A stretch of 64,000 bases of DNA, from the NCBI RefSeq assembly GCF_018598225.1, contig NZ_JAHESF010000002.1, positions 62,001 to 126,000 of the forward strand, given 5' to 3'. Shown here one piece after another: positions 1-64,000 of this stretch. A program made the position numbers and the translations under genes. The notes below the pieces were generated by a model that was not told the origin of the DNA, made no database searches, and was given only the letters and a program-made list of their open reading frames with translations. This DNA comes from Chryseosolibacter histidinae (GTDB lineage: Bacteria > Bacteroidota > Bacteroidia > Cytophagales > Cyclobacteriaceae). How positions within the stretch are numbered: position 1 is the stretch's first letter; every line of letters begins with the position of its first letter.

Positions 1-176
1 GAGGTATCTCCCCTAAGGGCTACAATCAGGCAAAAATCTTACGTCAGGTTTAAAGCATTGGTGATTTAAGATTCCACGGAAGTCCCTTACGCGTCAACGG
101 GTACGATACCGGAGGTGAGATCAGTAGAACTACGTAGTGAAGATCAGTAAAAACCTTGGAGCGTACGCACAGCTGT
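1..176. other. Left-edge stretch without a confirmed gene
   Basis: No complete gene is visible. On the plus strand a frame is open from base 3 to a TAA at 51-53 and reads GISPKGYNQAKILRQV, which looks like the tail of a protein whose body lies outside the window; it is too short to assign. A direct repeat GATCAGTA flanks the palindrome ACTACGTAGT near 130. Confidence 0.3.
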
Positions 177-563
177 TTAAGCCTGCACGGTGAGGTGTTT
201 TAAATACTCGAGCGCCTGGTCTTTGTCCGTGAACATCTTGGTAGGCACCAGTGGCTTGCTGATGGTAAGATAAAAATTGAGCATGATCTTGGTAACCGGA
301 GAATCTGTAAGAACTGCTACCGAACGTACGAGCGATGACCCTTCTTTTGCGAGAAAATCCCGCGCAGGCTTATCAGAATCCTTGATTCCACGCATATCGC
401 AGAAGACAGGATAGCTCTCGCCACGCTGTACTTCAAGGCGGTCTTTTACCACCTGTTTGGCAGCTTCGAGGTTCATGCTGGTACCCGGTTTATAGATGAA
501 AAACAGCACGCCGTCTTCGAGCCAATACTCTGCAAATTGATTCTGAAAGTAGTTTGATTTCAT
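177..563 (-). CDS. Small STAS/SpoIIAA-like hypothetical protein
   Basis: This 128-residue soluble protein has no signal peptide or membrane segment. The pattern of an N-terminal beta strand (residues about 12-27, YWLEDGVLFFIYKP), a helix with NLEAAKQVVKDRLEVQ, then a strand ending VFCDMRGI, resembles the small STAS/SpoIIAA-like proteins (DUF7793-type) common in Bacteroidota. These are usually uncharacterised and are thought to be regulatory or scaffold-like. It is divergent from the PLP-GNAT fusion gene at 759, with about 195 bp between them. The family call rests on recalled fold pattern only; no catalytic motif is seen. Confidence 0.6.
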   Translation of the reverse strand: MKSNYFQNQFAEYWLEDGVLFFIYKPGTSMNLEAAKQVVKDRLEVQRGESYPVFCDMRGIKDSDKPARDFLAKEGSSLVRSVAVLTDSPVTKIMLNFYLTISKPLVPTKMFTDKDQALEYLKHLTVQA

Positions 564-758
564 GTTTTCCGGGCAAGCGGATATATTAAGTACGCCATCT
601 TTTCTGAAAAAACCAACTTCTTTGAGATTTCATTCCAATTTATTCCTAAGCCATATCAATATTACCTGCTGCCGCATCCCCGCTGATGCCTGCTTTTTTT
701 TCGTCTGCACTATTACGCCGAAGTTAGCATTGCAAATCAAACAACTAACCACATCATT

Positions 759-3179
759 ATGGCCAAGGTCAAACACAACAACTTCATGGATACTGTCGAT
801 GAAGTTATTTCTGACGCCAAGAAAATGGGCGTCGTTCATCTTTACACGGAGGACGAGGAGCTGACCGGCAGAAGAGTAAAGATCAAAGGAAAGGATCTCT
901 TTCATTTTGGAACCACCGGCTACCTGGGCCTTGAACAGGACATTCGCCTGAAAACCGCGGCCGTTGAAGCCATCTGGAAATACGGGACACAGTTCCCACT
1001 TTCAAAAACCTACATCTCACATCCCTTGTATAAATCACTCGAGGAGAAGCTCGAGCAAATGTATAGCAATCCGGTGATCATTACAAAGAACAGCACGTTG
1101 GGCCACCTCGGCGTGATCCCCTGCATCGTACGTGATGAAGACGGCGTTATTCTCGATCACCAGGTACACTGGAGCGTACAAAGCGCCGCACAGATCCTCA
1201 AGACCCGCTCCGTTCCCGTGGAAATGATCCGCCACAACAACCTGGCTATGCTCGAAGACAAAATAAAAGAGCTCGCCACACGCTGCTCCAGGATCTGGTA
1301 TATGGCCGATGGTGTTTACTCGATGTACGGCGACTGCGCACCCATACCGCAGCTTCTCGAGCTTTGCAAAAAATATCCGCAGCTGCACCTCTATTTCGAC
1401 GACGTTCATGGCATGAGCTGGGCCGGAAAAAATGGTACCGGCTACGTGATGGAGCAGCTGGGCACACTGCCCGAGAACGTGATCCTCTTTGGTACCCTGA
1501 GCAAAACCTTCGGTGCCAGCGGTGCCGTAATGGTTACCGCCAATGAAAAAATACACAAACAGGTAAAGAACTTCGGCGGCCCCCTGACCTTCTCTGCCCA
1601 GCTGGAACCTGCGTCTGCTGCCGCAGCGCTTGCCTCCGCCAACATTCACCTTTCTCCGGAGATCTACCAGCTCCAGGCCGAGCTGCATGATCGCACACGT
1701 TATTTCAATTCACTGCTTGCCAACACCGACCTTCCGCTGGTGGAACAAAATACCTGCCCAGTATTCTATATAGGCACCGGCGCTCCTGCTACCGGGTATC
1801 ATTTCGTGAACCGCCTCATGGAAGAAGGTTTTTACGTGAACCTCGGCCTCTACCCTGCCGTGCCCGTGAAGAATACCGGTGTTCGCATCACCATTTCACG
1901 TCACAACGAGAAAGAAGAAATGAAAGCCCTCGTTGACGCCATGGTGTATCACTATCCCAAGGCGTTGGAAGAAACCCACACCACTAAAAATAAAGTACGC
2001 GCCGCTTTCAAGATGCCGTACATCAAAGAAGAGGAGAAAACCACTGTTGCGGCAGCATCGCTCTCCGTTCAGCACGAAAGCACCATTCAGAACATCGACA
2101 AGAACGAATGGAACAGCCTGCTCGGCAAACAGAGCGCCTTCGACTGGGAAGGATTGAAATTCCTGGAAAAAGTTTTCACCCACGCAGAGCGCCCCGAACA
2201 TAATTTTGCCTTTCATTACTACATCATCCGTGATGAGAAAGCTCGTCCCGTACTGGCTACGTTCCTGACAACATCCCTCTGGAAAGACGATATCCTCGCG
2301 CCCGCTTCCGTATCGATGCAGCTGGAAGAAAAACGGAAGAACGATCCCTACTACCTCACTTCAAAAGTGATCTCCATGGGCTCGCTGTTCACAGAAGGAC
2401 AGCACTACTATATCGACAAGCAAAATCCCAAGTGGAAAGAAGCCTTCCAGACTTTGCTCAATGCCCTTGAAGGCCTTGAAGAGAACAAGGATGCGGCCAT
2501 GACCGTGCTTCGCGATTTCGAAGAAGACGCCGCCATCAACGAATTGTTGCACAGCATGGGATTCATCAAGATCAGCATGCCTGAATCCTGCGTCGTTACG
2601 GATCTGTCATGGAACGATGCTGAAGGTTATCTTGCCACGCTTTCGCCGAGATCGCGCAAGCACTTCAAAAAAGATATTCAGTCGTACGAAAAATACTTCG
2701 ATGTTGAATACCGTTCCACTGCATCGGAAGAAGAGCTCGATTTCTACTATCAGCTTTTCGAAAATGTAAGAGCGAAGAACTTCGGCCTGAACACGTTCAG
2801 TTTCCCCAGGACACTGTTCACCGAAATGTCACAGAACCCGAACTGGGAATTCATTGTGCTTTACCTGAAGAAAGAATTTGCCACCAACCAGGAACAGAGA
2901 ACGCCGGTAGCTGTGATGTTCTGTTACAAGAACATGGAGCACACCTACGTTCCTTCATTTATCGGCATGGATTACCGGTACGCCGAGTTTCAGATCTACC
3001 GCCAGATGTTGTATCAAACCATCATGAGGGCAAAAGCGCTCGATTTCAAAAAGATCGACTTCGGTTTCTCTGCATCATTCGAGAAGAAGAAAGTAGGTGC
3101 CGCGATCGTACCGAAAGTGGCATACATCCAGGCGAAAGATAATTTCTCCATGGAGCTGATGGGTACGATGCAGAAGTAG
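759..3179 (+). CDS. Alpha-oxoamine synthase (PLP) fused to GNAT-type acyltransferase
   Basis: This 806-residue cytoplasmic protein has two enzymatic halves. Residues about 20-415 form a fold-type I PLP enzyme of the AONS/KBL/serine palmitoyltransferase group. It has FGTTGYLGL near the N terminus, DDVHG (Asp214/Asp215, His217) for PLP binding, and the Schiff-base lysine in TLSKTFG (Lys249). Residues about 430-800 resemble a FemAB/BioF2-like GNAT acyltransferase (for example SPRSRKHFKKDIQSYEKYF, then KKIDFGFSASFEKKK near the end). Known relatives condense an acyl thioester with an amino acid to give a ketoamine. A second acyltransferase on the same chain would suit two-step sphingoid or sulfonolipid (capnine) synthesis, with condensation then N-acylation; that is inference. 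Family members of the first half alone are about 400 residues. The next gene is convergent, and a 7-bp repeat array starts at the TAG stop. Confidence 0.85.
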   Translation: MAKVKHNNFMDTVDEVISDAKKMGVVHLYTEDEELTGRRVKIKGKDLFHFGTTGYLGLEQDIRLKTAAVEAIWKYGTQFPLSKTYISHPLYKSLEEKLEQMYSNPVIITKNSTLGHLGVIPCIVRDEDGVILDHQVHWSVQSAAQILKTRSVPVEMIRHNNLAMLEDKIKELATRCSRIWYMADGVYSMYGDCAPIPQLLELCKKYPQLHLYFDDVHGMSWAGKNGTGYVMEQLGTLPENVILFGTLSKTFGASGAVMVTANEKIHKQVKNFGGPLTFSAQLEPASAAAALASANIHLSPEIYQLQAELHDRTRYFNSLLANTDLPLVEQNTCPVFYIGTGAPATGYHFVNRLMEEGFYVNLGLYPAVPVKNTGVRITISRHNEKEEMKALVDAMVYHYPKALEETHTTKNKVRAAFKMPYIKEEEKTTVAAASLSVQHESTIQNIDKNEWNSLLGKQSAFDWEGLKFLEKVFTHAERPEHNFAFHYYIIRDEKARPVLATFLTTSLWKDDILAPASVSMQLEEKRKNDPYYLTSKVISMGSLFTEGQHYYIDKQNPKWKEAFQTLLNALEGLEENKDAAMTVLRDFEEDAAINELLHSMGFIKISMPESCVVTDLSWNDAEGYLATLSPRSRKHFKKDIQSYEKYFDVEYRSTASEEELDFYYQLFENVRAKNFGLNTFSFPRTLFTEMSQNPNWEFIVLYLKKEFATNQEQRTPVAVMFCYKNMEHTYVPSFIGMDYRYAEFQIYRQMLYQTIMRAKALDFKKIDFGFSASFEKKKVGAAIVPKVAYIQAKDNFSMELMGTMQK

Positions 3180-3180
3180 T

Positions 3181-3216
3181 ATAGTCCACGGTCGACAGTC
3201 CACGGTAATACAGTCG
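3181..3216. repeat. 7-bp tandem array, AGTCCAC type
   Basis: Units AGTCCAC, GGTCGAC and AGTCCAC, then a degenerate GGTAATAC, follow directly after the TAG stop of the fusion gene and run into the 50-bp palindrome that starts at 3213. The same unit type occurs at 25089 and 36559. Confidence 0.8.
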
Positions 3217-3262
3217 TCGGACCACTGCGCACAAGGCCTAGCGCCTGCAGTGGTCTGACGAC
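3213..3262. repeat. Palindromic repeat, copy 1, probably a bidirectional terminator
   Basis: The arms GTCGTCGGACCACTGC and GCAGTGGTCTGACGAC pair with two mismatches around a short GC-rich centre, and T residues follow. It lies between two convergent genes (fusion gene and HD protein), where a bidirectional terminator is expected. Copies are at 3913-3964 and 50331-50381, and a half copy is at 17656-17671. Confidence 0.8.
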
Positions 3263-3273
3263 TTTTCAGCAGG

Positions 3274-3897
3274 TTATTGTTTTTCGATGAAACGCAGCTC
3301 AGATGCAAGGTTCTTCCTGGCCTGCGTTTCGTACTTTTCGAAGAAGTAGTCGGTTTTAAAGATCCGGGGCATGGTCAGAAAGTGTTGCAGCACTTTTTTA
3401 CGGCCGGGCCAGTACACAAGTCCGGGGTAGATGCCGTATTCTTTCCTGATCTGCTTAAAATACGTTTCATAGACTTCGTACGGTGCTCCCAGGATGCTGA
3501 GATCGGCATCCGTAAAAAGATTTACCGCGGGATCATCGCTTACTTGATGACTCTTTGTGGCGAGTATCATGGTTCTGCATTGCTGCACGTCCACTGCGGG
3601 AACAGCCATCGATGTCAGCTTCTTGTCGGCATGGTCTGCGCTTTTCTCTTCGTTGTTCTGTTTGAGAACATTGTAAACAACATCGTGATAGGCGATCGAA
3701 AAGACAACTGTATCCCAATTGCTGAATTGCTCCCTGACAGGAAGAAGCTCCTTCGCAAGATTGTCAAGGTGTACAAGATTGTGATAGTGACGGTCCGCTG
3801 CCGTATACTTCTTCCCGATCTCCTCCCATAAGGAAGACACTAACAACTCATCAGCAGAATAATGGTGGCAAGCTTCGAAGAACAGTGGCTTGATCAT
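3274..3897 (-). CDS. HD-superfamily predicted metal-dependent phosphohydrolase
   Basis: This is a 207-residue cytoplasmic protein. The metal-binding pattern of the COG4339-like HD family is visible: RHYHNLVHL near residue 37-45 and AYHDVVYN near 69-76. These supply the His and His-Asp ligands of a divalent metal site, and an acidic E-K-S-A-D-HADKK helix follows. Homologues are predicted phosphohydrolases with unknown substrate. It sits between two copies of the 50-bp palindrome, with no obvious functional link to the uxuA gene downstream on the same strand. Confidence 0.8.
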   Translation of the reverse strand: MIKPLFFEACHHYSADELLVSSLWEEIGKKYTAADRHYHNLVHLDNLAKELLPVREQFSNWDTVVFSIAYHDVVYNVLKQNNEEKSADHADKKLTSMAVPAVDVQQCRTMILATKSHQVSDDPAVNLFTDADLSILGAPYEVYETYFKQIRKEYGIYPGLVYWPGRKKVLQHFLTMPRIFKTDYFFEKYETQARKNLASELRFIEKQ

Positions 3898-3912
3898 GGC
3901 ATTAACGGTATA

Positions 3913-3964
3913 GTCGTCGGACCACTGCGCACAAGGCCCTTCACGCCTGCAGTGGTCTGACGAC
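3913..3964. repeat. Palindromic repeat, copy 2, probable terminator
   Basis: This is nearly identical to copy 1 in both arms (GTCGTCGGACCACTGCGC and GCAGTGGTCTGACGAC), with a 2-bp longer centre. It lies just downstream of uxuA (minus strand) and just upstream of the HD gene, so as RNA it would end uxuA transcription. Confidence 0.75.
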
Positions 3965-3974
3965 CAGTTTACGC

Positions 3975-5138
3975 TCAGACAGAACGGGAGATACCCAGCT
4001 CCAGGCCGCGAAGCTCAGCGAGACCCCTGAGACGTCCGATGGCGGAGTAACCGGGATAGGTGGTCTTCTTCAGGTCGTCGAGCATCTGGTGGCCGTGATC
4101 GGGGCGCATGGGAATGGACTCATTACGCTTGCGCATGAGCAGCACCAGCTCTTTCACAACGGCATACATATCTGCATCGCCGCCGAGGTGATCGGCTTCG
4201 TAGAAATTACCTTCCGCATCGCGTTTGGTGTTGCGCAGGTGAAGGAAGTAAATGTGGTCACCCAGTCGACGGATCATGCCAGGCAGGTCGTTATCTTCAC
4301 GCACACCATACGAGCCTGTGCAAAAGCAGAGACCGTTGGCAGGCGAAGGTGCCGCCGCCAGCAATTCTTTCGCGTCTTGTTCCGTGCTGACGATGCGAGG
4401 CAGACCGAGAATAGGATATGGCGGATCATCGGGGTGAATGGCCATCTTCAGGCCTGCTTCTTCGGCCACCGGCACCACTTGTTGCAGAAAATAGAACAGG
4501 TGTTGCTTCAGCTTGGCGGAGTCAATGCCATGATACTGTTTCAGCGCTGCCAGGATCTGCTCTTCCGTAAAACGCTCTTCGCTTCCCGGCAGGCCCAACA
4601 ACGCATTGCGGTACAAAGTCTCCTTTTCAAGCGGTGTCATGGTGGTGAGCCGTTGTTTGGCTTTTTCGATCTGCGCAGGTGTATAATCTTTTTCAGCGCC
4701 GGGCCTTTTCAGGATGAAGAGGTCGAAGGCGATGAAGGCATGCTTCTCAAAATAGAGCGCCTTGCTGCCGTCTGGCATGGTGTAGTTGATGTCGGTGCGC
4801 ATCCAGTCGAGGATGGGCATAAAGTTATAGGTAACTACTTTCAGGCCACATTTCGCCACGTTACGAAGGCTCTGCTTGTAGTTCTCGATGTATTGCTTGT
4901 AAGACCCCGTTTGCTTTTTGATGTCTTCATGCACGGGCAGGCTTTCGATCACGGTCCAGGTAAGGCCTGCCGCCTCCACCTCTGCGATGCGTTTTTTGAT
5001 CTCTTCCACGGTCCATATTTCACCTACCGGCACATGATGCAGGGCGCTCACTACACCCGTACATCCCGCCTGGCGGATGTCCCACAAACTAACCGGGTCC
5101 TTCGGACCGTACCAACGCATGGTTTGCTCCATTAACAT
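3975..5138 (-). CDS. uxuA: Mannonate dehydratase
   Basis: It converts D-mannonate to 2-keto-3-deoxy-D-gluconate (EC 4.2.1.8), the last dehydration step of glucuronate catabolism in the cytoplasm. The 387-residue protein matches the E. coli enzyme nearly end to end by eye: [13 protein letters not shown] at the start, [53 protein letters not shown], and [15 protein letters not shown] at the C terminus (metal and substrate residues). The start at 5138 gives MLMEQTM; the internal ATG at 5132 (MEQTM) aligns better with E. coli MEQTWRWYGP and may be the true start. It lies at the 3' side of the SusD/SusC genes of the glucuronoxylan locus, which fits a role in using glucuronate released by the GH67 enzyme at 21579. 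Confidence 0.97.
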
Positions 5139-5453
5139 AGTCTTGATTTTCAGAGGTAAAAGTTTAAGAAGTAAAGTTTAAGATTTAAAGTTTAAAGTTA
5201 AAAATTGTTTCGGGATTATGCTCTACCGCCAGAGTGACGTATGCCGGGCGCTTTGCCCCTATCCGGTTTCCCGATTTATTGTCCTGACGCACACCACAAA
5301 CTTTAAACTTCAAACTTGAAACTTGAAACTCTCCCGCCGCCCCGGTAGCTCGCATTTAACACCCCATAATAGTGAGGGGTTACTCGTTACCAGCGAGCAA
5401 CCCCAGCACTAACTCAATACCCAATTATTCAACCCAAACAATTCATTACTTTA
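5139..5453. repeat. Facing 7-bp arrays (AGTTTAA type) in the uxuA-SusD gap
   Basis: Positions 5154-5202 hold seven in-register heptamers (AGGTAAA, AGTTTAA, GAAGTAA, AGTTTAA, GATTTAA, AGTTTAA, AGTTAAA). Positions 5297-5330 hold the reverse-complement orientation (AGTTTCA, AGTTTCA, AGTTTGA, AGTTTAA when read on the minus strand). The arms can pair to form a long imperfect hairpin around a roughly 95-bp GC-rich centre. The centre shares CGCCAGAG and GCACACCACAA-ACTTTAAACTT words with the element at 15985-16249. A short hairpin, ACCCC...GGGGT, at about 5360-5385 may end the SusD transcript. No gene is seen in this 315-bp gap. Confidence 0.8.
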
Positions 5454-7376
5454 TCAATATCCTTCATTCTGCGGATACCTTGGCCCAACTGTGACAAGGT
5501 TGATCTGATCCAAAGGGATCGGCCTGAGCACGTGCGTATCTTTGATATTGGTACCTGCCTCCACCGGATTCCAGGCTTTAACCCTTGAGAGCAGCGACTT
5601 CGTGCGCACCAGGTCCAGCCAGCGCATTGATTCACCATAGAACTCCCGTGTGCGCTCATCGAGGATGAAGTCCAGTGTAACATCCGTGGCTGCAATGGTC
5701 TGCGCAGCTTGGGCACTTGTCAGGGTGACGCCTGCGGGATAAGGATCGCCCACCATGGTAGCAGGGGTAGATGTTCCAAACGCTCCTCCGGCTGTATAAG
5801 CAGCACCTGATCTGTAGGCAGCCCTGCGTCTCACCACATTGAGCATGTCGGCAGCATTTTGCATTTGACCGAGCTTAAAAGCTGCCTCGGCGGCGATCAG
5901 GTAAACATCAGAAAAACGGGCAATGATCACAGGCCTGGTGGATGGATCATTCTGCGATGCCCTGCTGGGATCAGCGAGCTTCTTCATGTACGGGAAGATG
6001 GTGTTGTTCTGCAGGCTGGGAGGCACAATGATACCTTTGAACGGACGCGAACCAAAATTCTGGGGCGCACCGGCAACTTCATAATCGGGAAACCACACAG
6101 CAGTGTCAACACCGCACATCAGCGTACCCCGTGAGCCTGCAACACCGGCACCGGAGTAAACTCCGCTAATAGCCTGGCCTCCGCCACCACCGGGCCCTGA
6201 GTTCAGCAGCCACACAGTTTGGAAAGTTTTGTGAAACCTGGAATCGTTGAGCCTGTCTGCAAAAGCCTGATCCAACAGGTAACTTTTTCCGGCGTTAGGT
6301 CCCGCGGTGAGTCTCGGCATGTTCGGGCGAATGCGGGTGTAAGGCCTTCCGAATTGAACATCCCTGGTTAACAAAGCGAGATTGGTAGTACTCGGTCCTG
6401 TAAGAACACCACTCGAATTTACGGTGGAGTTCACACCGATTGTGCCAGGGCCGTTGAACAGACCCATCCAGGGTGTAACGTTCACGCCGGCACCACCGGA
6501 TCCGCCCTGCACATAAGCGCCGTATTTTGTATCGGTGCTGTGATCGCTGACGAAGATCGTCTCCTTGCCGTAATCGTTCGCCGGCTTAAACGCGTCGGCG
6601 TAGTCCTGCCACAGGTCCAGGCCATACGTAGCCCTGTTGGTAATCAGGTCATTGGCGGTATTGTAGGCCAGCGTAAAATCTGCCTGTGAGTTTGTCAACC
6701 ATCCACGGGTAAGATAAACCTTGGCCAGCAACCACTTGGCAGCGCCGGCAGTGGCCGCTTTTCCGAGGAACGGTGCCGTTGGCGTATTGGGCAGGTTGGT
6801 AATGGCATCATTCAGATCCTGAACAATCACGTTGTAGATATCCGCTACGGGAGCGGGCGCATCTGCCTGCGACGGTGTGGTGATAAATGTAGTATGCAGC
6901 GGAATGTTGCCAAAGGTCTGCACGAGATAGAAGTACAGGAACGCACGCAGGAATTGCGCCTGCCCGAGATACGATTTTAAAGTAGCAGCGTCCAATCCCT
7001 GAGCTTTGGGACCGAGCTCGAGAATGCCGTTCAGCGCATTGATATCGGCATAGAAACCGAAGCCACCGCTAAAAGAAGCGCCAGTCATGCCGTTGTATGT
7101 GAAGGATTGCATGCTGCCCACCGCAGCGCTGCCTCCCGCCAGGTGCTCATCAGTGCCTGCCATCTGGTTGATGGTAAAGCCTTCTGTTCCCCAGGCACCG
7201 CGGATATTGTTATAAACGCCTGCAATACCGCCGAGGAGTCCGGCAGGTGTGCCAAAGGCCGTGGGAACCACGTTGGATTCAGGTTTCTCCGTCAGCAAAT
7301 CAGAGCAACTGTTGCTGACCAACATGGTGGCTACCAGCAACACAGAACTCAGTATCTTATATCTTTTCATATGCAT
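5454..7376 (-). CDS. SusD/RagB-family glycan-binding lipoprotein
   Basis: This 640-residue outer-membrane lipoprotein binds glycan at the cell surface and caps the SusC channel. The N terminus MKRYKILSSVLLVATMLVSNSC is a lipoprotein signal with Cys in VSNSCSD. The SusD N-terminal helix region (AGVYNNIRG, LGQAQFLRAFLYFYLVQTFGNIPL, YNVIVQDLNDAITNLP) and the C-terminal RagB part (DVYLIAAEAAFKLGQ, DFILDERTREFYGESMRWLDLVRTKSL) are both clear. The gene lies 86 bp after the SusC gene on the same strand, so the two form an operon. The genes around it (GH10, GH67, uxuA) suggest a glucuronoxylan-derived ligand, by inference. ATG codons at 7376 and 7370 are both possible. Confidence 0.97.
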   Translation of the reverse strand: MHMKRYKILSSVLLVATMLVSNSCSDLLTEKPESNVVPTAFGTPAGLLGGIAGVYNNIRGAWGTEGFTINQMAGTDEHLAGGSAAVGSMQSFTYNGMTGASFSGGFGFYADINALNGILELGPKAQGLDAATLKSYLGQAQFLRAFLYFYLVQTFGNIPLHTTFITTPSQADAPAPVADIYNVIVQDLNDAITNLPNTPTAPFLGKAATAGAAKWLLAKVYLTRGWLTNSQADFTLAYNTANDLITNRATYGLDLWQDYADAFKPANDYGKETIFVSDHSTDTKYGAYVQGGSGGAGVNVTPWMGLFNGPGTIGVNSTVNSSGVLTGPSTTNLALLTRDVQFGRPYTRIRPNMPRLTAGPNAGKSYLLDQAFADRLNDSRFHKTFQTVWLLNSGPGGGGGQAISGVYSGAGVAGSRGTLMCGVDTAVWFPDYEVAGAPQNFGSRPFKGIIVPPSLQNNTIFPYMKKLADPSRASQNDPSTRPVIIARFSDVYLIAAEAAFKLGQMQNAADMLNVVRRRAAYRSGAAYTAGGAFGTSTPATMVGDPYPAGVTLTSAQAAQTIAATDVTLDFILDERTREFYGESMRWLDLVRTKSLLSRVKAWNPVEAGTNIKDTHVLRPIPLDQINLVTVGPRYPQNEGY

Positions 7377-7462
7377 ATTGCTTTATTGTTGATGAAAGGT
7401 GTAGCGATCACAAATTCTTCTTGCACTCAATGATGATCGATCGCACATGCTTCTTTACGTTT

Positions 7463-10400
7463 TTAGAATTTGAGGTTCAGGCCAAAAAGGAACTGTCTTG
7501 TAGCAGGGTTATTGGCGTTCACGGTGATCTGGCGTCCAACGGTGCCGGCGTTCGACGTACCGGAAGCATTCACACCACCACCGTATCCGTTGCCTTCCGG
7601 ATCAGGTCCGTAACCATCCTGCACAAACGGCGACCAGATCACGAACGGGTTCACGGCAGACACATATACCCTCAGGGAAGTAATGCCGGCTTTTTCCAAC
7701 AAGGTAGAGGGAACGTTGTACCCTAAGTTGATAGTCCTGCACTTGATAAAGGAGCCATCCACGTAAGACAAGGTTGAGCTGTAGAGCGGTGCACCAAGAC
7801 TTGCATCAGGCTGAGGAAAAGCATTCGTAGGATTGGTAGGAGTCCAGTAATCTACCTTCAGCTGATTTTGCCTGCTTTGCATGAAGAAATTGTAACCCGT
7901 AAAGTTCGCTCCACCGGGCTCACTGGCGAGGTAAGGAACAACGATCTTCATGCCCATGCGCGCGTAAACACTGATAGAGAGGTCGAAATTTTTGAAGGCT
8001 ACTCTGTTCGTCATGCCGGCTTCGAACTTCGGCTGGAAGTTTCCGATGATCATCCTGTCGTCAGGCGTGATCCTGCCATCGGGCACACCATAATCTGCGG
8101 CGCCCGGCACAGCGTTGGCTGTATTCCAGTCGAGCACCCTGATCTGCCCGGCACGTTGCACCGGTGATGTTTGCGCAGCCAGTCCCGGGTCATCGGTTTG
8201 CCAGATGCCGATCTTCTTGTAGTCGTAGAGCACGGCAATGGGTTGCCCTACAAACCAACCATTACCGATATCGTTGGCCTGGCCCGGTGCGGCAAGCTGA
8301 ACGATCTCTTCTCTGTTGAAGAAGTAATTGAGATCCGTAGTCCACGTCAGGCCACTGTTGGTTTTGACGTTGACGGTGTTGAGCGTTATTTCCACACCGC
8401 GTCCTTTAGTTTTACCAACGTTCAGGAAAGTTGATCCGGCACCATTGCTGGGCGGCAGACTGACCGGCAGCAGGATGTCTGATGTTTCCTGGCCATACAC
8501 CTCAACAGCACCACTGATGCGATTCTCCAGTATCCCGAAGTCGATGCCGACGTTGTATTGCGAAGTGCTCTGCCATTTCAGGGAGTTGTTGGGCAGGTTC
8601 GAAACTGTGTATCCACCTTGCTGGCCTGCGGTGCCCTGTCCGAAGTTGTAGGCTGATGTGCCGAGGCCACCCAGGGTAGAATAAGGATTAATACCCTGGC
8701 TGGCAGTGACGCCCCATCCTGCTCTCAGCTTAAGGTTGGAAACAAAGGCCAACGATTCCATGAACTTTTCATTGCTCAGGTTCCAGGCTCCGGCAAATGC
8801 GGGATAGGTATAGTACTGGTTGCCGGGAGACAACACCGAAGCGCCGTCAGTGCGCACGGTAGCCGTGAGGCTGTAACGGCCATCATAGCTGTACGTAACA
8901 CGTCCCATATAAGAGATCAGGCCACGCTCCCAGAAAAAGTTTGGATTGTCTGCGGCATTCTGCGGGTTGGCAGCAGAAACAGTAGCCGCCAGGTACAGGT
9001 TGGTGTTATGAACATAATCGAACGGAACACCGATGCCGAAAAGACCGCTGCCCTGCGAATGTGTTTTTTGAAAACTGTAGAGGGCAGTGAGGCCCAGCTT
9101 GTGTTTGTCGTTGAACGTTTTGTCATAGAACAGCAGGTTCTCCACCGTGTACTGGTAGTTTTCAGTATTCCTGACACTCGCGGTAGATTGCGATTGCAAC
9201 AGCGATGTGTTCACATAGGTAGCAGGGCCGGAGTAACCGTCGCTTTTATCCTGCCAGTAGTCCAAGCCAATGTTCGCCCTGTACTTGAGGCCTTTGATAA
9301 TGTCTACTTCGCCATAGAAGCTGTTGAAGGTTCTCAACCTCCTGTTCCTGGAGAGAATGGCATCGCTTTTTGTTTCGAGTGTAAGCGGGTTGATCGACTG
9401 GCCATCGATCTGTCCTACCTGGGGAAGCAGGTTAACAGTTCCATCGTCATTATAGGGTGATGCCAGGGGAGTCATGCGCATGAGGCCGTTGGTCACGCCA
9501 CTGCCTCCCGGAAGATTCTGGTAGGTTACAGCATTGATCGTTGTCAGTCCCAGCCTGATACGTTTGCTCAGCTGGTGGTCCATGCTGCTGCGGATGGTGT
9601 ACCGTGTAAAATCCTGGTTGGGAATGATACCGCCCTGCTTGAAATAACCGGCGCTCAATGAATATTTGCTCTTGTCAGATCCGCCTGCAACGCCAAGGCT
9701 ATGGTTAGTGATGGGTGCATTCTGGTAGATGAGCTTCTGCCAGTTGGTGGAGATACCGCTGGCGAGGGCTGCCTGTTCAGCGGGAGACAACCCATAGGCT
9801 GTTGTGTTCGGGGCTGTGCTGTTGCCCGCGGCGGCGTCAGCTTTGAATTGCGCATACTCGGGCCCGTTGAACACCCGCAGCTCATCCATTACTTTCGATA
9901 CACCGTAATAAGCATCGTAGGTGAAGACTACTTTTCCTTCGGTACCACGCTTCGTGGTGATGAGGATCACACCGCCTGCACCCCGCGAACCGTAGATGGC
10001 TGTGGCCGATGCGTCTTTCAGGATCTCCATGCTGGCAATATCATTCGAGCTGATGTCGTTCAGGTTGCCTGAATAAGGAATGCCATCCACTACCAGCAAC
10101 GGGGCATCCGCCTGGTCTGCCGTAGCAGCGTCGGTCGAGGCACTGTTTCCGCTCAGCATCGAGCTCGCCACCATGGTACGATTGCCCCTGATCCTGATCT
10201 GTGAGGCTCCTCCCGGAACAGCGCTGGCGGTAACAATGTTAACACCGGCAGCGTGGCCTTTGAGCTGATCAATGGCATTGGGCGACGCGGTCTGCAGCAG
10301 CACATTCGATTCTACTTTGGTGATGGCACCGGTGATGTCTCTTTTAGCCTGGGTTCCATAACCGACAACCACCACTTCGTTCAACGCTTCAACGCTGGGT

Positions 10401-10726
10401 GCCAGCGCTACGTCGATGGCGGTGCGGCCGTTGACCTGGATCTCCTGCGTGGCGTAACCGATAAAGGAGAACACCAGCGTAGCGTCGGAGCCCGCGCTCA
10501 GCGAGTAATTGCCATTGCCGTCAGTAGTTGTACCGTTGGTGGTTCCTTTCACGATGATGTTGACGCCAGGCATGCCTGAGCCATTTTCATCAGCAACTTT
10601 GCCTTTCACGAGGTCTTGTGCGCTAACCTGTATGACCAGGAGCATCAGGGAAAACAAAAGCATCATCCTGGGAACGCCTGAACCTTTCCACAGGCCTGGG
10701 AAATTGAGTAGTAGTACTTCTTTCAT
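7463..10726 (-). CDS. SusC/RagA-family TonB-dependent outer-membrane transporter
   Basis: This is a TonB-dependent channel importing oligosaccharide across the outer membrane with the SusD partner. From ATG 10726 it has 1,087 residues. After a signal peptide ending near VIQVSAQ comes a carboxypeptidase-like regulatory domain (LVKGKVADENGSGMPGVNIIVKGTTNG...FSFIGYATQEI), a TonB-box region (NEVVVVGYGTQ), a plug domain (PLLVVDGIPYSG, MEILKDASATAIYGSRGAGGVILITTKRG) and a 22-strand barrel ending in LFGLNLKF. There is no STN domain and no FecR partner, so regulation by the LacI-type protein at 20546 is more likely; its operator motif lies 179 bp upstream. An upstream in-frame start at 10783 would add 19 residues and spoil the signal peptide. 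Confidence 0.97.
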   Translation of the reverse strand: MKEVLLLNFPGLWKGSGVPRMMLLFSLMLLVIQVSAQDLVKGKVADENGSGMPGVNIIVKGTTNGTTTDGNGNYSLSAGSDATLVFSFIGYATQEIQVNGRTAIDVALAPSVEALNEVVVVGYGTQAKRDITGAITKVESNVLLQTASPNAIDQLKGHAAGVNIVTASAVPGGASQIRIRGNRTMVASSMLSGNSASTDAATADQADAPLLVVDGIPYSGNLNDISSNDIASMEILKDASATAIYGSRGAGGVILITTKRGTEGKVVFTYDAYYGVSKVMDELRVFNGPEYAQFKADAAAGNSTAPNTTAYGLSPAEQAALASGISTNWQKLIYQNAPITNHSLGVAGGSDKSKYSLSAGYFKQGGIIPNQDFTRYTIRSSMDHQLSKRIRLGLTTINAVTYQNLPGGSGVTNGLMRMTPLASPYNDDGTVNLLPQVGQIDGQSINPLTLETKSDAILSRNRRLRTFNSFYGEVDIIKGLKYRANIGLDYWQDKSDGYSGPATYVNTSLLQSQSTASVRNTENYQYTVENLLFYDKTFNDKHKLGLTALYSFQKTHSQGSGLFGIGVPFDYVHNTNLYLAATVSAANPQNAADNPNFFWERGLISYMGRVTYSYDGRYSLTATVRTDGASVLSPGNQYYTYPAFAGAWNLSNEKFMESLAFVSNLKLRAGWGVTASQGINPYSTLGGLGTSAYNFGQGTAGQQGGYTVSNLPNNSLKWQSTSQYNVGIDFGILENRISGAVEVYGQETSDILLPVSLPPSNGAGSTFLNVGKTKGRGVEITLNTVNVKTNSGLTWTTDLNYFFNREEIVQLAAPGQANDIGNGWFVGQPIAVLYDYKKIGIWQTDDPGLAAQTSPVQRAGQIRVLDWNTANAVPGAADYGVPDGRITPDDRMIIGNFQPKFEAGMTNRVAFKNFDLSISVYARMGMKIVVPYLASEPGGANFTGYNFFMQSRQNQLKVDYWTPTNPTNAFPQPDASLGAPLYSSTLSYVDGSFIKCRTINLGYNVPSTLLEKAGITSLRVYVSAVNPFVIWSPFVQDGYGPDPEGNGYGGGVNASGTSNAGTVGRQITVNANNPATRQFLFGLNLKF

Positions 10727-10866
10727 AGTGTAAATTTTAGGGTGAGTAATGGAAACGTTTGCATAAAAGCGGCAAAGCCCCACCCCATCGCACGATGCTT
10801 CAACTCATAGGGTAAAAGGCTGGTGACGCAAAACCGGCTCCGTTCACACTTTTTGCAGGCGCTCTC

Positions 10867-10878
10867 TGAACCGGTTCA
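10867..10878. promoter_or_regulatory. Perfect 12-bp palindrome TGAACCGGTTCA
   Basis: A perfect inverted repeat in the divergent SusC/DUF6807 promoter region, 27 bp from the LacI-type operator. It has the size and central CG of a LacI-family site but a different half-site, so it may bind a second regulator. Confidence 0.45.
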
Positions 10879-10904
10879 CTAAGATCATTTTTTAAAGGAA
10901 ATTA

Positions 10905-10918
10905 TGCAACCGATTGCA
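10905..10918. promoter_or_regulatory. LacI-type operator TGCAACCGATTGCA
   Basis: This is a 14-bp near-perfect palindrome with central CG between the divergent SusC and DUF6807 genes. An identical 14-mer is at 20465-20478, upstream of the LacI-family gene and symporter. A degenerate copy (TGCAACCGATTTAT) is at 10971-10984. It is the probable binding site for the regulator encoded at 20546. Confidence 0.8.
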
Positions 10919-10970
10919 AAGATATTTGTAAATTAATTGATATTTGGCAGTAGCAAGCCACTAATTGTCA

Positions 10971-10984
10971 TGCAACCGATTTAT
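10971..10984. promoter_or_regulatory. Degenerate second LacI-type operator
   Basis: TGCAACCGATTTAT keeps the first nine bases of the operator at 10905, but its second half-site has decayed. It lies just upstream of the DUF6807 start codon. Two sites spaced 66 bp apart could support looping or cooperative binding. Confidence 0.5.
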
Positions 10985-11004
10985 AAAATGGGCCTTTGTA
11001 CAAC

Positions 11005-12276
11005 ATGCTGAATCGCCTTATATTAATGAGTATGATGATCAGATCAGGACTACCCATGCTGCTTTGCCTGCTGGCAACAACCTTTTGCCAGGCCCAGAAA
11101 CCGCTGGCCTCCTTTCAAGTGGATGCCCCATCGCTTACCCTGGAAGTGCCGGTCAGCGTATCCCTCGACAACATCACCCGCCTGCCCGATACAGAGCTTG
11201 CGCTATTTGAAGTGTCCGCCAGCAAAAGAATTCCCCTGCCCTTCCAGATCGCGAGCAGCAACCGCATGCTGCACTGGATCGTGACGCCGAATGCAACGTT
11301 GAAAAAAAGAACTTATGAGCTGGCGCAGCTGAAACAAACATCTGATGCTGCGAAGATGTCACTCACAAAAAACGACGGAGCACTGGTCATCAAAAGCGCG
11401 GACAAAAACCTGCTGCAATACAATTTCAAAACCGTTTACCCGCCACAGGGAGTTGACACTGTTTTTAAACGCAGCGGATTTATTCACCCGCTGTGGTCGC
11501 CAAAAGGACAGTCACTTACCCGCATCCAGCCTCCTGATCACTATCACCATTATGGCATCTGGAATCCATGGACCCATCTGCTTTACAAAGGAGATACACT
11601 CGACCTCTGGAATCTCAATGCAAAAAAAGGCACCGTACGTTTTGCCCATTTTACAGAAACACAGGCTGGTCAGGTCTTCGCGGAGTATGGCGTCCTGCAT
11701 GAGCACGTAGCCTTCAGAAGCACAGGCCATGAAGTGATCATCAACGAGGTGCAGACGGTACGGGTGTACAGGCCCTCGGATCAGCACTACTATATCGCCG
11801 ACATTACCATCAACATGACTTGTGCTGCCGCACCCGTGCTGCTGCTCAAATACCGCTATGGCGGATTGGGATGGCGAACCACGGAACAATGGAACAGGGA
11901 CAATAGCGAGGTGCTCACTTCCGATGGCAAGAACCGCCGCAATGCCGATGGCAGCAAAGCCCGCTGGTGCCTGGTGCAGGGCGCCGTAGATCAGGATCAT
12001 GCCGGCGTGCTGATGATGTCGTCCCCTACCAATTATAACCATCCTGAACCGCTCCGCATATGGCCCGAAGACCAGTACAAACGCGGCGATATGTTTGCTA
12101 ACTTTTCCCCTACAAAAGACAAAGACTGGTTACTGGAACCGGGAAAAAATTACGTCCTTAGATACAGGTTTATCGTTTTCAACGGTCCGTTCACCGAAGC
12201 ACAGTCAGAGGCTGCGTGGCAGAATTTTGCAGCACCCCTGTCTGTCACTGTTAAGAAGAACGGAGGCAGGAACTGA
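11005..12276 (+). CDS. DUF6807 (PmoA-like) secreted protein
   Basis: This 423-residue exported protein starts with MLNRLILMSMM and has a signal peptide ending near TTFCQAQK. The body matches the DUF6807/'PmoA family' found in polysaccharide loci of Bacteroidota and Planctomycetota. Landmarks are GFIHPLWSPKGQSLTRIQPPDHYHHYGIW (the conserved HxxHxG-like histidine cluster at DHYHHYGIW), WNRDNSEVLTSDG, and MMSSPTNYNHPEPLRIWPE. No reaction has been firmly assigned to the family, and the name PmoA is historical. It begins a tight co-directional group with ThuA-like, Gfo/Idh/MocA and a second oxidoreductase, so a role in oxidative sugar processing is inferred. A TTG start at 10996 would add three residues; the ATG is preferred. 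Confidence 0.85.
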   Translation: MLNRLILMSMMIRSGLPMLLCLLATTFCQAQKPLASFQVDAPSLTLEVPVSVSLDNITRLPDTELALFEVSASKRIPLPFQIASSNRMLHWIVTPNATLKKRTYELAQLKQTSDAAKMSLTKNDGALVIKSADKNLLQYNFKTVYPPQGVDTVFKRSGFIHPLWSPKGQSLTRIQPPDHYHHYGIWNPWTHLLYKGDTLDLWNLNAKKGTVRFAHFTETQAGQVFAEYGVLHEHVAFRSTGHEVIINEVQTVRVYRPSDQHYYIADITINMTCAAAPVLLLKYRYGGLGWRTTEQWNRDNSEVLTSDGKNRRNADGSKARWCLVQGAVDQDHAGVLMMSSPTNYNHPEPLRIWPEDQYKRGDMFANFSPTKDKDWLLEPGKNYVLRYRFIVFNGPFTEAQSEAAWQNFAAPLSVTVKKNGGRN

Positions 12277-12299
12277 TACCGGATCTGAAACAAAAAATT

Positions 12300-13160
12300 A
12301 TGCAACAAGCAGAAAGCACCATACGCCAGGTCATGGCACTGATGATCGCGGGCTTTACATTGATCGTCATCACGGCATTTACGCCCGTAGCCATCCAGGA
12401 AAAAGTAAACTGGAAAAAAGTGAACGTGCTGGTCTATACCAAAAACGGGAAAGGTTATGTGCATGAGAATATTCCCTATGCCGTGGAATGTATTAAAAAG
12501 CTCGGCACCCAGCACGGCTTCAAAGTAGATGTTTCCGATACGGCTACGGTGTTCACAACAGAAAACCTGAAACAATATTCGGTGATCATCTTTGCCAGCA
12601 CCAACAACGATGTATTCGATACGGATGCACAGCGACTGGCCTTCAGGCGTTACATCGAAGCGGGCGGCGGATTTGTAGGTATCCACTCCGTGGTGGGCAC
12701 CGAGCGAAACTGGAAATGGTTCAAAGCGCTCGCGGGCGGATCGTTTGTGTGGCATCCGAAATTTCAGCGCTACCGCGTCGTGACCGTAGACCCTGGTCAT
12801 GCTTCGCTGGAAGGAATTCCGCAGGTCTGGGAAAGAGAGGACGAGTGCTACTTTCAGAAAGAGATGAACCCGGCCATTCACACCATTATGGCGCACGACC
12901 TCACCTCCCTGGACGGCAATGACAAAGAGAAGGTGACCACACTCGCGGGACCCTATACCGAGCTGTATCCTGCCGTATGGCATCACAGGTTCGATGGTGG
13001 TTATGTCTGGATCACCGCGCTGGGCCATCACAAAAAAGATTATGAAGATCCCTTGTTCGTAAAGCATCTTCTGAACGGCATCGCTTTTGTTGCGGGGCAG
13101 GTAAAGAAACCTGATCCTGCAAAAGCCTACGCCACCATTAAAGATGAACCTGTCCGGTAA
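12300..13160 (+). CDS. ThuA-domain protein
   Basis: This 286-residue protein has an N-terminal hydrophobic signal (MALMIAGFTLIVITAFTPVA) and then a ThuA/trehalose-utilisation domain, a class I glutamine amidotransferase-like fold. Typical blocks are VNVLVYTKNGKGYVHENIPYAVECIKKLG, IIFASTNNDVFDTDAQRLAFRRYIEAGGGFVGIHSV, NPAIHTIM, and PAVWHHRFDGGYVWITALGHHKKDYEDP. The family is repeatedly found beside Gfo/Idh/MocA oxidoreductases in sugar loci and may handle keto-sugars, but its chemistry here is not established. The gene follows DUF6807 by 23 bp and is followed by a Tat-exported oxidoreductase after 31 bp, indicating one transcript. Confidence 0.9.
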   Translation: MQQAESTIRQVMALMIAGFTLIVITAFTPVAIQEKVNWKKVNVLVYTKNGKGYVHENIPYAVECIKKLGTQHGFKVDVSDTATVFTTENLKQYSVIIFASTNNDVFDTDAQRLAFRRYIEAGGGFVGIHSVVGTERNWKWFKALAGGSFVWHPKFQRYRVVTVDPGHASLEGIPQVWEREDECYFQKEMNPAIHTIMAHDLTSLDGNDKEKVTTLAGPYTELYPAVWHHRFDGGYVWITALGHHKKDYEDPLFVKHLLNGIAFVAGQVKKPDPAKAYATIKDEPVR

Positions 13161-13191
13161 AATATTATAAAAACTTTAACCTGTAATCATC

Positions 13192-14586
13192 ATGCAAAAC
13201 AAGAAGAACCCAAGTTTGTCTCGCAGGGCATTTATCAGGAAAACTACCAAAGGTGCTATCGTTTCTTCGCTTGCGCTGAGTGGCATACCCACCATTGTGC
13301 CGGCCAGTGTGTTCGGGAAGAATGCACCCAGCAACCGCATCAACATCGGCGCCATCGGCACAGGCCGGATCTCACGCGGCCACGACATGCCTGGCGTCTG
13401 GAAATATGATCAGGCGCAGATCGTTGCTGTCTGTGATCTCGACAGCAACCGGGCAAACGACGCAAAGCTGCTGGTGAATGAGTTCTACACAAAAAAAACA
13501 GGCAAACCTTTCGACGGAGTTAAAGTTTATACCGATTACCGCCAGCTGCTGAAGAACAAAGACATCGATGCTGTGATCATCAGCACACCGGACCATTGGC
13601 ACTCGATCATCGGCATCGACGCAGTGGAAGCAGGCAAGGATGTTTACCTGCAGAAGCCCGCATCGCTTACCATTTCAGAAGGCAGGGCCCTGGCCGATGC
13701 TGTAAAACGTACGAAGCGTATTTTACAGATCGGGAGCCAGCAACGCTCTTCACGCCAGTTCCGCTATGCTGCCGAGCTGGTGCGCAACGGCAGGATTGGT
13801 CAGCTTCAGAAAGTTTATATCGGCTTGCCGGGCGATCCGTCAGGAGAAGAAGAACCGGAGATGCCGGTGCCAGCAAACCTCAACTACGATATGTGGCTCG
13901 GATCAACGCCCCAGGTATACTACACGGAAAAACGTGTGCACCCACAGGTCGGCTACGACAGACCGGGATGGCTGCGCTGTGAACAGTTTGGCGCGGGCAT
14001 GATCACCGGCTGGGGCTCGCATCACATAGACTGTGCGCACTGGGCCATGAACACGGAACACTCAGGCCCCATTGAAGTATCCGGATGGGCCGAGTTTCCC
14101 ACCAGCGGTTTGTGGAACGTGCACGGAAAATTCCAGACCGAAGGCCTCTATGAGAATGGTGTGAGAATGATCGTGAGCAACGAGCTTCCGAACGGCATCC
14201 GGTATGAAGGTACCGAAGGCTGGATCTTCGTTACCCGCGGAAATTATCAGGCAACGTCAAGTGATCCTGTCTCAGCTCAAGGCCCCAAGCCATTGGAGGC
14301 CAGCGATCCGAAAATACTCACCTCCGTGATCGGGCCGAACGAAGTGCACCTCTACGAAAGCAATGACCAGCACGGCAACTGGCTCGACAGCATCAAATCG
14401 CGGAAAGAGCCCATCTCACCTGCCGAAACCGGGCACCGCTCCTGCACCACCTGCCTGCTCCACCACATTGTGATGAAGCTGAAGCGCAAGGTCTACTGGG
14501 ATCCTGCCAAAGAGCGGTTCAAGAACGATGATGAAGCTACCGCGATGCTGTCACGGGAGCAACGCAAACCCTATACTATCAATTGA
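13192..14586 (+). CDS. Tat-exported Gfo/Idh/MocA-family oxidoreductase
   Basis: This is an NAD(P)-dependent sugar oxidoreductase of 464 residues, exported folded. It has a twin-arginine signal (SRRAFIRKT at about residue 10, hydrophobic stretch, then cleavage near ASVFGK). The Rossmann motif is INIGAIGTGRISRGHD and the catalytic lysine block is DVYLQKPASLTISEG. A second-half region has WGSHHIDCAHWAMNTEHSGP with the expected active-site histidines. The substrate is unknown, and the locus suggests a uronate- or xylan-derived sugar. The gene is spaced tightly between ThuA and the lipoprotein oxidoreductase at 14613. Confidence 0.93.
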   Translation: MQNKKNPSLSRRAFIRKTTKGAIVSSLALSGIPTIVPASVFGKNAPSNRINIGAIGTGRISRGHDMPGVWKYDQAQIVAVCDLDSNRANDAKLLVNEFYTKKTGKPFDGVKVYTDYRQLLKNKDIDAVIISTPDHWHSIIGIDAVEAGKDVYLQKPASLTISEGRALADAVKRTKRILQIGSQQRSSRQFRYAAELVRNGRIGQLQKVYIGLPGDPSGEEEPEMPVPANLNYDMWLGSTPQVYYTEKRVHPQVGYDRPGWLRCEQFGAGMITGWGSHHIDCAHWAMNTEHSGPIEVSGWAEFPTSGLWNVHGKFQTEGLYENGVRMIVSNELPNGIRYEGTEGWIFVTRGNYQATSSDPVSAQGPKPLEASDPKILTSVIGPNEVHLYESNDQHGNWLDSIKSRKEPISPAETGHRSCTTCLLHHIVMKLKRKVYWDPAKERFKNDDEATAMLSREQRKPYTIN

Positions 14587-14612
14587 TTTTTCATTTAACA
14601 CACATCCATACT

Positions 14613-15986
14613 ATGAGATCACGCTATAGCGTCGTTATTTTATTGTGTCTTTTAATATCCTGTCAGACCACCAAAAAAGAAGAAGAAGTGAAGGAGAATC
14701 ATACCATCCGGCTTGTCACGCTTGACCCGGGCCATTTCCATGCGGCCCTGGTGCAGAAAACCATGTACAGCAATGTAGACTCCGTTGTACACGTTTATGC
14801 GCCGGAAGGAACAGACGTACAGATGCACCTGAAACGCATCGAAGGATTCAATACACGCCCCGAGGACGCTACACGCTGGAACGAGGAAGTTTATACCGGT
14901 GCCGACTATTTCGATAAGATGCTGAAAGAAAAAGCGGGCAACGTTGTTGTGATCTCAGGCAATAACCAGAAAAAAACAGAATACATCAGAAGATCGCTGG
15001 AAGAAGGCATGAACGTGCTGGCCGACAAACCCATGGCCATCAATGCTGCGGGTTTCGCCGACCTGAAACAAGCCTTCGCTACGGCGGGCGCCAAAGGCCT
15101 GCTGCTGTACGATATCATGACAGAACGTTATGAGATCACCACCATGCTGCAGCGCGAGTTCTCATTGCTGCCGGAAGTATTTGGAACCCTCCAGAAAGGA
15201 ACACCACAGGAGCCGGCGGTGACCAAAGAAAGTGTGCACCACTTTTACAAATATGTATCAGGAAGTGTGCTCACGCGTCCGGCGTGGTTTATGGATGTGG
15301 CCCAGCAGGGTGAAGGCATCGTTGACGTTACCACACACCTGGTTGACCTCGTGCAGTGGGAATGTTTCCCTGAACAGGTGATCGACACAACCGAGATCAA
15401 CATCACCAACGCCAGGCGATGGACCACCGGCATGACCAAGAGCCAGTTCAAAGCCATTACCAAGCTCGACGATTTCCCCGACTACCTTAAAAAGGATGTA
15501 AAAGATACCGTGCTGCAGGTGTACAGCAACGGCGCCATCGATTACCAGATCAAAGGTGTCAATGCCCGGGTCTCTGTAACGTGGGCGTATCAGGCTCCCG
15601 AAGGTGCCGGTGATACACATTACTCCATCATGCGCGGAACAAAAGCGAACCTGGTGATCCGCCAGGGTGCGGAGCAGAAATTCAAACCCGTGCTTTACAT
15701 CGAGCCGCTCGCAAAAAAAGATGCGGCTTATGAGAAGCTGCTCGCCGAACAGTTGAAAACCATTCAGGCAAAATTCCCTGGCGTGGAGCTCACACCTTCC
15801 GCCAATGGATGGGAAGTGGTGATCCCCGAAAAATACAAGGAGACTCACGAAGCACACTTCTCACGTGTTACTGAAAAATTCCTGGAATACCTGAGAAGTG
15901 GAATCCTGCCTGCGTGGGAAGTTCCTAATATGATCACGAAGTATTACACGACTACCCGTGCGCTGGAAATAGCGAAGAAGAAATAG
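14613..15986 (+). CDS. Gfo/Idh/MocA-like oxidoreductase lipoprotein
   Basis: This 457-residue protein has a lipoprotein signal (SVVILLCLLISC with Cys, then QTTKKEEE). The NAD-binding half carries RLVTLDPGHFHAALVQKTM and VVVISGNNQKKTEY, and the lysine block reads NVLADKPMAINAAGF, corresponding to the EKP motif. The C-terminal half resembles the 'putative oxidoreductase C-terminal' domain (VDVTTHLVDLVQWECFPEQ, ITKYYTTTRALEIAKKK). It is probably a periplasmic partner of the Tat oxidoreductase just upstream. A TTG at 14583 overlaps the previous stop, but the ATG at 14613 starts the lipoprotein signal properly. The TAG stop is the start of a 7-bp repeat array. Confidence 0.88.
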   Translation: MRSRYSVVILLCLLISCQTTKKEEEVKENHTIRLVTLDPGHFHAALVQKTMYSNVDSVVHVYAPEGTDVQMHLKRIEGFNTRPEDATRWNEEVYTGADYFDKMLKEKAGNVVVISGNNQKKTEYIRRSLEEGMNVLADKPMAINAAGFADLKQAFATAGAKGLLLYDIMTERYEITTMLQREFSLLPEVFGTLQKGTPQEPAVTKESVHHFYKYVSGSVLTRPAWFMDVAQQGEGIVDVTTHLVDLVQWECFPEQVIDTTEINITNARRWTTGMTKSQFKAITKLDDFPDYLKKDVKDTVLQVYSNGAIDYQIKGVNARVSVTWAYQAPEGAGDTHYSIMRGTKANLVIRQGAEQKFKPVLYIEPLAKKDAAYEKLLAEQLKTIQAKFPGVELTPSANGWEVVIPEKYKETHEAHFSRVTEKFLEYLRSGILPAWEVPNMITKYYTTTRALEIAKKK

Positions 15987-16249
15987 TTACCAGTTGCCGG
16001 CTAGCCAGTTGCCGGTTGGTTGGGTTTCAGGTTAGAAGTTTCAGGTTTCAAGTTTTAAAGTTTAAAGTTTAAAGTTATGGTACACAACATACTGAGTTAT
16101 TTGAACAAACTGATGAGTAATGGCTCAGCGTACCTGAGACCCGATACAGCCTTACGCCAGAGCTGCCCTGCAAATCGGCACACCACAACTTTAAACTTTA
16201 AACTTTTAACTTTTAACCGCCGACCGGCAACCGGTAACTGGCAACTGGC
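15985..16249. repeat. Inverted pair of 7-bp arrays spanning the GH10 start region
   Basis: The left arm starts inside the TAG stop of the preceding gene: AGTTACC, AGTTGCC, GGCTAGC, (C)AGTTGCC, GGTTGGT at 15985-16020, then at 16029-16077 seven units from AGGTTAG to AAAGTTA. The right arm at 16187-16249 has nine in-register units (AACTTTA twice, AACTTTT twice, AACCGCC, GACCGGC, AACCGGT, AACTGGC twice), the same two unit types in mirror order. The final left-arm base is the A of the GH10 ATG at 16077, and the whole right arm lies in the GH10 reading frame. Confidence 0.85.
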
Positions 16250-17297
16250 AACGATCCTGGTTGTCACCACTCTCCTCTCCGCCGCCGCACAAGACAACAA
16301 GGGTTTGAAAGACTACTACGCCGGCTACTTCCCGATGGGCGTTGCTGTTTCACCGCAGGTGCTGAAGGGGCCGGAAGCAGAGCTGATCCGCAAACACTTC
16401 AACAGCCTTACTGCGGAGAATGCCATGAAGATGGGACCGATCCACCCGGAAGAGGGTCGTTATAACTGGGCTCCCGCCGACGCTATTGTAAACTTCGCAC
16501 AGGAGAATGGCATGCGAATGCGCGGCCACACACTCTGCTGGCATAACCAGACACCGGACTGGCTGTTCGTGGATAAGGATGGCAAAACCGTCTCCAAGGA
16601 AGTGCTGCTGCAACGGCTCAAAGCGCACATCACCGAAGTGGTAACGCGTTATAAGGGTAAGATCTATGCCTGGGATGTGGTGAACGAGGTGATCGATGAT
16701 AACGACTCGAAGTTCTATCGCGATTCAAAATGGTATTCCATCTGCGGCGAAGACTTCATCGCAAAAGCTTTTCAATACGCCCACGAAGCAGACCCCGATG
16801 CGCTTCTTTTTTACAACGACTACAACACCGAAAGTCCTGGCAAACGCGACCGTATCCACCAGATGGTAACAGCGCTCATCGATAAAGGCGTGCCCATCCA
16901 TGGCATCGGCTTGCAGGGCCACTGGTCCATCTACGAACCTTCCGAAAGGGAACTTCGCTTCTCCATCGACAAATTCGCCGCGCTGGGTCTGAAGGTGCAG
17001 ATCACAGAGCTCGATGTATCCGTTTATCCGTTGGAACACAGCCGGCGTGAGCCCCGCCCCGATGAGCCCAACAAGTTCACTCCCGAGATGGAACAGAAAC
17101 AGATCACACAATACGGAATGATCTTCAGGGTGCTGCGCAATTATAAAGACTCCGTCACCGGTGTCACCTTCTGGAACGTATCTGACAAGCACAGCTGGCT
17201 CGACTCCTTCCCCGTCAGAGACCGGAAAAATTATCCACTGCTCTTCGACCAGAATCTGCAACCGAAAAAGGCTTATTGGAAAGTGGTGAAGTTCTAA
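16077..17297 (+). CDS. Endo-1,4-beta-xylanase, GH10
   Basis: It hydrolyses the beta-1,4-xylan backbone with retention. The catalytic domain runs from about residue 75 to the end: NSLTAENAMKMGPIHPEEGRY, GHTLCWHNQTPDWLF, the acid/base Glu in WDVVNEVIDD, LFYNDYNTE, GIGLQGHWSI, the nucleophile Glu in VQITELDVSVYP, and GVTFWNVSDKHSW. The N terminus is odd. No ATG lies near the hydrophobic signal segment (LATILVVTTLLSAAAQ, residues about 59-74). The frame instead opens at an ATG formed by the last unit of a 7-bp array and reads through a second array (residues about 37-58). The stop codon also lies in an array that starts at 17290. The true start and export efficiency are therefore uncertain; the enzyme assignment is not. 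Confidence 0.95.
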   Translation: MVHNILSYLNKLMSNGSAYLRPDTALRQSCPANRHTTTLNFKLLTFNRRPATGNWQLATILVVTTLLSAAAQDNKGLKDYYAGYFPMGVAVSPQVLKGPEAELIRKHFNSLTAENAMKMGPIHPEEGRYNWAPADAIVNFAQENGMRMRGHTLCWHNQTPDWLFVDKDGKTVSKEVLLQRLKAHITEVVTRYKGKIYAWDVVNEVIDDNDSKFYRDSKWYSICGEDFIAKAFQYAHEADPDALLFYNDYNTESPGKRDRIHQMVTALIDKGVPIHGIGLQGHWSIYEPSERELRFSIDKFAALGLKVQITELDVSVYPLEHSRREPRPDEPNKFTPEMEQKQITQYGMIFRVLRNYKDSVTGVTFWNVSDKHSWLDSFPVRDRKNYPLLFDQNLQPKKAYWKVVKF

Positions 17298-17383
17298 GTT
17301 AAAAGTTAGAAGTTAAAAGTTTAAAGTTGAATCCAGGTTCCCCCAACTTTAAACTTTAAACCTGAAACTTTAAACCTCTAACT
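17290..17383. repeat. Facing 7-bp arrays over the GH10 stop codon
   Basis: Positions 17290-17331 hold six units (AGTTCTA, AGTTAAA, AGTTAGA, AGTTAAA, AGTTTAA, AGTTGAA), the first containing the last codon and stop of GH10. After a 12-bp centre the opposite-strand units run to about 17383 (AACTTTAAACTTTAAACC and onward). The pair can form a long A/T-rich hairpin and may serve as the terminator. Confidence 0.85.
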
Positions 17384-17384
17384 T

Positions 17385-17498
17385 TCATTTTTGCAACTGC
17401 ATCTGCTTACTATCAACGCTCTTGCCATCCACAAGAAGCTGGTAGATATCGCCTGAAAGCACAAAGCGATCAGAAGAGTAACGAAACGTTGGTATAGT
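17385..17498 (-). pseudogene. Remnant C-terminal fragment of an unidentified protein
   Basis: On the minus strand an open frame with no start codon reads TIPTFRYSSDRFVLSGDIYQ followed by LLVDGKSVDSKQMQLQK and TGA. It looks like the tail of a secreted enzyme or binding protein. It lies between an AGTTTAA array on its 3' side and an AGTTGAC array on its 5' side, and a TGA directly precedes it. This suggests the rest of the gene was lost or replaced by repeats. The family cannot be named. Confidence 0.35.
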
Positions 17499-17671
17499 TC
17501 AGTTGACAGTTGACAAATAGGCAGTTGACACGCTCGAAGTTTACATCACGTTCAGGCTACGATGGTCGGTCGCTGTAGATTTTTCCAATCGCAGCTGAGT
17601 GATGAAACAATTCTCCAGGTGTTGTCAATTGCTCTCTTGTCAACTGTCAACTATTCCAGTGGTCAGACGAC
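17494..17671. repeat. Facing AGTTGAC arrays plus half palindromic repeat
   Basis: Forward units at 17501-17507, 17508-17514 and 17523-17529 read AGTTGAC. At 17622-17652 the same unit lies in opposite orientation (two perfect copies and one AATTGAC). Then 17656-17671 (CCAGTGGTCAGACGAC) is one arm of the 50-bp palindromic repeat family, ending at the cupin stop codon. Apart from the remnant at 17385, no gene is visible in the 373-bp gap 17298-17670. Confidence 0.75.
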
Positions 17672-18441
17672 TAATTCCATTGAAACGCAAAATACGAGCA
17701 CGGCTCCTGGCCTGTGTTGGTGAAGGCGTGCAGCACTTCGGAGCCGAGAAAGATCAGGTCGCCCACAGACGCATCTTTGTGCTGCTCGCCGATCTGGATC
17801 TTGCCCGAGCCGCTGATCAGCAGCACGATCTCTTCTGCGCGGTGCGTGTGCGGCGGATGACTGTTCATGCCCGCATTCAAAGTGGTCACGTGCATCTCGA
17901 ACCGCTGCGCCATGGAAGTGGGGCGTTCAAAATAGTTGATCCTGCTCCCCTTGTCTGTGGTTTTTACCGTAAGCTCGCTGCGATCGATCATAAAAGATCC
18001 GCCAGCCTGCTTTCCGCGATCGATGTTCATGGGCAGCTTCGAACGGTACTTGATGATATAATAAGTGACCCTGGTATTGCCGCCATTTTCAAAACCATGT
18101 TCTTCACCGGGGATGGCGAGGGCGACACTTCCCGGTCCTAAAATTTTACTTTGACCTTTGATGGTAACCCTGAGGTTTCCCTCCTTCACGATCACCAGCT
18201 CCTCAACATCATCATGCGTGTGGGGAGGGTGTGGCGATTTTCCTGGCTCGAGTGCAGACGTGTGGATCTCCAGCAGATCAAGGTCACGCGCGCTCCCTTC
18301 CAGCACCTGCCTTCGCTCGCGGGTCTGCTCCTTTTCAATCTTCAGGTCTTTCCAGCGGTACACGTCAGCGGCAATGGGCTGAAGCTGAGCCAGCGATCCG
18401 AAGCTGATACTAAGAGAAAAGAGCAGCGCTGTCGTTCTCAT
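17671..18441 (-). CDS. Secreted bicupin protein
   Basis: This 256-residue protein has a signal peptide (TALLFSLSISFGSLAQ) and two cupin domains. Each has the metal-binding first motif: PHPPHTHDDVEE (about residues 72-83) and SHPPHTHRAEE (about 193-203). The matching second motifs are GSVALAIPGEEHGF and GDLIFLGSEVLHAF. Such bicupins can be enzymes (isomerases, dioxygenases, KdgF-like uronate ring openers) or binding proteins. Its place in a uronate-containing xylan locus makes a KdgF-like or sugar-binding role conceivable, but the reaction is not shown by the sequence. It points the same way as the symporter upstream, with 264 bp of repeats between. Confidence 0.85.
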   Translation of the reverse strand: MRTTALLFSLSISFGSLAQLQPIAADVYRWKDLKIEKEQTRERRQVLEGSARDLDLLEIHTSALEPGKSPHPPHTHDDVEELVIVKEGNLRVTIKGQSKILGPGSVALAIPGEEHGFENGGNTRVTYYIIKYRSKLPMNIDRGKQAGGSFMIDRSELTVKTTDKGSRINYFERPTSMAQRFEMHVTTLNAGMNSHPPHTHRAEEIVLLISGSGKIQIGEQHKDASVGDLIFLGSEVLHAFTNTGQEPCSYFAFQWN

Positions 18442-18478
18442 AATGTTTTAATTTTCGTTTTCCACATCTCTATTTAAA

Positions 18479-18643
18479 CCGTCATTCTGAACGACGCACG
18501 TGCGTGGGTTTGAGGGAGTGAAGAATCCCCTGATGACGAAGTGCGCACGTTTAACGCATACGCTCGAACTGAGTACGCAGTACCATCGGGGGATCCTTCG
18601 CTCCCACAGTCCGCCGCTCAAACCACCGCTCTGGATGACGGCC
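18479..18643. repeat. Long inverted-repeat element (MITE-like hairpin)
   Basis: The left arm 18479-18535 begins CCGTCATTCTGAACGACG and contains GGGTTTGAGGGAGTGAAG. The right arm 18584-18643, read on the opposite strand, begins GGCCGTCATCCAGAGCGG and contains GGTTTGAGCG and GGGAGCGAAGGATCCCC. The arms match with scattered differences around a roughly 48-bp centre. No reading frame is present. The 'GTCATTCTGA...GAAGAATC' wording recalls a repeat common in Bacteroidota intergenic DNA (from memory, not checked). Confidence 0.7.
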
Positions 18644-18668
18644 TTCGAAGGAAGCAGGACCATCGACT

Positions 18669-18705
18669 CGTTGTCAATTGTTCCATTGTCAACTGTCAAT
18701 TCTTC
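18669..18705. repeat. 7-bp array AGTTGAC type (minus orientation)
   Basis: Read on the minus strand the units AATTGAC, AGTTGAC, AATGGAAC and AATTGAC start right after the TAG stop of the symporter gene. This is another case of an array beginning at a stop codon. Confidence 0.75.
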
Positions 18706-20322
18706 CTAACCCGTAAAGCTAATCATCACATACGCCACAATGGCGATCACTACCAGTGAGAAAACAATATCCCAGGCGTTATAACTGTTTCGGTTGGCCA
18801 TTTTCTGTTCCTCGGTTAGTGATCCGAACGTCAGGCCTTTTACTTTCTCCACGGGCGGTGCGGGGGTTAGCAGACTTGCCACGATGCACACCAGCACGGA
18901 GAACAGGAAGAACCAGGCAGCGAAGGTAAGGAAGTTCACGTTGCCGAAGGTATAGAAAATGTTATCGGTGCCGATGGAGTCACCTGCGAGCTCCAGTGCA
19001 AGCCTGATCACAGCAACAGCAAGTCCGCTAACGAGTGTTGCCATGGCACCCGTAGCATTGATCCGCTTATAGAAAATACCGAGCAGGAAAACAGCGGTGA
19101 TGGGTGGCGCAATGTAGGCCTGCACCGACTGAAGATATTCATAAAGCACACCTGAAATGTTCTGCATGATGGGGATCCACAAGATACCAAGGACCACCAC
19201 GATGCAGGTAGCGATGCGTCCGATGTTCACCAGCTTGGCTTCAGGTGTGTTGGGCCGGAGCTTTTTATAGATATCAACAGTAAACAACGTGGAGCATGAA
19301 TTGAATACCGACGCCAATGAGCTCATGAGGGCGGCTAACAATCCTGCCACTACAAGGCCGCGCAGTCCCGCCGGCATCTTGTTCATCAGCAGCGTGGCAA
19401 ACGCCTGGTCGGGACTATCCCACTGCAGCTCACCACGGTTCTTCAACGCGAGGGCTACCACACCGGGAACGAGGAATAGAAATACAGGTGTCAGCTTCAG
19501 GAAACCTCCGAAGATGGTGCCCCTTCTTCCCTCTTTAATATTACGGGCTGCCAGCACACGCTGAACGATATACTGATCGGTGCACCAGTACCATGTTCCC
19601 ACGATCGTGCTGGTGATCACCAGGCTTGGCCAGGGAAAGTTAGGATCGGAAGCGGGGCGCCACATGTTGAGATAACCGGGCTCGAGAGCTTCGCGCATGC
19701 CACTCCAGCCTCCTACTGCATTCAGGCCTACGAACGTCAACGCGCCGGCACCGATCACAAGCACCACGGTCTGCAAAGCTTCTGTATAGACAACGGCGCG
19801 CATCCCGCCGAGGATCGTATAAAGTCCCGTAAGCACCACAGTAAGCAAGGCGCCGGTCCAGAAGTCGATGTGCAGCAGGGAGGCGATCACGATGCCACCA
19901 GCGTAGACGGTGACGGAAACCTTGGTAAGCACATAGGCCAGCAGTGAAAAGATGCTGAGAAACCAGCGTGTGTTGGCGTTGAAACGCCTTTCCAGGAACT
20001 CGGGCATGGTGAACACACCGCTGCGCAGGTAAAATGGAAGAAACACCCAGCCGAGCGTGATCACAAGCCAGGCATGAAGCTCATAGATCAGCATCGGGAT
20101 CTTTCCGCCAGCACCGGCGCCAGCGAGGCCCACCACGTGTTCGGAGCCGATGTTGGAAGCAAAAATAGAAGCACCTACAACAAACCATCCGATGTTGCGG
20201 CCCGCAAGAAAATAGTCTTCGGTGTCTTGTTGTTTGCGGGTGATCACCCAGATGGCAAGCCCGCCAATGGCCAGAAAATAAGAGACAATAACGATCCAGT
20301 CCAGTGTTGCAAATCCACTCAT
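18706..20322 (-). CDS. Sodium/solute (sugar) symporter, SSS/SGLT family
   Basis: This is an inner-membrane sodium-coupled transporter of 538 residues with about 13-14 hydrophobic segments. Family blocks include DTEDYFLAGRNIGWFVVGASIF, SNIGSEHVVGLAGAGA (Na-site helix TM1-like region), YTILGGMRAVVYTEALQ, WYWCTDQYIVQRVLAARN, and LAALMSSLASVFNSCSTLFTVDIYKK. It resembles the SGLT branch rather than the sialic-acid or proline branches. With GH10/GH67 and uronate genes nearby, xylose, xylo-oligosaccharide or a uronate is the probable substrate; this is inference. It is divergent from the LacI-type regulator, and an operator identical to that at 10905 lies 143 bp upstream of its start. Confidence 0.95.
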   Translation of the reverse strand: MSGFATLDWIVIVSYFLAIGGLAIWVITRKQQDTEDYFLAGRNIGWFVVGASIFASNIGSEHVVGLAGAGAGGKIPMLIYELHAWLVITLGWVFLPFYLRSGVFTMPEFLERRFNANTRWFLSIFSLLAYVLTKVSVTVYAGGIVIASLLHIDFWTGALLTVVLTGLYTILGGMRAVVYTEALQTVVLVIGAGALTFVGLNAVGGWSGMREALEPGYLNMWRPASDPNFPWPSLVITSTIVGTWYWCTDQYIVQRVLAARNIKEGRRGTIFGGFLKLTPVFLFLVPGVVALALKNRGELQWDSPDQAFATLLMNKMPAGLRGLVVAGLLAALMSSLASVFNSCSTLFTVDIYKKLRPNTPEAKLVNIGRIATCIVVVLGILWIPIMQNISGVLYEYLQSVQAYIAPPITAVFLLGIFYKRINATGAMATLVSGLAVAVIRLALELAGDSIGTDNIFYTFGNVNFLTFAAWFFLFSVLVCIVASLLTPAPPVEKVKGLTFGSLTEEQKMANRNSYNAWDIVFSLVVIAIVAYVMISFTG

Positions 20323-20464
20323 GTGTTAAGGGTTTAGTTGGATAAAGAGTCTATATAGCCAGGATCTTTCATGAAAGCATCCGGTGGTTTCATGAGCGCA
20401 GGCCATAGGTTTATGTTTCCAAGTGGTGATAGCCAGAACTAAGCTAAGACAATCCGATTCACCT

Positions 20465-20478
20465 TGCAACCGATTGCA
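20465..20478. promoter_or_regulatory. LacI-type operator TGCAACCGATTGCA
   Basis: Identical to the 14-mer at 10905-10918. It lies between the divergent symporter and regulator genes, 68 bp upstream of the regulator's ATG at 20546. Confidence 0.8.
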
Positions 20479-20531
20479 TTTTTATTTCACAAAATATCCC
20501 AAAATATGACTTTTTTATACTAAAATTGCTG

Positions 20532-20545
20532 TGCAAGCGATTGAA
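20532..20545. promoter_or_regulatory. Variant LacI-type operator at the regulator start codon
   Basis: TGCAAGCGATTGAA differs from the other operators at position 6 and at the penultimate base, and directly abuts the ATG at 20546. Binding here would block the regulator's own expression. A GTG at 20531 could be read as a start but would place the operator inside the coding region. Confidence 0.6.
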
Positions 20546-21571
20546 ATGAAGAGTCCTAAAGATATCACCATTTATGACATAGCGAAGGCGCTGGACATCT
20601 CCCCCGCAACAGTAAGCAGGGGCCTGAAAGATCACCCCGGCATCAGAAAAGATACGAAAAAAAAAATTCTCGAAGCAGCCCGCCAGATGGGCTACCAGCA
20701 CAACACCTTCGCCCGCAACCTTCGCATTAAAAAAACCAACACCATCGGCGTCATCATCCCGCGCCTCAACAGCTACTTCATGTCCACCGTCATCGCCGGT
20801 ATGGAGAAGATCGCCAACGAGCGCGGTTATATGCTGCTCATCAGCCAAACCCAGGAGTCGGCTAAAAAGGAGATCGCCAGCGTGAACACCATGTTCAACA
20901 GTCGTGTAGACGGCCTCCTGGTGTCCCTCGCCTTCGACACTGAGAACATAGAACACTTCGACGCCATGCTCAAGAAGGAGATCCCTATCATCTTCTTCGA
21001 CCGCGTGGCCGAACATACCAAGTGCACCAGCATCGTGATCAACAACATCAAAGCAGGATACGACGCCACCATGCACCTGATCGACCAGGGATGTAAACGC
21101 ATCGCGTACGTAGGTGGTAGCCTGAAACGCAACGTGTATGCCGACCGCCTGAAAGGTTACAAGCAAGCTCATGCCGAAAGAGGTGTCGCCATTGACCCCG
21201 CGCTCACCATCATCAACACCCTGAGCGAACAGGCCGGAAGCGAGGCCGCACAACAGATCATGCAAATGAACCCGCTGCCCGACGGCATCTTCACCGCCAA
21301 CGACACGTCCGCTGTAGCCATCATCCGCGAGCTGAAATTTGCAGGCATTTCTGTGCCCGAGCAGATCGCCGTGGTAGGTTTCAACAACGACCCCATCTCG
21401 TGGGTGATCGAGCCCAACCTCACCACCATCCATTATCCCGGCCAGGAGATGGGTGAGATCGCCGCCACAACACTGATCAATACCATCAATAACCTGCCCG
21501 CGGCAAACCTCAACACGCTGGTATTAAGGCACAGCCTCATCATCCGCCAGTCGTCACAGCGAAAAAAATAA
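20546..21571 (+). CDS. LacI-family transcriptional regulator
   Basis: This 341-residue repressor/activator has an N-terminal LacI helix-turn-helix (ITIYDIAKALDISPATVSRGLKDHPGI, then the hinge GYQHNTFARNLRIKK) and a periplasmic-binding-protein-like sensor domain (TIGVIIPRLNSYFMSTVIAGM, DGLLVSLAF, IIFFDRV, GCKRIAYVGG, PDGIFTANDTSAVAIIREL, IAVVGFNNDPISWVIEPNLTTI). It lies divergent from the symporter and 7 bp upstream of the GH67 gene, so the two share a transcript. The matching operators at 10905, 20465 and 20532 make it the probable local regulator of SusC/D, DUF6807, symporter and GH67. The inducer is probably a xylan- or uronate-derived sugar (inference). Confidence 0.95.
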   Translation: MKSPKDITIYDIAKALDISPATVSRGLKDHPGIRKDTKKKILEAARQMGYQHNTFARNLRIKKTNTIGVIIPRLNSYFMSTVIAGMEKIANERGYMLLISQTQESAKKEIASVNTMFNSRVDGLLVSLAFDTENIEHFDAMLKKEIPIIFFDRVAEHTKCTSIVINNIKAGYDATMHLIDQGCKRIAYVGGSLKRNVYADRLKGYKQAHAERGVAIDPALTIINTLSEQAGSEAAQQIMQMNPLPDGIFTANDTSAVAIIRELKFAGISVPEQIAVVGFNNDPISWVIEPNLTTIHYPGQEMGEIAATTLINTINNLPAANLNTLVLRHSLIIRQSSQRKK

Positions 21572-21578
21572 ATCACGG

Positions 21579-23744
21579 ATGCGCAGAAAAATTCGACACT
21601 GTCTTCTCATCATCATACTGCTCAGCCACACGGCACTGAAAGCCGAAGACGGCTACGAGCTCTGGCTTCGTTATTCACTTGTCACGGATCAGCAAAAGCT
21701 TAACGATTACCGTAACACGATTAAAGGATGGCTTGTCGATAACAATTCTCCCACTGCACAGATCATCCGGAAGGAATTACAGCGCGCGCTCACAGGACTG
21801 CTCGGCAAATCCGTTCCTGAAGTAAAAAGCGCCACCGAAGGCACACTGCTCATCGGCACGGCAAACGCTGCTGCGCTTTCTTCACTCGACCTGAAGAACC
21901 GGCTGAAAAATGTAGGCCCCGAAGGGTTTGTGATCTTCAACACGAAGGTCAACAACAAGAACACCCTTGTGATCGCCGCGAATGAAGACGCCGGCATGTT
22001 GTATGGTGTCTTTCATTTCCTGAGAATGCTGCAAACGCATCAGCCCATCGGTAAGCTCGCCATTGAAAGCACACCCAAAACAAAAGTGCGCATCCTCAAC
22101 CACTGGGATAACCTCGACCGCACCGTTGAGCGGGGCTACGCAGGTTTTTCGCTGTGGGACTGGCATAAGCTTCCCGATCATATCGATCCACGCTATCACG
22201 ATTATGCGCGCGCCAATGCTTCTATCGGCATCAACGGCACCGTGCTCACCAATGTCAACGCCAATGCGCTGATCCTCACGCCGGCCTACCTGAAAAAAGT
22301 TACAGCACTGGCAGATCTCTTCAGGCCTTACGGGATCAGGGTATACCTCACCGCAAGGTTCAGCGCACCGATCGAGATCGGCGGACTAAAAACCGCTGAC
22401 CCGCTCGATGCTCAGGTGCAGGAATGGTGGAAGCGCAAAGTGGCGGAGATCTACAAGGTCATTCCAGATTTCGGCGGATTTCTCGTGAAGGCAAACTCCG
22501 AAGGGCAACCTGGTCCGCAAAACTATAACCGCAATCACGCCGACGGAGCCAACATGCTGGCCGATGCTGTAAAACCTTTCAACGGCATTGTGATGTGGCG
22601 CGCGTTCGTTTATGACAACAACGTACCGGTTGACCGCACCAAGCAGGCTTACAACGAATTCAAACCGCTCGACGGAACCTTCCGTGGCAACGTGATGGTG
22701 CAGGTAAAGAACGGTCCCCTCGACTTTCAGCCGCGCGAACCTTTTCATCCCCTGTTCGGCGCCATGCCCTCCACGCCACTGATGATGGAATTCCAGATCA
22801 CGCAAGAGTACCTGGGCTTCGCCACACACCTCGTCTACCTTGCGCCGCTTTTTAAAGAATGTCTCGATGCCGATACTCACGCTAAAGGCAAAGGCTCAAC
22901 GGTGGCCAGGGTCATTGATGGCTCGCTCGAAAATCATACGCTCAGCGGCATGGCCGGCGTGGCCAACATCGGCAACGACCGTAACTGGTGCGGGCATCCC
23001 GTGGCACAATCGAACTGGTATTCCTTCGGCAGGCTGGCGTGGGACCATACGCTCTCTGCGGAGGCGATCGCGGATGAATGGGTGCGCATGACCTTCAGCA
23101 ACAACGTGGCCGTGGTCAGCAACATCAAAAATATCATGATAGCCTCACGCGATATCACGGTGAAGTACATGACGCCGCTGGGACTTCATCACATCATGGG
23201 ATGGAACCATCATTACGGACCGGGACCCTGGATCAAAGACAAACCCCGCGCCGACTGGACTTCTGTCTACTATCACCAGGCCGAAGAAAAAGGGATCGGT
23301 TTCAACCGCACAACTTCCGGCAGCAACGCGCTGGAGCAATACCAGTCACCGGTACAACAGCTTTACAGCGATCCTGAAAAATGTGACGAGCGATACCTGC
23401 TCTGGTTCCACCACGTGAGCTGGGATCGTAAGATGAAATCAGGACGTACGTTGTGGGATGAGCTGTGCCATCAATATTACCAGGGCGCCGACTCGGCAAA
23501 ATGGATGCAACAGCAATGGAATACACTGGAAGGCCAGGTCGACGATGCACAATTCCGGTTTGTGAAGAGCCTGCTGAACATCCAGCAGCAGGAGGCCGTG
23601 TGGTGGCGCAATGCCTGCGTACTCTACTTCCAGACCTTTTCAAAAAAACCAATTCCTCCGGGGTTTGAAAAACCGGATCAGACACTGCAATATTACGAAC
23701 AGCTTGAGTTTCCTTTTGCACCGGGCATCAGGCCACGGTGGTGA
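21579..23744 (+). CDS. aguA: Alpha-glucuronidase, GH67
   Basis: This enzyme of 721 residues removes (4-O-methyl-)glucuronic acid from the non-reducing end of aldouronic acids made by xylanase. A signal peptide (RHCLLIIILLSHTALKAEDG) indicates the periplasm. The three GH67 parts are visible: an N-terminal domain with GYELWLRYSLV, a TIM-barrel with IRILNHWDNLD-like VRILNHWDNLDRTVERGYAG, and the C-terminal region with WNHHYGPGPW. Catalytic-site blocks are GFLVKANSEGQPGPQ and LMMEFQITQEYLG. It follows the regulator gene by 7 bp and precedes the SDR by 27 bp. Confidence 0.97.
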   Translation: MRRKIRHCLLIIILLSHTALKAEDGYELWLRYSLVTDQQKLNDYRNTIKGWLVDNNSPTAQIIRKELQRALTGLLGKSVPEVKSATEGTLLIGTANAAALSSLDLKNRLKNVGPEGFVIFNTKVNNKNTLVIAANEDAGMLYGVFHFLRMLQTHQPIGKLAIESTPKTKVRILNHWDNLDRTVERGYAGFSLWDWHKLPDHIDPRYHDYARANASIGINGTVLTNVNANALILTPAYLKKVTALADLFRPYGIRVYLTARFSAPIEIGGLKTADPLDAQVQEWWKRKVAEIYKVIPDFGGFLVKANSEGQPGPQNYNRNHADGANMLADAVKPFNGIVMWRAFVYDNNVPVDRTKQAYNEFKPLDGTFRGNVMVQVKNGPLDFQPREPFHPLFGAMPSTPLMMEFQITQEYLGFATHLVYLAPLFKECLDADTHAKGKGSTVARVIDGSLENHTLSGMAGVANIGNDRNWCGHPVAQSNWYSFGRLAWDHTLSAEAIADEWVRMTFSNNVAVVSNIKNIMIASRDITVKYMTPLGLHHIMGWNHHYGPGPWIKDKPRADWTSVYYHQAEEKGIGFNRTTSGSNALEQYQSPVQQLYSDPEKCDERYLLWFHHVSWDRKMKSGRTLWDELCHQYYQGADSAKWMQQQWNTLEGQVDDAQFRFVKSLLNIQQQEAVWWRNACVLYFQTFSKKPIPPGFEKPDQTLQYYEQLEFPFAPGIRPRW

Positions 23745-23771
23745 GGGTCATATACACAGGGAATACAATAC

Positions 23772-24527
23772 ATGAACGACAACTTCAATTCTTCCAAGAT
23801 CGCGCTGGTCACCGGCGGCGCTTCCGGGCTGGGTCTTGCTATCGCGAAAAAATTCGTAGACAACAACATCAAAACAATTATCACGGGGCGTAACGTGCAA
23901 AAGCTCAACGACGCTGCTGCAGCGCTCGGCAGCGGTTGTATCACCATGGTCTCCGACATGAACGACCTGGCGCAGCTGCCGCATACGGTCAAGACAATTG
24001 TGGATCAATACGGCACCATCGACATTCTGGTGAACAACGCAGGCATCAACCTGAAAAAGAATTTCGCAGAAGTAACTGACCAGGAGTTCCAGAATATTTT
24101 CCAGACCAACGTGCTCGGTGTGTTCGCCTTGTCGCGTGAGGTTGTGAAAGTAATGATCGACAAAAAGCGTGGGTCGATCATCAACATCAGCTCCATGGCT
24201 TCACAATATGGTATCCCCAAAGTAATTGCCTATACCGCATCCAAATCAGCCATCGAAGGTATGACCCGTGCCATGGCGGTTGAGCTTTCGCCGATGGGGA
24301 TCCGTGTGAATTGTATCGCGCCGGGTTTCATCCGCACCAAGATGTCAGCTGCCGCGCTTGACAGCGATCCGGAGCGAAAGAATAAAGTGCTCTCGCGAAC
24401 GCCCATGGGCACGCTGGGCGTACCCGAAGATGTTGCCAACGCCGCGTATTTTCTCGCCAGCGACGAATCAAGCTTCATGACCGGCACGGTAATCCCGGTT
24501 GATGGTGGAAATTCAATTGGATTTTGA
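23772..24527 (+). CDS. SDR-family oxidoreductase, possibly fructuronate reductase
   Basis: This 251-residue classical short-chain dehydrogenase is complete. The cofactor motif is TGGASGLGLA (residues about 15-24), then NNAGI, catalytic Ser in NISSM, and YTASK as the YxxxK pair. GRNVQKL after strand 2 hints at NADP(H) preference. It follows the GH67 gene and the locus has uxuA but no UxuB-type polyol dehydrogenase. It may therefore perform the missing fructuronate-to-mannonate reduction. Close alternatives are gluconate 5-dehydrogenase or KduD-like activity. The pathway role is inference; the SDR assignment is not. Confidence 0.9.
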   Translation: MNDNFNSSKIALVTGGASGLGLAIAKKFVDNNIKTIITGRNVQKLNDAAAALGSGCITMVSDMNDLAQLPHTVKTIVDQYGTIDILVNNAGINLKKNFAEVTDQEFQNIFQTNVLGVFALSREVVKVMIDKKRGSIINISSMASQYGIPKVIAYTASKSAIEGMTRAMAVELSPMGIRVNCIAPGFIRTKMSAAALDSDPERKNKVLSRTPMGTLGVPEDVANAAYFLASDESSFMTGTVIPVDGGNSIGF

Positions 24528-24839
24528 AACAACAGCCCACAGCGGTACAGTTGTGGTTGTCAATGCGTGACGCAACAGGCTTGCACAAGTTTCTTTTATG
24601 TCTCAATGTGTGCTTAGTGCATTCGTGGCGAAATCGCTCGTACCGGGAAAGATCGTGCGTCGTGCGCATCACAATGGCTGTTCCCGGAATACTAAACTCG
24701 TATTGATCTTTGAAAATCATCGATTCCATTGCAAAAAAGCAGTTTTATCAGTGCCAATGTTAAGTTTTTGTTAAGTGATATAACATTTGCTTAACAAGGC
24801 TTAGTTTTGGTTTACAACACAATTGAATAAACCCGTTAT
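24528..24839. promoter_or_regulatory. Intergenic region with TTAAG/CTTAA repeats and candidate promoter
   Basis: No gene is seen in these 312 bp. At 24759-24803 the words GTTAAG, GTTAAG, CTTAAC and CTTAG recur at close spacing, giving overlapping inverted repeats that could be a regulator site. TAGTTTTG at 24802-24809 matches the Bacteroidota -7 consensus TAnnTTTG about 31 bp before the ATG at 24840; no convincing -33 box was found. Confidence 0.35.
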
Positions 24840-25088
24840 ATGGAAAAAGCATCAGAAAAAATAACCAGGAAAGAGATACGTGCCACTGTGAATGAGAGCC
24901 TCCTGGGCGTTATTACGAATTATCACATTTCAGAACCCTCCAAAAAAACGAAGAAGCTGATCGACAAGGTCAGCAAAAAATTCTCCAGTGAGCTGAAGAG
25001 TGAATTGAAAAAGCAATTCAAAAAAATGGCTAAAGTATCGAAGCATGAGCTGAACGGAAAAGCTTCGAAGAAATCATTGAGTGCGTAA
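24840..25088 (+). CDS. Small lysine-rich hypothetical protein
   Basis: This 82-residue soluble protein has a strongly basic composition (KKTKKLIDKVSKKF, LKKQFKKMAKVSK) and is probably all alpha-helical. It begins with MEKASEKITRKEIRATVN. There is no recognised domain. Its charge suggests nucleic-acid association, but that is only a guess. A 7-bp repeat array starts at its stop codon. Confidence 0.65.
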   Translation: MEKASEKITRKEIRATVNESLLGVITNYHISEPSKKTKKLIDKVSKKFSSELKSELKKQFKKMAKVSKHELNGKASKKSLSA

Positions 25089-25124
25089 ATAGTCGGTAGT
25101 CCAGGGTTGACGGTAGAAGAACCA
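25089..25124. repeat. 7-bp array, AGTCCAG type
   Basis: Immediately after the TAA stop, units AGTCGGT, AGTCCAG, GGTTGAC and GGTAGAA follow with period 7. A short hairpin (CAATTGG...CCCAATT, about 25159-25180) precedes the next gene. Confidence 0.65.
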
Positions 25125-25253
25125 ACGACTCTGAAAACCCTCCTCGCTCGGGCATAGCAATTGGCTTCTGCCCAATTATATATATTGTAATGCGTGTATC
25201 AGTAAAAGTGATGCCTGCAAAGCACCGTCAATTAAAGGCTATCAGCAAAGGCC

Positions 25254-25751
25254 ATGAAAAATATTAAAACCCTCCTGATCATCTCCATGGCATCTGCTTT
25301 GATCTCATGCGAGGAAGATGATGCACCCTCATTTAAGAAGATCGACTTTTACGGCAAATGGGCAACCACTGAAATTGTCAGGTACAAGGTCAGCACTGGC
25401 AGCTGCCTACCGGGAATAACCGAGCACCACGAATACAATTTTTATCCTGACGTGGTTCGTTGGTACAGTCGAGATTGTGCAGATTTTGAGTCTGATGTGG
25501 TAATGGAATATACCTATGACGGGAAAAACACGATTGACGTTCCTATTATGAGGCAACAGTATAAAATCATAGCGTTAGGAAACGGTACCCTGAAACTCGA
25601 TATATCATCAAGAAGTGGGAGATTCGCAACCTTTACGCTGAAGCAGATTTGTAAACCAATAGGAGCATCTTGCCAGGATTCAAAAATCAGTAACGAGATG
25701 ACTGCTGACATTTGTGGTAGGGCGGGCGTAGCAAATTGGGTATGCCAGTAA
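25254..25751 (+). CDS. Lipocalin-like lipoprotein, unknown function
   Basis: This 165-residue lipoprotein has the signal TLLIISMASALISC with Cys at about residue 19, followed by an acidic EEDDAPS tether that may favour surface export in Bacteroidota. The body starts FYGKWATTEIVRYKV and has alternating beta-strand pattern, consistent with the small lipocalin-like lipoproteins of this phylum. Six or so additional cysteines (for example SCLPG, RDCADF, QICKPIGASCQD, DICGR, WVCQ at the very C terminus) suggest disulfides. No ligand can be inferred. Confidence 0.7.
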   Translation: MKNIKTLLIISMASALISCEEDDAPSFKKIDFYGKWATTEIVRYKVSTGSCLPGITEHHEYNFYPDVVRWYSRDCADFESDVVMEYTYDGKNTIDVPIMRQQYKIIALGNGTLKLDISSRSGRFATFTLKQICKPIGASCQDSKISNEMTADICGRAGVANWVCQ

Positions 25752-25779
25752 CCTTAGCCAGCTGGTGGAACTCTGACAA

Positions 25780-28700
25780 CTACCGGGTAATCGTAACGTG
25801 CCCCTTATACGTTTTCTCGCAGACGGCATTGGTTAGCTTGTAGTAGTAAACGCCGGTAGCCAGGCCGCCGCCATCCCAGTCGTTGAGGTAGTCATCCTTT
25901 TTATACACCGGGTCGCCCCAGCGGTTATAGACCCGGAGGTCCCACCTGCTTTTTTCAAGGTCCCTTACTTCGAAGCGATCGTTGTAAGTATCGTTGTTGG
26001 GTGTGAACACATTTGGAATAAAAGTAATGTTGCCATGCACGGGAATGATGTGCGATACCGTTGACACGCATCCATACTGATTGGTGGCACGCAACACCAC
26101 ACGATACGCTCCTGCAGTGTCCAGCAGTACCGGTTGTACGGCGTCAGTGCCCAATGCCTTGCCTTCCATCTCCCACGCCCAGGTCACTTCTTCTGCAGCT
26201 TCAGCCTCGAGCAAAAACGGATCGCCTTCAAAGATGCATACCGGGTTGTATTTGAAATCGATCTTGGTCGTGTCTCCCACAACGATCCTTTCATTCCCCA
26301 CGGCCACAACCTTGCAGCCCTTGTCATCGATCAGCACCAGCGATGTATTGAACGATCCCGTACCTGTATAAAGATGCGCTGTGTTGGACACAGACATATC
26401 GTCAACGTTGCCGTCGCCGTAGTCCCAACGGTGAACAACCGTATTTGTCGTCACGGCATTGAACTGAATCGTAGTATTTACACACGAGGGTGCCGTCATG
26501 CTGCTGCTGAAGGTTCCGTCCGGTCCGCCCACCCGAACAAGCTTTTCCACCACGGTGGTATCGGAGCATCCGTTGGCATCGGTCACTTTCAGGGTCACAT
26601 CAAAGATGCCAGGCCTGAGGTATGTGTTCACCGGGTCTTTGAGCACGGAATAAGTGTCGTTGCCAAAATCCCATTGCCAGCCAGCCACATTTCCGGTTGA
26701 AAGGTCCTGGAACACGGTGATCAGTGGCGGGCATGCGCCTTCCGTATCAAAAGCTTTGAACGCCGCCACCGGTTTGGTAATGGTAATGAACGCGGTTTTT
26801 GTCACGGATCGTTTGCAACCATAGCCATCGGTAGCGCTGAGCGTAACCGGGTAGCTACCTGTTGCGGGGTAGGAGATCTGTGTATGAATGGTGTTCGCGC
26901 TCCGGCCGTCATGAAAATCCCAGTTGAACGATATGGCATCACGCGACCAGTTGGTGATCACGATCGGATCGTTGATGCAATACGCGGGTTTGGGAATTGT
27001 GAATTCGGGAACAGGGTTGGTGAACTTCACGGCATCGTAGCGGATGAATGAACAATTGCCATCAGCATTGGTAAGGGTGAGCGTTACAGGATAACTTCCC
27101 AACGCCGTGTAAACGTGATGCGGCTCCGGATCGGTAGAAGTATTGCCATCGCCAAAATCCCAATGCCAGTCGGTGATCTGCGGGGTGCCTGTGGAGTAAT
27201 CATCGAAATCTACCGTGAGCTTATCGCAGGTGCTGGTGGCGTTGAACATAAAATTACCCTGGATATCCAGCACAGCCAACGGTAGAGACTTTTCATCGGT
27301 GCATCCATCCGCATCGGTAACACGCAGCCTCGGATTGAACGGTCCGGCCGTGTAATAGCTCATCACGGGGTGCTGGGCGGACGAGATCGTGCCATCGCCA
27401 AAGATCCACTCCCATTTCACGGCAGCATCTGATTTATCGGTGAATTTTACTTGTGCCCCTTTGCAGGGTTTAACGTTGTCGATGGTGAAGTCGGCACGCA
27501 CATCACGAATGGTGAACGAGTTAAGCACACTCACTGTGCAATGCGTGGTGTTGTTGGTGGCGGTCAGCTTTACCGTATAATCGCCTACCGATTGATAACG
27601 ATGGTCCGATACATCGGTAGTAGATTTATTACCGTCGCCGAAATCCCATTCGAGAGAATGATAATCGGCCGAAAGGTTTTGCAGGCTGACGGTATAAGGA
27701 TCGAAGCAATTTTTCTTGAGCTCAAAATTCGTCAGCGGCGCGTTCACCTTCACGGCTTGCGTGATCACAAAGGTATCGGTACAACCTGCGTTTTTCGCGA
27801 CCAGGGTCACGGTGTACACGCCTGGCTCAATATAACTGTGTGTTATCTGGCTGCCCGTGCCGGTATTACCATCGCCGAAATCCCAACACCAGAAATTGGC
27901 ACCCTGCGACTGATCGATGAACTTCACATTTTCACGTGTGCATACTTCCTTTTTATCCGTGGTGAACTTTGCTACAGGCTTCACATCCGCTACCGCTACC
28001 TTGGCAGAGGCCGTGCTGGTACATCCCTGCGCGTTGGTGATCCTTAAGGTGACGGTGAAATTTCCCTTTGCATAGGTATGGCTTGGCTCTTTATCGTTGG
28101 AAGATGCTCCATCACCAAAATTCCATTGTGATGTGAAGGAAGTTATCCCATCAGACTCATTTTTGAATTGAACAGTGAACGGTGCACACCCGGAGAGCGA
28201 TGGCGACGTACAATCCTGCTCCTGGTTGGGCGTGAACGCCGCTTTCGGCTTACCTGCGATGGTGATCTCGCGCTCCAGTGTCTTGCTGCAGTTCAACGCA
28301 TTATAAGCAATGAGCTTGATCGTATACTTACCGCCCGCACCGAAAGCACGCAGGAATGATGTGCCCGTAGAGTACAACGTGTTGTCGATATACCACTCCA
28401 GGCGCGCAGCTCCTGTGGACGTGCTGGTAAACGTGACGTTGTTATTACAGTCTGCCTTATAGGTGAAATTGGGCGCCGGGTCTGCCAGCACTTCAATTTT
28501 TTTGGTGACCACGGAATGGCATGATTTCCCCTGAAGCATTGCTTCCAGTGTAACATCATAGATCCCCTTGGCGGGATAAGTAACAACGGCGTTCTCCGTT
28601 GTGGAAGACGTGCCGTTACCGAAATCCCAAAGAATTGAAAGCATGGGCGCATCGGCCTGAACCATAAAGCTCACCGCCTCTCCTACGCACACTTTTGTGA

Positions 28701-29568
28701 TTGAAGGTGTAAAATCAAGGCCATCGTCACTTCCGGCCAACACCGCTACCGAGTGACTGCTCTCGCAACCCTGCACATCACGGGCTTTCAATACTACGTT
28801 ATAACTGCCCGGCTGCGTGTAAGTATTCGACGGCGCGGCGTCTGTGCTTGTTTTTCCATTCCCAAAATCCCAGGCATAAGAAACAGCGCCTGTAGATTGG
28901 TTCGTAAAATTGATCGTGGCAGGCACCTGACATACTTTGACATTACTGGGCGTGAAAAGGGCAACGGGTCCCTGCACATTGATGGCCGACGCTTTCACGG
29001 CAACATGCTCGCAGCCAAACTGGTTTTTTACCCGCAGGGTCACAGACCGGCTGCCGGAAGACGTATAGGTGTGCGTGGGATTCGGGATATTGCTTTGTGC
29101 GCCATCACCGAATGCCCATAGCCAGTCTGTGATAACACCTGAAGCCGAGGTTGAGAGGTTCGTGAAGGCTACTCCTAAAGGACTACATCCCGAATTCTTA
29201 TCAAAAGAAAAATCAGCGACAGGGTTATGGTGAACAACAATGTAACCTGTTTTTGTTTCGGTGTTCGAGGTTGTGCCGTTGGATACCGTCAGCTTTACCG
29301 TGTAGGTTCCTGGCGACGCATAAGTGGCAGAGGGGTGCTGGTTGGTAGAGGTGTTGCCATTGCCCAGCTCCCATGTCCAGGAAGTGGCACCGGTGGAAGC
29401 ATCTGTAAAATGTACTGTGAGCGGGAAACAACCTGAAGTAACATCGGCTGTGAATTCGGCGTTCTGTGCAAAGCCTGTATACGTTGCCAGCGTGAGGATA
29501 AAGAGTATCAGCACCTGCCGTTTAGCGATTGCCAATACACGAGGGGGTTTTGTCATGACTACAAACAA
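25780..29568 (-). CDS. Large PKD-repeat surface protein with T9SS type B sorting domain
   Basis: This 1,262-residue exported protein has a signal peptide (LILFILTLATYTGFAQ) followed by a tandem string of PKD Ig-like domains. I count about a dozen WxFGDG-type motifs, including WTWELGNGNTS, WLWAFGDGAQS, YAWDFGNGKTS, WCWDFGDGNTG, WHWDFGDGNTS and WQWDFGNDTYS, each with a following Y..G.Y.V.L strand. The C terminus is a gliding-motility/CHU_C type B sorting domain (FIPNVFTPNNDTYNDRFEV...LRVYNRWGDPVYKK...WDGGGLATGVYYYKL). The protein is therefore exported by the type IX system, probably as an adhesin or surface matrix protein. It is convergent with the small lipoprotein gene at 25254. Confidence 0.95.
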   Translation of the reverse strand: MFVVMTKPPRVLAIAKRQVLILFILTLATYTGFAQNAEFTADVTSGCFPLTVHFTDASTGATSWTWELGNGNTSTNQHPSATYASPGTYTVKLTVSNGTTSNTETKTGYIVVHHNPVADFSFDKNSGCSPLGVAFTNLSTSASGVITDWLWAFGDGAQSNIPNPTHTYTSSGSRSVTLRVKNQFGCEHVAVKASAINVQGPVALFTPSNVKVCQVPATINFTNQSTGAVSYAWDFGNGKTSTDAAPSNTYTQPGSYNVVLKARDVQGCESSHSVAVLAGSDDGLDFTPSITKVCVGEAVSFMVQADAPMLSILWDFGNGTSSTTENAVVTYPAKGIYDVTLEAMLQGKSCHSVVTKKIEVLADPAPNFTYKADCNNNVTFTSTSTGAARLEWYIDNTLYSTGTSFLRAFGAGGKYTIKLIAYNALNCSKTLEREITIAGKPKAAFTPNQEQDCTSPSLSGCAPFTVQFKNESDGITSFTSQWNFGDGASSNDKEPSHTYAKGNFTVTLRITNAQGCTSTASAKVAVADVKPVAKFTTDKKEVCTRENVKFIDQSQGANFWCWDFGDGNTGTGSQITHSYIEPGVYTVTLVAKNAGCTDTFVITQAVKVNAPLTNFELKKNCFDPYTVSLQNLSADYHSLEWDFGDGNKSTTDVSDHRYQSVGDYTVKLTATNNTTHCTVSVLNSFTIRDVRADFTIDNVKPCKGAQVKFTDKSDAAVKWEWIFGDGTISSAQHPVMSYYTAGPFNPRLRVTDADGCTDEKSLPLAVLDIQGNFMFNATSTCDKLTVDFDDYSTGTPQITDWHWDFGDGNTSTDPEPHHVYTALGSYPVTLTLTNADGNCSFIRYDAVKFTNPVPEFTIPKPAYCINDPIVITNWSRDAISFNWDFHDGRSANTIHTQISYPATGSYPVTLSATDGYGCKRSVTKTAFITITKPVAAFKAFDTEGACPPLITVFQDLSTGNVAGWQWDFGNDTYSVLKDPVNTYLRPGIFDVTLKVTDANGCSDTTVVEKLVRVGGPDGTFSSSMTAPSCVNTTIQFNAVTTNTVVHRWDYGDGNVDDMSVSNTAHLYTGTGSFNTSLVLIDDKGCKVVAVGNERIVVGDTTKIDFKYNPVCIFEGDPFLLEAEAAEEVTWAWEMEGKALGTDAVQPVLLDTAGAYRVVLRATNQYGCVSTVSHIIPVHGNITFIPNVFTPNNDTYNDRFEVRDLEKSRWDLRVYNRWGDPVYKKDDYLNDWDGGGLATGVYYYKLTNAVCEKTYKGHVTITR

Positions 29569-29892
29569 TGAAGCTTTAAAGATACAACATCACAAGCAAT
29601 ACATCTCATATGATAAAGCAGATTTCAGGTACGAATACATGAACGGAAGAAACTTCCCGTACCGGGGGAAGTGACTTCCGCGGAAGTTGGGTCCTTCTCA
29701 TGATCTTTACAACGATGGATCAGGCGCGTCCGGGAAAATTTTCCCTCAAATGACCATGCCTGAGCCCTTCTGTTCCGTGACAGAAGACCTTTACCTGTCT
29801 TCTACAAAATAGCACGGCAAAAGTAACCTCTGTAAAGGGAAATTTATTTTGTTATCTTTGCCTGGTCAGTTCTTTGCATTTTTAAACATCAT
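29569..29892. promoter_or_regulatory. Divergent promoter region with palindromes and TATCTTTG -7 box
   Basis: Two short palindromic blocks lie at 29652-29688, the second being the perfect ACTTCCGCGGAAGT (29674-29687). At 29853-29860 TATCTTTG followed by C fits the Bacteroidota -7 consensus TAnnTTTG and sits about 40 bp before the cobalamin riboswitch, so it is the probable metE promoter. No gene is seen in this gap. Confidence 0.5.
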
Positions 29893-30088
29893 TAGCGTAG
29901 CTGGTTTTTCCCGAAGCCTCGGGAGAATTAAAAAGGAACCATGTGAGAATCATGGGCTGTCGCGCAACTGTGAACCCGTTCCGGTCCTGCCGGAAAAAAG
30001 CTTTGTTCAAGAGTGCCATTGTCATCCGGTGACGGAGACGAGAAGGCGAACAAGGTCGGGTAAGTCAGGAGACTTGCCTTCAACGCAT
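29893..30088 (+). promoter_or_regulatory. Cobalamin (B12) riboswitch
   Basis: The leader carries the conserved words of the cobalamin aptamer in order: GGTTTTTCCC with GGGAGAATTAAAAAGGAA, then GTGAGAATC, GGGCTGTCGCGCAACTGTGA (B12 box), and AAGTCAGGAGACTTGCC at the 3' side. The ends GCGT (29895) and ACGC (30083) can form P1. It precedes metE, the B12-independent methionine synthase. The known logic is that adenosylcobalamin binding shuts metE off when B12-dependent synthase can work. About 170 nt separate it from the ATG; no clear intrinsic terminator is visible there, so translational control is possible. Confidence 0.93.
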
Positions 30089-30258
30089 TGACATTGCTTT
30101 CGCGCACTGAAGCTTCTGTCAGGCATTGATCACCCGCATCATCTTCCATGCATTTGATGCGCTCGTCTTCCATCCTGTCCGTTTCATTTCGTGTAAGCAA
30201 TTCGTTTGGCTGCAGGCTGACGGTTAAACGTATTGTTCAACTTAACACAAGCAAAAAA

Positions 30259-32583
30259 ATGCTTACACACAACCTTGGCTACCCGCGCATTGGTAGCCAC
30301 CGTGAACTCAAGAAGGCCAGTGAGCTTTACTGGTCGGGAAAATCCACACTGAAAAATCTTCTGCAGGTGGGCCGGAACATCCGCCACGACAACTGGATGC
30401 TGCAAAAACAGGCAGGCATCGACCTGATCCCCTCGAATGATTTTTCTTTCTACGACCAGGTGCTGGACATGTCGCTGACCGTGGGCGCCATTCCCGAGCG
30501 TTACCACGATGTGATGGTGAAGCAGAACAGCTCGGAGCTCGACCTGTACTTCGCCATGGCACGCGGTTACCAGAAGCATGGCCTCGACATCATCGCCATG
30601 GAAATGACCAAATGGTTCGACACCAACTATCACTACATCGTTCCCGAATTCCGCAGGGATCAGCAGTTCAAGCTGTTCTCAACAAAAGTGATCGATGAGT
30701 TTTATGAAGCCAAGCAACTGGGCATCGTTACCAAGCCGGTGCTGCTCGGCCCTGTCTCCTACCTGTTGCTGGGCAAGGAAAAAGAAAAAGGCTTCGATCG
30801 CATAGACCTCCTGAAAAACCTGTTGCCGGTATACATCGAGATCGTGAAACGCCTCGATGCCCTGGATGTTCAGTGGATCCAGTTCGATGAGCCCTTCCTG
30901 GCGCTCGACCTGTCGGAAAAAGAGAAGCGCGCTTTCACGTATGCTTATTCGGAGATCAAACGCGAGGTTCCGCATGTGAAGACCATGATCGCCACCTATT
31001 TCGAAGGCCTGCGCAGCAATGCTTCCCTCGCGGTTTCGCTTCCCGTATGTGCGTTGCATATAGACCTGGCAAGAGACCCCGCACAGCTCGATACCTTGCT
31101 CGGTATGTTGCCGGAGAAAATGACACTGTCACTGGGCGTGGTAGACGGTCGCAATATCTGGAAAAACAACTTCACAGCATCGCTGGCGCTGATCGGCAAA
31201 GCCACTGCAAAACTTGGCGCACAAAGAGTCATGATCGCGCCATCGTGCTCGCTGCTGCACTCACCCTGCGACCTGGCCCTGGAAACGAACGAAGCCGTGC
31301 TGCGACCGGAGATCAAAAACTGGATGGCCTTCGCCCGGCAGAAGCTCGATGAGGTTGCAACCCTCAGGCTACTCACGTCATCCGAAACCAGCGGAGCCGT
31401 GAGCGACCTGCTTGACGCGAACAGAAAGGCTGTGGAAGACCGGAAAACATCTCCGCTGATCCATGATGCCGCCGTCAAACAACGTGTAAAAGGGATCAAA
31501 GATGCCGATGCGCAGCGTAAAAATATTTTCGCTGCCCGTAAGACCGAACAACGGCGTTCGCTGAACCTTCCCCTCTTCCCCACCACCACCATCGGATCAT
31601 TTCCCCAGACTGCCGAGGTGAGGAGCTGGCGGGCGCGGTGGAAGAAAGGAGAGCTGACGCAAGCAGAATATGACACACTGATCCGGGAAGAAACGGAAAA
31701 AGCCGTGCGATGGCAGGAAGACACCGGCATCGATGTGCTGGTGCACGGCGAATTCGAACGCAACGATATGGTGGAGTACTTCGGCGAGCGGCTGAAAGGT
31801 TTTGTGTTCTCGGCTAACGGATGGGTGCAAAGCTACGGATCGCGTTGTGTGAAACCGCCTATCATTTTTGGTGATGTATCCCGGCCGGAACCGATGACGG
31901 TGACCTGGTCTGCTTATGCGCAGTCGCTCACCAAAAAACATGTGAAGGGAATGCTGACGGGCCCGGTGACCATTCTTCAATGGTCATTCGTACGCGACGA
32001 CCAGCCCCGCGAGCAGACCACGCTGCAGATCGCGTTGGCCATCCGCGACGAAGTATGTGACCTGGAAAAAGCGGGTATCCGCATTATCCAGATCGATGAA
32101 CCCGCCATCCGCGAAGGCCTTCCCCTGCGCCTGGTAGACCGCGCCAGTTACCTGGATTGGGCCGTAAAAGCTTTCCGCCTCTCGGCCAGTGGCGTGAGCG
32201 ATAGCACCCAGATCCATACACACATGTGCTATTCCGAATTCAACGACATCATTCAGCACATTGCGGATATGGATGCCGATGTGATCACCATTGAATGCTC
32301 GCGTTCACAGATGGAGCTGCTCGATGCGTTTTCCGGGTTCAGGTACCCCAACGAGATCGGCCCCGGTGTATATGACATCCACTCGCCCCGCGTGCCTTCG
32401 AGAGAGGAGATGGTAAACCTGATGAACAAAGCGAAAGCGGTGATCCCATCAGACCAGCTCTGGATCAATCCCGACTGCGGATTAAAAACCCGTCACTGGG
32501 ATGAAACCAAAAAAGCGCTGACAGAGATGGTGGAAGCCGCAAAGAAGCTGCGCGCTTCGGAGAAAGAAAGCGTGGTGCTTTAG
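30259..32583 (+). CDS. metE: Cobalamin-independent methionine synthase
   Basis: It transfers methyl from 5-methyltetrahydropteroyl-triglutamate to homocysteine (EC 2.1.1.14) in the cytoplasm. From ATG 30259 ([20 protein letters not shown]) it has 774 residues, close to the 753 of E. coli. The N-terminal repeat half has [17 protein letters not shown] and [11 protein letters not shown]. The C-terminal catalytic half starts about [15 protein letters not shown]. Zinc ligands are visible as [10 protein letters not shown] (His, Cys), ITIECSRS (Glu) and NPDCGLKTR (Cys). An upstream in-frame start at 30148 lies in the leader and would add 37 poorly conserved residues. It is controlled by the riboswitch at 29893 and ended by the hairpin at 32647. 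Confidence 0.98.
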
Positions 32584-32646
32584 TGGTTGTTTTAAACGAG
32601 GCTATCCCTTTGTTAAGTAAACCATCCCTCGTAAATTAAAACTCAC

Positions 32647-32685
32647 CCCTCAAAGGGTTAAGAACCCTTTGAGGGTTATTTAATA
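32647..32685 (+). terminator. Rho-independent terminator of metE
   Basis: A perfect 13-bp stem, CCCTCAAAGGGTT (32647-32659) with AACCCTTTGAGGG (32663-32675), has a 3-nt loop and is followed by TTATTTAAT. It lies between metE and the small cysteine-rich gene. Confidence 0.9.
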
Positions 32686-32691
32686 CGGTCA

Positions 32692-32925
32692 ATGATCAAA
32701 CACGAAGAAAAATTTTGTCCCCGCTGCAATGCGTCATTCGAATGCAAAGTTGGTTCGGTAGGACTCTGCCAGTGCAGCGCTGTTAAGCTGAGCGATGCAG
32801 AACGGAGTTATACAAGGGAGAGATTCAGTGATTGCCTCTGTGCCGAATGCCTGAAGGAATTAAAGGCCGAGCTTCACAACAACAGCCTGAAAGCAAGACT
32901 TATGCACTTGCTGCGGATGAGATGA
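32692..32925 (+). CDS. Cysteine-rich CWC-family small protein
   Basis: This is a 77-residue cytoplasmic protein. It has paired cysteines CPRC (residues 9-12), a single C near 18, CQC around 27-29, and CLCAEC near 53-58, matching the pattern of the cysteine-rich CWC family, which probably binds zinc. It starts MIKHEEKFCPRCNASFEC. Its ATG is close behind the metE terminator, so it probably has its own promoter or depends on readthrough. Function is unknown. Confidence 0.75.
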   Translation: MIKHEEKFCPRCNASFECKVGSVGLCQCSAVKLSDAERSYTRERFSDCLCAECLKELKAELHNNSLKARLMHLLRMR

Positions 32926-32943
32926 ACCTGGGAGGAGGTACGA

Positions 32944-32961
32944 TCCCGATAGCTATCGGGA
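32944..32961. repeat. 18-bp perfect palindrome TCCCGATAGCTATCGGGA
   Basis: A perfect inverted repeat in the gap between convergent genes, flanked by two copies of GAGGTACGAT. From memory this palindrome is widespread in Bacteroidota intergenic DNA. It may act as a terminator or repeat target. Confidence 0.7.
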
Positions 32962-32967
32962 ACGAGG

Positions 32968-33016
32968 TACGATAGCGTTCTACTTGTTGCCTACTTCCCA
33001 TCACCTACTGTCTACT
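32968..33016. repeat. 7-bp array, AGTAGAC type (minus orientation)
   Basis: Read on the minus strand the units AGTAGAC, AGTAGGT, GATGGGA and AGTAGGC follow each other with period 7, the first starting inside the TAG stop of the esterase gene. A looser AGTAGAACG follows. Confidence 0.75.
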
Positions 33017-33833
33017 ATTTCGGGTCGGAAAAGATCCAGGAGACAAAGTCAGGCTCAGCAAAGGCGTTCACCCAGCTGCCCGTATGATCGGCACCGGGAT
33101 ATAACGTAAACGACACCGACGCACCGGACTTCCTGAGGGCCGCAGCCATTTTTTCAGACTTGTCGCTCGATACGATGTAATCTTTTTTTCCTGCAAAGAT
33201 CCTCCACCGGGCACGCGCCATGACGGGAGCCTTGTTGCTGTCACCGTCGCCGGAGATGGCTACAGCCCCTGTGAAAAAGCCGGGATAACGCGAGGTCATG
33301 GCGTAAGTTCCGTATGCTCCCATCGACAGTCCGCCAATGTAAACGTGGCCGATCTTATGTTCCTTGCCCATTGAATCAATGAGGCCTTTCAGGGTTTCTG
33401 TTCCCCAACTGTCAAACCAGTAATGGTCTGTGAGGCATTGCGGAAAGACAATAAACGCAGGATATTTTTCGCGAAGACTATCCGTCTGAAAAAGTGATGC
33501 GCCCCAACGCAGCTGTAGTTCATTATCACTGCCTCTTTCACCGATGCCATGGAGAAATACAAGCATGGGATACTGCTTTGCAGGATCATAGTTTTTGGGG
33601 AACAGAATGCGATAAGGCATGTTCCTGAACGTGGCATACCGGTACGCCGCTGAATCGGCTTTAGTGGAATCAGCCTTGGTGGTTAGCACTGGAGCCGGCA
33701 CCGGAACCGCGGCGCTCTCTGTGGCAGGAGACTCCTGCGGTGCTGGTAAGATCTCATCTTCCTGACTGCAGGCAGCTGTGAGTAAAGCTGATAACAAGAC
33801 AAAAAGAAAACGAAGCTTGATGTTAATATTCAT
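33015..33833 (-). CDS. Alpha/beta-hydrolase (esterase-like) lipoprotein
   Basis: This is a 272-residue lipoprotein from ATG 33833 (LRFLFVLLSALLTAACSQ with lipid-anchor Cys), then a Pro/Ala/Ser-rich linker. The catalytic domain has MLVFLHGIGERG (oxyanion region), nucleophile Ser in GGLSMGAYG, Asp in AGKKDYIV, and His in GADHTGSW. This is the arrangement of the carboxylesterase/dienelactone-hydrolase-like lipoproteins often annotated as putative esterases or prolyl oligopeptidase-family. The substrate is unknown; an acetyl or feruloyl ester of plant glycans would suit this genome. A longer frame from 33944 is rejected because it buries the lipoprotein signal. Confidence 0.88.
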   Translation of the reverse strand: MNINIKLRFLFVLLSALLTAACSQEDEILPAPQESPATESAAVPVPAPVLTTKADSTKADSAAYRYATFRNMPYRILFPKNYDPAKQYPMLVFLHGIGERGSDNELQLRWGASLFQTDSLREKYPAFIVFPQCLTDHYWFDSWGTETLKGLIDSMGKEHKIGHVYIGGLSMGAYGTYAMTSRYPGFFTGAVAISGDGDSNKAPVMARARWRIFAGKKDYIVSSDKSEKMAAALRKSGASVSFTLYPGADHTGSWVNAFAEPDFVSWIFSDPK

Positions 33834-34034
33834 AGGGGCTCCTGACGGGAGGGTCAGCGATGATATAACAGAAGCTGCGACGCAAAACGTATGTGATAAT
33901 GACGTTTTCTCGAAGAGCAGTACAGTTTCGGCGGTCTTCAACACTATGCGTCGATGACCGATCTCTATGGTTATTTTGATGGTGATAGCGTAGTTACAAA
34001 CACCGGGCTACCGGCCGGCAAAGCGCAAATACTT

Positions 34035-34532
34035 TCAACGCGCTTTCCTGGCCCGTGTGCGCGCTCCTTTCTTAGCAGCTGCTGAACGTTTGCGCGGGCC
34101 TTTCGTTTTGGCTGCCTGTTTTGCCGAAGCAGAGCGATCTGATGCCGTTCGTTTCATGGCCGCTGCATGTGCCTGGCGTGACAGTGCCTGACGCGAAACA
34201 GCAGATCTTCCTTCACGCTTCAATGCGCGTACCCTTGCTTTGGAACGCGTAGGTGAGATCGGCTCATGCCGTTGACCTTTTTTATAAGCCTGCGTTGCAC
34301 TCTTGCGGGTCTTCTCCGATACCGTCCCTTTTTTCGGCGGCTTCAGATCAACACCTGCCCTGCGCGCTTTCGACAAACCAATGGCAATCGCCTGCTTGGC
34401 TGACCTTGCGCCATGTTTTCCTTCGCGGATATGCTCTATTTCTTCACGCACAAATTCACCGGCCTGGGTACCTGGTGACTTGCCTGCACGTTTTGCCTTT
34501 TTGGCTCGGTTGATCGTTTTTTTCTCCGGCAT
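34035..34532 (-). CDS. DUF6496-type basic protein, histone-H1-like tail
   Basis: This is a 165-residue soluble protein from ATG 34532 (MPEKKTINRAKKAKRAG). Residues about 20-75 carry the DUF6496-like block (GEFVREEIEHIREGKHGARSAKQAIAIGLSKARRAGV). The remainder is low-complexity Lys/Arg/Ala (for example KQAAKTKGPRKRSAAAKKG), like bacterial histone H1-type tails. DNA binding is a reasonable guess only. A 3' run of basic codons gives a high A/G content on the coding strand. Confidence 0.8.
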   Translation of the reverse strand: MPEKKTINRAKKAKRAGKSPGTQAGEFVREEIEHIREGKHGARSAKQAIAIGLSKARRAGVDLKPPKKGTVSEKTRKSATQAYKKGQRHEPISPTRSKARVRALKREGRSAVSRQALSRQAHAAAMKRTASDRSASAKQAAKTKGPRKRSAAAKKGARTRARKAR

Positions 34533-34597
34533 AGCAATTTTTCCCATGAAGAAGAAAATTAACATGCCACGAATGGTCAGCGCGTGTAGTGGGGTTG

Positions 34598-35227
34598 TTA
34601 ATACATGATTCTGGGCTTCCTGAGAAGATACTGGTAGCTTGTCAATTGCCGGAGCATAAAGTCCGCCACATCAGCCCTGGAGACCGACGGCATTATGGCG
34701 GCTGTCGTCAGGTGTACGCCATCTCTGTAGTTGCCGGTAAATGGTCCGTTCGTCAGCATGCCACATCTTACAATGGTCCAGTTCAGATTGCTGCTCACAA
34801 TGATCTCCTCTTTGGCTTCATGATCCCGAATGACATTCTTCAAAACGATCGGCACAATACGGTTGATCAGAAAACCCATCTCCTTCCTGTTCTCGCTCAC
34901 GCCTAAAAAGGATTGATAAATAAATCGCTTCACATTAACCCTGGCCATCGCAGCAGTAATATTCCGCACGCCGGCGATTAAAGAAAGATCCCGTCTCCAC
35001 GGACTGGAAGCACCTAAAGCCGATACCACAGCATCATGGTTTCTGACAGCATCTTCAACGCTTTGATAGTTTGCCACATCACCTTTGAATATTCCTACCC
35101 TGTCGCTGCCAATGTCAAATTTTAAAGCAAAGCGAACAAATGCCGTCACAGCATGATCGCGATTTACGGCCTGAGAAACCAGGTGGTGTCCCGTAGCGCC
35201 GGAAGCTCCAAAAATCAGGACCTTCAT
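34598..35227 (-). CDS. NAD(P)-binding NmrA-like/SDR-a oxidoreductase
   Basis: This 209-residue protein begins with the dinucleotide-binding motif VLIFGASGATGHHLV (GxxGxxG). It continues with the NmrA/atypical-SDR pattern NHDAVVSALGA, VKRFIYQSFLGV and LNWTIVRCGMLTNGPFTG, ending DVADFMLRQL. There is no Tyr-x-x-x-Lys catalytic pair. Members are often flavin reductase- or quinone-reductase-like, or redox sensors. An upstream in-frame ATG at 35275 would place 16 extra residues ahead of the Rossmann strand and is less likely. Confidence 0.85.
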   Translation of the reverse strand: MKVLIFGASGATGHHLVSQAVNRDHAVTAFVRFALKFDIGSDRVGIFKGDVANYQSVEDAVRNHDAVVSALGASSPWRRDLSLIAGVRNITAAMARVNVKRFIYQSFLGVSENRKEMGFLINRIVPIVLKNVIRDHEAKEEIIVSSNLNWTIVRCGMLTNGPFTGNYRDGVHLTTAAIMPSVSRADVADFMLRQLTSYQYLLRKPRIMY

Positions 35228-35488
35228 TGAATTCAATTTGTCCGTATCCGGATAAATCGCGTGCCCTTTGTCCACAAGGTGCCAGCCTGGAATGATACTT
35301 CCTGGAACAAGACTTTTCTATTACCTACCTTGTTTATTAAGCCAATTGCAGTTCAGAAAGAAGAAATTTTCGCCATCCAGGGTCATTTTGAAATAAAATG
35401 TTAAAAAGATGCAAAATCTTTTAGTGGGGTGGGGTGCCCTTATTTGTCTTAATGCAAACAACACGAACAAATAACATAACCCTAAACC

Positions 35489-36481
35489 ATGAATCTTGAG
35501 GAAGAATACCTGAGGAAGATCGTCCAGCTTTTTAATGAACCCGGGAACCCGCTTTTACAAAAAGATATAGAGAAGCTGAGGGCGCAATCGCCCGCGCACG
35601 AAACCTTTTTCCAGGAAGTGCATAGACTATGGGTATCGTCTTCAGAATTAAAGGATCTTGATTCCATCAATGTGGCCGAGGCGACTGAACGCCTTTCTTT
35701 CAAGCTCAAACAAACCCCGCGCTACATCACCCGCCACGAAGCAAAAGAAGTTCCGCTTTATCAATGGATCCTGCGTGTGGCCGCCATCGCCATCATCGGT
35801 GTGATCGGCTATGGCGTTTATTATTTTACCAGGCCCTCAGCGCTGCTCACCAAAGCCACTACAACAGGCGTGCGTGACTCCATCAGGCTTTCCGATGGCA
35901 GCAAAGTATCGCTTGATGAAAATACCACCGTCTTGTATCCGGAAGCATTCGCGGGCAGCGAGCGTAAGATCAACCTTGAAAAAGGCAATGCTTTCTTCTC
36001 GATTGCGCATGACAAGGAACACCCCTTCATTGTACAACTCGGTCAGTCGAGCGTAGTAGTGTTGGGAACACGTTTTAATATTACCGTTACTGCCGATGAG
36101 GTTTACGTAAGCGTTAAGGCCGGATCTGTGAGGTTTGAATCAGGTGCTGAAGAGAGGTCGGTGCTCACCGCCGGAAAAGGGATCGTTTACAACCGGTTGA
36201 CGGAAACGCTGACGGCTGTTGATGTCACCAACCAGAATGCCGACGCCTGGCTTACGCACGAGCTGAATTTCACCGACGCCTCCCTGCGTGAGGTCATTCA
36301 TTCACTGGAACACTATTACAAGATCAGGGTGGCCCTCACCGACTCCATCGCCAACTTCAAAAAATTCAACGCCCGCTTTAAGAACAGCGAGCTCAGGGAA
36401 GTGCTGGATGTGCTGGAAGCTACCTACCCGATCAGCATCGAAAGGAAGAATTCCATCGTCATCATCAAAAGCAAGCCTTAG
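35489..36481 (+). CDS. FecR-family anti-sigma factor
   Basis: This is a 330-residue inner-membrane protein. The N-terminal 90 residues (cytoplasmic) are the sigma-binding part, residues 93-113 (ILRVAAIAIIGVIGYGVYYF) are the single membrane span, and residues about 125-225 form the FecR domain (SDGSKVSLDENTTVLYP, GNAFFSIAHDKEHPFIVQLG, VVVLGTRFNI). The C-terminal DUF4974 domain (LNFTDASLREVIHSLEHYY, LREVLDVLEATYPISI) is the part that contacts the STN domain of the transporter. The cognate sigma gene is not upstream as usual; the only one nearby is at 49196. It begins the 35.5-49.8 kb transport cluster. Confidence 0.96.
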   Translation: MNLEEEYLRKIVQLFNEPGNPLLQKDIEKLRAQSPAHETFFQEVHRLWVSSSELKDLDSINVAEATERLSFKLKQTPRYITRHEAKEVPLYQWILRVAAIAIIGVIGYGVYYFTRPSALLTKATTTGVRDSIRLSDGSKVSLDENTTVLYPEAFAGSERKINLEKGNAFFSIAHDKEHPFIVQLGQSSVVVLGTRFNITVTADEVYVSVKAGSVRFESGAEERSVLTAGKGIVYNRLTETLTAVDVTNQNADAWLTHELNFTDASLREVIHSLEHYYKIRVALTDSIANFKKFNARFKNSELREVLDVLEATYPISIERKNSIVIIKSKP

Positions 36482-36535
36482 CATCAACAGAAGTCAGGAG
36501 CCCATCTAATTCCCATCAATATTTACCGAGTCGTT

Positions 36536-39500
36536 ATGTATGAACATCTATACAAGATAGTCCACAGTCCACGGTCGACAGTCTACGGCCGTGCGGTGCT
36601 GTTTTCCGGAAGGTTTTTATTCCTCTCCTTGTTGTTGGTGGTTATTTGCACCATTTCTGCGATGGCAGGCAACTTGGAACAACCCAGGGTCGAATCGCTC
36701 GACGCTTTTCTTAAACGGTTGGAGAAACAACATCAGATCACGTTTGTCTACGATGCTTCGGAGATCAATCGTTCCCTTCAGATCGAAAGCGATGCCGACA
36801 ACGCTTCGCTGGAAACATCGCTCAAGGTGCTGCAATCCAAAGGTATCACCTATAAGATCATTGGCAACATGGTGGTGCTTCAGCGCTCCAGGGCCGTACA
36901 GGAGGTGATCACCATCAAAGGGGAAGTGACCACGGTAAGCGCCGGCACGGCCACTCCTATGGCGGGGGTTTCCATCCTTGAAAAAGGTACGAGCAACGGA
37001 ACGATCACCGACATCGATGGCAATTTCCAGATCAGGGTGCAGGAGAATGCCGTGCTGGTCTTCAGCATGATCGGTTATAAAAGCCAGGAAATAAGCATCA
37101 CCGGACGATCTGAAGTGAAGGTGGTGATGGAAGAAGATGTAAACATCCTGGGAGAAGTAGTGGTCACCGGTTACCAGGAGGTGGATAAAAAATTATTCAC
37201 CGGGTCAACGGTGAACCTGAAAGGAAGTGATGTGAAGCAGGACGGTGTAACCGACGTAAGCCGGATGCTGGCGGGCCGTGCTGCCGGTGTTTCTGTACAG
37301 AACGTTTCAGGCACCTTCGGTACAGCGCCCAAGATCAGGATCCGCGGTGCTACTTCCATTACGGGAGACAACAAACCGCTATGGGTGGTAGACGGCGTGA
37401 TCCTCGAAGATGTGGTGAATGTCTCCAACGAGCAGCTCTCCACCGGCGATACAAAAACGCTGATCGGTTCTTCCGTAGCCGGTCTCAATCCCGATGATAT
37501 TGAAAGCTTCCAGATCCTGAAAGATGCATCCGCTACCGCGATGTATGGTGCACGGGCGATGAATGGCGTTATTGTGATCACCACCAAAAGAGGGAACGTT
37601 GGCAAGCCTCAAGTGTCGTATACCGGCAACTTCTCCACGTACCTCAAACCTTCGTACAGCACCTTCAACATCATGAACTCGTCAGACCAGATGGCGCTGT
37701 ACACCGAGCTTGACAGGAAGGGATGGGAATTGTTTGGCAACAGCAAACGCGCTGCCAACGGGGGTGTGTTCGTGAAAATGTATGACCTTATCGACTCTTA
37801 CAACGGGGAGACCGGTTTTTTCGGATTGCAGAACACACCTGAAGCCAAGGCCGCATTCCTGAAGCGATACGCTTCCCAGAACACAGACTGGTTCGATATT
37901 CTCTTCCGGAACTCTTTTATGCAGGAGCATTCGCTTAGCATCTCCTCCGGCACCGAAAAGTCGCAGCTCTATTTTTCCACCAGCTTCCTGAAAGATGAAG
38001 GCTGGACGATCGGCGACAACGTAAAACGGTTTACCGGAAACGCCCGCGCGAACTTCAACATTACAGACCGGTTGTCGCTGGGATTCATTTCACAGGGATC
38101 GGTGCGTGTACAACGCGCGCCTGGCACCGTGAGCCGCAGAAGCAATCCCGTGCAGGGCAAGTATGACCGCGATTTCGATATCAACCCCTTCAGCTATGCG
38201 CTGAATACCAGTCGCACGCTCACAGCTTACGATGAGCAGGGCAACCTCGAGTTCTTCAAAAGGAACTTTGCGCCTTTCAACATCATCGACGAGCTGAGCA
38301 ACAACACGCTCGACCTGACCATGATCGACCTCAAGCTGCAGGGCGATGTTTCGTACAAGATCACAAAAAATGTCCGCTATGCATTTCTCGGAGCGTTGCG
38401 ATATGCCAAGACCAACCAGGAGCATAAGGTGTATGAGCAATCGAATATGGCGAACGCATACCGCGCTGCGGGCGATGCTACCATCCGGCAAAACAACCGG
38501 TTCCTCTACAGAGACCCGGATGATCCGGAAGCCGAACCTGTAGTGGTACTCCCCTATGGCGGCTTCTACAATACCAACGACGACTACCTGGTGAGCTTCA
38601 ACCTCCGGAATACGCTGGAGTGGAACAAAACATTTAACGATACCCATATCGTACGCCTCTTCGGCTCGCAGGAGCTGCGGCATGCCGACCGACAGAACAA
38701 GTTCTTCTATGGCTACGGCTATCAGTTTGACAAAGGAGGGATTCCTTATGTGGACCCCAACATCATCAAGCAGGTGATCGAAGGCAACTTCGACTTCTAT
38801 GGCATGAGAATGAACTATGACCGGTTCCTGGCGTGGATGCTGAACGGCACCTACTCGTACCGTGGAAAGTACAATGCCAATGCCACCATCCGGTATGACG
38901 GGTCGAACCGGTTGGGAAAATCACGCGTGGCCCGGTGGCTTCCTACCTGGAACGTAAGCGGTTCGTGGAATCTTGACACGGAACCGTTCATGCAGCAGCA
39001 GCGCACCATTGACCGTCTGACTTTGCGCGCTACTTACGGGCTGACAGCCAGCATGGGCAATGCCACCAACTCAAGCCTCGTATTGTCTACCAACAAGGCG
39101 ACCCGTCCATACCTTCCGGAGATCGAATCGGTGATCAACATCCAGGACCTCGAGAACATGAATCTCACCTGGGAGAAACAGTACGAAACGAACATTGGTA
39201 TCGACGCGGGCTTTTTCAACGAAAGGCTCACCGCCACGATCGACTGGTACAACCGGAATGGCTTCGACCTGATCAGTCCCATGCGCACGTCAGGCATCGG
39301 TGGACAGTTTGTGAAATCAGCCAACTATGCCGACATGAGATCACGCGGCATCGAGCTCACCCTGGGATACACTGTATTTCAGAAGAACCACACGACCTGG
39401 AGAACCCAGCTCACTTTTGCCCGGAGCACCAACAAGGTAACGGACCTGAAGAGCAACCCAAACATCTGGGAGCTGGTGTCTTCCGATGGCGGGCCACGCC

Positions 39501-40171
39501 AGGGCTATCCGTACCGCGGATTGTTTTCCGTACGTTTCAAAGGGCTGGATGCCGAGAACGGCTCGCCGTACTTTATCAACGAGAGCGGTGACGTGAGTCC
39601 GAATGTATACCTGCAAAGCGATAAAACCGCATACCTGAAATACGAAGGTCCGGTTGACCCGACCACCACCGGCGGCATTTACAACGCTGTGCAATACCGG
39701 AACTTTACACTCTCGGCACTCATCACATACAGCACCGGCAACAAGATCCGCCTGAATCCTGCCTTCAGCAGCAGCTACACAGACCTGGATGCAACGCCTA
39801 AAGAATTCCTGAACCGCTGGATGATCAGCGGCGACGAAGCGCTCACCAACATACCCTCCGTGCTGGACACCCGCAACACGAGCGAGCTTGAAGGCACAGA
39901 TCCGTATGCGGTATATAACTATTCTGATGTGCGTGTGGTTGACGGCAGCTTTATACGACTCAAACAGGTATCGCTTACCTGCCTCCTGCCTTCCGCGTTC
40001 GTTAAGAATATCGGCGGAAGCAACTTCTCCATCAGTCTGGTGGCAAATAACCCGGCGCTGCTTTACGCCAATAAGAAGTTGAAAGGACAGGATCCTGAAT
40101 TTTTTGCATCGGGTGGCGTGGCCCTGCCTGTACCGCAGCAATACACGCTTTCACTCAAAGCAGGTTTTTAA
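36536..40171 (+). CDS. SusC-type TonB-dependent transporter with STN domain
   Basis: This 1,211-residue outer-membrane channel is of the signal-transducing type. Following the signal segment (LFLSLLLVVICTISAMA, about residues 28-44) it has an STN domain (SLDAFLKRLEKQHQITFVYD...SLKVLQSKGITYKIIGNMVVLQ), a carboxypeptidase-like domain (GTSNGTITDIDGNFQI...FSMIGYKSQEI), a TonB-box region (GEVVVTGYQEV), a plug (PLWVVDGVILEDV, FQILKDASATAMYGARAMNGVIVITTKRG), and a barrel ending LSLKAGF. The STN domain fits FecR-ECF signalling. The n-region of the signal peptide is unusual: codons 8-17 are four in-register 7-bp repeat units (36559-36586). Start choice at 36536 is the only ATG upstream of the signal. 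Confidence 0.96.
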   Translation: MYEHLYKIVHSPRSTVYGRAVLFSGRFLFLSLLLVVICTISAMAGNLEQPRVESLDAFLKRLEKQHQITFVYDASEINRSLQIESDADNASLETSLKVLQSKGITYKIIGNMVVLQRSRAVQEVITIKGEVTTVSAGTATPMAGVSILEKGTSNGTITDIDGNFQIRVQENAVLVFSMIGYKSQEISITGRSEVKVVMEEDVNILGEVVVTGYQEVDKKLFTGSTVNLKGSDVKQDGVTDVSRMLAGRAAGVSVQNVSGTFGTAPKIRIRGATSITGDNKPLWVVDGVILEDVVNVSNEQLSTGDTKTLIGSSVAGLNPDDIESFQILKDASATAMYGARAMNGVIVITTKRGNVGKPQVSYTGNFSTYLKPSYSTFNIMNSSDQMALYTELDRKGWELFGNSKRAANGGVFVKMYDLIDSYNGETGFFGLQNTPEAKAAFLKRYASQNTDWFDILFRNSFMQEHSLSISSGTEKSQLYFSTSFLKDEGWTIGDNVKRFTGNARANFNITDRLSLGFISQGSVRVQRAPGTVSRRSNPVQGKYDRDFDINPFSYALNTSRTLTAYDEQGNLEFFKRNFAPFNIIDELSNNTLDLTMIDLKLQGDVSYKITKNVRYAFLGALRYAKTNQEHKVYEQSNMANAYRAAGDATIRQNNRFLYRDPDDPEAEPVVVLPYGGFYNTNDDYLVSFNLRNTLEWNKTFNDTHIVRLFGSQELRHADRQNKFFYGYGYQFDKGGIPYVDPNIIKQVIEGNFDFYGMRMNYDRFLAWMLNGTYSYRGKYNANATIRYDGSNRLGKSRVARWLPTWNVSGSWNLDTEPFMQQQRTIDRLTLRATYGLTASMGNATNSSLVLSTNKATRPYLPEIESVINIQDLENMNLTWEKQYETNIGIDAGFFNERLTATIDWYNRNGFDLISPMRTSGIGGQFVKSANYADMRSRGIELTLGYTVFQKNHTTWRTQLTFARSTNKVTDLKSNPNIWELVSSDGGPRQGYPYRGLFSVRFKGLDAENGSPYFINESGDVSPNVYLQSDKTAYLKYEGPVDPTTTGGIYNAVQYRNFTLSALITYSTGNKIRLNPAFSSSYTDLDATPKEFLNRWMISGDEALTNIPSVLDTRNTSELEGTDPYAVYNYSDVRVVDGSFIRLKQVSLTCLLPSAFVKNIGGSNFSISLVANNPALLYANKKLKGQDPEFFASGGVALPVPQQYTLSLKAGF
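36559..36586. repeat. 7-bp array AGTCCAC type inside the SusC signal-peptide region
   Basis: Units AGTCCAC, AGTCCAC, GGTCGAC and AGTCTAC are contiguous and in phase, coding for VHSPRSTVYG in the SusC N terminus. The same unit type appears at 3181 and 25089 outside genes. Confidence 0.85.
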
Positions 40172-40191
40172 AATGCCTCAATGAATCATCA

Positions 40192-41670
40192 ATGAAAAAG
40201 AATCTATACGCCTATATAACTTTTGTGCTGCTGACCACCGCCGGCTGCAGCGATTACCTCGAGCATCTGCCCGATCAGCGTGCTGAGCTCAATACACCGG
40301 CGAAAGTGGCTGAGCTGACAGCATCGGCATATCCCAGGGCCAACTACATCACATTCCTGGAGGCCATGTCTGACAATGCCGAAGACAAAGCGCTTAGCGG
40401 GTCCGATATCATCAACCGCAGTCCCTGGTTTTTTGAAGATGTTCCGGACCGCAATGAGGATACACCCGACTTCTACTGGTTCTCAGCCTACACAGCCATC
40501 GCTTCCGCCAATCATGTGCTCGAGGTTATCGGCAACGCACCGGATCAGAAACCTTATAATGCTTCAAAAGGAGAGGCCTTAGTGGCGAGGGCTTACGCCC
40601 ACTTTATGCTGGTAACATTATTCTCTCGGGTGTACGATCCGGTAACAGCATCGCAGGACCCGGGCATACCCTATGTAACAGAAACTGAAAAAGAGGTTGT
40701 GAAAAAATATGAGCGGAAAACCGTGGCGTACGTTTACGAGCAGATCGAAAAAGACCTTACAGAAGGGTTGCCGCTGATCGACAATAATTCTTATAAAGAA
40801 GGTGCCGGAAAATATCACTTTACAACGGCCGCGGCACATGCCTTTGCAACCCGTTTTTATCTCTTCAAACAAGACTACCGGAAGGTTGTTGACCATGCCA
40901 ACCAAACTTTTCCCGATGGTGATATTTTGTCTAACCTCAGACCCCTCAACTCCGCGGCCTACCGCGCGCAGGAGCCCCTGGTAAAGCTCGCCGAGTATAC
41001 CAAGGCTGATGCATCTGCCAACCTGTTGCTGGTGGAAGCACCATCGTTGTGGGGCAGACGCCTGCGCAACTACCGGTATGGTTTCAGCTCGCACCTGCTT
41101 GAGAAAATGGTGTGGGACAATAACGTCACGGGAGGGTTATGGGCCTACATGTTCTATGGAGACGATGCATCGGTGTTTACGCCCAAGTTCAGGGAACATT
41201 TTGTAAAGCAGGATCCCAACGCCGATATCGGAACACCTTACAACATCATACCCCTGTTCACGGCCGAAGAAGTGCTGTTCAACCGTGCCGAAGCCAACGC
41301 CATGCTTGGCAATTATGACGAAGCCCTGAAAGACCTGAATGACTTCGCCAGCACACGCATCATCATCAACGATTCGAATGCCCCGTACTACGATCCTGCC
41401 AAGCATACCATCACAAGACCACGCCTGCTTACTTTCTATAAGACACAAGACGTGGAAGCTGCGCTTGTTACGGCCATTCTCGATTTCAAACGGGTAGAAT
41501 TCATTTTTGAAGGTCTCCGCTGGTTCGACATCCTCCGGCACCATATCCCGGTTGTGCACACACCTGACAACCGGAAGAACATCATCACCCTGGGACCTAA
41601 CGACCCGCGAAGGGTGCTGCAGATCCCGCAGGAAGCGCAGATGTCAGGCATTGAATTAAATCCGAGATAA
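40192..41670 (+). CDS. SusD/RagB-family lipoprotein
   Basis: This 492-residue outer-membrane lipoprotein partners the SusC at 36536, whose stop is 20 bp upstream. The signal is YAYITFVLLTTAGC with lipid Cys. SusD blocks include YPRANYITFLEAMSDN, GEALVARAYAHFMLVTLFSRVYDP, and FKRVEFIFEGLRWFDILRHHIPV. The C-terminal IPQEAQMSGIELNPR is the usual family ending. The stop overlaps the start of the next gene by one base (TAATG), showing tight coupling. The ligand is not evident; nothing nearby is a clear carbohydrase, so peptide, metal or siderophore-like substrates are possible. Confidence 0.95.
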   Translation: MKKNLYAYITFVLLTTAGCSDYLEHLPDQRAELNTPAKVAELTASAYPRANYITFLEAMSDNAEDKALSGSDIINRSPWFFEDVPDRNEDTPDFYWFSAYTAIASANHVLEVIGNAPDQKPYNASKGEALVARAYAHFMLVTLFSRVYDPVTASQDPGIPYVTETEKEVVKKYERKTVAYVYEQIEKDLTEGLPLIDNNSYKEGAGKYHFTTAAAHAFATRFYLFKQDYRKVVDHANQTFPDGDILSNLRPLNSAAYRAQEPLVKLAEYTKADASANLLLVEAPSLWGRRLRNYRYGFSSHLLEKMVWDNNVTGGLWAYMFYGDDASVFTPKFREHFVKQDPNADIGTPYNIIPLFTAEEVLFNRAEANAMLGNYDEALKDLNDFASTRIIINDSNAPYYDPAKHTITRPRLLTFYKTQDVEAALVTAILDFKRVEFIFEGLRWFDILRHHIPVVHTPDNRKNIITLGPNDPRRVLQIPQEAQMSGIELNPR

Positions 41671-42548
41671 TGAAAAACATGTGTATGCATCCATTCAATA
41701 AAAAATGCGCCAGGATCACCGTTGTGCTCGCTGCGTTGCTGGTGACCATGATGTCATGCAGCGATGAGGATACGCTGGATGTTTCTTTCCTGGATACCGA
41801 TCCATCCGAAAAGAGCGCCATCGACCTGTGGATAGATGACAACTATACGAGCCCTTTCAACATTGCGGTAGAATATAAATGGGATCCCTATGAGCTGCCA
41901 TCTAACAGGGTGCTTGTGCCCGTAAAAGAAGACAAGGTGATCCCTGTGATGAAAGTGGTAAAGGACACGTGGATCGATCCCTATGTGCTGAAGGCTGGTG
42001 AAGCCTTTGTGAAAGAACATGCGCCCAAACAATTTCTGCTGGTGGGCAGCGCCAAATACAATGACGATGGCACCATCGTATTGGGTGAAGCGGAGTCAGG
42101 CAGAAAGGTGACCTTGTTCGTGGTCAATGATTTCAACCGGCAGAATGTTCCCGCGGTCAAACAGATGTTGCACACCATCCACCATGAATTTGCACACATC
42201 CTCCACCAGACCATTTTATACCCGCGTGAATACAAACAGGTAACACCTTCCGGGTATACGGCGAGCTGGTACAATACAGATGATGCGACTGCACGCGCGT
42301 TGGGGTTCATTACACCTTACGCACGGGCGAGCTCCGACGAAGACTTTGTAGAAATGATCTCCATGATGCTGGTGGAAGGACGCGCGGGGTACGAAGCCAT
42401 CCTGAGCAAAGTACCGGAAGAAGGACGTGCACTGCTTCGTAAAAAGGAAGCTTTTGTGGTGGCCTACTTCAAACAGTCGTGGAACATTGACTTCTACTCA
42501 CTGCAAACCGCCACGCAGGAAGCGATCACAAAAGCCACCGGTAACTAA
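41670..42548 (+). CDS. Substrate import-associated zinc metallohydrolase lipoprotein
   Basis: This 292-residue lipoprotein (signal VVLAALLVTMMSC, Cys30) carries a zinc motif HHEFAHILHQ (HExxH at residues 172-176), followed by a later glutamate-rich ED/EM region (SSDEDFVEMISMMLVEG). It matches the TIGR04549 family of HExxH lipoproteins that occur next to SusC/SusD and DUF4302 genes. The peptidase or hydrolase substrate is unknown. It overlaps the SusD stop and is 8 bp upstream of DUF4302, so one transcript is expected. Confidence 0.92.
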   Translation: MKNMCMHPFNKKCARITVVLAALLVTMMSCSDEDTLDVSFLDTDPSEKSAIDLWIDDNYTSPFNIAVEYKWDPYELPSNRVLVPVKEDKVIPVMKVVKDTWIDPYVLKAGEAFVKEHAPKQFLLVGSAKYNDDGTIVLGEAESGRKVTLFVVNDFNRQNVPAVKQMLHTIHHEFAHILHQTILYPREYKQVTPSGYTASWYNTDDATARALGFITPYARASSDEDFVEMISMMLVEGRAGYEAILSKVPEEGRALLRKKEAFVVAYFKQSWNIDFYSLQTATQEAITKATGN

Positions 42549-42556
42549 CAGAAAAC

Positions 42557-43876
42557 ATGAAAAAGAATTTACAATACCTGTCACTGCTGATGCTGGTTGC
42601 ATTCGCTGCATGCCAGGATGATGAAGATGAAGCGATCATGGGAAGGCCCGAAGAACGGATCGCCCAAATATTAAAAGAGCACCGGCAGCAATTGGTGAGC
42701 AGCCCCTATGGATGGAAAGGTTTTGTGTTCCCGGAGCTCGGCGGCGGATTCAGCTTTCACTTCACATTTAACGAAGAAGGCCGTGTGTCTATGATGGCCG
42801 ACATCAACGAAGACTGCGCCAGCAAGCTGTTTGAAAGCTCTTACAGGCTGGAAGCGGTACAACGTCCATCGCTGTTCTTCGATACCTATTCTTATTTGCA
42901 CATTCTCTCCGACCCTGACCCTGATACTTTGGGTGGCCAGATCGGAAAGGGGCTGCGCTCCGATTTCGAATTTGCCTTTGAATCTACACACGGTGACACT
43001 ATACGCCTGAAAGGTAATCAGCATGACACACCCCTGATCCTGATCAAGGCATCGCAGGAAGAAGCGCAGGCGTTTAAGTCCGGGAAGGTGAACACCATCA
43101 CGCATGGAGCCGCTGCGTACGCCAAAAGCACGCCCTTCTCCTACCTCCAATCCAGTGATGGAAAACGACTCAACACAAGCTTCAACCTGGAAGAGAGGTT
43201 GTTCTCGCTTTCATTCAAGCAGGCCGATAGCCTCAACATCACCACCGTTCCTTTCGGTTATACCGCACGAGGTATCTTTTTACAAAAGCCGGTGCGTTAC
43301 AGGAACATCACTTTCCAGGAAGTGTTCTTCGACACCGTAAAGAATGTTTGGTATGTAGAAGTTGATGGCACACGCATGGAAGTGGTTTCTTCCACCGACC
43401 CCACCCTGCCCCTGCACCTGTTGCTGGGTGTGGATTTTTCAGTGATCTCTGTACCGGCGAAAAAGATAGAGGGATGGTCACAGACCTTCAACACCCTTCG
43501 GCAGAATGTAGTGGCTACGCTGGCAGACAATGGCATCGGTCTCTATGAAATCGAGTTCGACTTCAACACCGCCAACAAAACCATGAACATCAACGTGATC
43601 ATTCGTTCCCTCAGCAACGGAAACTACTTCCTGGCACAATACCCTTATACGTACACAAAATCCCCTGACGGTGTGTTCAGGTTCTCCCCGTACGATGAGC
43701 CGAACGGAAACGGTGAATACATCAAACCTGTGATGGATGCATTGCTCTATTACTTCGACACCTACCGGTTCCGTATGGAGTACTACAAAACAGAAACAGG
43801 GTATGCCGCTGAAATGAAATGTGTGGAAAAAGCTTCTTTCTCCTTTACGGGAAATTTCGGGAGCGCGTGGTTCTAA
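42557..43876 (+). CDS. DUF4302 lipoprotein, first paralogue
   Basis: This 439-residue lipoprotein has the signal YLSLLMLVAFAAC with Cys, then acidic QDDEDEA. DUF4302 features are the PEERIAQILKEHRQQLVSSPYGWKGF start, GGGFSFHFTFNEEGRVSMMADI, YSYLHILSDPDPDT, FESTHGDTIRLKGNQH and the C-terminal LLYYFDTYRFRMEYYKTE. The family is found almost only in SusC/SusD clusters with the HExxH lipoprotein and has no assigned function. A surface accessory ligand-binding protein is the obvious guess. Confidence 0.9.
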   Translation: MKKNLQYLSLLMLVAFAACQDDEDEAIMGRPEERIAQILKEHRQQLVSSPYGWKGFVFPELGGGFSFHFTFNEEGRVSMMADINEDCASKLFESSYRLEAVQRPSLFFDTYSYLHILSDPDPDTLGGQIGKGLRSDFEFAFESTHGDTIRLKGNQHDTPLILIKASQEEAQAFKSGKVNTITHGAAAYAKSTPFSYLQSSDGKRLNTSFNLEERLFSLSFKQADSLNITTVPFGYTARGIFLQKPVRYRNITFQEVFFDTVKNVWYVEVDGTRMEVVSSTDPTLPLHLLLGVDFSVISVPAKKIEGWSQTFNTLRQNVVATLADNGIGLYEIEFDFNTANKTMNINVIIRSLSNGNYFLAQYPYTYTKSPDGVFRFSPYDEPNGNGEYIKPVMDALLYYFDTYRFRMEYYKTETGYAAEMKCVEKASFSFTGNFGSAWF

Positions 43877-43888
43877 AAAGAAAAGGCA

Positions 43889-45256
43889 ATGATCAGAAAA
43901 ATTGATAGTATAAAAAAACCTGGCAAAGTGAATCCATTCACCATTGGAAGCTTAGCCTTCCTGCTCTTACTCATGTTATGGCTCGTGGTATCTTCCTGCA
44001 GCCAGGAAGAAGACGCAGTCATCCCTGTTCAACGTTCTTACGCAGATCCGGGAGAAGCGCTGGTGGCCTTCCGTCAAATGCTTCAATCGTCTGACAATGG
44101 CTGGAAAGCCGTGCTCATCCCGCAGCCGGGAAAAATGTATTCGCTCTTTTTTACCCTGGAGGCTGCCGATAAGATTTCGTTGTATGCCGATACCGACACC
44201 ATTGCCGCGCGGAAGCCAACGATCACGCCGTACGCTGTGCAGCTTACACAAAGTGTGAATCCTACCCTCATTTTCGGAGAAGGATCGAACCTCGACCGCG
44301 TGCCGCATCCCAACAATGCTGGCGTCGACAAAGCATACAGCTTTAAGTACACCAAGGGTGATACCTTGTACCTGATGGGCAACCAGTACGGCGATGTGCT
44401 GAAGCTGGTGAAGGCAACCAAAAATGATCACGACAGTTACCTGGCGAGCGGACTAAAGGCCACCATGGAAGCTGTTGCCGCTTACCTGTCAACGGTACGG
44501 TTCCTGTACATCGCGCCAGCGCCAGGCAAGGTGATCCAGTTCGCGGCAAACCCGATCTCCAAAGGCATCTATGTGACCTACCTGGACAACGGCGCAAAAT
44601 TTTTCGGCAGCGACTATGCGTATTCTTTAAAAGGAATCGAGCTGAAAAATGCCATGACCTTACCGGGATACCAGGCCAGTGAGATCTTCTGGGATGGCAC
44701 CTCGAAAAAACTTTACACCCTGTACAATGGCGCACGGGTGGACCTGCAGGCATCTCCCATTCCCGTGATCCCGATGCACTACTTGTTAGGCAGCGAGTAT
44801 CCTGCCGGCACAGCAGTGCTTTCACCCAATGCAGGAAACCTGCCAGGATGGTCTGCCAAATTTTACAACCTCTGGCTGATCGATGATAACGGACTCTCGG
44901 CTAAAGATATCTACCTGTATTACATCGCGCTGGACCTCCATCTCAAAACCAATACCATGGACCTCCGGGTCTTTTATTACAGCGATGACAAGCTGGTGCG
45001 GGCGGTGTTCCCCTATACGTTCACGAAAACGGCTGAAGGGATCTTCTCTTTTACACCCCAGGCCATCGATAGCTCGCCGGAAGGAGAAAATGCCACCTTC
45101 ATCAAAAACTACCTCCCGCACATCCTCAGTGTGATCAATGTGAATCGTTTCCGCATCGAGTATTACGACGCGTACGAGGAGCTGGGAGGTGTGATACCGA
45201 AGTACATCAGCGTTGATGATGCCGACCTCTATTTCACAGGACTGTTCTATCAGTAA
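43889..45256 (+). CDS. DUF4302 lipoprotein, second paralogue
   Basis: This 455-residue lipoprotein starts 13 bp after the first DUF4302 gene and has the same order of blocks: AFRQMLQSSDNGWKAVL, YSLFFTLEAADKISLYADT, GDTLYLMGNQYGD, AYLSTVRFLYIAPAPG, PIPVIPMHYLLGSEYP, and NVNRFRIEYYDAYEE. The signal is long (LLLLMLWLVVSSC with Cys near residue 37). The two paralogues differ strongly at residue level, so the duplication is old and they may bind different ligands or form a heterocomplex. Confidence 0.9.
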   Translation: MIRKIDSIKKPGKVNPFTIGSLAFLLLLMLWLVVSSCSQEEDAVIPVQRSYADPGEALVAFRQMLQSSDNGWKAVLIPQPGKMYSLFFTLEAADKISLYADTDTIAARKPTITPYAVQLTQSVNPTLIFGEGSNLDRVPHPNNAGVDKAYSFKYTKGDTLYLMGNQYGDVLKLVKATKNDHDSYLASGLKATMEAVAAYLSTVRFLYIAPAPGKVIQFAANPISKGIYVTYLDNGAKFFGSDYAYSLKGIELKNAMTLPGYQASEIFWDGTSKKLYTLYNGARVDLQASPIPVIPMHYLLGSEYPAGTAVLSPNAGNLPGWSAKFYNLWLIDDNGLSAKDIYLYYIALDLHLKTNTMDLRVFYYSDDKLVRAVFPYTFTKTAEGIFSFTPQAIDSSPEGENATFIKNYLPHILSVINVNRFRIEYYDAYEELGGVIPKYISVDDADLYFTGLFYQ

Positions 45257-45262
45257 AACGCA

Positions 45263-47839
45263 ATGATGCCAGCAACTTTTAAAATGAACAAAAGAATGAT
45301 ATCAATTTTACGCTTCAAAAGACCACTCGCGATCCTCCTGCTCATCACAGCTTCCGTATCGCTACAGGCGCAGGGCGATTTCTGGACCAAGACCCAGGGG
45401 CCTTACGGTGTAAACCTGTGGGCAGCGCTCGTAACTTCAAACGGAACCTATTTCGGAGGCTCCGGCAACGGAAAGATCTTCCGCAAGCTGCCAGGCAAAG
45501 ACCGATGGGATGTAGTGCTTACCACAACGGGCACCATACTGTCGATAGCCGAATACAACAGTACGATCTACGCCAGCGATGCCGATGGTATGCTTGTGAC
45601 CAGCACCGATAATGGCAATAGCTGGCAATCCATCGCTACCGGTCTGCCGGAAGCAACCCAGATACGCAGCATAGCGCTGAATGACAATGGGAACCTTTTT
45701 ATCGGAACCGGTGATGGCGTTTATAAAAGAGTGGCGGGAGCATCGCCCGGCACTTTTTCGTGGGAACACAAACCGTTCCCTACCCAATACGGCATGTTCA
45801 CATTCTCAATCTGCAACAATAAACACGGAGTGATGTATGCAGGCACTGGTAGAGGCATCTATCGCTCCGACAACCAGGGCGACACCTGGACACTCTCCGC
45901 GATGGACGAAACCGCCAACTCCATCATGAGCCTGGCGACGAACGACAAAGGAGACGTTTATGCCGGTACCGCAGAACAGGGCCTCTTCATCAACTACGCC
46001 GATGACGGACAAGACAACACCTGGGTTTCGATTGGAGGAGATGTATTTGTCGGGAAACAGATCAGGCGCGTAACAGTGCTCGGCGGATCAAAGGTATTCG
46101 TGAGCATTGCAGGAAGCGGAACCTACTATTCAAACACCGACACTGCCTGGAAATTGCTGATCGCGCAGGATAGTCGCGCGGGAATATTTCATGATCAGGT
46201 AACCGGTCAACTGGTAATGGCTACCCTCAACGGCTTATGGACTTCCCCATATGGGGATACGTTCAGCTTTTCTCAGGTGGGCCTTCCCATGGATATTTCC
46301 TTCCTCTCCTCCTATCAGTCGAAGCTGATCGCGATGGCCGATGGCAATACACGGCTCTTCGAAACGGCAGACCGCGGCAATACATGGACACACATTTTTT
46401 CAAACAGCGAAGGAAGCGTAACCTGTTATGCCGAAAAAGATAATGGCGACAAGTTTGTCGGGTGCACAGGAGGTTTCAACAACTCTCCCTGGGTATCGGC
46501 CTACATCTACCTCGACGGCATCGGTAAAAGAGATTGGTTCTCGCTGGGATTCCCGGCCAGTGTTACCAGCATCAACACCGTATACATTACCTCGAAAGAT
46601 TCGATCTACGCCGGCACCAACGCAGGGCTGTTCCGCATCCATACCAAAACGTATGAAGTGAGCCTCGTCTCGAAGATCGCCTCTGGTGTAAATATCCGTT
46701 CGCTGGCAGAATTGCCCGGAGGTTATCTCTACGCCGCCACCAACGACGGACTGTACATCTCTGCTGACAACGGTCTTCACTGGACCGTTCAAAAACTTGA
46801 CAACATCACCATCAACGACCTGGCACTCCGCAGTGAACATCAGGCGTACGTTGCAACGTCTGCTGGATTGTATTTTATTAACGGTCTCGCTGCGGAACCT
46901 GTAGCGGTGGGCGGATTCAATAAAGGATTGTTCACCGATGTGGCGTGGGACGACCGTGGCCACCTCTATGCTGTAGGCGATAAATCCGTGTATTATGCTG
47001 TGGATCAGAATTCATCGTGGCAGACACAAATCAGTGGTGTGGAGAACTATGACTACGCCAGGCTCCACGTGATGGGTAATGATGTTTACCTGTCTACAAA
47101 TGTTGGTGTGCACAAGCATACTTTCGCGCTGCCCGCACAAGTGACACTTTCAGGGCTTGGCACGTTCAACTATAATGGCCAGCCACGCGCCGCTACAGCA
47201 ACCACTGTTCCCGCAGGCCTTACCGTCAACATCCTGTACAACGGCAAGCCTGACGTACCGGTTGAAGGTGGAAGCTACCAGGTGATTGCCAGCATCGATG
47301 ATCCATTGTATGTGGGGAAAGCTGAAGGCAGGATCACCCTCGAAAAGATCGCGGCGGAGATCACGCTCACAGGGCTCGGCAATCGCACCTATAATGGCTC
47401 ACCCATATTCGTTACGGCTCAGACCATACCCGCCGGGTTGCCTTTGATCATTACTTACAATGAAAAAACAGCACAGCCCACGGAGATCGGCGAATACTAT
47501 GTGCGCGCTGTGATCGATCACCCTTCGTACAAAGGCGAGGCCGCCGGTGATATGATCATCCAGGATGCTGTTATGGGCACAGAAAAGACAACGGAGCACG
47601 CATGGATGATCTATCCTGTTCCTGCGCATAGCATTGTGGTAATCGAAAGCAACCATGAGGCTATGAGGTCAATTGCCCTCTACGACGTGATGGGCCGCCC
47701 CTTGCAACAGGTAAACTTTAACAAACCCGTCACATCACATCACCTTGACGTAAGTCAGTTTCCGGCGGGAACACTGCTCATGAAGATCGTAACGGATAAA
47801 AATGAGCAGATCATTCGCAAGATCCAGATTGTTCGATAG
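45263..47839 (+). CDS. Beta-propeller/MBG-domain protein with T9SS type A signal
   Basis: This 858-residue exported protein has a signal peptide (LAILLLITASVSLQAQ). Residues about 30-610 contain repeated propeller blades of the sialidase/BNR-like type with STDNGNSWQSIATGL, IYRSDNQGDTWTLSAMD, TADRGNTWTHIF and SADNGLHWTVQKL. Residues about 620-775 hold two MBG-like repeats (LSGLGTFNYNGQPRAATATTV and LTGLGNRTYNGSPIFVTAQTI). The last 80 residues are a Por secretion tail (IYPVPAHSIVVIES..., ALYDVMGRPLQQV, PAGTLLMKI). It is a surface or secreted partner of the transport cluster; no hydrolase active site is seen. A start at 45284 is also possible. Confidence 0.9.
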   Translation: MMPATFKMNKRMISILRFKRPLAILLLITASVSLQAQGDFWTKTQGPYGVNLWAALVTSNGTYFGGSGNGKIFRKLPGKDRWDVVLTTTGTILSIAEYNSTIYASDADGMLVTSTDNGNSWQSIATGLPEATQIRSIALNDNGNLFIGTGDGVYKRVAGASPGTFSWEHKPFPTQYGMFTFSICNNKHGVMYAGTGRGIYRSDNQGDTWTLSAMDETANSIMSLATNDKGDVYAGTAEQGLFINYADDGQDNTWVSIGGDVFVGKQIRRVTVLGGSKVFVSIAGSGTYYSNTDTAWKLLIAQDSRAGIFHDQVTGQLVMATLNGLWTSPYGDTFSFSQVGLPMDISFLSSYQSKLIAMADGNTRLFETADRGNTWTHIFSNSEGSVTCYAEKDNGDKFVGCTGGFNNSPWVSAYIYLDGIGKRDWFSLGFPASVTSINTVYITSKDSIYAGTNAGLFRIHTKTYEVSLVSKIASGVNIRSLAELPGGYLYAATNDGLYISADNGLHWTVQKLDNITINDLALRSEHQAYVATSAGLYFINGLAAEPVAVGGFNKGLFTDVAWDDRGHLYAVGDKSVYYAVDQNSSWQTQISGVENYDYARLHVMGNDVYLSTNVGVHKHTFALPAQVTLSGLGTFNYNGQPRAATATTVPAGLTVNILYNGKPDVPVEGGSYQVIASIDDPLYVGKAEGRITLEKIAAEITLTGLGNRTYNGSPIFVTAQTIPAGLPLIITYNEKTAQPTEIGEYYVRAVIDHPSYKGEAAGDMIIQDAVMGTEKTTEHAWMIYPVPAHSIVVIESNHEAMRSIALYDVMGRPLQQVNFNKPVTSHHLDVSQFPAGTLLMKIVTDKNEQIIRKIQIVR

Positions 47840-47881
47840 CATTTACAAAAGAGACTTATTACTTAAACCACAAATAAACCA

Positions 47882-49033
47882 ATGATGAAAACACTACGAT
47901 TATTTCTGTATGCTTTGATAGCGGCATTCGCCATCGCTGCCTGTGCGGGTGAAGATGGTGAGCCGGGCCCCATCGGCGAGGCAGGAGAGCAAGGCGCAAA
48001 AGGCGACAAGGGAGATAAAGGAGACAAAGGAGATACCGGTGCGGCCGGAACGAATGGCACCAACGGAACAAACGGGAAAGATGGAAAAGACGGCCAGAAT
48101 GGCCAGGACGGCGAAGATGCCGCTTCCAAGAACGGCTACTTCCAGGGTACGATCAAAGGTACTCGCCGCGATGGTACCGCCTTCGAAGAAACATTCCAGT
48201 ATGAATATATGTTCGGGCATGAGCTCTACGGATCGGATGACAGGATCCTGCTGCAGCGTTTTGAAACTGCTTCCGGTGCTATTGCCGATGCCGGTGCAAC
48301 CGCTGCCGGATACGAAGCTCCGCTTGACAAAGGTTACCTGAAGCTCTATGCGCTCAAGGCAGGATCAAGCGTTGACATTGAAGACCTCAAAGTTTTCTTT
48401 AAAAAAGGCATCAGCGCTACACAGATCTTCCAGCTCAAAGCGCAACCCCACCTGGTGGATGAAACCTACAACCGCCTGATCGAGCTCACTCCTGAGCAGA
48501 ACGGCATCTACAATTTTGACTATGCCAACAGCGGCAAGCTGATGTATTATGAAGATGACCTTGACTTCAACGGAACCCCGGACTCTTACATCTTCCAGAA
48601 CCGCGACAACACCTCTTACACCTACGCTTACAGCATCGCTACCGGCGAGCTGGTGTCCATCAGCTTCAACGGTACGGCCATTGTGAACAATGCGCTGATC
48701 GAAAAATACAACGACATCAAATTTGTTTACGACGGCACCCTGAAAGCAAATGTATTTGTGAAAGCATCTGACAACACGCCCCTGTATGAAAACGTGACAT
48801 CAGTTCCCGCTGATGATTTCACAATGACGAACTACACCAACGTTGATGGTGTGGTAAGCTTCGACTTCACACTGAAGATCAGCAAGTACCGCGGATACCT
48901 GGGCACGAAACTTCCGATGGGTGGCATCGTGATCGATAGCGAGAACACCACACGGCACGATATCACCATCACCGGTAAGTTCAGCTCTGGCGGCAAAGTT
49001 TATAGCGAGACCGTAAGTCGCATCGGAGGCTGA
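47882..49033 (+). CDS. Collagen-like repeat lipoprotein
   Basis: This 383-residue lipoprotein has a signal (LFLYALIAAFAIAAC, lipid Cys near residue 21) then 19 Gly-X-Y triplets, for example GEPGPIGEAGEQ, three GDK, GDT, three GTN, two GKD and GQNGQDGED. These predict a short triple helix and hence a trimer held on the cell surface. The C-terminal 310 residues are a soluble domain with many aromatic beta segments (GYFQGTIKGTRRDGTAFEETF at its start), of unknown function. It is last in the transport cluster before the terminator at 49057. Confidence 0.9.
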   Translation: MMKTLRLFLYALIAAFAIAACAGEDGEPGPIGEAGEQGAKGDKGDKGDKGDTGAAGTNGTNGTNGKDGKDGQNGQDGEDAASKNGYFQGTIKGTRRDGTAFEETFQYEYMFGHELYGSDDRILLQRFETASGAIADAGATAAGYEAPLDKGYLKLYALKAGSSVDIEDLKVFFKKGISATQIFQLKAQPHLVDETYNRLIELTPEQNGIYNFDYANSGKLMYYEDDLDFNGTPDSYIFQNRDNTSYTYAYSIATGELVSISFNGTAIVNNALIEKYNDIKFVYDGTLKANVFVKASDNTPLYENVTSVPADDFTMTNYTNVDGVVSFDFTLKISKYRGYLGTKLPMGGIVIDSENTTRHDITITGKFSSGGKVYSETVSRIGG

Positions 49034-49056
49034 TCAGTCAGAACCACTGTTATAAA

Positions 49057-49086
49057 AAAAGGCGTCCTGTATCCGGGACGCCTTTT
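49057..49086 (+). terminator. Rho-independent terminator
   Basis: An 11-bp stem, AAAAGGCGTCC (49057-49067) with GGACGCCTTTT (49076-49086), has an 8-nt loop. It ends the collagen-like gene transcript and separates it from the ECF sigma gene. The A-run and T-run make it usable on both strands. Confidence 0.9.
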
Positions 49087-49195
49087 GCAATGGTTTGCAG
49101 CAGGGTCTGTTACGCAGTGTACAATTTTCTTTGGGCCATTTTACGGTTTTGTTGTATTTTTAAAGGATGGCCCTGAAGAAGAAAGGTGTTTTATA

Positions 49196-49798
49196 ATGGC
49201 AAGGGGAAAGTCGATCGAACCATATACAGATGAAGAGCTTCTTGCCGGAATCCGTAATGCCGACCATGATGTGTTCACAACATTGTACTCCCGCCATTTT
49301 CAAGGTTTATCGCTGGCCGCATTAAAGTATGTGAAAGATGTGAGCATTGCCGAAGAGGTTGTTCAGGATATTTTTTTAAAGCTCTGGGAAACTCCCGCCG
49401 ACATCCTGAACGCCCGGTCACTGAAAGCTTACTTGTACCGCGCCGTTATCAATCATTCCATCAACTACGTGAATCGTCAAAAAAATATCGAACAGCATCA
49501 CCAACGCATGGCTGAAGAGCTCGGCCATGATCATATTGAAAACATCATCGAAGACCATGCCCTCAAAGAAATGCTCTACCAGGAAATTGAAAGGCTCCCG
49601 GTGCAGTGCCGCAAAGTTTTCAAGATGAGCCGTTTTCAAAACCTGAAGTACAGGGAAATAGCCGAGCAGCTCAACCTGTCTGAAAAGACCGTAGAGAACC
49701 ACATCGTTAATGCCCTGAAAACACTCCGCGCAAAACTCCTTGAAAAGAATACCTTTAAGAATGACCCGACCTTTTTAAAGATGCTTCTTTTGCTTTAA
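49196..49798 (+). CDS. ECF-type RNA polymerase sigma factor
   Basis: This is a 200-residue sigma-70 family protein of the Bacteroidota FecI-like group, from ATG 49196 (MARGKSIEPYTDEELLAGI). Region 2 is FTTLYSRHFQGLSLAALKYVKDVSIAEEVVQDIFLKLWE and region 4 is LPVQCRKVFKMSRFQNLKYREIAEQLNLSEKTVENHI. It is the only sigma gene near the FecR at 35489, which otherwise lacks a partner, so it is the likely cognate sigma despite 13 kb between. It is separated from the cluster by a strong terminator, so it has its own promoter. The ORF also opens at 49085, but that start precedes the terminator and is unlikely. Confidence 0.93.
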   Translation: MARGKSIEPYTDEELLAGIRNADHDVFTTLYSRHFQGLSLAALKYVKDVSIAEEVVQDIFLKLWETPADILNARSLKAYLYRAVINHSINYVNRQKNIEQHHQRMAEELGHDHIENIIEDHALKEMLYQEIERLPVQCRKVFKMSRFQNLKYREIAEQLNLSEKTVENHIVNALKTLRAKLLEKNTFKNDPTFLKMLLLL

Positions 49799-49867
49799 CA
49801 TGACCATACATCTGTAGCCTAACGCAGGCCAATCATTCTTTTCCTTACAGCTTCGCGCGATCGGGCA

Positions 49868-50245
49868 TTATTTAACAAGGATGAGCTGTGAAGGATTGAG
49901 CGCTTCACCGATCACGGCATTGATCTCGTGATAAAAAGGCTCTGACCTCACATACGTAGTCTCGTTCTCCAGCACTTCATTAATGATGTCACTGTAAGCT
50001 GGCATGCTGAGCGTGGATTTTCTAAGGTCGATCAGTTTCTCCCTGATCGCTTCGATCTGTGACCTGGTTGCCGGCGTGCTGAAGGTATAATTGATATACG
50101 TGCCCAGGTCCAGCACAAGGCGGTTGATCAACGTTTCACGATGCTCTTTCAAAACTTCCCTGATCTGCAACAGGGCAAAATTCTCATTGCCCAGCTCGAT
50201 CCGCTTCAAGCCGGTGGCTATTTTGATGTTCTTTACTGTGTTCAT
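49868..50245 (-). CDS. Hypothetical helical protein
   Basis: This 125-residue soluble protein has no signal or motif I recognise. It begins MNTVKNIKIATGLKRIELG and is dominated by helix-forming segments (FALLQIREVLKEHRETLINRLVLDLG, TRSQIEAIREKLIDLRKSTL). It is separate from the neighbours on both sides; an AT-rich stretch containing TAATAATATTAGTTTTAAAAACTAA, a mirror-like repeat, precedes its start. Confidence 0.6.
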   Translation of the reverse strand: MNTVKNIKIATGLKRIELGNENFALLQIREVLKEHRETLINRLVLDLGTYINYTFSTPATRSQIEAIREKLIDLRKSTLSMPAYSDIINEVLENETTYVRSEPFYHEINAVIGEALNPSQLILVK

Positions 50246-50330
50246 AAGGCTCCTTGATTATCCGGTTCAAAGATAGGGATTAAACTAATAATATTAGTTT
50301 TAAAAACTAAATAAATTAGCGAAATAAAAA

Positions 50331-50381
50331 GTCGTCAGACCACTGCGCAACGGCAAACGCGCAAGGCAGTGGTCCGACGAC
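50331..50381. repeat. Palindromic repeat, copy 3
   Basis: The arms GTCGTCAGACCACTGCGC and CAGTGGTCCGACGAC match the family at 3213 and 3913, about 47 kb away, with a different centre. A second hairpin, CAGTGTC...GACACTG (50441-50466), lies just beyond, next to the stop of the following minus-strand gene. Confidence 0.8.
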
Positions 50382-50476
50382 TAAACCGTTTTCCGGGTGC
50401 CGGGGTGATACTGTCTAAGCCGCTTAATCCCCCGTCATAGCAGTGTCTTCGGTCTTCGGGACACTGCGTAAACTAC

Positions 50477-51808
50477 TCAATCTCTTCCCCTTCGATTACC
50501 ACCACTTCCACGTCCTGACTCTCTGTTGGGTGACGCCGATCGCTCAATTGTTCTTGTTGGTGTTGAAGACCGTGGCTGATGAAACTCCCGAGTCTGACGT
50601 GCCGGCGCTGAGCGTTGCTCAAAGGAACGCTGTGACTGTGATCTTTCGATACTTCTCTGCTGACGTTCTGGAGCCCGTTCTGTATTCACTTCCCCGGAAG
50701 GGCGATTTGTTTCAAAAGAGCGGTGCCTTTCATTCGAGGGCACAGGATTCGAGTTGGAGAATTTTGAAATACTTCTTTCCGTTGTTGACCGGTATCGCTC
50801 TGACCCATTTCGTTGCGCTGGTGAGCGATTGAACTGTGAACGTGAAAAGCCTTCGTTATTTACTTCGTTACGGCGATCAGAGGATTGGTTGAACTCCGTG
50901 GAACGAGGCCTGCTGTACGATGATGAAGTATTTGCATCGGTGCGGTTTCTTCCATCATCGTGACGGCGATTGTAGTCGCTGCCCGTGGTGCGCATACGAG
51001 AATCTCTGTCATAACGATTGCGGCTGTCACTGTATCTTCCATCATCACGATCGCGGCCGTTGGTGCGTGACCTGTAACGATCGATATCATGGTGGTAGTG
51101 GTTATATACAATTACAGAAGTACGTCTGTAAGGCCTGTACAATCGCGGCAGGTAGCCGATCCGGTGTGAATGACAAACAGCGTAATATGGACGGTAAGGT
51201 CTCCACCAAGGATCATACACATAGTAGGCTACCGGCCTCCATGGGCGCCACCAGAACGGACGATACGCCCAGCTCCAGGGAGAGACCCAAACAGAATAGG
51301 AAGGACCATAAACATATTGTACGGAAGGCCACGTCCAAACGTTTACAACGGTGCGCGCCGTAGACGTGCCCGCATTGACGCGCACTTCCTCTGTCGGCTC
51401 AATAATGGTTTCCACACCATAAACATCCGCATCGCCGGTGATCTGCAATACAGCCTCACCATTGGCCTTTTTTTGCAATTCTATCACGGCTACGTCCTGA
51501 CTTTCTGTGCTGGAAATAACAGCCTGCAAAATGAATGCGTGAACATCCCCTTCATTGCGATCAATGACCCGCACGTAGTCAGTGTCACCATCATTATTAA
51601 GATCGAGGTTATTGACTTTGGAATCTGGTGAGTTCAGCATCTCCTCAAATTGCTGAGGCGATTGCGATTTTTTGAAAAGTTCGAGCGCACCTTCAAGACT
51701 GAAATTATCGCCTGGAACCTCAGACTCCACCATTGTCTGGCCCTGTACGCTGATCCATCCCGACACCAGTAGGGCGAGAAAGAACTGTTTTAAATTTGAC
51801 GCTTTCAT
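50477..51808 (-). CDS. Aromatic-and-arginine-rich secreted protein
   Basis: This is a 443-residue exported protein from ATG 51808 (MKASNLKQFFLALLVSGWISVQGQ). Residues about 25-140 form a beta-rich domain with ALELFKKSQSPQQFEEML and VNNLDLNNDGDTDYVRVIDR, whose DLNNDGDTD loop looks like a calcium-binding (dockerin/EF-like) sequence. Residues about 155-235 are extraordinarily rich in Trp, Tyr, Pro and Arg (VWVSPWSWAYRPFWWRPW, DPWWRPYRPYY). The remaining 200 residues are low-complexity Arg/Ser/Asn and are probably disordered. I do not know a function; the composition suggests a surface-associated or matrix-binding polymer. Confidence 0.75.
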   Translation of the reverse strand: MKASNLKQFFLALLVSGWISVQGQTMVESEVPGDNFSLEGALELFKKSQSPQQFEEMLNSPDSKVNNLDLNNDGDTDYVRVIDRNEGDVHAFILQAVISSTESQDVAVIELQKKANGEAVLQITGDADVYGVETIIEPTEEVRVNAGTSTARTVVNVWTWPSVQYVYGPSYSVWVSPWSWAYRPFWWRPWRPVAYYVYDPWWRPYRPYYAVCHSHRIGYLPRLYRPYRRTSVIVYNHYHHDIDRYRSRTNGRDRDDGRYSDSRNRYDRDSRMRTTGSDYNRRHDDGRNRTDANTSSSYSRPRSTEFNQSSDRRNEVNNEGFSRSQFNRSPAQRNGSERYRSTTERSISKFSNSNPVPSNERHRSFETNRPSGEVNTERAPERQQRSIERSQSQRSFEQRSAPARQTREFHQPRSSTPTRTIERSASPNRESGRGSGGNRRGRD

Positions 51809-51925
51809 AAATATGAAAATTATAGTCGACTGCCTGGTGCGGAGAGGATACGACACCACAGTCTACTATAAAATGGCAAACAACGAGCCAGAAAAAAGTG
51901 CCGAAATGAGTGCCTACTGGATGTT

Positions 51926-52522
51926 TTACAGGTCTTTAATCTCGATAGTGATCTCATGCGGGGCTGTTTCATCGCCACCGAAGTAAGGGTAAAGTTTGTA
52001 ACCATGAGCTTGCTGCGCACAATGCCGGGGCAGCGACACCCGTGCTCCGCCGTTTACCTGGAAAGTATAAGCATTGTCAGTGAAGCCGATCTCATAAGTG
52101 CTGTAGGTGTTCAGCGGTACCTTGCTCACGAAGGTGTATTTCGATGTGCCCTCATTATAAGTATAAGCCCAGATCTCCAGGACATTGTTGTACCAGCGCC
52201 AGCCAAACCGTGCGCTGTTCACCTGGTGAGCGGTGTTGCAGTCAGAGATGCCATAAAGCTTGTTGATATCGCCCTGGTTTTCCTTATCAACCGTCTGGTA
52301 CATCGCAGAATTGTTGAAACGGGCACTGAACCGAATGCTGGTGACATCCAGCTGCTGGAACGCAGACTGGCTCGAATAGTGTGCTCCCGCTGGAATTACA
52401 TAAGTCGTAACAGAATCTTTTTTTCCTGGCTTTTCAGCATCGGGGATCAGGCTGATATCACCGTCACATCCTAACAATAAAAACGTGGCAACAGCAACGA
52501 TCAGCGGCAAGGTCTTTCTCAT
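51926..52522 (-). CDS. Lipoprotein of the YPYFGGDETAPH family, paralogue A
   Basis: This is a 198-residue lipoprotein from ATG 52522 (LIVAVATFLLLGC, then acidic DGDISLIPDAEKPGKKD). The domain from about residue 38 to the end is beta-rich with NQGDINKLYG, SARFGWRW, LEIWAYTYN and YPYFGGDETAPHEITIEIKD. It is closely related to the protein at 58001, with identical blocks in the same order. The many exposed aromatics and the position beside GH88/PL26 genes suggest a carbohydrate-binding surface lipoprotein, which is inference. A start further upstream (52537, TTG) adds five residues. Confidence 0.75.
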   Translation of the reverse strand: MRKTLPLIVAVATFLLLGCDGDISLIPDAEKPGKKDSVTTYVIPAGAHYSSQSAFQQLDVTSIRFSARFNNSAMYQTVDKENQGDINKLYGISDCNTAHQVNSARFGWRWYNNVLEIWAYTYNEGTSKYTFVSKVPLNTYSTYEIGFTDNAYTFQVNGGARVSLPRHCAQQAHGYKLYPYFGGDETAPHEITIEIKDL

Positions 52523-52537
52523 AACGTGGAATTGCAA

Positions 52538-52781
52538 AAAACAAGCTGCAAGTTACCGAGGCAGGCACGTGCACATTGACGGGCGTTCTCTTAAACATCA
52601 TCTGCATGACATTTGGCTGTAAAAAGATCGGCTGCGCAACGCTTGCGCAAAACCATATACAGGCTCCTGTATGTCGACTTGCGCAGTGAAACCGTGAGCG
52701 CAGCCGCTTCAACACCCGACAGATCAGGTAAGTTAATCCGCCGACTTTTCGTTTTTTGTACATCATTTAAATCCCTTAAGT
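52538..52781. promoter_or_regulatory. Divergent regulatory region rich in palindromes
   Basis: Nested inverted repeats lie between the divergent lipoprotein and GH88 genes. TGCGCAA/TTGCGCA at 52633-52649 surround CGC. CGGCTGCGC (52629-52637) pairs with GCGCAGCCG (52698-52706). ATACAGG/CCTGTAT lies at 52657-52672. The first resembles a LacI-type operator but with a different core from the 10905 site. No regulator gene is adjacent. Confidence 0.55.
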
Positions 52782-54137
52782 ATGAAATACTTTTACCGCG
52801 CAGCCTTGTGCATGTCTTTTTGTGTTGCCACACTAAAGCTGTCCGCCCAGCAGAACACTCCAAAGACGGATACCAACACGCCTTTGCATGCGCTCCAGCC
52901 AGACTATAAGATCCCTTACAATCCGCCCGCGAAACCGGAAGACGTGAAAAAAGTGCTCGACCGGATCAGGGAATACCTGGAAGCAGTAACGCCACCGTTG
53001 ATCGTCAGCAGCAAGAGCGGAGCCGTGATCACCGACCGCAGCAAACCCGCCCAGGATGCCGTGCTCAAGCAGGGCGACTTCAGGCTCACAAGTTATGAAT
53101 GGGGTGTTACTTACGGCGCCATGCTCCTGGCCGGGCAGGTCACAGGCGATAAACGCTACACGGAGTACACAGCCTCACGTATGAAATTTCTCGGCGAAGC
53201 CGCCACTTACTTCAAATCATTTTCTGCAACCTATCCTGGCACCACCAATCCCCTGCGGTCAGTATTTGAGCCGCGCGCCTTAGACGATGCAGGATCGCTC
53301 TGCGCCGCTATGATCAAATCTGAACGCGCTGGCATCACTTCATCGCTGCGACCCTATATCGATAACTTCATCCAGTACATCATGACAAAAGAGTACAGAC
53401 TGAAAGACGGAACACTGGCCCGCAACAGGCCGCTGCCGAATACACTCTGGCTCGACGACCTGTACATGAGCGTGCCCGCCATGGCGCAGATGGGCAAACT
53501 TACCGGCGATCGAAAATACTATGACGAAGCCGTGAAGCAGATCACCCAGTTTACCCAGCGTATGTTCAATAAAGAAAAAGGACTGTATATGCACGGATGG
53601 GTGGAGAGCATGAATGTACATCCGCAGTTTCACTGGGCACGGGCCAATGGCTGGGCGCTGATGACCAACGTTGAAGTGCTGGAAGTGCTGCCGGAAGATC
53701 ATCCCGGCAGACCGATGATCCTGGCACAACTGCAGGCACACATCCAGGGACTTGCAGCACACCAGTCGGGTGATGGTTTCTGGCACCAGCTCATAGACCG
53801 TCACGACTCCTATCTTGAAACTTCTGCCACAGCCATCTATGCCTACTGTATCGCGCATGCCATCAACCGGGGCTGGATCAACCGCGAAGCACATGCACCC
53901 ATGGCGTTGCTGGCCTGGAATGCCGTGAGCACAAAAGTGAGCGCCAAAGGACAGGTAGAGGGCACTTGCGTGGGAACGGGTATGGCATTCGACCCGGCGT
54001 TCTATTATTACCGTCCCATCAATGCGTATGCGGCTCATGGCTATGGTCCAGTGTTGCTGGCGGGTGCAGCGATGTATCAATTGCTGAATGAACATCCCGG
54101 TGAGATGAACGACAGCGCACTCATGTTCCCGAAATAA
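52782..54137 (+). CDS. Unsaturated (rhamno)galacturonyl hydrolase, GH88/GH105
   Basis: It probably removes the unsaturated uronic acid from the ends of oligosaccharides that rhamnogalacturonan lyases produce. The 451-residue protein has a signal peptide (ALCMSFCVATLKLSAQQ). The alpha/alpha-barrel markers are LTSYEWGVTYGAMLLAGQVTGD, PNTLWLDDLYMSVPAMAQMGKLTGD (general-acid Asp in the LWLDDLYM stretch), GLYMHGWVES, HFHWARANGWALM-like FHWARANGWALM, and HQLIDRHDSYLETSATAIYAY. It forms a unit with the PL26-type lyase and DUF6250 gene downstream. Confidence 0.93.
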   Translation: MKYFYRAALCMSFCVATLKLSAQQNTPKTDTNTPLHALQPDYKIPYNPPAKPEDVKKVLDRIREYLEAVTPPLIVSSKSGAVITDRSKPAQDAVLKQGDFRLTSYEWGVTYGAMLLAGQVTGDKRYTEYTASRMKFLGEAATYFKSFSATYPGTTNPLRSVFEPRALDDAGSLCAAMIKSERAGITSSLRPYIDNFIQYIMTKEYRLKDGTLARNRPLPNTLWLDDLYMSVPAMAQMGKLTGDRKYYDEAVKQITQFTQRMFNKEKGLYMHGWVESMNVHPQFHWARANGWALMTNVEVLEVLPEDHPGRPMILAQLQAHIQGLAAHQSGDGFWHQLIDRHDSYLETSATAIYAYCIAHAINRGWINREAHAPMALLAWNAVSTKVSAKGQVEGTCVGTGMAFDPAFYYYRPINAYAAHGYGPVLLAGAAMYQLLNEHPGEMNDSALMFPK

Positions 54138-54175
54138 AGTTTATTTATTGACCACAACCAAACAACGCAGCCCTG

Positions 54176-56878
54176 ATGGAAAACAATGATGCTTTATCCA
54201 GGCGAACCTTTGTAAAAAATTCACTCATGCTGGCCACACTGCCGGCGGTTTCGTGGCCTTCCCTTTCGGGCGATGACGGATCGGCTCCGACTGATGCTGT
54301 TGCCTTACACTGGCTCGATGGAAAATCTCCTGCGCTTGCCTCCGGAGCCACCTGGGGTGTGCCCTGGGCGAAAGGTGTATTGAAAAAGAATGCAGTGTTC
54401 TCTTTGCAAGGCAATGCCGGAGAAAACTTAGCGCTGCAATCATGGCCCCTCGCCTACTGGCCCGATGGTTCGTTGAAATGGACAGCCCACGCCATTGGTG
54501 CGCATCAGTCATTGCCCGAGACGTTTCAGCTTACAACAGGAAAAGCAGTGACAGCCTCAGCTCAATTGAGCGTAGCGGAACAAGATGACGCCATCGTCGT
54601 CAATACAGGTATTATCGCCTGCACCATAGCAAAGACCGGCACAGTGCTGATCCGCTCCATCTCCCGCGATAGAAAGATCGCCGCGCAGGATGGCAAGCTC
54701 GTACTTACCACACAAAACAATGCGGAGATCACTGGCACCGTGACCTATGAGAACTTTGAAAGCTCGATTCGCCAGGTCACCGTTGAGCAACGAGGTCCGG
54801 TACGCGCTGTTGTGAAGCTGGAAGGGAAACACGCGCATAACAACGGCCGCAGCTGGCTTCCATTTGTGATCCGTTTATATTTTTATGAAGGCAGCGAAGC
54901 CATCAGGATCATGCACACCATTATCTATGACGGCGATGAGCATAAGGACATTATTAAAGGATTGGGTGTGCGTTTCTCGGTGCCGCTGAACGATGCATTG
55001 CACAATCGCCATGTACGCTTTGCCGGCGAGAACAAAGGTGTTTTTGCAGAAGCAGTGCGCGGCCTCACGGGCCTGAGACGAGACCCGGGCGATGCCATCA
55101 GAGCAGCACAACGCACAGGCAAGGCGACCCCGCCCCTCGAATCTTTTCCTGAAGCGATCTCCAAACGACTGGATTACATTCCCGCTTTCGGCGATTATAC
55201 TTTATTTCAACCCACAGCTGACTCATTCGAGATCAGAAAACGCACCGAAACAGGTTATGGATGGATCCACGCTGCTCATGGCAACCGTGCAGCTGGTACC
55301 GCCTATGTAGGAACACCGGAAGGCGGCATCGCTTTTGGCATCCGCAATTTCTGGCAGAGCTATCCCGCGCAGCTCGACATCAGCAAGGCGCATACCACAT
55401 CGGCAGAAGTAACCATGTGGTTATGGGCACCGCAGGCAGAAGCCATGGACTTGCGCTTTTACCACGACGGCCTGGGGCAAGATACATTCGCGAAACAGCT
55501 CGAAGGACTGGAGATCACCTATGAAGACTACGAGCCCGGCTTCGGCACACCCGAAGGCATTGCGCGCACCAGTGAGCTGCAACTGTGGATGTTGCCCGCC
55601 ACACCTTCTAACGAGAAGCTCAACGAGATCGCTGCAGCCATCCAGCAACCACCGCAGATCACTTTTTCAACTGAGTACTGGCAGAAAGCCGGTGTGTTTG
55701 GCGGCCGGTGGAATGTTACCTATCAGCCTTCTCCCCGCAAGGAAAAGATCAGAGAGCAACTCGGCTTTTACTTTGACTATTATCGAAAGCAGGTAGACCA
55801 ACACCATTGGTACGGCTTCTGGAATTATGGCGACGTGATGCACAGCTACGACCGCGACCGTCACCAATGGCGTTATGATGTGGGTGGCTACGCGTGGGAC
55901 AACTCCGAACTCTCCACCGACATATGGCTCTGGCATTATTTTCTTTACTCCGGCAGAGCCGATGTGTTTCGCATGGCCGAAGCGATGACACGTCATACCG
56001 GTGAAGTAGACGTGCATCACCTCGGTAAGTTTAGTCCACTGGGATCGCGCCACAACGTGCAGCACTGGGGATGCAGCGCCAAACAGCTGCGCATCAGCAC
56101 CGTTGAAAACCGTAGATTCTATTATTACCTCACTGCTGACGAACGGGTAGGCGACCTCATGCGAGAGCAGCTCAATGCCGACAGAACCTTACGCGATATT
56201 GTGCCCGGAAGAAAGATCGGCCAGAAAGCCGCACAGGCCGAAGGTTATGCCAGCATCTCGTTCGGAACAGACTGGGGTGCACTGGCCGCGGCATGGTTTA
56301 CAGAATGGGAACGCACCGGCGACAAGCAGATCATGAACAAACTGCTGAACAGCATGCGCACCATTGCCCAACAACCTCATGGGTTCTTCACCGGCGGCGC
56401 AGAAATGGAATTGAGCACCGGCAAGTTTGCCATGGAACCGAAAGACAAGATCTCTGCATCGCATCTCAGCGCCGTGTTTGGCCTGGCGGAAATCTGCGCC
56501 GAGCTCGTAGACGCGGTAAATATGCCCGAGTTTGAAAAAGCGTGGGTGCAATACTGCGAACTCTACAATGCCACCCCTGAAGAGCAAACAGCAGCCCTGG
56601 GCGAAAGCCTTGGCAAGCTCAACCTGCAACAAGGGCATTCGCGTCTCACAGCCTTTGCTGCGATTCGTAAAAAAGATGCACGCCTGGCAGCCCGCGCCTG
56701 GAAAGAGTTCTTCGACGGTGTTGCAGGCTTCCGTAACCCTTCACAAAACACCCGAACCATCGCACCGCCCGAAGTGCTGAACCCCGTGGAAGAAGCTGAT
56801 GTTTCAACCAATGCCGTTGCACAGTGGGGACTGAGTGCCATGGCCCTGGTCGCGATGTTGGGAGATCAGTTGGAGTGA
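54176..56878 (+). CDS. Exo-rhamnogalacturonan lyase-like protein, PL26 family
   Basis: This 900-residue protein with a Tat-type signal (LSRRTFVKNSLMLATLPAVSW) is exported folded. An N-terminal domain (GATWGVPWAKGVLKKNAVFSL, SWPLAYWPDGSLKWTAHAIG) is followed by a beta-sandwich and an alpha/alpha-barrel-like C-terminal half (YWQKAGVFGGRWNV, HWYGFWNYGDVMHSYDRDRHQWRYDVGGYAWDNSELSTDIWLWHYFLYSGR). This matches the PcRGLX exo-lyase architecture by recall. It probably cleaves rhamnogalacturonan I from the end by beta-elimination; the GH88/GH105 upstream would process the products. The exact catalytic residue is not asserted. Confidence 0.9.
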   Translation: MENNDALSRRTFVKNSLMLATLPAVSWPSLSGDDGSAPTDAVALHWLDGKSPALASGATWGVPWAKGVLKKNAVFSLQGNAGENLALQSWPLAYWPDGSLKWTAHAIGAHQSLPETFQLTTGKAVTASAQLSVAEQDDAIVVNTGIIACTIAKTGTVLIRSISRDRKIAAQDGKLVLTTQNNAEITGTVTYENFESSIRQVTVEQRGPVRAVVKLEGKHAHNNGRSWLPFVIRLYFYEGSEAIRIMHTIIYDGDEHKDIIKGLGVRFSVPLNDALHNRHVRFAGENKGVFAEAVRGLTGLRRDPGDAIRAAQRTGKATPPLESFPEAISKRLDYIPAFGDYTLFQPTADSFEIRKRTETGYGWIHAAHGNRAAGTAYVGTPEGGIAFGIRNFWQSYPAQLDISKAHTTSAEVTMWLWAPQAEAMDLRFYHDGLGQDTFAKQLEGLEITYEDYEPGFGTPEGIARTSELQLWMLPATPSNEKLNEIAAAIQQPPQITFSTEYWQKAGVFGGRWNVTYQPSPRKEKIREQLGFYFDYYRKQVDQHHWYGFWNYGDVMHSYDRDRHQWRYDVGGYAWDNSELSTDIWLWHYFLYSGRADVFRMAEAMTRHTGEVDVHHLGKFSPLGSRHNVQHWGCSAKQLRISTVENRRFYYYLTADERVGDLMREQLNADRTLRDIVPGRKIGQKAAQAEGYASISFGTDWGALAAAWFTEWERTGDKQIMNKLLNSMRTIAQQPHGFFTGGAEMELSTGKFAMEPKDKISASHLSAVFGLAEICAELVDAVNMPEFEKAWVQYCELYNATPEEQTAALGESLGKLNLQQGHSRLTAFAAIRKKDARLAARAWKEFFDGVAGFRNPSQNTRTIAPPEVLNPVEEADVSTNAVAQWGLSAMALVAMLGDQLE

Positions 56879-56879
56879 C

Positions 56880-56928
56880 AGGTTAAAGTTTGAGGTTTAA
56901 GATTTAAAGTTTAAAGTTTAAAGTTGGT
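56880..56928. repeat. 7-bp array between PL26 stop and DUF6250 start
   Basis: Seven in-phase units run AGGTTAA, AGTTTGA, GGTTTAA, GATTTAA, AGTTTAA, AGTTTAA, AGTTGGT, beginning 2 bp after the TGA stop of the lyase gene. The last unit contains the TTG (56924) and overlaps the GTG (56927) that are the only start options of the next gene. Confidence 0.85.
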
Positions 56929-57598
56929 GAGAGCAATACTAACTGGCGTGGTGATCTGTTTAGGAGTGGTTGATGCGGTTTCGCAGTCGCTGCTATATGA
57001 AGCTGATTTTAGAAAGAGAATTGATAAGAATGAATGGGTTGTTGAAGCTGCTCCTGGAGGAGATTCTGTGATGTATGTGAAAGATAGAAAGCTGGTGATA
57101 GACAGCAACGGCGGGGTAACAGTGTGGTTGAACAAACGCCTGGGGGGAAACATACAAATAGAATATGACCGCACCGTGCTGGTGGAAGGCAATAAGAATG
57201 ACAGACTCTCTGACCTGAATCAGTTCTGGATGGCGCGTGATCCACGAAGTACTAACCTATTCACGCGGCAGGGTGCTTTCGAAGAATATGATTCGCTACA
57301 GCTCTACTACGTGGGCATGGGTGGAAATTCAAATACTACTACGCGTTTTAGAAAATACGATGGCAAGGGAAACAGGGTGTTGTTGCAGGAGTACGCGGAT
57401 GCAAACCATTTGTTGAAGCCTAACAAAAAATACAGGATCAAGATCATCTTACAGAACAGCACCACCAGCTTTTGGGTGGATGGTGAATGCTATTTTCGAT
57501 ATACTGATCCGCAACCACTACTTGAGGGATATTTTGGATTTAGGTCAACGCATTCAAGGCAGGAGATCTCGCGGTTTACAGTTTATAGATTGCCATAA
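56924..57598 (+). CDS. DUF6250-domain secreted protein
   Basis: This is a protein of about 224 residues. After a hydrophobic signal (ILTGVVICLGVVDAVSQ) it contains the DUF6250 pattern LLYEADFRKRIDKNEWVVEAAPGGDSVMYVKDRKLVIDSNGGVTVWLNKRLGG-type start, SDLNQFWMARDPRSTN, LQLYYVGMGGNSNTTTRFR and GYFGFRSTHSRQEI. It is a concanavalin-like beta sandwich family found beside polysaccharide lyases and hydrolases, probably glycan-binding or a laminarinase-like fold; activity is unproven. It has no ATG: the frame starts from TTG/GTG inside a repeat array, so the original start may have been overwritten. Confidence 0.85.
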   Translation: MVRAILTGVVICLGVVDAVSQSLLYEADFRKRIDKNEWVVEAAPGGDSVMYVKDRKLVIDSNGGVTVWLNKRLGGNIQIEYDRTVLVEGNKNDRLSDLNQFWMARDPRSTNLFTRQGAFEEYDSLQLYYVGMGGNSNTTTRFRKYDGKGNRVLLQEYADANHLLKPNKKYRIKIILQNSTTSFWVDGECYFRYTDPQPLLEGYFGFRSTHSRQEISRFTVYRLP

Positions 57599-58000
57599 GT
57601 CTACTACTACTATTTCGCTACCGGCTTAACTCACTTACTTAACAGCCCTTTGAGGGTTTGTTCGATTCAATATAGAACTACTGCTCTCATTCCGGGACAT
57701 CCTTTATAGTTTTGCCTCTACAGCAGCTAAAGATTATTCTGCTTTTCGTCGGGGATGCATAAGATTATTTGATCATGATGCTGCTGCAAATTCATTTTTT
57801 AAACATTTCCTACCTGGAATGTCAGCAACTATCTCCGCCGCTACTGGCAGCAAATGGCTTATGAAATTATCTCAGGTATCAGAAAGGCAGCTAACGTAGT
57901 ATTTATCCTCATAAACCTTACATCAAGACGGCAGATGTTGAAATGAAGGAAGACATGGTTTTGCATTTACTCACGAAAGGCAATACCAGCCAACAAAAAA
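57599..58000. other. Gap with a startless open frame
   Basis: These 402 bp hold no confident gene. On the plus strand, 57654-57899 is open for 81 codons and reads LLLSFRDILYSFASTAAKDY near its start and SATISAATGSKWLMKLSQV near its end, with only one internal ATG. It may be a decayed gene or chance. The stop of DUF6250 is followed by AGTCTAC and TACTACTAC, another weak 7-bp-like array start. No terminator of good quality is visible. Confidence 0.3.
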
Positions 58001-58624
58001 ATGAAATCCTTCATAAAACCCACTGTCTCAGGAATCGCTCTCGTTCTCATCGCAACCTTCCTGTCTTCATGCTCAATGATAGACGGCTATGAAACAATAG
58101 CTGAAAATATCAAGAAAAACGCCGCCGCTGCCGAAAGGAATGACAAAGCCTATACTATACCAGCTGGCAATCATAGCGCAACGCACGGCGTACACTTTGT
58201 AGAGCAGGCTGAACGTATCAGTTTCACGGCCAGTTTTGATAGCTCTGCCATTTATAAAACGGTAAATGCAAACAATCAGGGCGATATCAATAAGTTGTAT
58301 GGTCTTTCTGACCATGGCAGCCAGCACCAGGAAAATAGTGCGCGGTTTGGCTGGCGTTGGTATGAAGGCAAGCTGGAGATCTGGGCTTATGCTTACAATA
58401 ATGGTGAACGGAAATTAGCCCTGGTTGATTCGATGAAGTTGAATCAGTCCGCTACTTTCGAGATCTCATTTGGTGAAAATGTATACGTCTTTAAGGTTGG
58501 CAATAAGACTGTTCAACTACCACGGGCATGCAGTGGAAAGGCTTCTGGCTACCGGCTCTACCCCTACTTCGGCGGCGACGAAACAGCACCCCATAACATT
58601 ACTATCCAAATAAAAGACATGTAA
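58001..58624 (+). CDS. Lipoprotein of the YPYFGGDETAPH family, paralogue B
   Basis: This 207-residue lipoprotein has signal IALVLIATFLSSC with Cys, then a helical linker (YETIAENIKKNAAAAERND). From about residue 48 the domain mirrors paralogue A at 51926: NQGDINKLYGLSD, QENSARFGWRWYEGKLEIWAYAYN and YPYFGGDETAPHNITIQIKD. By eye about half of all aligned residues are identical. It lies on the other side of the rhamnogalacturonan genes. Function is unknown. Confidence 0.78.
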   Translation: MKSFIKPTVSGIALVLIATFLSSCSMIDGYETIAENIKKNAAAAERNDKAYTIPAGNHSATHGVHFVEQAERISFTASFDSSAIYKTVNANNQGDINKLYGLSDHGSQHQENSARFGWRWYEGKLEIWAYAYNNGERKLALVDSMKLNQSATFEISFGENVYVFKVGNKTVQLPRACSGKASGYRLYPYFGGDETAPHNITIQIKDM

Positions 58625-58658
58625 TTAAAGTATAGCGGAGCCATCAATATACGATTTT

Positions 58659-58844
58659 ATGAAGGGGGCTTTCCTAAACAGGAAGACCCTTTCATTTTTT
58701 AAATACATCTCTCAGCGCTATACGCCGGAGGGCGATAAAACTGGAAAAATAGCGTATAGCAAAGGCGTTACGGGCAACCAATTCTCTTCCTGGCGATTTG
58801 AAATCTCACCTGCATTCAATAGCTTTAATAAAAAACAAACCTAA
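58659..58844 (+). CDS. Doubtful small ORF
   Basis: This is a 61-codon frame beginning MKGAFLNRKTLSFFKY, with no recognised motif, six bases before the next gene. It has no signal peptide and ordinary composition. It may be a real leader-like peptide or chance; kept only because it fills the space between two secreted-protein genes. Confidence 0.2.
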   Translation: MKGAFLNRKTLSFFKYISQRYTPEGDKTGKIAYSKGVTGNQFSSWRFEISPAFNSFNKKQT

Positions 58845-58849
58845 ATTTT

Positions 58850-59380
58850 ATGAGGAAATTAACTGTGACCCTATTCGTAGTTGCGGCTACGATTGCAAGC
58901 TCCACTGTTTCATTGGCCTATGGTGTTTCTGCATCGTTGCCTGTCTCACTGAGGCCTTCGTTCAGCCATGATGTGCTGCAAATGTGGGATGCCGCCACGC
59001 ATGCCAGGCAAACCGTTGAAGGTGAGAATGCGTTTATTGGCAGCTGGTACATCATTCTGCATCCGGGCGCCCCTGTTTCATCCGGAACAACCGTAACCGT
59101 TTATGCAATCTATGACAGCTCTGATCCTACCGTAGGCGGCACGCTCGATATACAGCTCAAAAATGCAAGCTCAACGTGCTATGGCGCAGACGTGATGTTC
59201 ATATCCGGCACACTGCCCGTCAATCCAACCAATGGTGTTCCTTATGATATTGGGTCATTTACCGTGTATAACAATTGTGGTTCCAACAAGATACTGAAGG
59301 TATACAACATTCAATCATCGGTAGATGGCGCTCCAATCAACTGGCAGCAAAGTATCAATTTCATTGTTGAAGGCATCTGA
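58850..59380 (+). CDS. Secreted protein of unknown function
   Basis: This is a 176-residue protein with a signal peptide (TLFVVAATIASSTVSLAYG). The mature part reads as a beta-sandwich with an N-terminal QMWDAATHARQTVEGENAFIGSWYII, then VTVYAIYDSSDPTVGGTLDIQLKNASSTC and one later cysteine (NNCGSNK), perhaps forming a disulfide. It does not resemble a family I can name. A strong terminator follows at 59412. Confidence 0.65.
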   Translation: MRKLTVTLFVVAATIASSTVSLAYGVSASLPVSLRPSFSHDVLQMWDAATHARQTVEGENAFIGSWYIILHPGAPVSSGTTVTVYAIYDSSDPTVGGTLDIQLKNASSTCYGADVMFISGTLPVNPTNGVPYDIGSFTVYNNCGSNKILKVYNIQSSVDGAPINWQQSINFIVEGI

Positions 59381-59411
59381 TTCCATTCGGCCTTGAAACG
59401 ACTTATACCTG

Positions 59412-59450
59412 GAAAGCTGTTACCCTCGTGGTGACAGCTTTCTTTATTTT
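59412..59450 (+). terminator. Rho-independent terminator
   Basis: A 13-bp stem with one G-U pair, GAAAGCTGTTACC (59412-59424) with GGTGACAGCTTTC (59430-59442), has a 5-nt loop and a TTTATTTT tail. It follows the secreted protein at 58850. Confidence 0.9.
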
Positions 59451-59612
59451 AGCAAGTATTCATGAGAATGGCGGAAACACCCCCTGAAAAGTTCGCAAAT
59501 AGCCAGCCTGTTTAATAAACTAATGGATGATCTTTGAGACGTGTTAGAACGCAGCGCGAACAAGCGATTCAGCATATCAAAAAATCTATTAACCATAAAA
59601 CCTTTTTAGTTC

Positions 59613-59999
59613 ATGAAACCAAAACAGATCTGGGCCAATTTCAGTGTTCAGAATTTAGATCGCACCAGCAAATTCTATAAACAACTCGGATTCAAACATA
59701 ACGGAGCGTCTGACGAACTGACCAGCTTCTTCTTTGGTAACGAAAACTTTGTCATCCATTTCTTTTTAAAAGATGCACTTGAACCCGGCATGAAGGGACC
59801 GATAATTGATACAAAAGCTGGCAATGAAATTATATTTACGCTTTCTGCTGAATCTAAGGAAGAGGTTAATAATTGGGAAAAGGAAGTACGACAAGCCGGA
59901 GGAACAGTAGTTTCAAAACCAGAAGCGTTTGGAGAGGGGTACTACGGTTTTGTGTTCGCTGATCCGGATGGACATAAGTTCAATGTGTTTTATATGTAG
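59613..59999 (+). CDS. VOC-family (glyoxalase-like) protein
   Basis: This is a 128-residue cytoplasmic protein of the vicinal-oxygen-chelate fold. It starts IWANFSVQNLDRTSKFYKQLGF (first beta-alpha-beta motif) and ends FVFADPDGHKFNVFYM, the usual VOC C-terminal strand with Asp-His. The central IHFFLKDAL and NEIIFTLSAESKEEV make up the second module. Members may be dioxygenases, isomerases or antibiotic-binding proteins; the substrate is not predictable here. Confidence 0.88.
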   Translation: MKPKQIWANFSVQNLDRTSKFYKQLGFKHNGASDELTSFFFGNENFVIHFFLKDALEPGMKGPIIDTKAGNEIIFTLSAESKEEVNNWEKEVRQAGGTVVSKPEAFGEGYYGFVFADPDGHKFNVFYM

Positions 60000-60065
60000 G
60001 ATCGCTCATTGTCTCCCTTGCCTGAAAAATATCGGGTATTTGTGAGACCTGGTAATCAAAAGCTG

Positions 60066-60138
60066 GCGCAAGTCTTCCAGCAAGGGCTCAGCGCGCCGGC
60101 GAGACTTGTGCCCATAATAATGTCAGTCTTCAGACTGA
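60066..60138. repeat. Left 73-bp inverted repeat of the RAYT element
   Basis: It begins GCGCAAGTCTTCCAGC and ends GTCAGTCTTCAGACTGA. It contains its own internal inverted words (CAAGTCTTC ... GAGACTTG), typical of REP hairpins, and pairs with the repeat at 60758-60830. Confidence 0.85.
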
Positions 60139-60143
60139 TAGCG

Positions 60144-60695
60144 CTACATCAGCATCACATCAATTAACGTCTCCGGCAATCCCGCATAATTTACAGCACT
60201 GCTATACAAATAATCTTCCGGTGACAAAACAATACCCGCCTTCACAGGATTGTTGTGAATATAGTCCAACCTCTGATCGATCTTTTCATCGGTATTCAAT
60301 TCAATTGGATGACTATGCTGTTGCCAAAATTGATAACGCTTATTATTGTTATTTGCCCTGCCAGCCCTTTCAAACAGCCAGACGAATAGATCTTTTCTAC
60401 TTTCTTGTGGGTGTTCTTTGATTGCCTCGATGATCTTGAAAGACGTGAATTTCTTAATATCCCTTACGATGTGCTCAAGATTGGGGTCGCCATTTCTTCC
60501 GATGACCATGTGCACATGGCTGCTCATGATACAGTATGCCCAAACTTCCAGCCCCTTATGTTTCTGGCAATAGCGTATACTATCGAGAAATATGTCGCGG
60601 TATTCCTTTCGTGTAAATACGTCAAGCCAATGGATAACGGTAAATGTAACAAAGTACAAAGCGCCCTGATCGCGTATCTTGTATTTGCGGCTCAT
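60144..60695 (-). CDS. REP-associated tyrosine transposase (IS200/IS605-like Y1)
   Basis: This is a 183-residue Y1-type single-strand transposase from ATG 60695 (MSRKYKIRDQGALYFVTF). The HUH metal motif lies in CIMSSHVHMVIGRNG, followed by LEHIVRDIKKFTSFKII, FWQQHSHPIEL, and the catalytic-Tyr-containing RLDYIHNNPVKAG and PEDYLYSSAVNY. It belongs to the RAYT class thought to mobilise REP-type palindromes. A longer frame up to 60920 runs through the right inverted repeat and is rejected. The gene is intact, so the element may be active. Confidence 0.93.
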   Translation of the reverse strand: MSRKYKIRDQGALYFVTFTVIHWLDVFTRKEYRDIFLDSIRYCQKHKGLEVWAYCIMSSHVHMVIGRNGDPNLEHIVRDIKKFTSFKIIEAIKEHPQESRKDLFVWLFERAGRANNNNKRYQFWQQHSHPIELNTDEKIDQRLDYIHNNPVKAGIVLSPEDYLYSSAVNYAGLPETLIDVMLM

Positions 60696-60757
60696 GGAGA
60701 GAGGGTTATGTTTATATACAAGATAAATAAGAACGAAGGCTTCGTCAATACAAACTT

Positions 60758-60830
60758 TCAAGTCTGAAGACTTGATAAATAACAGGGCACAAGTCTCCCG
60801 CATGCCCTCACACAGGCTGAAGACTTGCGC
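60758..60830. repeat. Right 73-bp inverted repeat of the RAYT element
   Basis: It reads TCAAGTCTGAAGACTTGA at its inner end and CTGAAGACTTGCGC at its outer end. The inner end is itself an almost perfect palindrome, as in the left copy. Confidence 0.85.
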
Positions 60831-60973
60831 TAGCGCGGGGTTGAGGCAGTACAAAAATGTTTTTTTTGGATTGATACATTTTTTTTTAACTTTCATATAA
60901 GGAGCCCATCCGTGATGCACTGCATGTGCGGCGGATGGGCTTTGCTTTTCGCCTCACCCCTAACCCAACCTAT

Positions 60974-61492
60974 ATGAAATTGCTCATCTATTTCATTCTA
61001 TTCCCGCTCGCTGGCGCCATTGCGCAAGAACCGCTAAACGACACAATAGACTATTCACTGGTGTATAATCATGGCAATGTGATGTATATCCGAGAAAAAC
61101 AAAATATAGATGCAAAGGAGCTAGCAACAGTCAAAAGCCGAGATTCGGTTTTAATCGTTGATTATGATGGTGGTAAATACTTGAAGGTTAGATCGGCCGT
61201 AGATAAAACCATTCAGGGGTATTTGTATATAGACTTTTTTCAATATGACGCCAAGGCGGTAGACATAATTAATCGCCACCCCAAAAATCAATCAAATGGT
61301 AAAAAAATCAAAATGTTACCATTGCCAAAAGAAGACAAGTATCAGCAAACAGACTATAGTAACTCCCGCAACAATACATCACCAAACACTGGCAGCTACT
61401 CACAGTCCAAAGCTATACACACAGGACCACGTGGAGGCCAGTACTACATCAATAAAAACGGCAACAAGACCTATGTAAAAAAAAGGAAGTAA
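60974..61492 (+). CDS. Exported SH3-like protein with C-terminal PBCV-type basic adaptor motif
   Basis: This is a 172-residue protein from ATG 60974 with a signal peptide (LLIYFILFPLAGAIAQE). Residues about 25-100 look like an SH3-like barrel (NVMYIREKQNIDAKELATV, YLKVRSAVDKTIQGYLYID). After a Ser/Asn/Thr linker it ends with the motif TGPRGGQYYINKNGNKTYVK, as in the PBCV-specific basic adaptor domain that occurs at C termini of many Bacteroidota and phage-related proteins. It marks the beginning of the AT-rich segment. Function is unknown. Confidence 0.75.
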   Translation: MKLLIYFILFPLAGAIAQEPLNDTIDYSLVYNHGNVMYIREKQNIDAKELATVKSRDSVLIVDYDGGKYLKVRSAVDKTIQGYLYIDFFQYDAKAVDIINRHPKNQSNGKKIKMLPLPKEDKYQQTDYSNSRNNTSPNTGSYSQSKAIHTGPRGGQYYINKNGNKTYVKKRK

Positions 61493-61533
61493 TTAAGTTC
61501 AATTATGCAATAAGTGCAACTAATATAGACCAT

Positions 61534-62169
61534 ATGGATGGAATACTCAGAATCGGTATATTTTACGATGGATCACATTTCACTTACGCCCAGAATTACT
61601 TTTATGGGCGCAAACTTGGTTGGCTATCTTTTCAACCATTTCATAGACTCATAGAAGACTATACCAGAAGACACTACCAAAGCTTCATAGACTGTAAAGT
61701 CGTTTATGCTGCATGGTACCAAGGTTTGTTTACTACGACTACAGCAACCGAAAAAAATCTTAAGCTTGATAGAAATCGGCATCATGATTTGATGCATGCA
61801 GGCATTGAAACGAAATTCCATCCAATGAGCCAATCACAAGGTGAAAAAGGAATTGATGTTGCTATGGCGATTGACATTCTGCAGATAGGCATGGAGGGCA
61901 TCATGGACGTCGCTATTCTTGTAACGGGAGATGGAGACTTTGTGCCACTTGTCAGAGCGCTGATGAAAAGAGGAATGACAGTAATAGTCGCACATTTTGA
62001 ATATGAAGAAAATGGAAGAAAGAGCTTTGCTAACGAACGGTTAAAGGAAGCCTGTAACCATGTGCTGAATATTAATTCATTAGAAAAAGATAAGGAATAT
62101 AAAAATCAATTCAGGTCGCTTTTTAAAGAATTTAAGGGGGAGGAACTGCAAACATTAATGTTAAAATAA
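61534..62169 (+). CDS. NYN-domain (PIN-like) putative ribonuclease
   Basis: This is a 211-residue cytoplasmic protein. The NYN fold acidic residues are visible: GIFYDGSHF (Asp12), GEKGIDVAMAIDI (Asp108, Asp114) and VTGDGDFVPLV (Asp133, Asp135), in the LabA/DUF88-like order. NYN proteins are metal-dependent RNases or RNA-binding regulators. The C-terminal 50 residues are charged and helical. It lies 86 bp before a KAP-type NTPase in strikingly AT-rich DNA, and the two probably share a transcript. Catalysis is inferred from the motif only. Confidence 0.9.
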   Translation: MDGILRIGIFYDGSHFTYAQNYFYGRKLGWLSFQPFHRLIEDYTRRHYQSFIDCKVVYAAWYQGLFTTTTATEKNLKLDRNRHHDLMHAGIETKFHPMSQSQGEKGIDVAMAIDILQIGMEGIMDVAILVTGDGDFVPLVRALMKRGMTVIVAHFEYEENGRKSFANERLKEACNHVLNINSLEKDKEYKNQFRSLFKEFKGEELQTLMLK

Positions 62170-62255
62170 TATAGCCAGTCTGTCAAAAACTTCAATCGCG
62201 AGCCGCGGAAGGTTTGATCGTTCTTCGCTTTGTTAAAATAAATGGTTAAGCCTTT

Positions 62256-63746
62256 ATGAGTATGATTAATTCAAAGTTAGAAATACCTATAGACACGGAA
62301 AAAGCCAGATTTGAAGAATTCCTAAATCTACTAGGCAACGATAGGATAATTTTCTCAGGAATTTTTGGTTGTGGGAAAACTTACTTTCTAAGGAAATTCT
62401 TTGATAAGCACGCTAAATTTATTCCAATACATATCTATCCAACCAATTACTCAGTATCCAAGAATGAAGATATTTTTGAACTGATCAAATATGACATACT
62501 CTTCGAGCTACTAGGTCATAGTCCAGATCTGGATAAGTTAGAAGTGTCTTCATTAAATACGCTAGTATATCTCGATAGTGCTGATCAATTTGAAATCTTT
62601 AAAAACTTCATTTCTGCAATTCCAGAAATCGGAAAAAAGGTAATGTCAATACTCCAACCACTTGAGCACTTAATTACCAGTCTCAGTAAAAAAATTGACG
62701 CAAAACAAAATGAACTCACAATAAATGATGCAAAACATATCAAGGATTTTTCTGATAAACTAACTAAAAAACAAGGTCATGTTTACGAAAATGATTTCTA
62801 TACCCAGCTAATTACTAAGCTAATTGCAAGTATTAAAGGCAAGGGTCATGAATCTGATCAGGCGGATATAGAAGTAGTGTTAATTGTAGATGATCTTGAT
62901 CGCATTGATCCAGAGCATATTTTCAGAATAATAAACATTTTTGCAGTTCATTTTGATGTTCGAGACCTAAATGATGACAATAAATTTGGCCTTGACAGAA
63001 TAATTTTATCCTGTGATATTGATAACGTACGCTTGTTATTCAATAGTAAATATGGTACCAATACCGCATTTAATGGTTATATCGACAAGTTCTACAGCAG
63101 AGAAGTATTCTATTTTGATAATCGTAAAATGGTCACAGAAGCCATAGAACTTATAGTAGAATCAATTCAGATAAAGACTAAGGATGTTATGCCAATGTGG
63201 TCAAATAATTCAAACGACCGCAATTTCCTAATTCTTCTTTTAAAGAATTTAATTCTCTCCAACATTCTAAATCTTAGATCATTGACAAAACTTCATAACG
63301 CAGAGTATTTCTACGGAACCTTTTCGTTACATCGCATCGATAATAGAATTTTAAGCTATCAAATAGCATTTTTCAGTGTCTTTCAGTTCCTAGTACATTT
63401 ATTTGGTGGCATTAATAATTTAGTGGAAGCTATTACCAAAACAGAATTTAGAATTAATAAGCGTTCAAACTATTTCCTCGCGAATTTGTTGTTGATTTTG
63501 GATTGGAGAAATCACAAATTCATTAAAGAAGGCAAGGAAAATTCTGAATTTGTTTATAGCAAATTGCCGTCAGGAAATACCTACAGATACCAAATCAAGG
63601 TTACGTGGGATGAGAATGACAATTATTCTGATTTTTATACTGCAACCACTACTTCTGGGGGGGAAATTAGCATATTGGATTTCAGACGGGCAATAATAAG
63701 TGCGATAGAAGCCTATGCTGAACTGACAAGAGACGAAGAGATATAA
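62256..63746 (+). CDS. KAP-family-like P-loop NTPase
   Basis: This 496-residue protein has Walker A GIFGCGKT (residues 35-42), a long helical insert (about 110-200, with PLEHLITSLSKKIDAKQNE), and Walker B VVLIVDDLDRID (207-218), followed by the sensor-like ILSCDIDNVRLLF. The order matches the KAP/STAND-like P-loop ATPases, but the usual pair of membrane helices between Walker A and B is not seen, so it appears soluble. The last 150 residues (SGNTYRYQIKVTWDE...ISILDFRRAIISAIEAYAEL) have no recognised domain and may be an effector or partner-binding region. A role in defence is a hypothesis. Confidence 0.85.
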   Translation: MSMINSKLEIPIDTEKARFEEFLNLLGNDRIIFSGIFGCGKTYFLRKFFDKHAKFIPIHIYPTNYSVSKNEDIFELIKYDILFELLGHSPDLDKLEVSSLNTLVYLDSADQFEIFKNFISAIPEIGKKVMSILQPLEHLITSLSKKIDAKQNELTINDAKHIKDFSDKLTKKQGHVYENDFYTQLITKLIASIKGKGHESDQADIEVVLIVDDLDRIDPEHIFRIINIFAVHFDVRDLNDDNKFGLDRIILSCDIDNVRLLFNSKYGTNTAFNGYIDKFYSREVFYFDNRKMVTEAIELIVESIQIKTKDVMPMWSNNSNDRNFLILLLKNLILSNILNLRSLTKLHNAEYFYGTFSLHRIDNRILSYQIAFFSVFQFLVHLFGGINNLVEAITKTEFRINKRSNYFLANLLLILDWRNHKFIKEGKENSEFVYSKLPSGNTYRYQIKVTWDENDNYSDFYTATTTSGGEISILDFRRAIISAIEAYAELTRDEEI

Positions 63747-64000
63747 GATACTCCTTAAACCACCAGGTGGGCATTCACATGCCCTTAAAAAAATCCTGTA
63801 ATGAAAGCTTGAAATATTTACAAATAGTTTCTAACGTACTCACAGTGATATTGGTATCTGCCATCTCAATTCGCTCAAGTGAATTCTATATAGTTATGAA
63901 ATTGCTCTTGCGTCACATCGACGTTCACTCGCAATGTCTCTATTCTTTCAGCTATCTTCTGCAGAAAAATATCATTTCTTAGCTGCTCTACACGTCATTG
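63747..64000. other. Right edge containing a decayed regulator
   Basis: These 254 bp contain only the frameshifted XRE gene on the minus strand (63775-63994). The plus-strand open frame from 63767 is its antisense shadow. Confidence 0.6.
63775..63994 (-). pseudogene. Frameshifted XRE-family helix-turn-helix regulator
   Basis: Two minus-strand frames join into one XRE-type protein. The first reads LQKIAERIETLRVN then VDVTQEQFHNYIE and stops in frame. The second, offset by one base, continues NSLERIEMADTNITVSTLET then ICKYFKLSLQDFFKGM with a TGA at 63775-63777. The switch lies at about 63881-63890. A TGA also closes the first frame at 63995 with no normal start codon, so the 5' end is lost too. 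It is convergent with the KAP NTPase gene and could be the remains of that segment's regulator. Confidence 0.7.

Follow-up and report, generated by a model that had tools for sequence, protein, structure and literature searches.

A fused alpha-oxoamine synthase and Fem-like transferase of Bacteroidota as a candidate signal synthase linked to a sensor-regulator

What is the product of a protein that joins an alpha-oxoamine synthase (AOS) to an acyltransferase-type domain? The question is raised by a gene of Chryseosolibacter histidinae at positions 759-3179 (+ strand) of the window, i.e. the 64,000-nucleotide stretch of DNA analyzed here, which forms a single ORF of 806 amino acids with an ATG start. 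Pfam places Aminotran_1_2 (PF00155) at residues 49-393 (5.7e-27) and Acetyltransf_6 (PF13480) at residues 631-773 (2e-9), both above gathering. Full-length fusions occur in at least 92 Bacteroidota sequences; whole-length relatives sharing 37-67% identity are present within the window's own family and order, others in named Flavobacteriia and Cytophagia genomes, with at least 575 candidate stretches. Because many genomes carry such full-length homologues, an assembly join is ruled out. The fusion is a real two-part enzyme that is widespread among Bacteroidota, and the presence of both domain types on one chain, as proposed by the sequence-only reading, was borne out by the ORF, the Pfam matches and the homologues. 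Condensation followed by N-acylation (or by another modification of the product), as suggested at the outset, is likewise the natural chemical reading of this domain pair. In one genome (G044), a second copy is split into overlapping ORFs of 538 and 277 amino acids (L111:15285-17716), perhaps by a frameshift, and one copy of G115 contains two internal stops. Downstream of the fusion, a 207-amino-acid protein (3274-3897, - strand) has homologues near other fusion loci (L016:17821-18456), and a Pfam search assigned it to no family above cut-off.

The AOS half covers about residues 1-400 (759-1958, + strand). Its membership of the AOS superfamily is indicated by PF00155, by matches to AOS structures in the PDB and by the residues H137 (1167-1169), D184, D214 (1398-1400), H217, K249 (the PLP lysine, 1503-1505) and R376 (1884-1886), which are invariant in 92 of 92 aligned fusion sequences. 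We take these to fulfil the usual roles in the family, namely Schiff-base lysine, PLP aspartate, stacking histidine and carboxylate arginine, and since they never vary, the PLP half should be active. The best NCBIfam score is obtained with PRK07505 (NF005697; 266.6 bits, below the cut-off of 342), and the scores fall well short of the cut-offs for serine palmitoyltransferase (SPT; NF047600, 155 of 640 bits), KBL (144 of 460 bits) and BioF (166 of 426 bits). The alpha-hydroxyketone synthase model (CqsA/LqsA; NF005526) gives 79.6 bits against a cut-off of 428, a comparison by model score, as the tree contains no CqsA/LqsA sequence. In a maximum-likelihood tree, the fusion AOS halves, PRK07505 and Alb29 split from SPT, CapA/SulA, KBL and BioF at 100/100; BioF and a Paraburkholderia row form long branches that leave this split unaffected. 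PRK07505 is the nearest clade, and stand-alone relatives (L113, L114) fall on the same side. The proposal that the enzyme is of the type making 3-ketosphinganine (SPT) or 3-ketocapnine (CapA/SulA) is therefore not supported, the AOS half lying outside both families. Grouping with KBL or the biotin-pathway synthase, named beforehand as a refuting outcome, was not seen either: the AOS half forms a clade of its own, and an identity as KBL or BioF is rejected by both tree and model scores. An AOS domain of a different branch was also noticed within a 1203-amino-acid protein with an adenylation-enzyme-like start (L115:5931-9542).

The C-terminal half (residues 428-806; 2040-3176, + strand) had been described as GNAT-like, which holds for its N-acyltransferase-type fold; it is larger than first noted and not a plain GNAT, since residues ~428-806 comprise two GNAT folds. 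As a fold search with the whole-protein model returned the AOS half only, the C half was modelled separately from 37 homologues (pLDDT 93), giving a tandem GNAT. Its best fold matches are FemX (6snr, Z 22.6), Sbb17/Sba18 (Z 21.7-21.9) and FemA (Z 21.5), with Sbb17 (9wqw, Z 21.9) superposed over 276/288 amino acids at 3.2 Å, and the tandem GNAT fold of FemX/FemA as a whole spanning Z 20.6-22.6; MprF and N-myristoyltransferase follow at Z about 17-18, and Foldseek ranks the matches in a similar order. Profile comparison with hhalign relates the C half to FemAB-like proteins (E 3e-6, prob 88, 202 columns) and aligns the invariant K776 (3084-3086, + strand), part of a Fem-like signature E-K776-x-K-x-G780, with the lysine of the Fem K-x-G-x-G region. 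The Pfam FemAB model (PF02388) gave no match to the C half, which is recognized by PF13480 only, and a profile search against PDB sequences yielded nothing useful. By its model, the C half is a tandem GNAT of the FemX/Sbb17 type, the fold of aminoacyl-tRNA-dependent aminoacyltransferases. Aminoacyl-tRNA as its donor is a guess from this fold, because many FemAB/PF13480 proteins have untested donors. A bCerS-like identity was rejected by profile comparison, since hhalign found no relation to the bCerS-type (YghO) family (prob 0.4, E 0.15).

Gliding Bacteroidota make sulfonolipids, and the fusion had initially been read as a candidate sulfonolipid or sphingolipid enzyme. The genome itself speaks to this reading, as it contains five AOS genes including the fusion: its own SPT (C29, 737 bits, above the cut-off of 640), KBL (C60, 705 bits), a CapA/SulA homologue (C21, 4.7e-172 to 28eh, a solved cysteate-C-fatty acyltransferase) and a BioF-like gene (C26, best model bioF, 358 bits, below cut-off). 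The SPT gene belongs to an operon of three overlapping genes (G000:C29:9989-13295, L158), in which it is directly followed by a GNAT gene whose product is 38% identical to E. coli YghO, then by a gene of the NAD-dependent epimerase family (CerR-type). In E. coli, YghO sits in an AasR/CerR/ACP/Spt-like cluster, and from the linkage to SPT we infer that the YghO family is bCerS. The published bacterial ceramide pathway comprises SPT, bCerS and CerR, with Spt paired with an N-acyltransferase (PMC11087976, PMC11324152). With the complete SPT-bCerS-CerR set and CapA/SulA in the genome, ceramide condensation and N-acylation as well as capnine condensation are provided elsewhere. The sulfonolipid or sphingolipid function thus finds no support and was rejected as the best explanation: dedicated genes exist for both lipids, and neither half of the fusion belongs to those families. 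As a side observation, the SPT, bCerS and CerR genes form a complete overlapping operon in this genome, whereas in Bacteroidota they reportedly lie apart as a rule (PMC11334938); plasmids of Streptomyces and Rubrobacter were also seen to carry consecutive genes for an SPT-like protein, a bCerS-type GNAT and a dehydrogenase (L145:1269-4551, L146:1207-4574).

The gene neighbourhood points in another direction. Divergent from the fusion lies a gene for a DUF7793 protein of 128 amino acids (STAS/SpoIIAA-like; 177-563, - strand; PF25056, 4.6e-48; the SpoIIAA-like match is below cut-off). Just left of the window is the gene of a cytosolic hybrid histidine kinase of 575 amino acids (G000:C45:60233-61960, L013:8233-9960, - strand) with a PAS-HisKA-HATPase-REC architecture and a weak HAMP-like start. 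Among 88 fusion loci, DUF7793 is directly upstream and divergent in 85 (downstream in one), and a regulator of this cluster is present in 82, of which 74 are AraC-type and eight kinase-type. These loci are the best-scoring matches and mostly represent one flavobacterial element family, a bias owing to which the counts are not independent. The regulatory output differs between lineages: the window's genome has a hybrid histidine kinase, Flavobacteriia an AraC HTH. The window kinase is matched over residues 10-190 (7.3e-37) by a profile that represents only residues 1-200 of the AraC-type regulators, which implies a 185-amino-acid input module common to both regulator types whose outputs have been swapped. 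Neither type contains a recognized membrane or periplasmic sensor domain. In one locus (L018), a single strand carries the fusion, a pair of DUF7793 genes and the kinase gene as an operon with overlapping or touching ends, and other kinases accompany the fusion at some loci (L014, L023-L025). DUF7793 and the sensor are the only recurrent partners of the fusion across lineages in the 88 loci, and the synthase gene adjoins a sensor-regulator gene as in quorum-sensing pairs.

The association was also found in 59 related genomes, a sample that is less biased than the 88 loci and still phylogenetically linked: DUF7793 is present in 11 of 12 genomes with the fusion and in five of 47 without it (Fisher p 1.7e-7), and the input module in 8/12 versus 1/47 (p 1.9e-6). 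At the applied threshold, the input module was missing from four fusion genomes, and G026 has the module without the fusion. The co-occurrence extends to unlinked genes, as DUF7793 and the input kinase lie together but apart from the fusion in G014 and G015. In one genome (G052), DUF7793 occurs in 18 copies, most of which are distant from the fusion and adjoin varied genes (e.g. L131-L134).

In Flavobacteriia, the fusion module adjoins rteC (PF09357) in conjugative elements, where it is placed between cargo and the rteC/tra genes. rteC is the next same-strand gene after the fusion in 63 of the 88 loci, and it is followed by an HTH gene and, at a greater distance, by genes of conjugation, among them those for a TraG P-loop ATPase and a TrbC-like pilin. 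The cargo on the other side (L022-L101, e.g. L041, L055, L071) encodes SusC, SusD, a peptidase (S9, M16 or other), MauE and a small DUF6520 protein. The window module stands alone, without this cargo or rteC. Searches of the literature, covering open-licence papers only and hence weak evidence of absence, found no description of the AOS-Fem fusion, of DUF7793 or of the fusion module together with RteC.

The promoters at these loci suggest which gene the AraC-type regulators would control. A 17-bp direct repeat with a period of exactly 21 bp is present in the DUF7793-fusion promoter of 34 of 74 AraC-type loci, compared with 0.5 in shuffles; neighbouring periods are found in 0-5 loci, and the 21-bp repeat in one of ten non-AraC-type loci. 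The derived box, TTGTC-N5-GGGATTAT, occurs twice at 21 bp. Its matrix matches the fusion promoter in 65 of the 74 AraC-type loci, these being the promoters on which it was trained; the blind repeat test is independent of that training. In many loci, the MauE operon is also preceded by the box, at a distance of 39-60 bp. Judged from their sequence, the tandem repeats look like predicted operators of the AraC-type regulator, which would act on the synthase gene. In the window, the intergenic promoter region of the divergent DUF7793 and fusion genes (564-758, 195 bp) shows no AraC-type tandem operator, as expected with a kinase output in place of an AraC regulator. A scan of this promoter found no sigma-70-type site, a result that says little in Bacteroidota.

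Based on the computed linkage, co-occurrence, phylogeny, fold, shared input module and operators, we infer a chemistry and a signalling circuit in which the fusion is a signal synthase that supplies the product within a regulatory module of three genes; we consider the chances of this explanation to be about even. A small signal molecule is a more likely product than a membrane lipid, because sulfonolipid and ceramide genes exist separately in the genome and the fusion travels with sensor-regulator genes. Its family and residues suggest that the PLP half would form an alpha-aminoketone by condensing an amino acid and an acyl thioester. The Fem/Sbb17-like half, going by fold and profile, would then acylate the new amine, the transferred group being most likely an aminoacyl residue supplied by aminoacyl-tRNA. 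Cyclisation of the resulting N-aminoacyl-aminoketone could yield a pyrazinone, just as DPO forms from N-alanyl-aminoacetone; both this linear precursor and DPO activate VqmA (PMC12930378). Gene linkage suggests that the product may be sensed intracellularly by the neighbouring HAMP-like/PAS input module, which would drive the hybrid histidine kinase in the window's genome or the AraC-type DNA-binding output in Flavobacteriia. At the computed sites, the AraC-type regulator would bind the promoter of the synthase gene itself, giving an autoinducer-style loop, and DUF7793 would tune the circuit. In conjugative elements, the position of the synthase directly before rteC may make transfer or the expression of cargo genes dependent on the signal. 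The specific aminoacyl/pyrazinone form of the signal is rather improbable in our estimation. The same low expectation applies to the full proposal, i.e. a single-protein synthase of a pyrazinone (or N-aminoacyl-aminoketone) autoinducer that combines an AOS with an aminoacyl-tRNA-dependent Fem-like transferase, works with a cytosolic PAS receptor of interchangeable outputs and with DUF7793, and owes part of its spread in Bacteroidota to conjugative elements, whose transfer it would control via RteC.

Other explanations account for parts of these data. The fusion might be a regulated enzyme of a secondary metabolite or pigment pathway making an N-acylated aminoketone that is no signal, with a regulator that senses another cue and switches the pathway on. 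We see this as possible, if distinctly less probable than a signal synthase: AOS relatives of the PRK07505 kind occur in natural-product-like plasmid clusters, and AraC and kinase regulators are common for pathways. However, no other biosynthetic gene is conserved with the fusion, whose recurrent partners are limited to DUF7793 and the sensor, and the same sensor module persists with different outputs. Two further points weigh against the signal reading: ordinary biosynthetic pathways also have regulators beside their genes, and the PAS domain could sense redox state or another ligand. An extra aminolipid synthase of the sulfonolipid or sphingolipid type, performing condensation and N-acylation beside the canonical enzymes, would fit the AOS and N-acyltransferase folds on one chain and recall the pairing in bacterial ceramide synthesis; with the genome's own SPT-bCerS-CerR operon and CapA, with both halves falling outside the corresponding families and with no lipid gene conserved near the fusion, we find it unlikely. 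Slightly less probable still is that the module is fitness cargo of conjugative elements, making a diffusible antimicrobial or a self-protection compound co-regulated with SusCD, peptidase, MauE and DUF6520. Its place between that cargo and the rteC/tra genes of Flavobacteriia and the operator copy preceding the MauE-DUF6520 operon agree with such a role, but the module also occurs by itself where genomes have neither that cargo nor rteC, the window being one example.

Among known systems, VqmA is a cytosolic PAS-HTH regulator, and the DPO/VqmA pair of Vibrio and the AI-3 pyrazinones resemble the fusion module in proposed chemistry and sensor layout. In the DPO route, Tdh supplies aminoacetone and released adenylates provide the aminoacyl group, whereas by analogy the AOS and the Fem-like half would perform both steps in one protein. 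CqsA/CqsS and LqsA/LqsS of alpha-hydroxyketone quorum sensing share an AOS-family PLP signal enzyme beside a sensor kinase; compared with them, the fusion has an extra transferase half and its sensors have soluble HAMP-like/PAS input. By sequence and tree, the closest AOS relatives are Alb29 (the albogrisin AOS) and PRK07505 proteins, which, unlike the fusion, carry no Fem-like half. FemX/FemA and Sbb17/Sba18, which are aminoacyl-tRNA-dependent transferases, have the same tandem GNAT fold as the C half at 12-14% identity, PF02388 remaining unmatched. SPT with bCerS, and CapA/SulA, follow a similar logic of condensation and N-acylation but use separate genes and families. SxtA of the saxitoxin pathway also combines an AOS and a GNAT-type domain in one protein; it differs in its domain order, its carrier protein and its loading-type GNAT. 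More generally, pyrazinone signals arose by several routes (PMC10979472).

To conclude, AOS-type signal synthases and signalling through PAS regulators are already known kinds; what is new is the joining of AOS and Fem-like halves in one chain, an input module that has exchanged its outputs, the presence of DUF7793 and the position next to rteC. To our knowledge, Bacteroidota have no well-characterized small-molecule quorum-sensing synthase/receptor pair of their own. The fusion module is common, conserved and partly mobile, with a predicted operator, and our results caution against annotating the fusion as SPT, BioF or a sulfonolipid enzyme. If true, the proposed function would represent a new enzyme logic, in which carbon-carbon bond formation and N-aminoacylation take place on one chain.

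What the first reader, a model, noticed from the sequence alone, without database searches (positions are those of the whole stretch)
60974..63994. AT-rich NYN RNase + KAP NTPase cassette: candidate undescribed defence or RNA-control system
Genes from about 60.9 kb to the edge are clearly AT-rich (about one third G+C in a 60-bp stretch counted by hand at 62401) against the rest of the window, which suggests acquisition. A NYN-type putative RNase (61534) and a soluble KAP-like P-loop ATPase (62256) lie 86 bp apart in the same direction, with a mobile RAYT element just left and a broken XRE regulator just right. Nuclease plus STAND/KAP-like ATPase is a recurring design of phage-defence systems. 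I do not recognise this exact pair. The NTPase lacks the usual KAP membrane helices and has an unassigned C-terminal region.
Basis: partly seen in the sequence, partly recalled or inferred. Interest (0 to 1): 0.78.

Follow-up and report, generated by a model that had tools for sequence, protein, structure and literature searches.

The report
Solo KAP ATPase beside unrelated NYN RNase
Two AT-rich neighbouring genes look like a new two-part antiviral system, but they were not found together in any other locus examined: the ATPase is a wandering single gene seen inside DNA-restriction operons and on virus-like contigs, so it alone is the likely phage-defence gene, and the RNase is probably an unrelated neighbour.

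Summary
Observation confirmed, interpretation only partly. A NYN RNase (61534-62169) and a soluble KAP NTPase (62256-63746) lie 86 bp apart on the + strand in AT-rich DNA, with a RAYT transposase on the left and a broken XRE regulator on the right. They are not a conserved system: of 43 other loci carrying the KAP family, 0 show a NYN gene in the fetched flanks. In 245 genomes of the family, KAP occurs in 9 and NYN in 4, together only here. The one close NYN relative (82%) lies beside ssb in a genome without a KAP hit. The KAP gene behaves as stand-alone cargo: 7 of 30 cellular loci lie in type I or III restriction-modification loci (0 of 38 control stretches; 3 tree lineages, backbone unresolved), and 13 IMG/VR contigs carry it. 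Walker A, Walker B and a candidate sensor arginine are conserved; the model resembles RdrA of RADAR. All 11 other members of the first alignment match PADLOC's candidate PDC-S20; the window protein does not. Best reading: a single-gene KAP defence candidate of a known kind, beside an unrelated RNase.

The parts
62256..63746 (+). KAP-family P-loop NTPase, 496 aa, no strong membrane helix; conserved N-terminal NTPase part (about 1-281), divergent C-terminal region
   Evidence: PF07693 28.9 bits, cut-off 20; invariant G38 G40 K41, D213 D215 R216, R341 in 41 rows; model pLDDT 84.3
61534..62169 (+). NYN-domain putative endoribonuclease, 211 aa, without the C-terminal cold-shock domain seen in most of its aligned relatives; probably not functionally tied to the KAP gene
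   Evidence: PF01936 E 9e-20; D12 D108 D133 D135 invariant in 14; the profile made from A2 matches PDB cold-shock proteins beyond the NYN part
60144..60734 (-). RAYT/Y1-type transposase (context), first of two near-identical copies bracketing about 6.2 kb
   Evidence: PF01797 31.5 bits; 777-bp 97.9% identical direct copy; 3 matches in the genome, one of them only 55% identical
60974..61492 (+). Small predicted exported protein with weak SH3-like and basic adaptor matches (context)
   Evidence: SH3_3 E 0.11 and PBCV_basic_adap E 0.01, both below cut-off; export is inferred from the N-terminus by eye
63775..64000 (-). Remnant of an XRE-type regulator, frameshifted, running off the window edge (context)
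   Evidence: translation; C-terminal piece HTH_26 E 7e-4, HTH_3 E 6e-3, both below cut-off

Best explanation
The KAP NTPase is a stand-alone, mobile, probable anti-phage gene; the NYN RNase is an unrelated neighbour. Shown: in the 43 other loci examined the KAP gene occurs without NYN, in some embedded in type I or III restriction-modification operons, in some on virus-like contigs, in others at isolated sites; its Walker A, Walker B and a candidate sensor-2 arginine are conserved; its predicted fold is closest to RdrA, then ORC/Cdc6 and NLR-type ATPases. Inferred: it assembles into an ATP-driven ring, as RdrA and QatA do; its fast-changing C-terminal region recognises an infection cue (a phage protein or nucleic acid); ATP hydrolysis then blocks phage development or costs the cell, as PifA does for T7. 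Prophages would carry it to exclude rivals, and RM islands would collect it as a second line. The NYN protein is inferred to be a metal-dependent single-strand endoribonuclease of general RNA metabolism.
For: 0 of 43 other KAP loci with NYN at E up to 1e-3. RM genes at 7 of 30 cellular KAP loci against 0 of 38 control stretches from the same genomes (Fisher 0.002), falling in three places of the tree: L023/L025/L040/L041, L042/L094, L098; L042 (type III) and L094 (type I) are sisters, so the gene changed RM type. Operon-like spacing: KAP starts 11 bp after hsdS in L094 with hsdR downstream, and 27 bp after hsdR in L098; RM identities by Pfam for L040, L042 and the L094 HsdR. 13 IMG/VR contigs; 4 of the 7 contigs tested carry head or tail genes by PHROGs. 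The window KAP's sister in the tree is the viral-contig protein L062, support 95/88. 11 of 12 aligned members match PADLOC PDC-S20 and 9 of 12 match PifA. RdrA is the top structural match, Z 12.3, 242 residues, rmsd 5.0. QatA, a KAP NTPase, is heptameric or octameric and binds DNA (PMC13279940, passages).
Against: No experiment. The window KAP itself matches no PADLOC model at E up to 1, and of 8 proteins in a second set (2 of them also in the first) only 5 match PDC-S20. No RM gene was found from 4.2 kb left to 14 kb right of the window gene. Many KAP loci lie among ordinary genes, for example three at or near nrdA (L099, L102, L103; by eye). The RM loci are few lineages, the tree backbone is unresolved, and the RM query proteins were drawn from KAP loci, which favours finding them there. 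No match in 50,697 deposited phage records. 3 of the 7 viral contigs tested gave no PHROGs hit. No effector domain is recognised. In QatABCD, some defence persists without QatA (PMC13279940, passages), so a KAP NTPase need not be the effector.
Confidence: 0.6

Rival explanations
1. NYN and KAP form a two-component defence system in which the KAP ATPase senses phage and switches on the NYN RNase.
For: Same strand, 86 bp apart, both AT-rich; NYN catalytic acids intact; distant NYN relatives are in PADLOC (NYN E 1e-9, HEC-09 E 7e-8).
Against: 0 of 43 other KAP loci show NYN; co-occurrence only in this genome in 59 and in 245 genomes; the 82% NYN relative's genome has no KAP hit (the same query finds KAP in G000).
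Confidence: 0.07
2. The KAP protein serves the mobile elements that carry it (a DNA loader or partition ATPase, as its ORC/Cdc6, MuB and TnsC likeness would allow) and is not a defence factor.
For: Structural likeness to ORC/Cdc6, MuB and TnsC at Z about 10; presence on viral contigs and next to resolvases (L066, L109).
Against: Embedding in RM operons of two types; best fold match is RdrA; relatives match PDC-S20 and PifA.
Confidence: 0.2
3. The roughly 6.2-kb stretch between the two RAYT copies is one mobile unit that brought the SH3-like, NYN and KAP genes together recently.
For: Two 98% identical direct 777-bp copies bracket the segment, and these are the only near-identical copies found in the genome.
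Against: RAYTs usually move themselves and their repeats, not cargo (recalled); no empty site could be tested because no orthologous right flank was found in the two other genomes of the genus (best 40% and 34%); GC differs between the genes.
Confidence: 0.12

Closest known systems
PDC-S20 (PADLOC single-gene phage-defence candidate)
   Same: 11 of 12 aligned family members match one of its models, best E 2.4e-10; several single-gene candidates of the PDC class came from guilt-by-embedding (PMC12988326 passages; PDC-S20 itself is not named there)
   Different: The window protein itself does not match it and only 5 of 8 in a second set do; no experimental validation seen; the matches are partial
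PifA of the F plasmid (excludes T7; a founding KAP member, recalled)
   Same: 9 of 12 members match the PifA model weakly, best E 7e-6; suppresses T7 development (PMC9311878 passages)
   Different: Model is 720 aa and the matches cover only about residues 134-221, around Walker B; PifA is described as membrane-associated, the window protein has no strong membrane helix
Tmn (transmembrane KAP NTPase defence)
   Same: KAP NTPase with anti-phage activity (PMC11846954 passages)
   Different: Tmn has two transmembrane domains; here none is evident
QatA of QatABCD
   Same: [quoted passage not shown] heptamer or octamer, binds DNA (PMC13279940 passages)
   Different: Part of a four-gene operon; 1 of 12 members matches the QatA model, at E 0.018
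RdrA of RADAR
   Same: Top structural match, Z 12.3 over 242 residues; Walker A, Walker B and candidate sensor residues conserved
   Different: RdrA chains are about 780-850 aa and partner a deaminase; the KAP profile has no sequence match in PDB below E 0.99
CRISPR-associated NYN of Bacteroides fragilis
   Same: NYN family with a conserved, essential aspartate; Mn-dependent non-specific ssRNA endonuclease (PMC11346440 abstract and passages)
   Different: That one belongs to a type III CRISPR locus; sequence identity to it was not measured here

Membership tests
KAP P-loop NTPase (PF07693) | Match above Pfam gathering score | tested here: met
   28.9 bits against 20; three relatives tested 37-48 bits
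KAP P-loop NTPase (PF07693) | Walker A and Walker B with following DLDR | tested here: met
   Window residues 35-42 GIFGCGKT and 212-216 DDLDR; G38, G40, K41 and D213, D215, R216 invariant in 41, D212 at least 90%
KAP NTPases with membrane helices (a subset; not a defining feature of PF07693) | Transmembrane segments inserted in the NTPase domain (title of a reference seen) | tested here: not met
   Highest 19-residue hydropathy mean 1.66 in the window protein, 1.15-1.73 over 12 members; simple hydropathy only
PDC-S20 | Match of the protein to a PADLOC PDC-S20 model | tested here: not met
   Window protein: 0 families at E up to 1; 11 of 12 aligned members match, 5 of 8 in a second set. Filed as a relative, not a member
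PifA | Match to the PADLOC PifA model | tested here: not met
   Window protein: none at E up to 1; 9 of 12 members weakly
Tmn | Two transmembrane domains | tested here: not met
   (hydropathy)
QatABCD | QatA model match of the KAP protein | tested here: not met
   No QatA match for the window protein at E up to 1
QatABCD | QatB, QatC, QatD neighbours | tested here: inconclusive
   None recognised by eye in the ORF lists; no profile search of the neighbours
RADAR RdrA | Same fold with RdrB deaminase partner | tested here: inconclusive
   Fold likeness Z 12.3; no deaminase-like neighbour recognised by eye
NYN domain (PF01936) | Pfam match and conserved catalytic acids | tested here: met
   72 bits, cut-off 24.2; D12, D108, D133, D135 invariant in 14
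   0 of 43 other KAP loci; some flanks are short or cut at contig ends, and a far-diverged NYN could be missed
Anti-phage defence system | Protection against phage | not testable with these tools
   Needs plaque assays

The most novel reading that the evidence does not exclude
A clade of soluble KAP ATPases is a self-contained single-gene immune sensor-effector that moves as cargo between restriction-modification operons of different types and prophages, with a rapidly diverging C-terminal region that sets which phage cue it detects; the window gene is an unembedded, phage-related member not caught by the PADLOC models.
Probability: 0.4. Interest if true: 0.58.

Novelty: new member of a known kind. 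Interest (0 to 1): 0.4.

Why it matters
It removes a false lead (a NYN-KAP pair) and redirects attention to the KAP gene alone. KAP NTPases are known in phage exclusion (PifA, Tmn, QatA), but how they work is largely open. A soluble single-gene clade with full ATPase motifs, a predicted fold near RdrA and embedding in RM operons of two types is a convenient, testable object, and the window member shows that the PADLOC models miss divergent relatives.

Tried and rejected
NYN-KAP pairing: rejected on 0 of 43. An hsdS remnant between NYN and KAP in the window (as the hsdS fragment beside KAP in L045): looked for in three frames by eye, none seen; blastn of that spacer gave only weak short hits, best E 0.045. 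Empty-site test for the RAYT-bracketed segment: no orthologous right flank in the two other genomes of the genus, so inconclusive. AT-richness as proof of joint transfer: rejected, because the KAP gene is more AT-rich than its surroundings at all 11 other loci measured. Solved-structure sequence search with the KAP profile: one match at E 0.99, taken as chance. Phage collection: no match for either protein. Plasmids: one partial KAP match in Segatella (35%, 59% of the query) and three distant NYN matches. Viral-contig scan with NYN: none confirmed. NCBIfam: nothing for the window KAP. PHROGs: nothing for the window KAP, phrog_8614 (no function given) for 9 of 12 members. BFVD structure search: one KAP protein of a Megaviridae environmental sample at E 5e-5, the rest at E above 1e-3.

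Literature: I read the rows listed (18 of 18; 20 of 454; 10 of 810; 30 of 61; 15 of 321; 2 of 2; 10 of 73,020; 3 of 3); one search found none. None of these rows names this clade or a NYN-KAP system by title or abstract start; that is no proof that nothing is in print. Passages only were read in PMC10853773, PMC3710099, PMC11846954, PMC12988326, PMC9994260, PMC12255303, PMC9311878 and PMC13279940; abstract, section list and passages in PMC11346440. Aravind 2004 and Payne 2024 were seen only as references.

Limits: the NYN loci that the profile found (6 plus the window) are the ones it was built from or the same genes, so they show only that the search ran. Flanks are mostly about 7-8 kb each side; L026, L045, L064, L067, L068, L069, L096, L110 and L111 are shorter on at least one side. 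The RM references came from KAP loci, which biases detection towards them. The 7 of 30 figure contains related loci; counted as 3 of 26 lineages against 0 of 38, my own arithmetic gives p of about 0.06. One viral contig, L069, had a weak HsdM-like hit (29%, 110 aa), not counted as RM. L045, L068 and L111 (cut or broken genes) were left out of the 41-row alignment. The tree used the first 300 residues of each protein.
Full report
What is there. The window is contig 45, bases 62001-126000, of an 8.04-Mb genome. The close NYN relative comes from a MAG named Cyclobacteriaceae bacterium. Its family sample returned two hits with the same contig numbers and coordinates as hits in the window's own family sample, so I infer that both belong to one family. 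Pfam confirms NYN (72 bits) and KAP_NTPase (28.9 bits, cut-off 20). GC is 0.384 and 0.327 against 0.499 for the window, although GC already falls from about 57 kb. The left RAYT is one of two 777-bp copies, 98% identical and in the same orientation, that bracket about 6.2 kb; only one other relative, 55% identical, was found in the genome. The right-hand XRE gene is frameshifted.

Are NYN and KAP a pair? On this evidence, no. In 59 relatives, NYN (E up to 1e-3) is in 13 genomes and KAP in 4, both only in this one. In 245 genomes of the family, KAP (E up to 1e-15) is in 9 and NYN (E up to 1e-8) in 4, both only in this one. In 395 genomes of the phylum, close NYN (E up to 1e-30) occurs only here and KAP (E up to 1e-20) in 3. 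I collected 43 other KAP loci: 12 (22 of 341 genomes of the order, four of them already in hand), and 13 viral contigs. A NYN profile run over open frames of 50 residues or more in these loci found none at E up to 1e-3; it did find the window and six NYN loci, but those sequences went into the profile. The one close NYN relative found (82% over 199 residues) sits between ssb and a cation transporter, by eye, in a genome where the KAP query finds nothing (the same query finds KAP in G000). In 244 genomes of that family sample, 3 had NYN at E up to 1e-15, only that one above 35% identity. Five more distant NYN loci lie among ordinary genes such as era/der, tadA and rluD, judged by eye.

What the NYN protein is. 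D12, D108, D133 and D135 are invariant in 14 sequences. Eleven of the 14 are longer, about 305-340 aa, and carry a C-terminal cold-shock domain (the alignment profile matches PDB cold-shock proteins); the window protein, L020 and L012 lack it. The B. fragilis NYN protein is an Mn-dependent, sequence-nonspecific ssRNA endonuclease (PMC11346440, abstract and passages). I infer a similar activity here, in general RNA metabolism. Distant matches to the PADLOC models NYN and HEC-09 keep a defence role open but unproven.

What the KAP protein is. Across 41 rows the N-terminal NTPase part is conserved, with G38, G40, K41 (Walker A), D213, D215, R216 (Walker B and DLDR) and R341 invariant, D212 and D254 at least 90%. 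By analogy with RdrA, where sensor 1 is D253 and sensor 2 is R377 (PMC9994260 passages), D254 and R341 are candidate sensors; I did not check this residue by residue. The C-terminal part diverges strongly. There is no strong hydrophobic helix. The second AlphaFold model has mean pLDDT 84.3 with 41 sequences (73.5 with 12). The other rows are close together, so this shows an AAA+/STAND-type core rather than a particular function.

Where the KAP gene lives. In 7 of 30 cellular loci it lies within a restriction-modification locus: type I in L023, L025, L040, L041, L094 and L098, type III in L042 (Pfam identities for L040, L042 and the L094 HsdR). In L094 the order is hsdM-hsdS-KAP-RhuM-like-hsdR, with 11 bp between hsdS and KAP and a further 230-aa ORF before hsdR; the hsdS-hsdR gap is a described site for embedded defence genes (PMC12255303 passages). 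L040 and L041 also carry a RloAB-like pair (RloB by Pfam for L040; L041 by eye). L045 has an hsdS-like fragment of 51 aa beside KAP. None of 38 control stretches of 15.5 kb, from 28 of the 29 KAP-bearing genomes, had a hit with the same queries (Fisher 0.002). The caveats matter: the queries came from KAP loci, the control places were picked by hand, and the tree reduces the seven to three groups with an unresolved backbone, which leaves the association suggestive. The sister pair L042 (type III) and L094 (type I) shows the gene in RM loci of different types. Thirteen IMG/VR contigs carry the gene; of 7 contigs tested with PHROGs, 4 (L059, L063, L064, L070) have head or tail genes and 3 do not. 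No record of the deposited-phage collection has it. Other cellular loci are isolated, three of them at or near nrdA (L099, L102, L103) and one beside terminase-like genes (L101), all by eye. The window gene's sister in the tree is L062, from a viral contig (95/88).

Comparison with the known. Of 12 aligned members, 11 match PADLOC PDC-S20 and 9 match PifA, weakly; the window protein matches neither. In a second set of 8 (two shared), 5 match PDC-S20 and three viral-contig proteins do not. Several PADLOC single-gene candidates came from guilt-by-embedding, and most await testing (PMC12988326 passages). PifA (PMC9311878 passages), Tmn (PMC11846954 passages) and QatA (PMC13279940 passages) show KAP NTPases in phage defence by differing designs; for QatA some defence persists without it. 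A KAP NTPase in operons with Orc/CDC6 genes is mentioned in PMC10853773 (passage); in L028 an ORC-CDC6-like gene lies one gene away from KAP, on the other strand. I therefore file the window gene as a KAP NTPase, a relative of PDC-S20 but not a member by its models, and a new member of a known kind.

Verdict. The KAP gene alone is the plausible defence gene. Mechanism (inferred, not shown): an ATP-driven oligomer whose C-terminal region detects infection, then blocks the phage or costs the cell.

Noticed in passing
window 60063-60839 and L002 8242-9016 (C45, about 6.2 kb to the right): Two 98% identical, same-orientation RAYT/Y1 copies with REP-like flanks (by eye) bracket the SH3-like, NYN and KAP genes.
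   Followed up: partly
L002 6991-7365 (just right of the window): Cluster of imperfect inverted repeats (155 bp at 67%, 51 bp at 86%) at and after the end of a 160-aa ORF that shows only sigma-70 region 2 (PF04542).
   Followed up: no
L058 9421-10317 and L095 8796-9653: A DUF4238 gene follows KAP directly in one viral and one cellular locus: a possible recurrent partner.
   Followed up: no
L099, L102, L103: The KAP gene sits at or near a ribonucleotide reductase gene (by eye) in three genomes of one family: either a shared ancestral site or an insertion hotspot.
   Followed up: no
L023 10224-13676 and L042 2977-6467: A protein of about 820 aa and an AAA-like protein (by eye) lie next to each other near KAP in two RM islands; they may be a second conserved defence pair.
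   Followed up: no
L066 7348-7911 and L109 8014-8637: A serine resolvase lies directly upstream of KAP in both a viral and a cellular locus.
   Followed up: no
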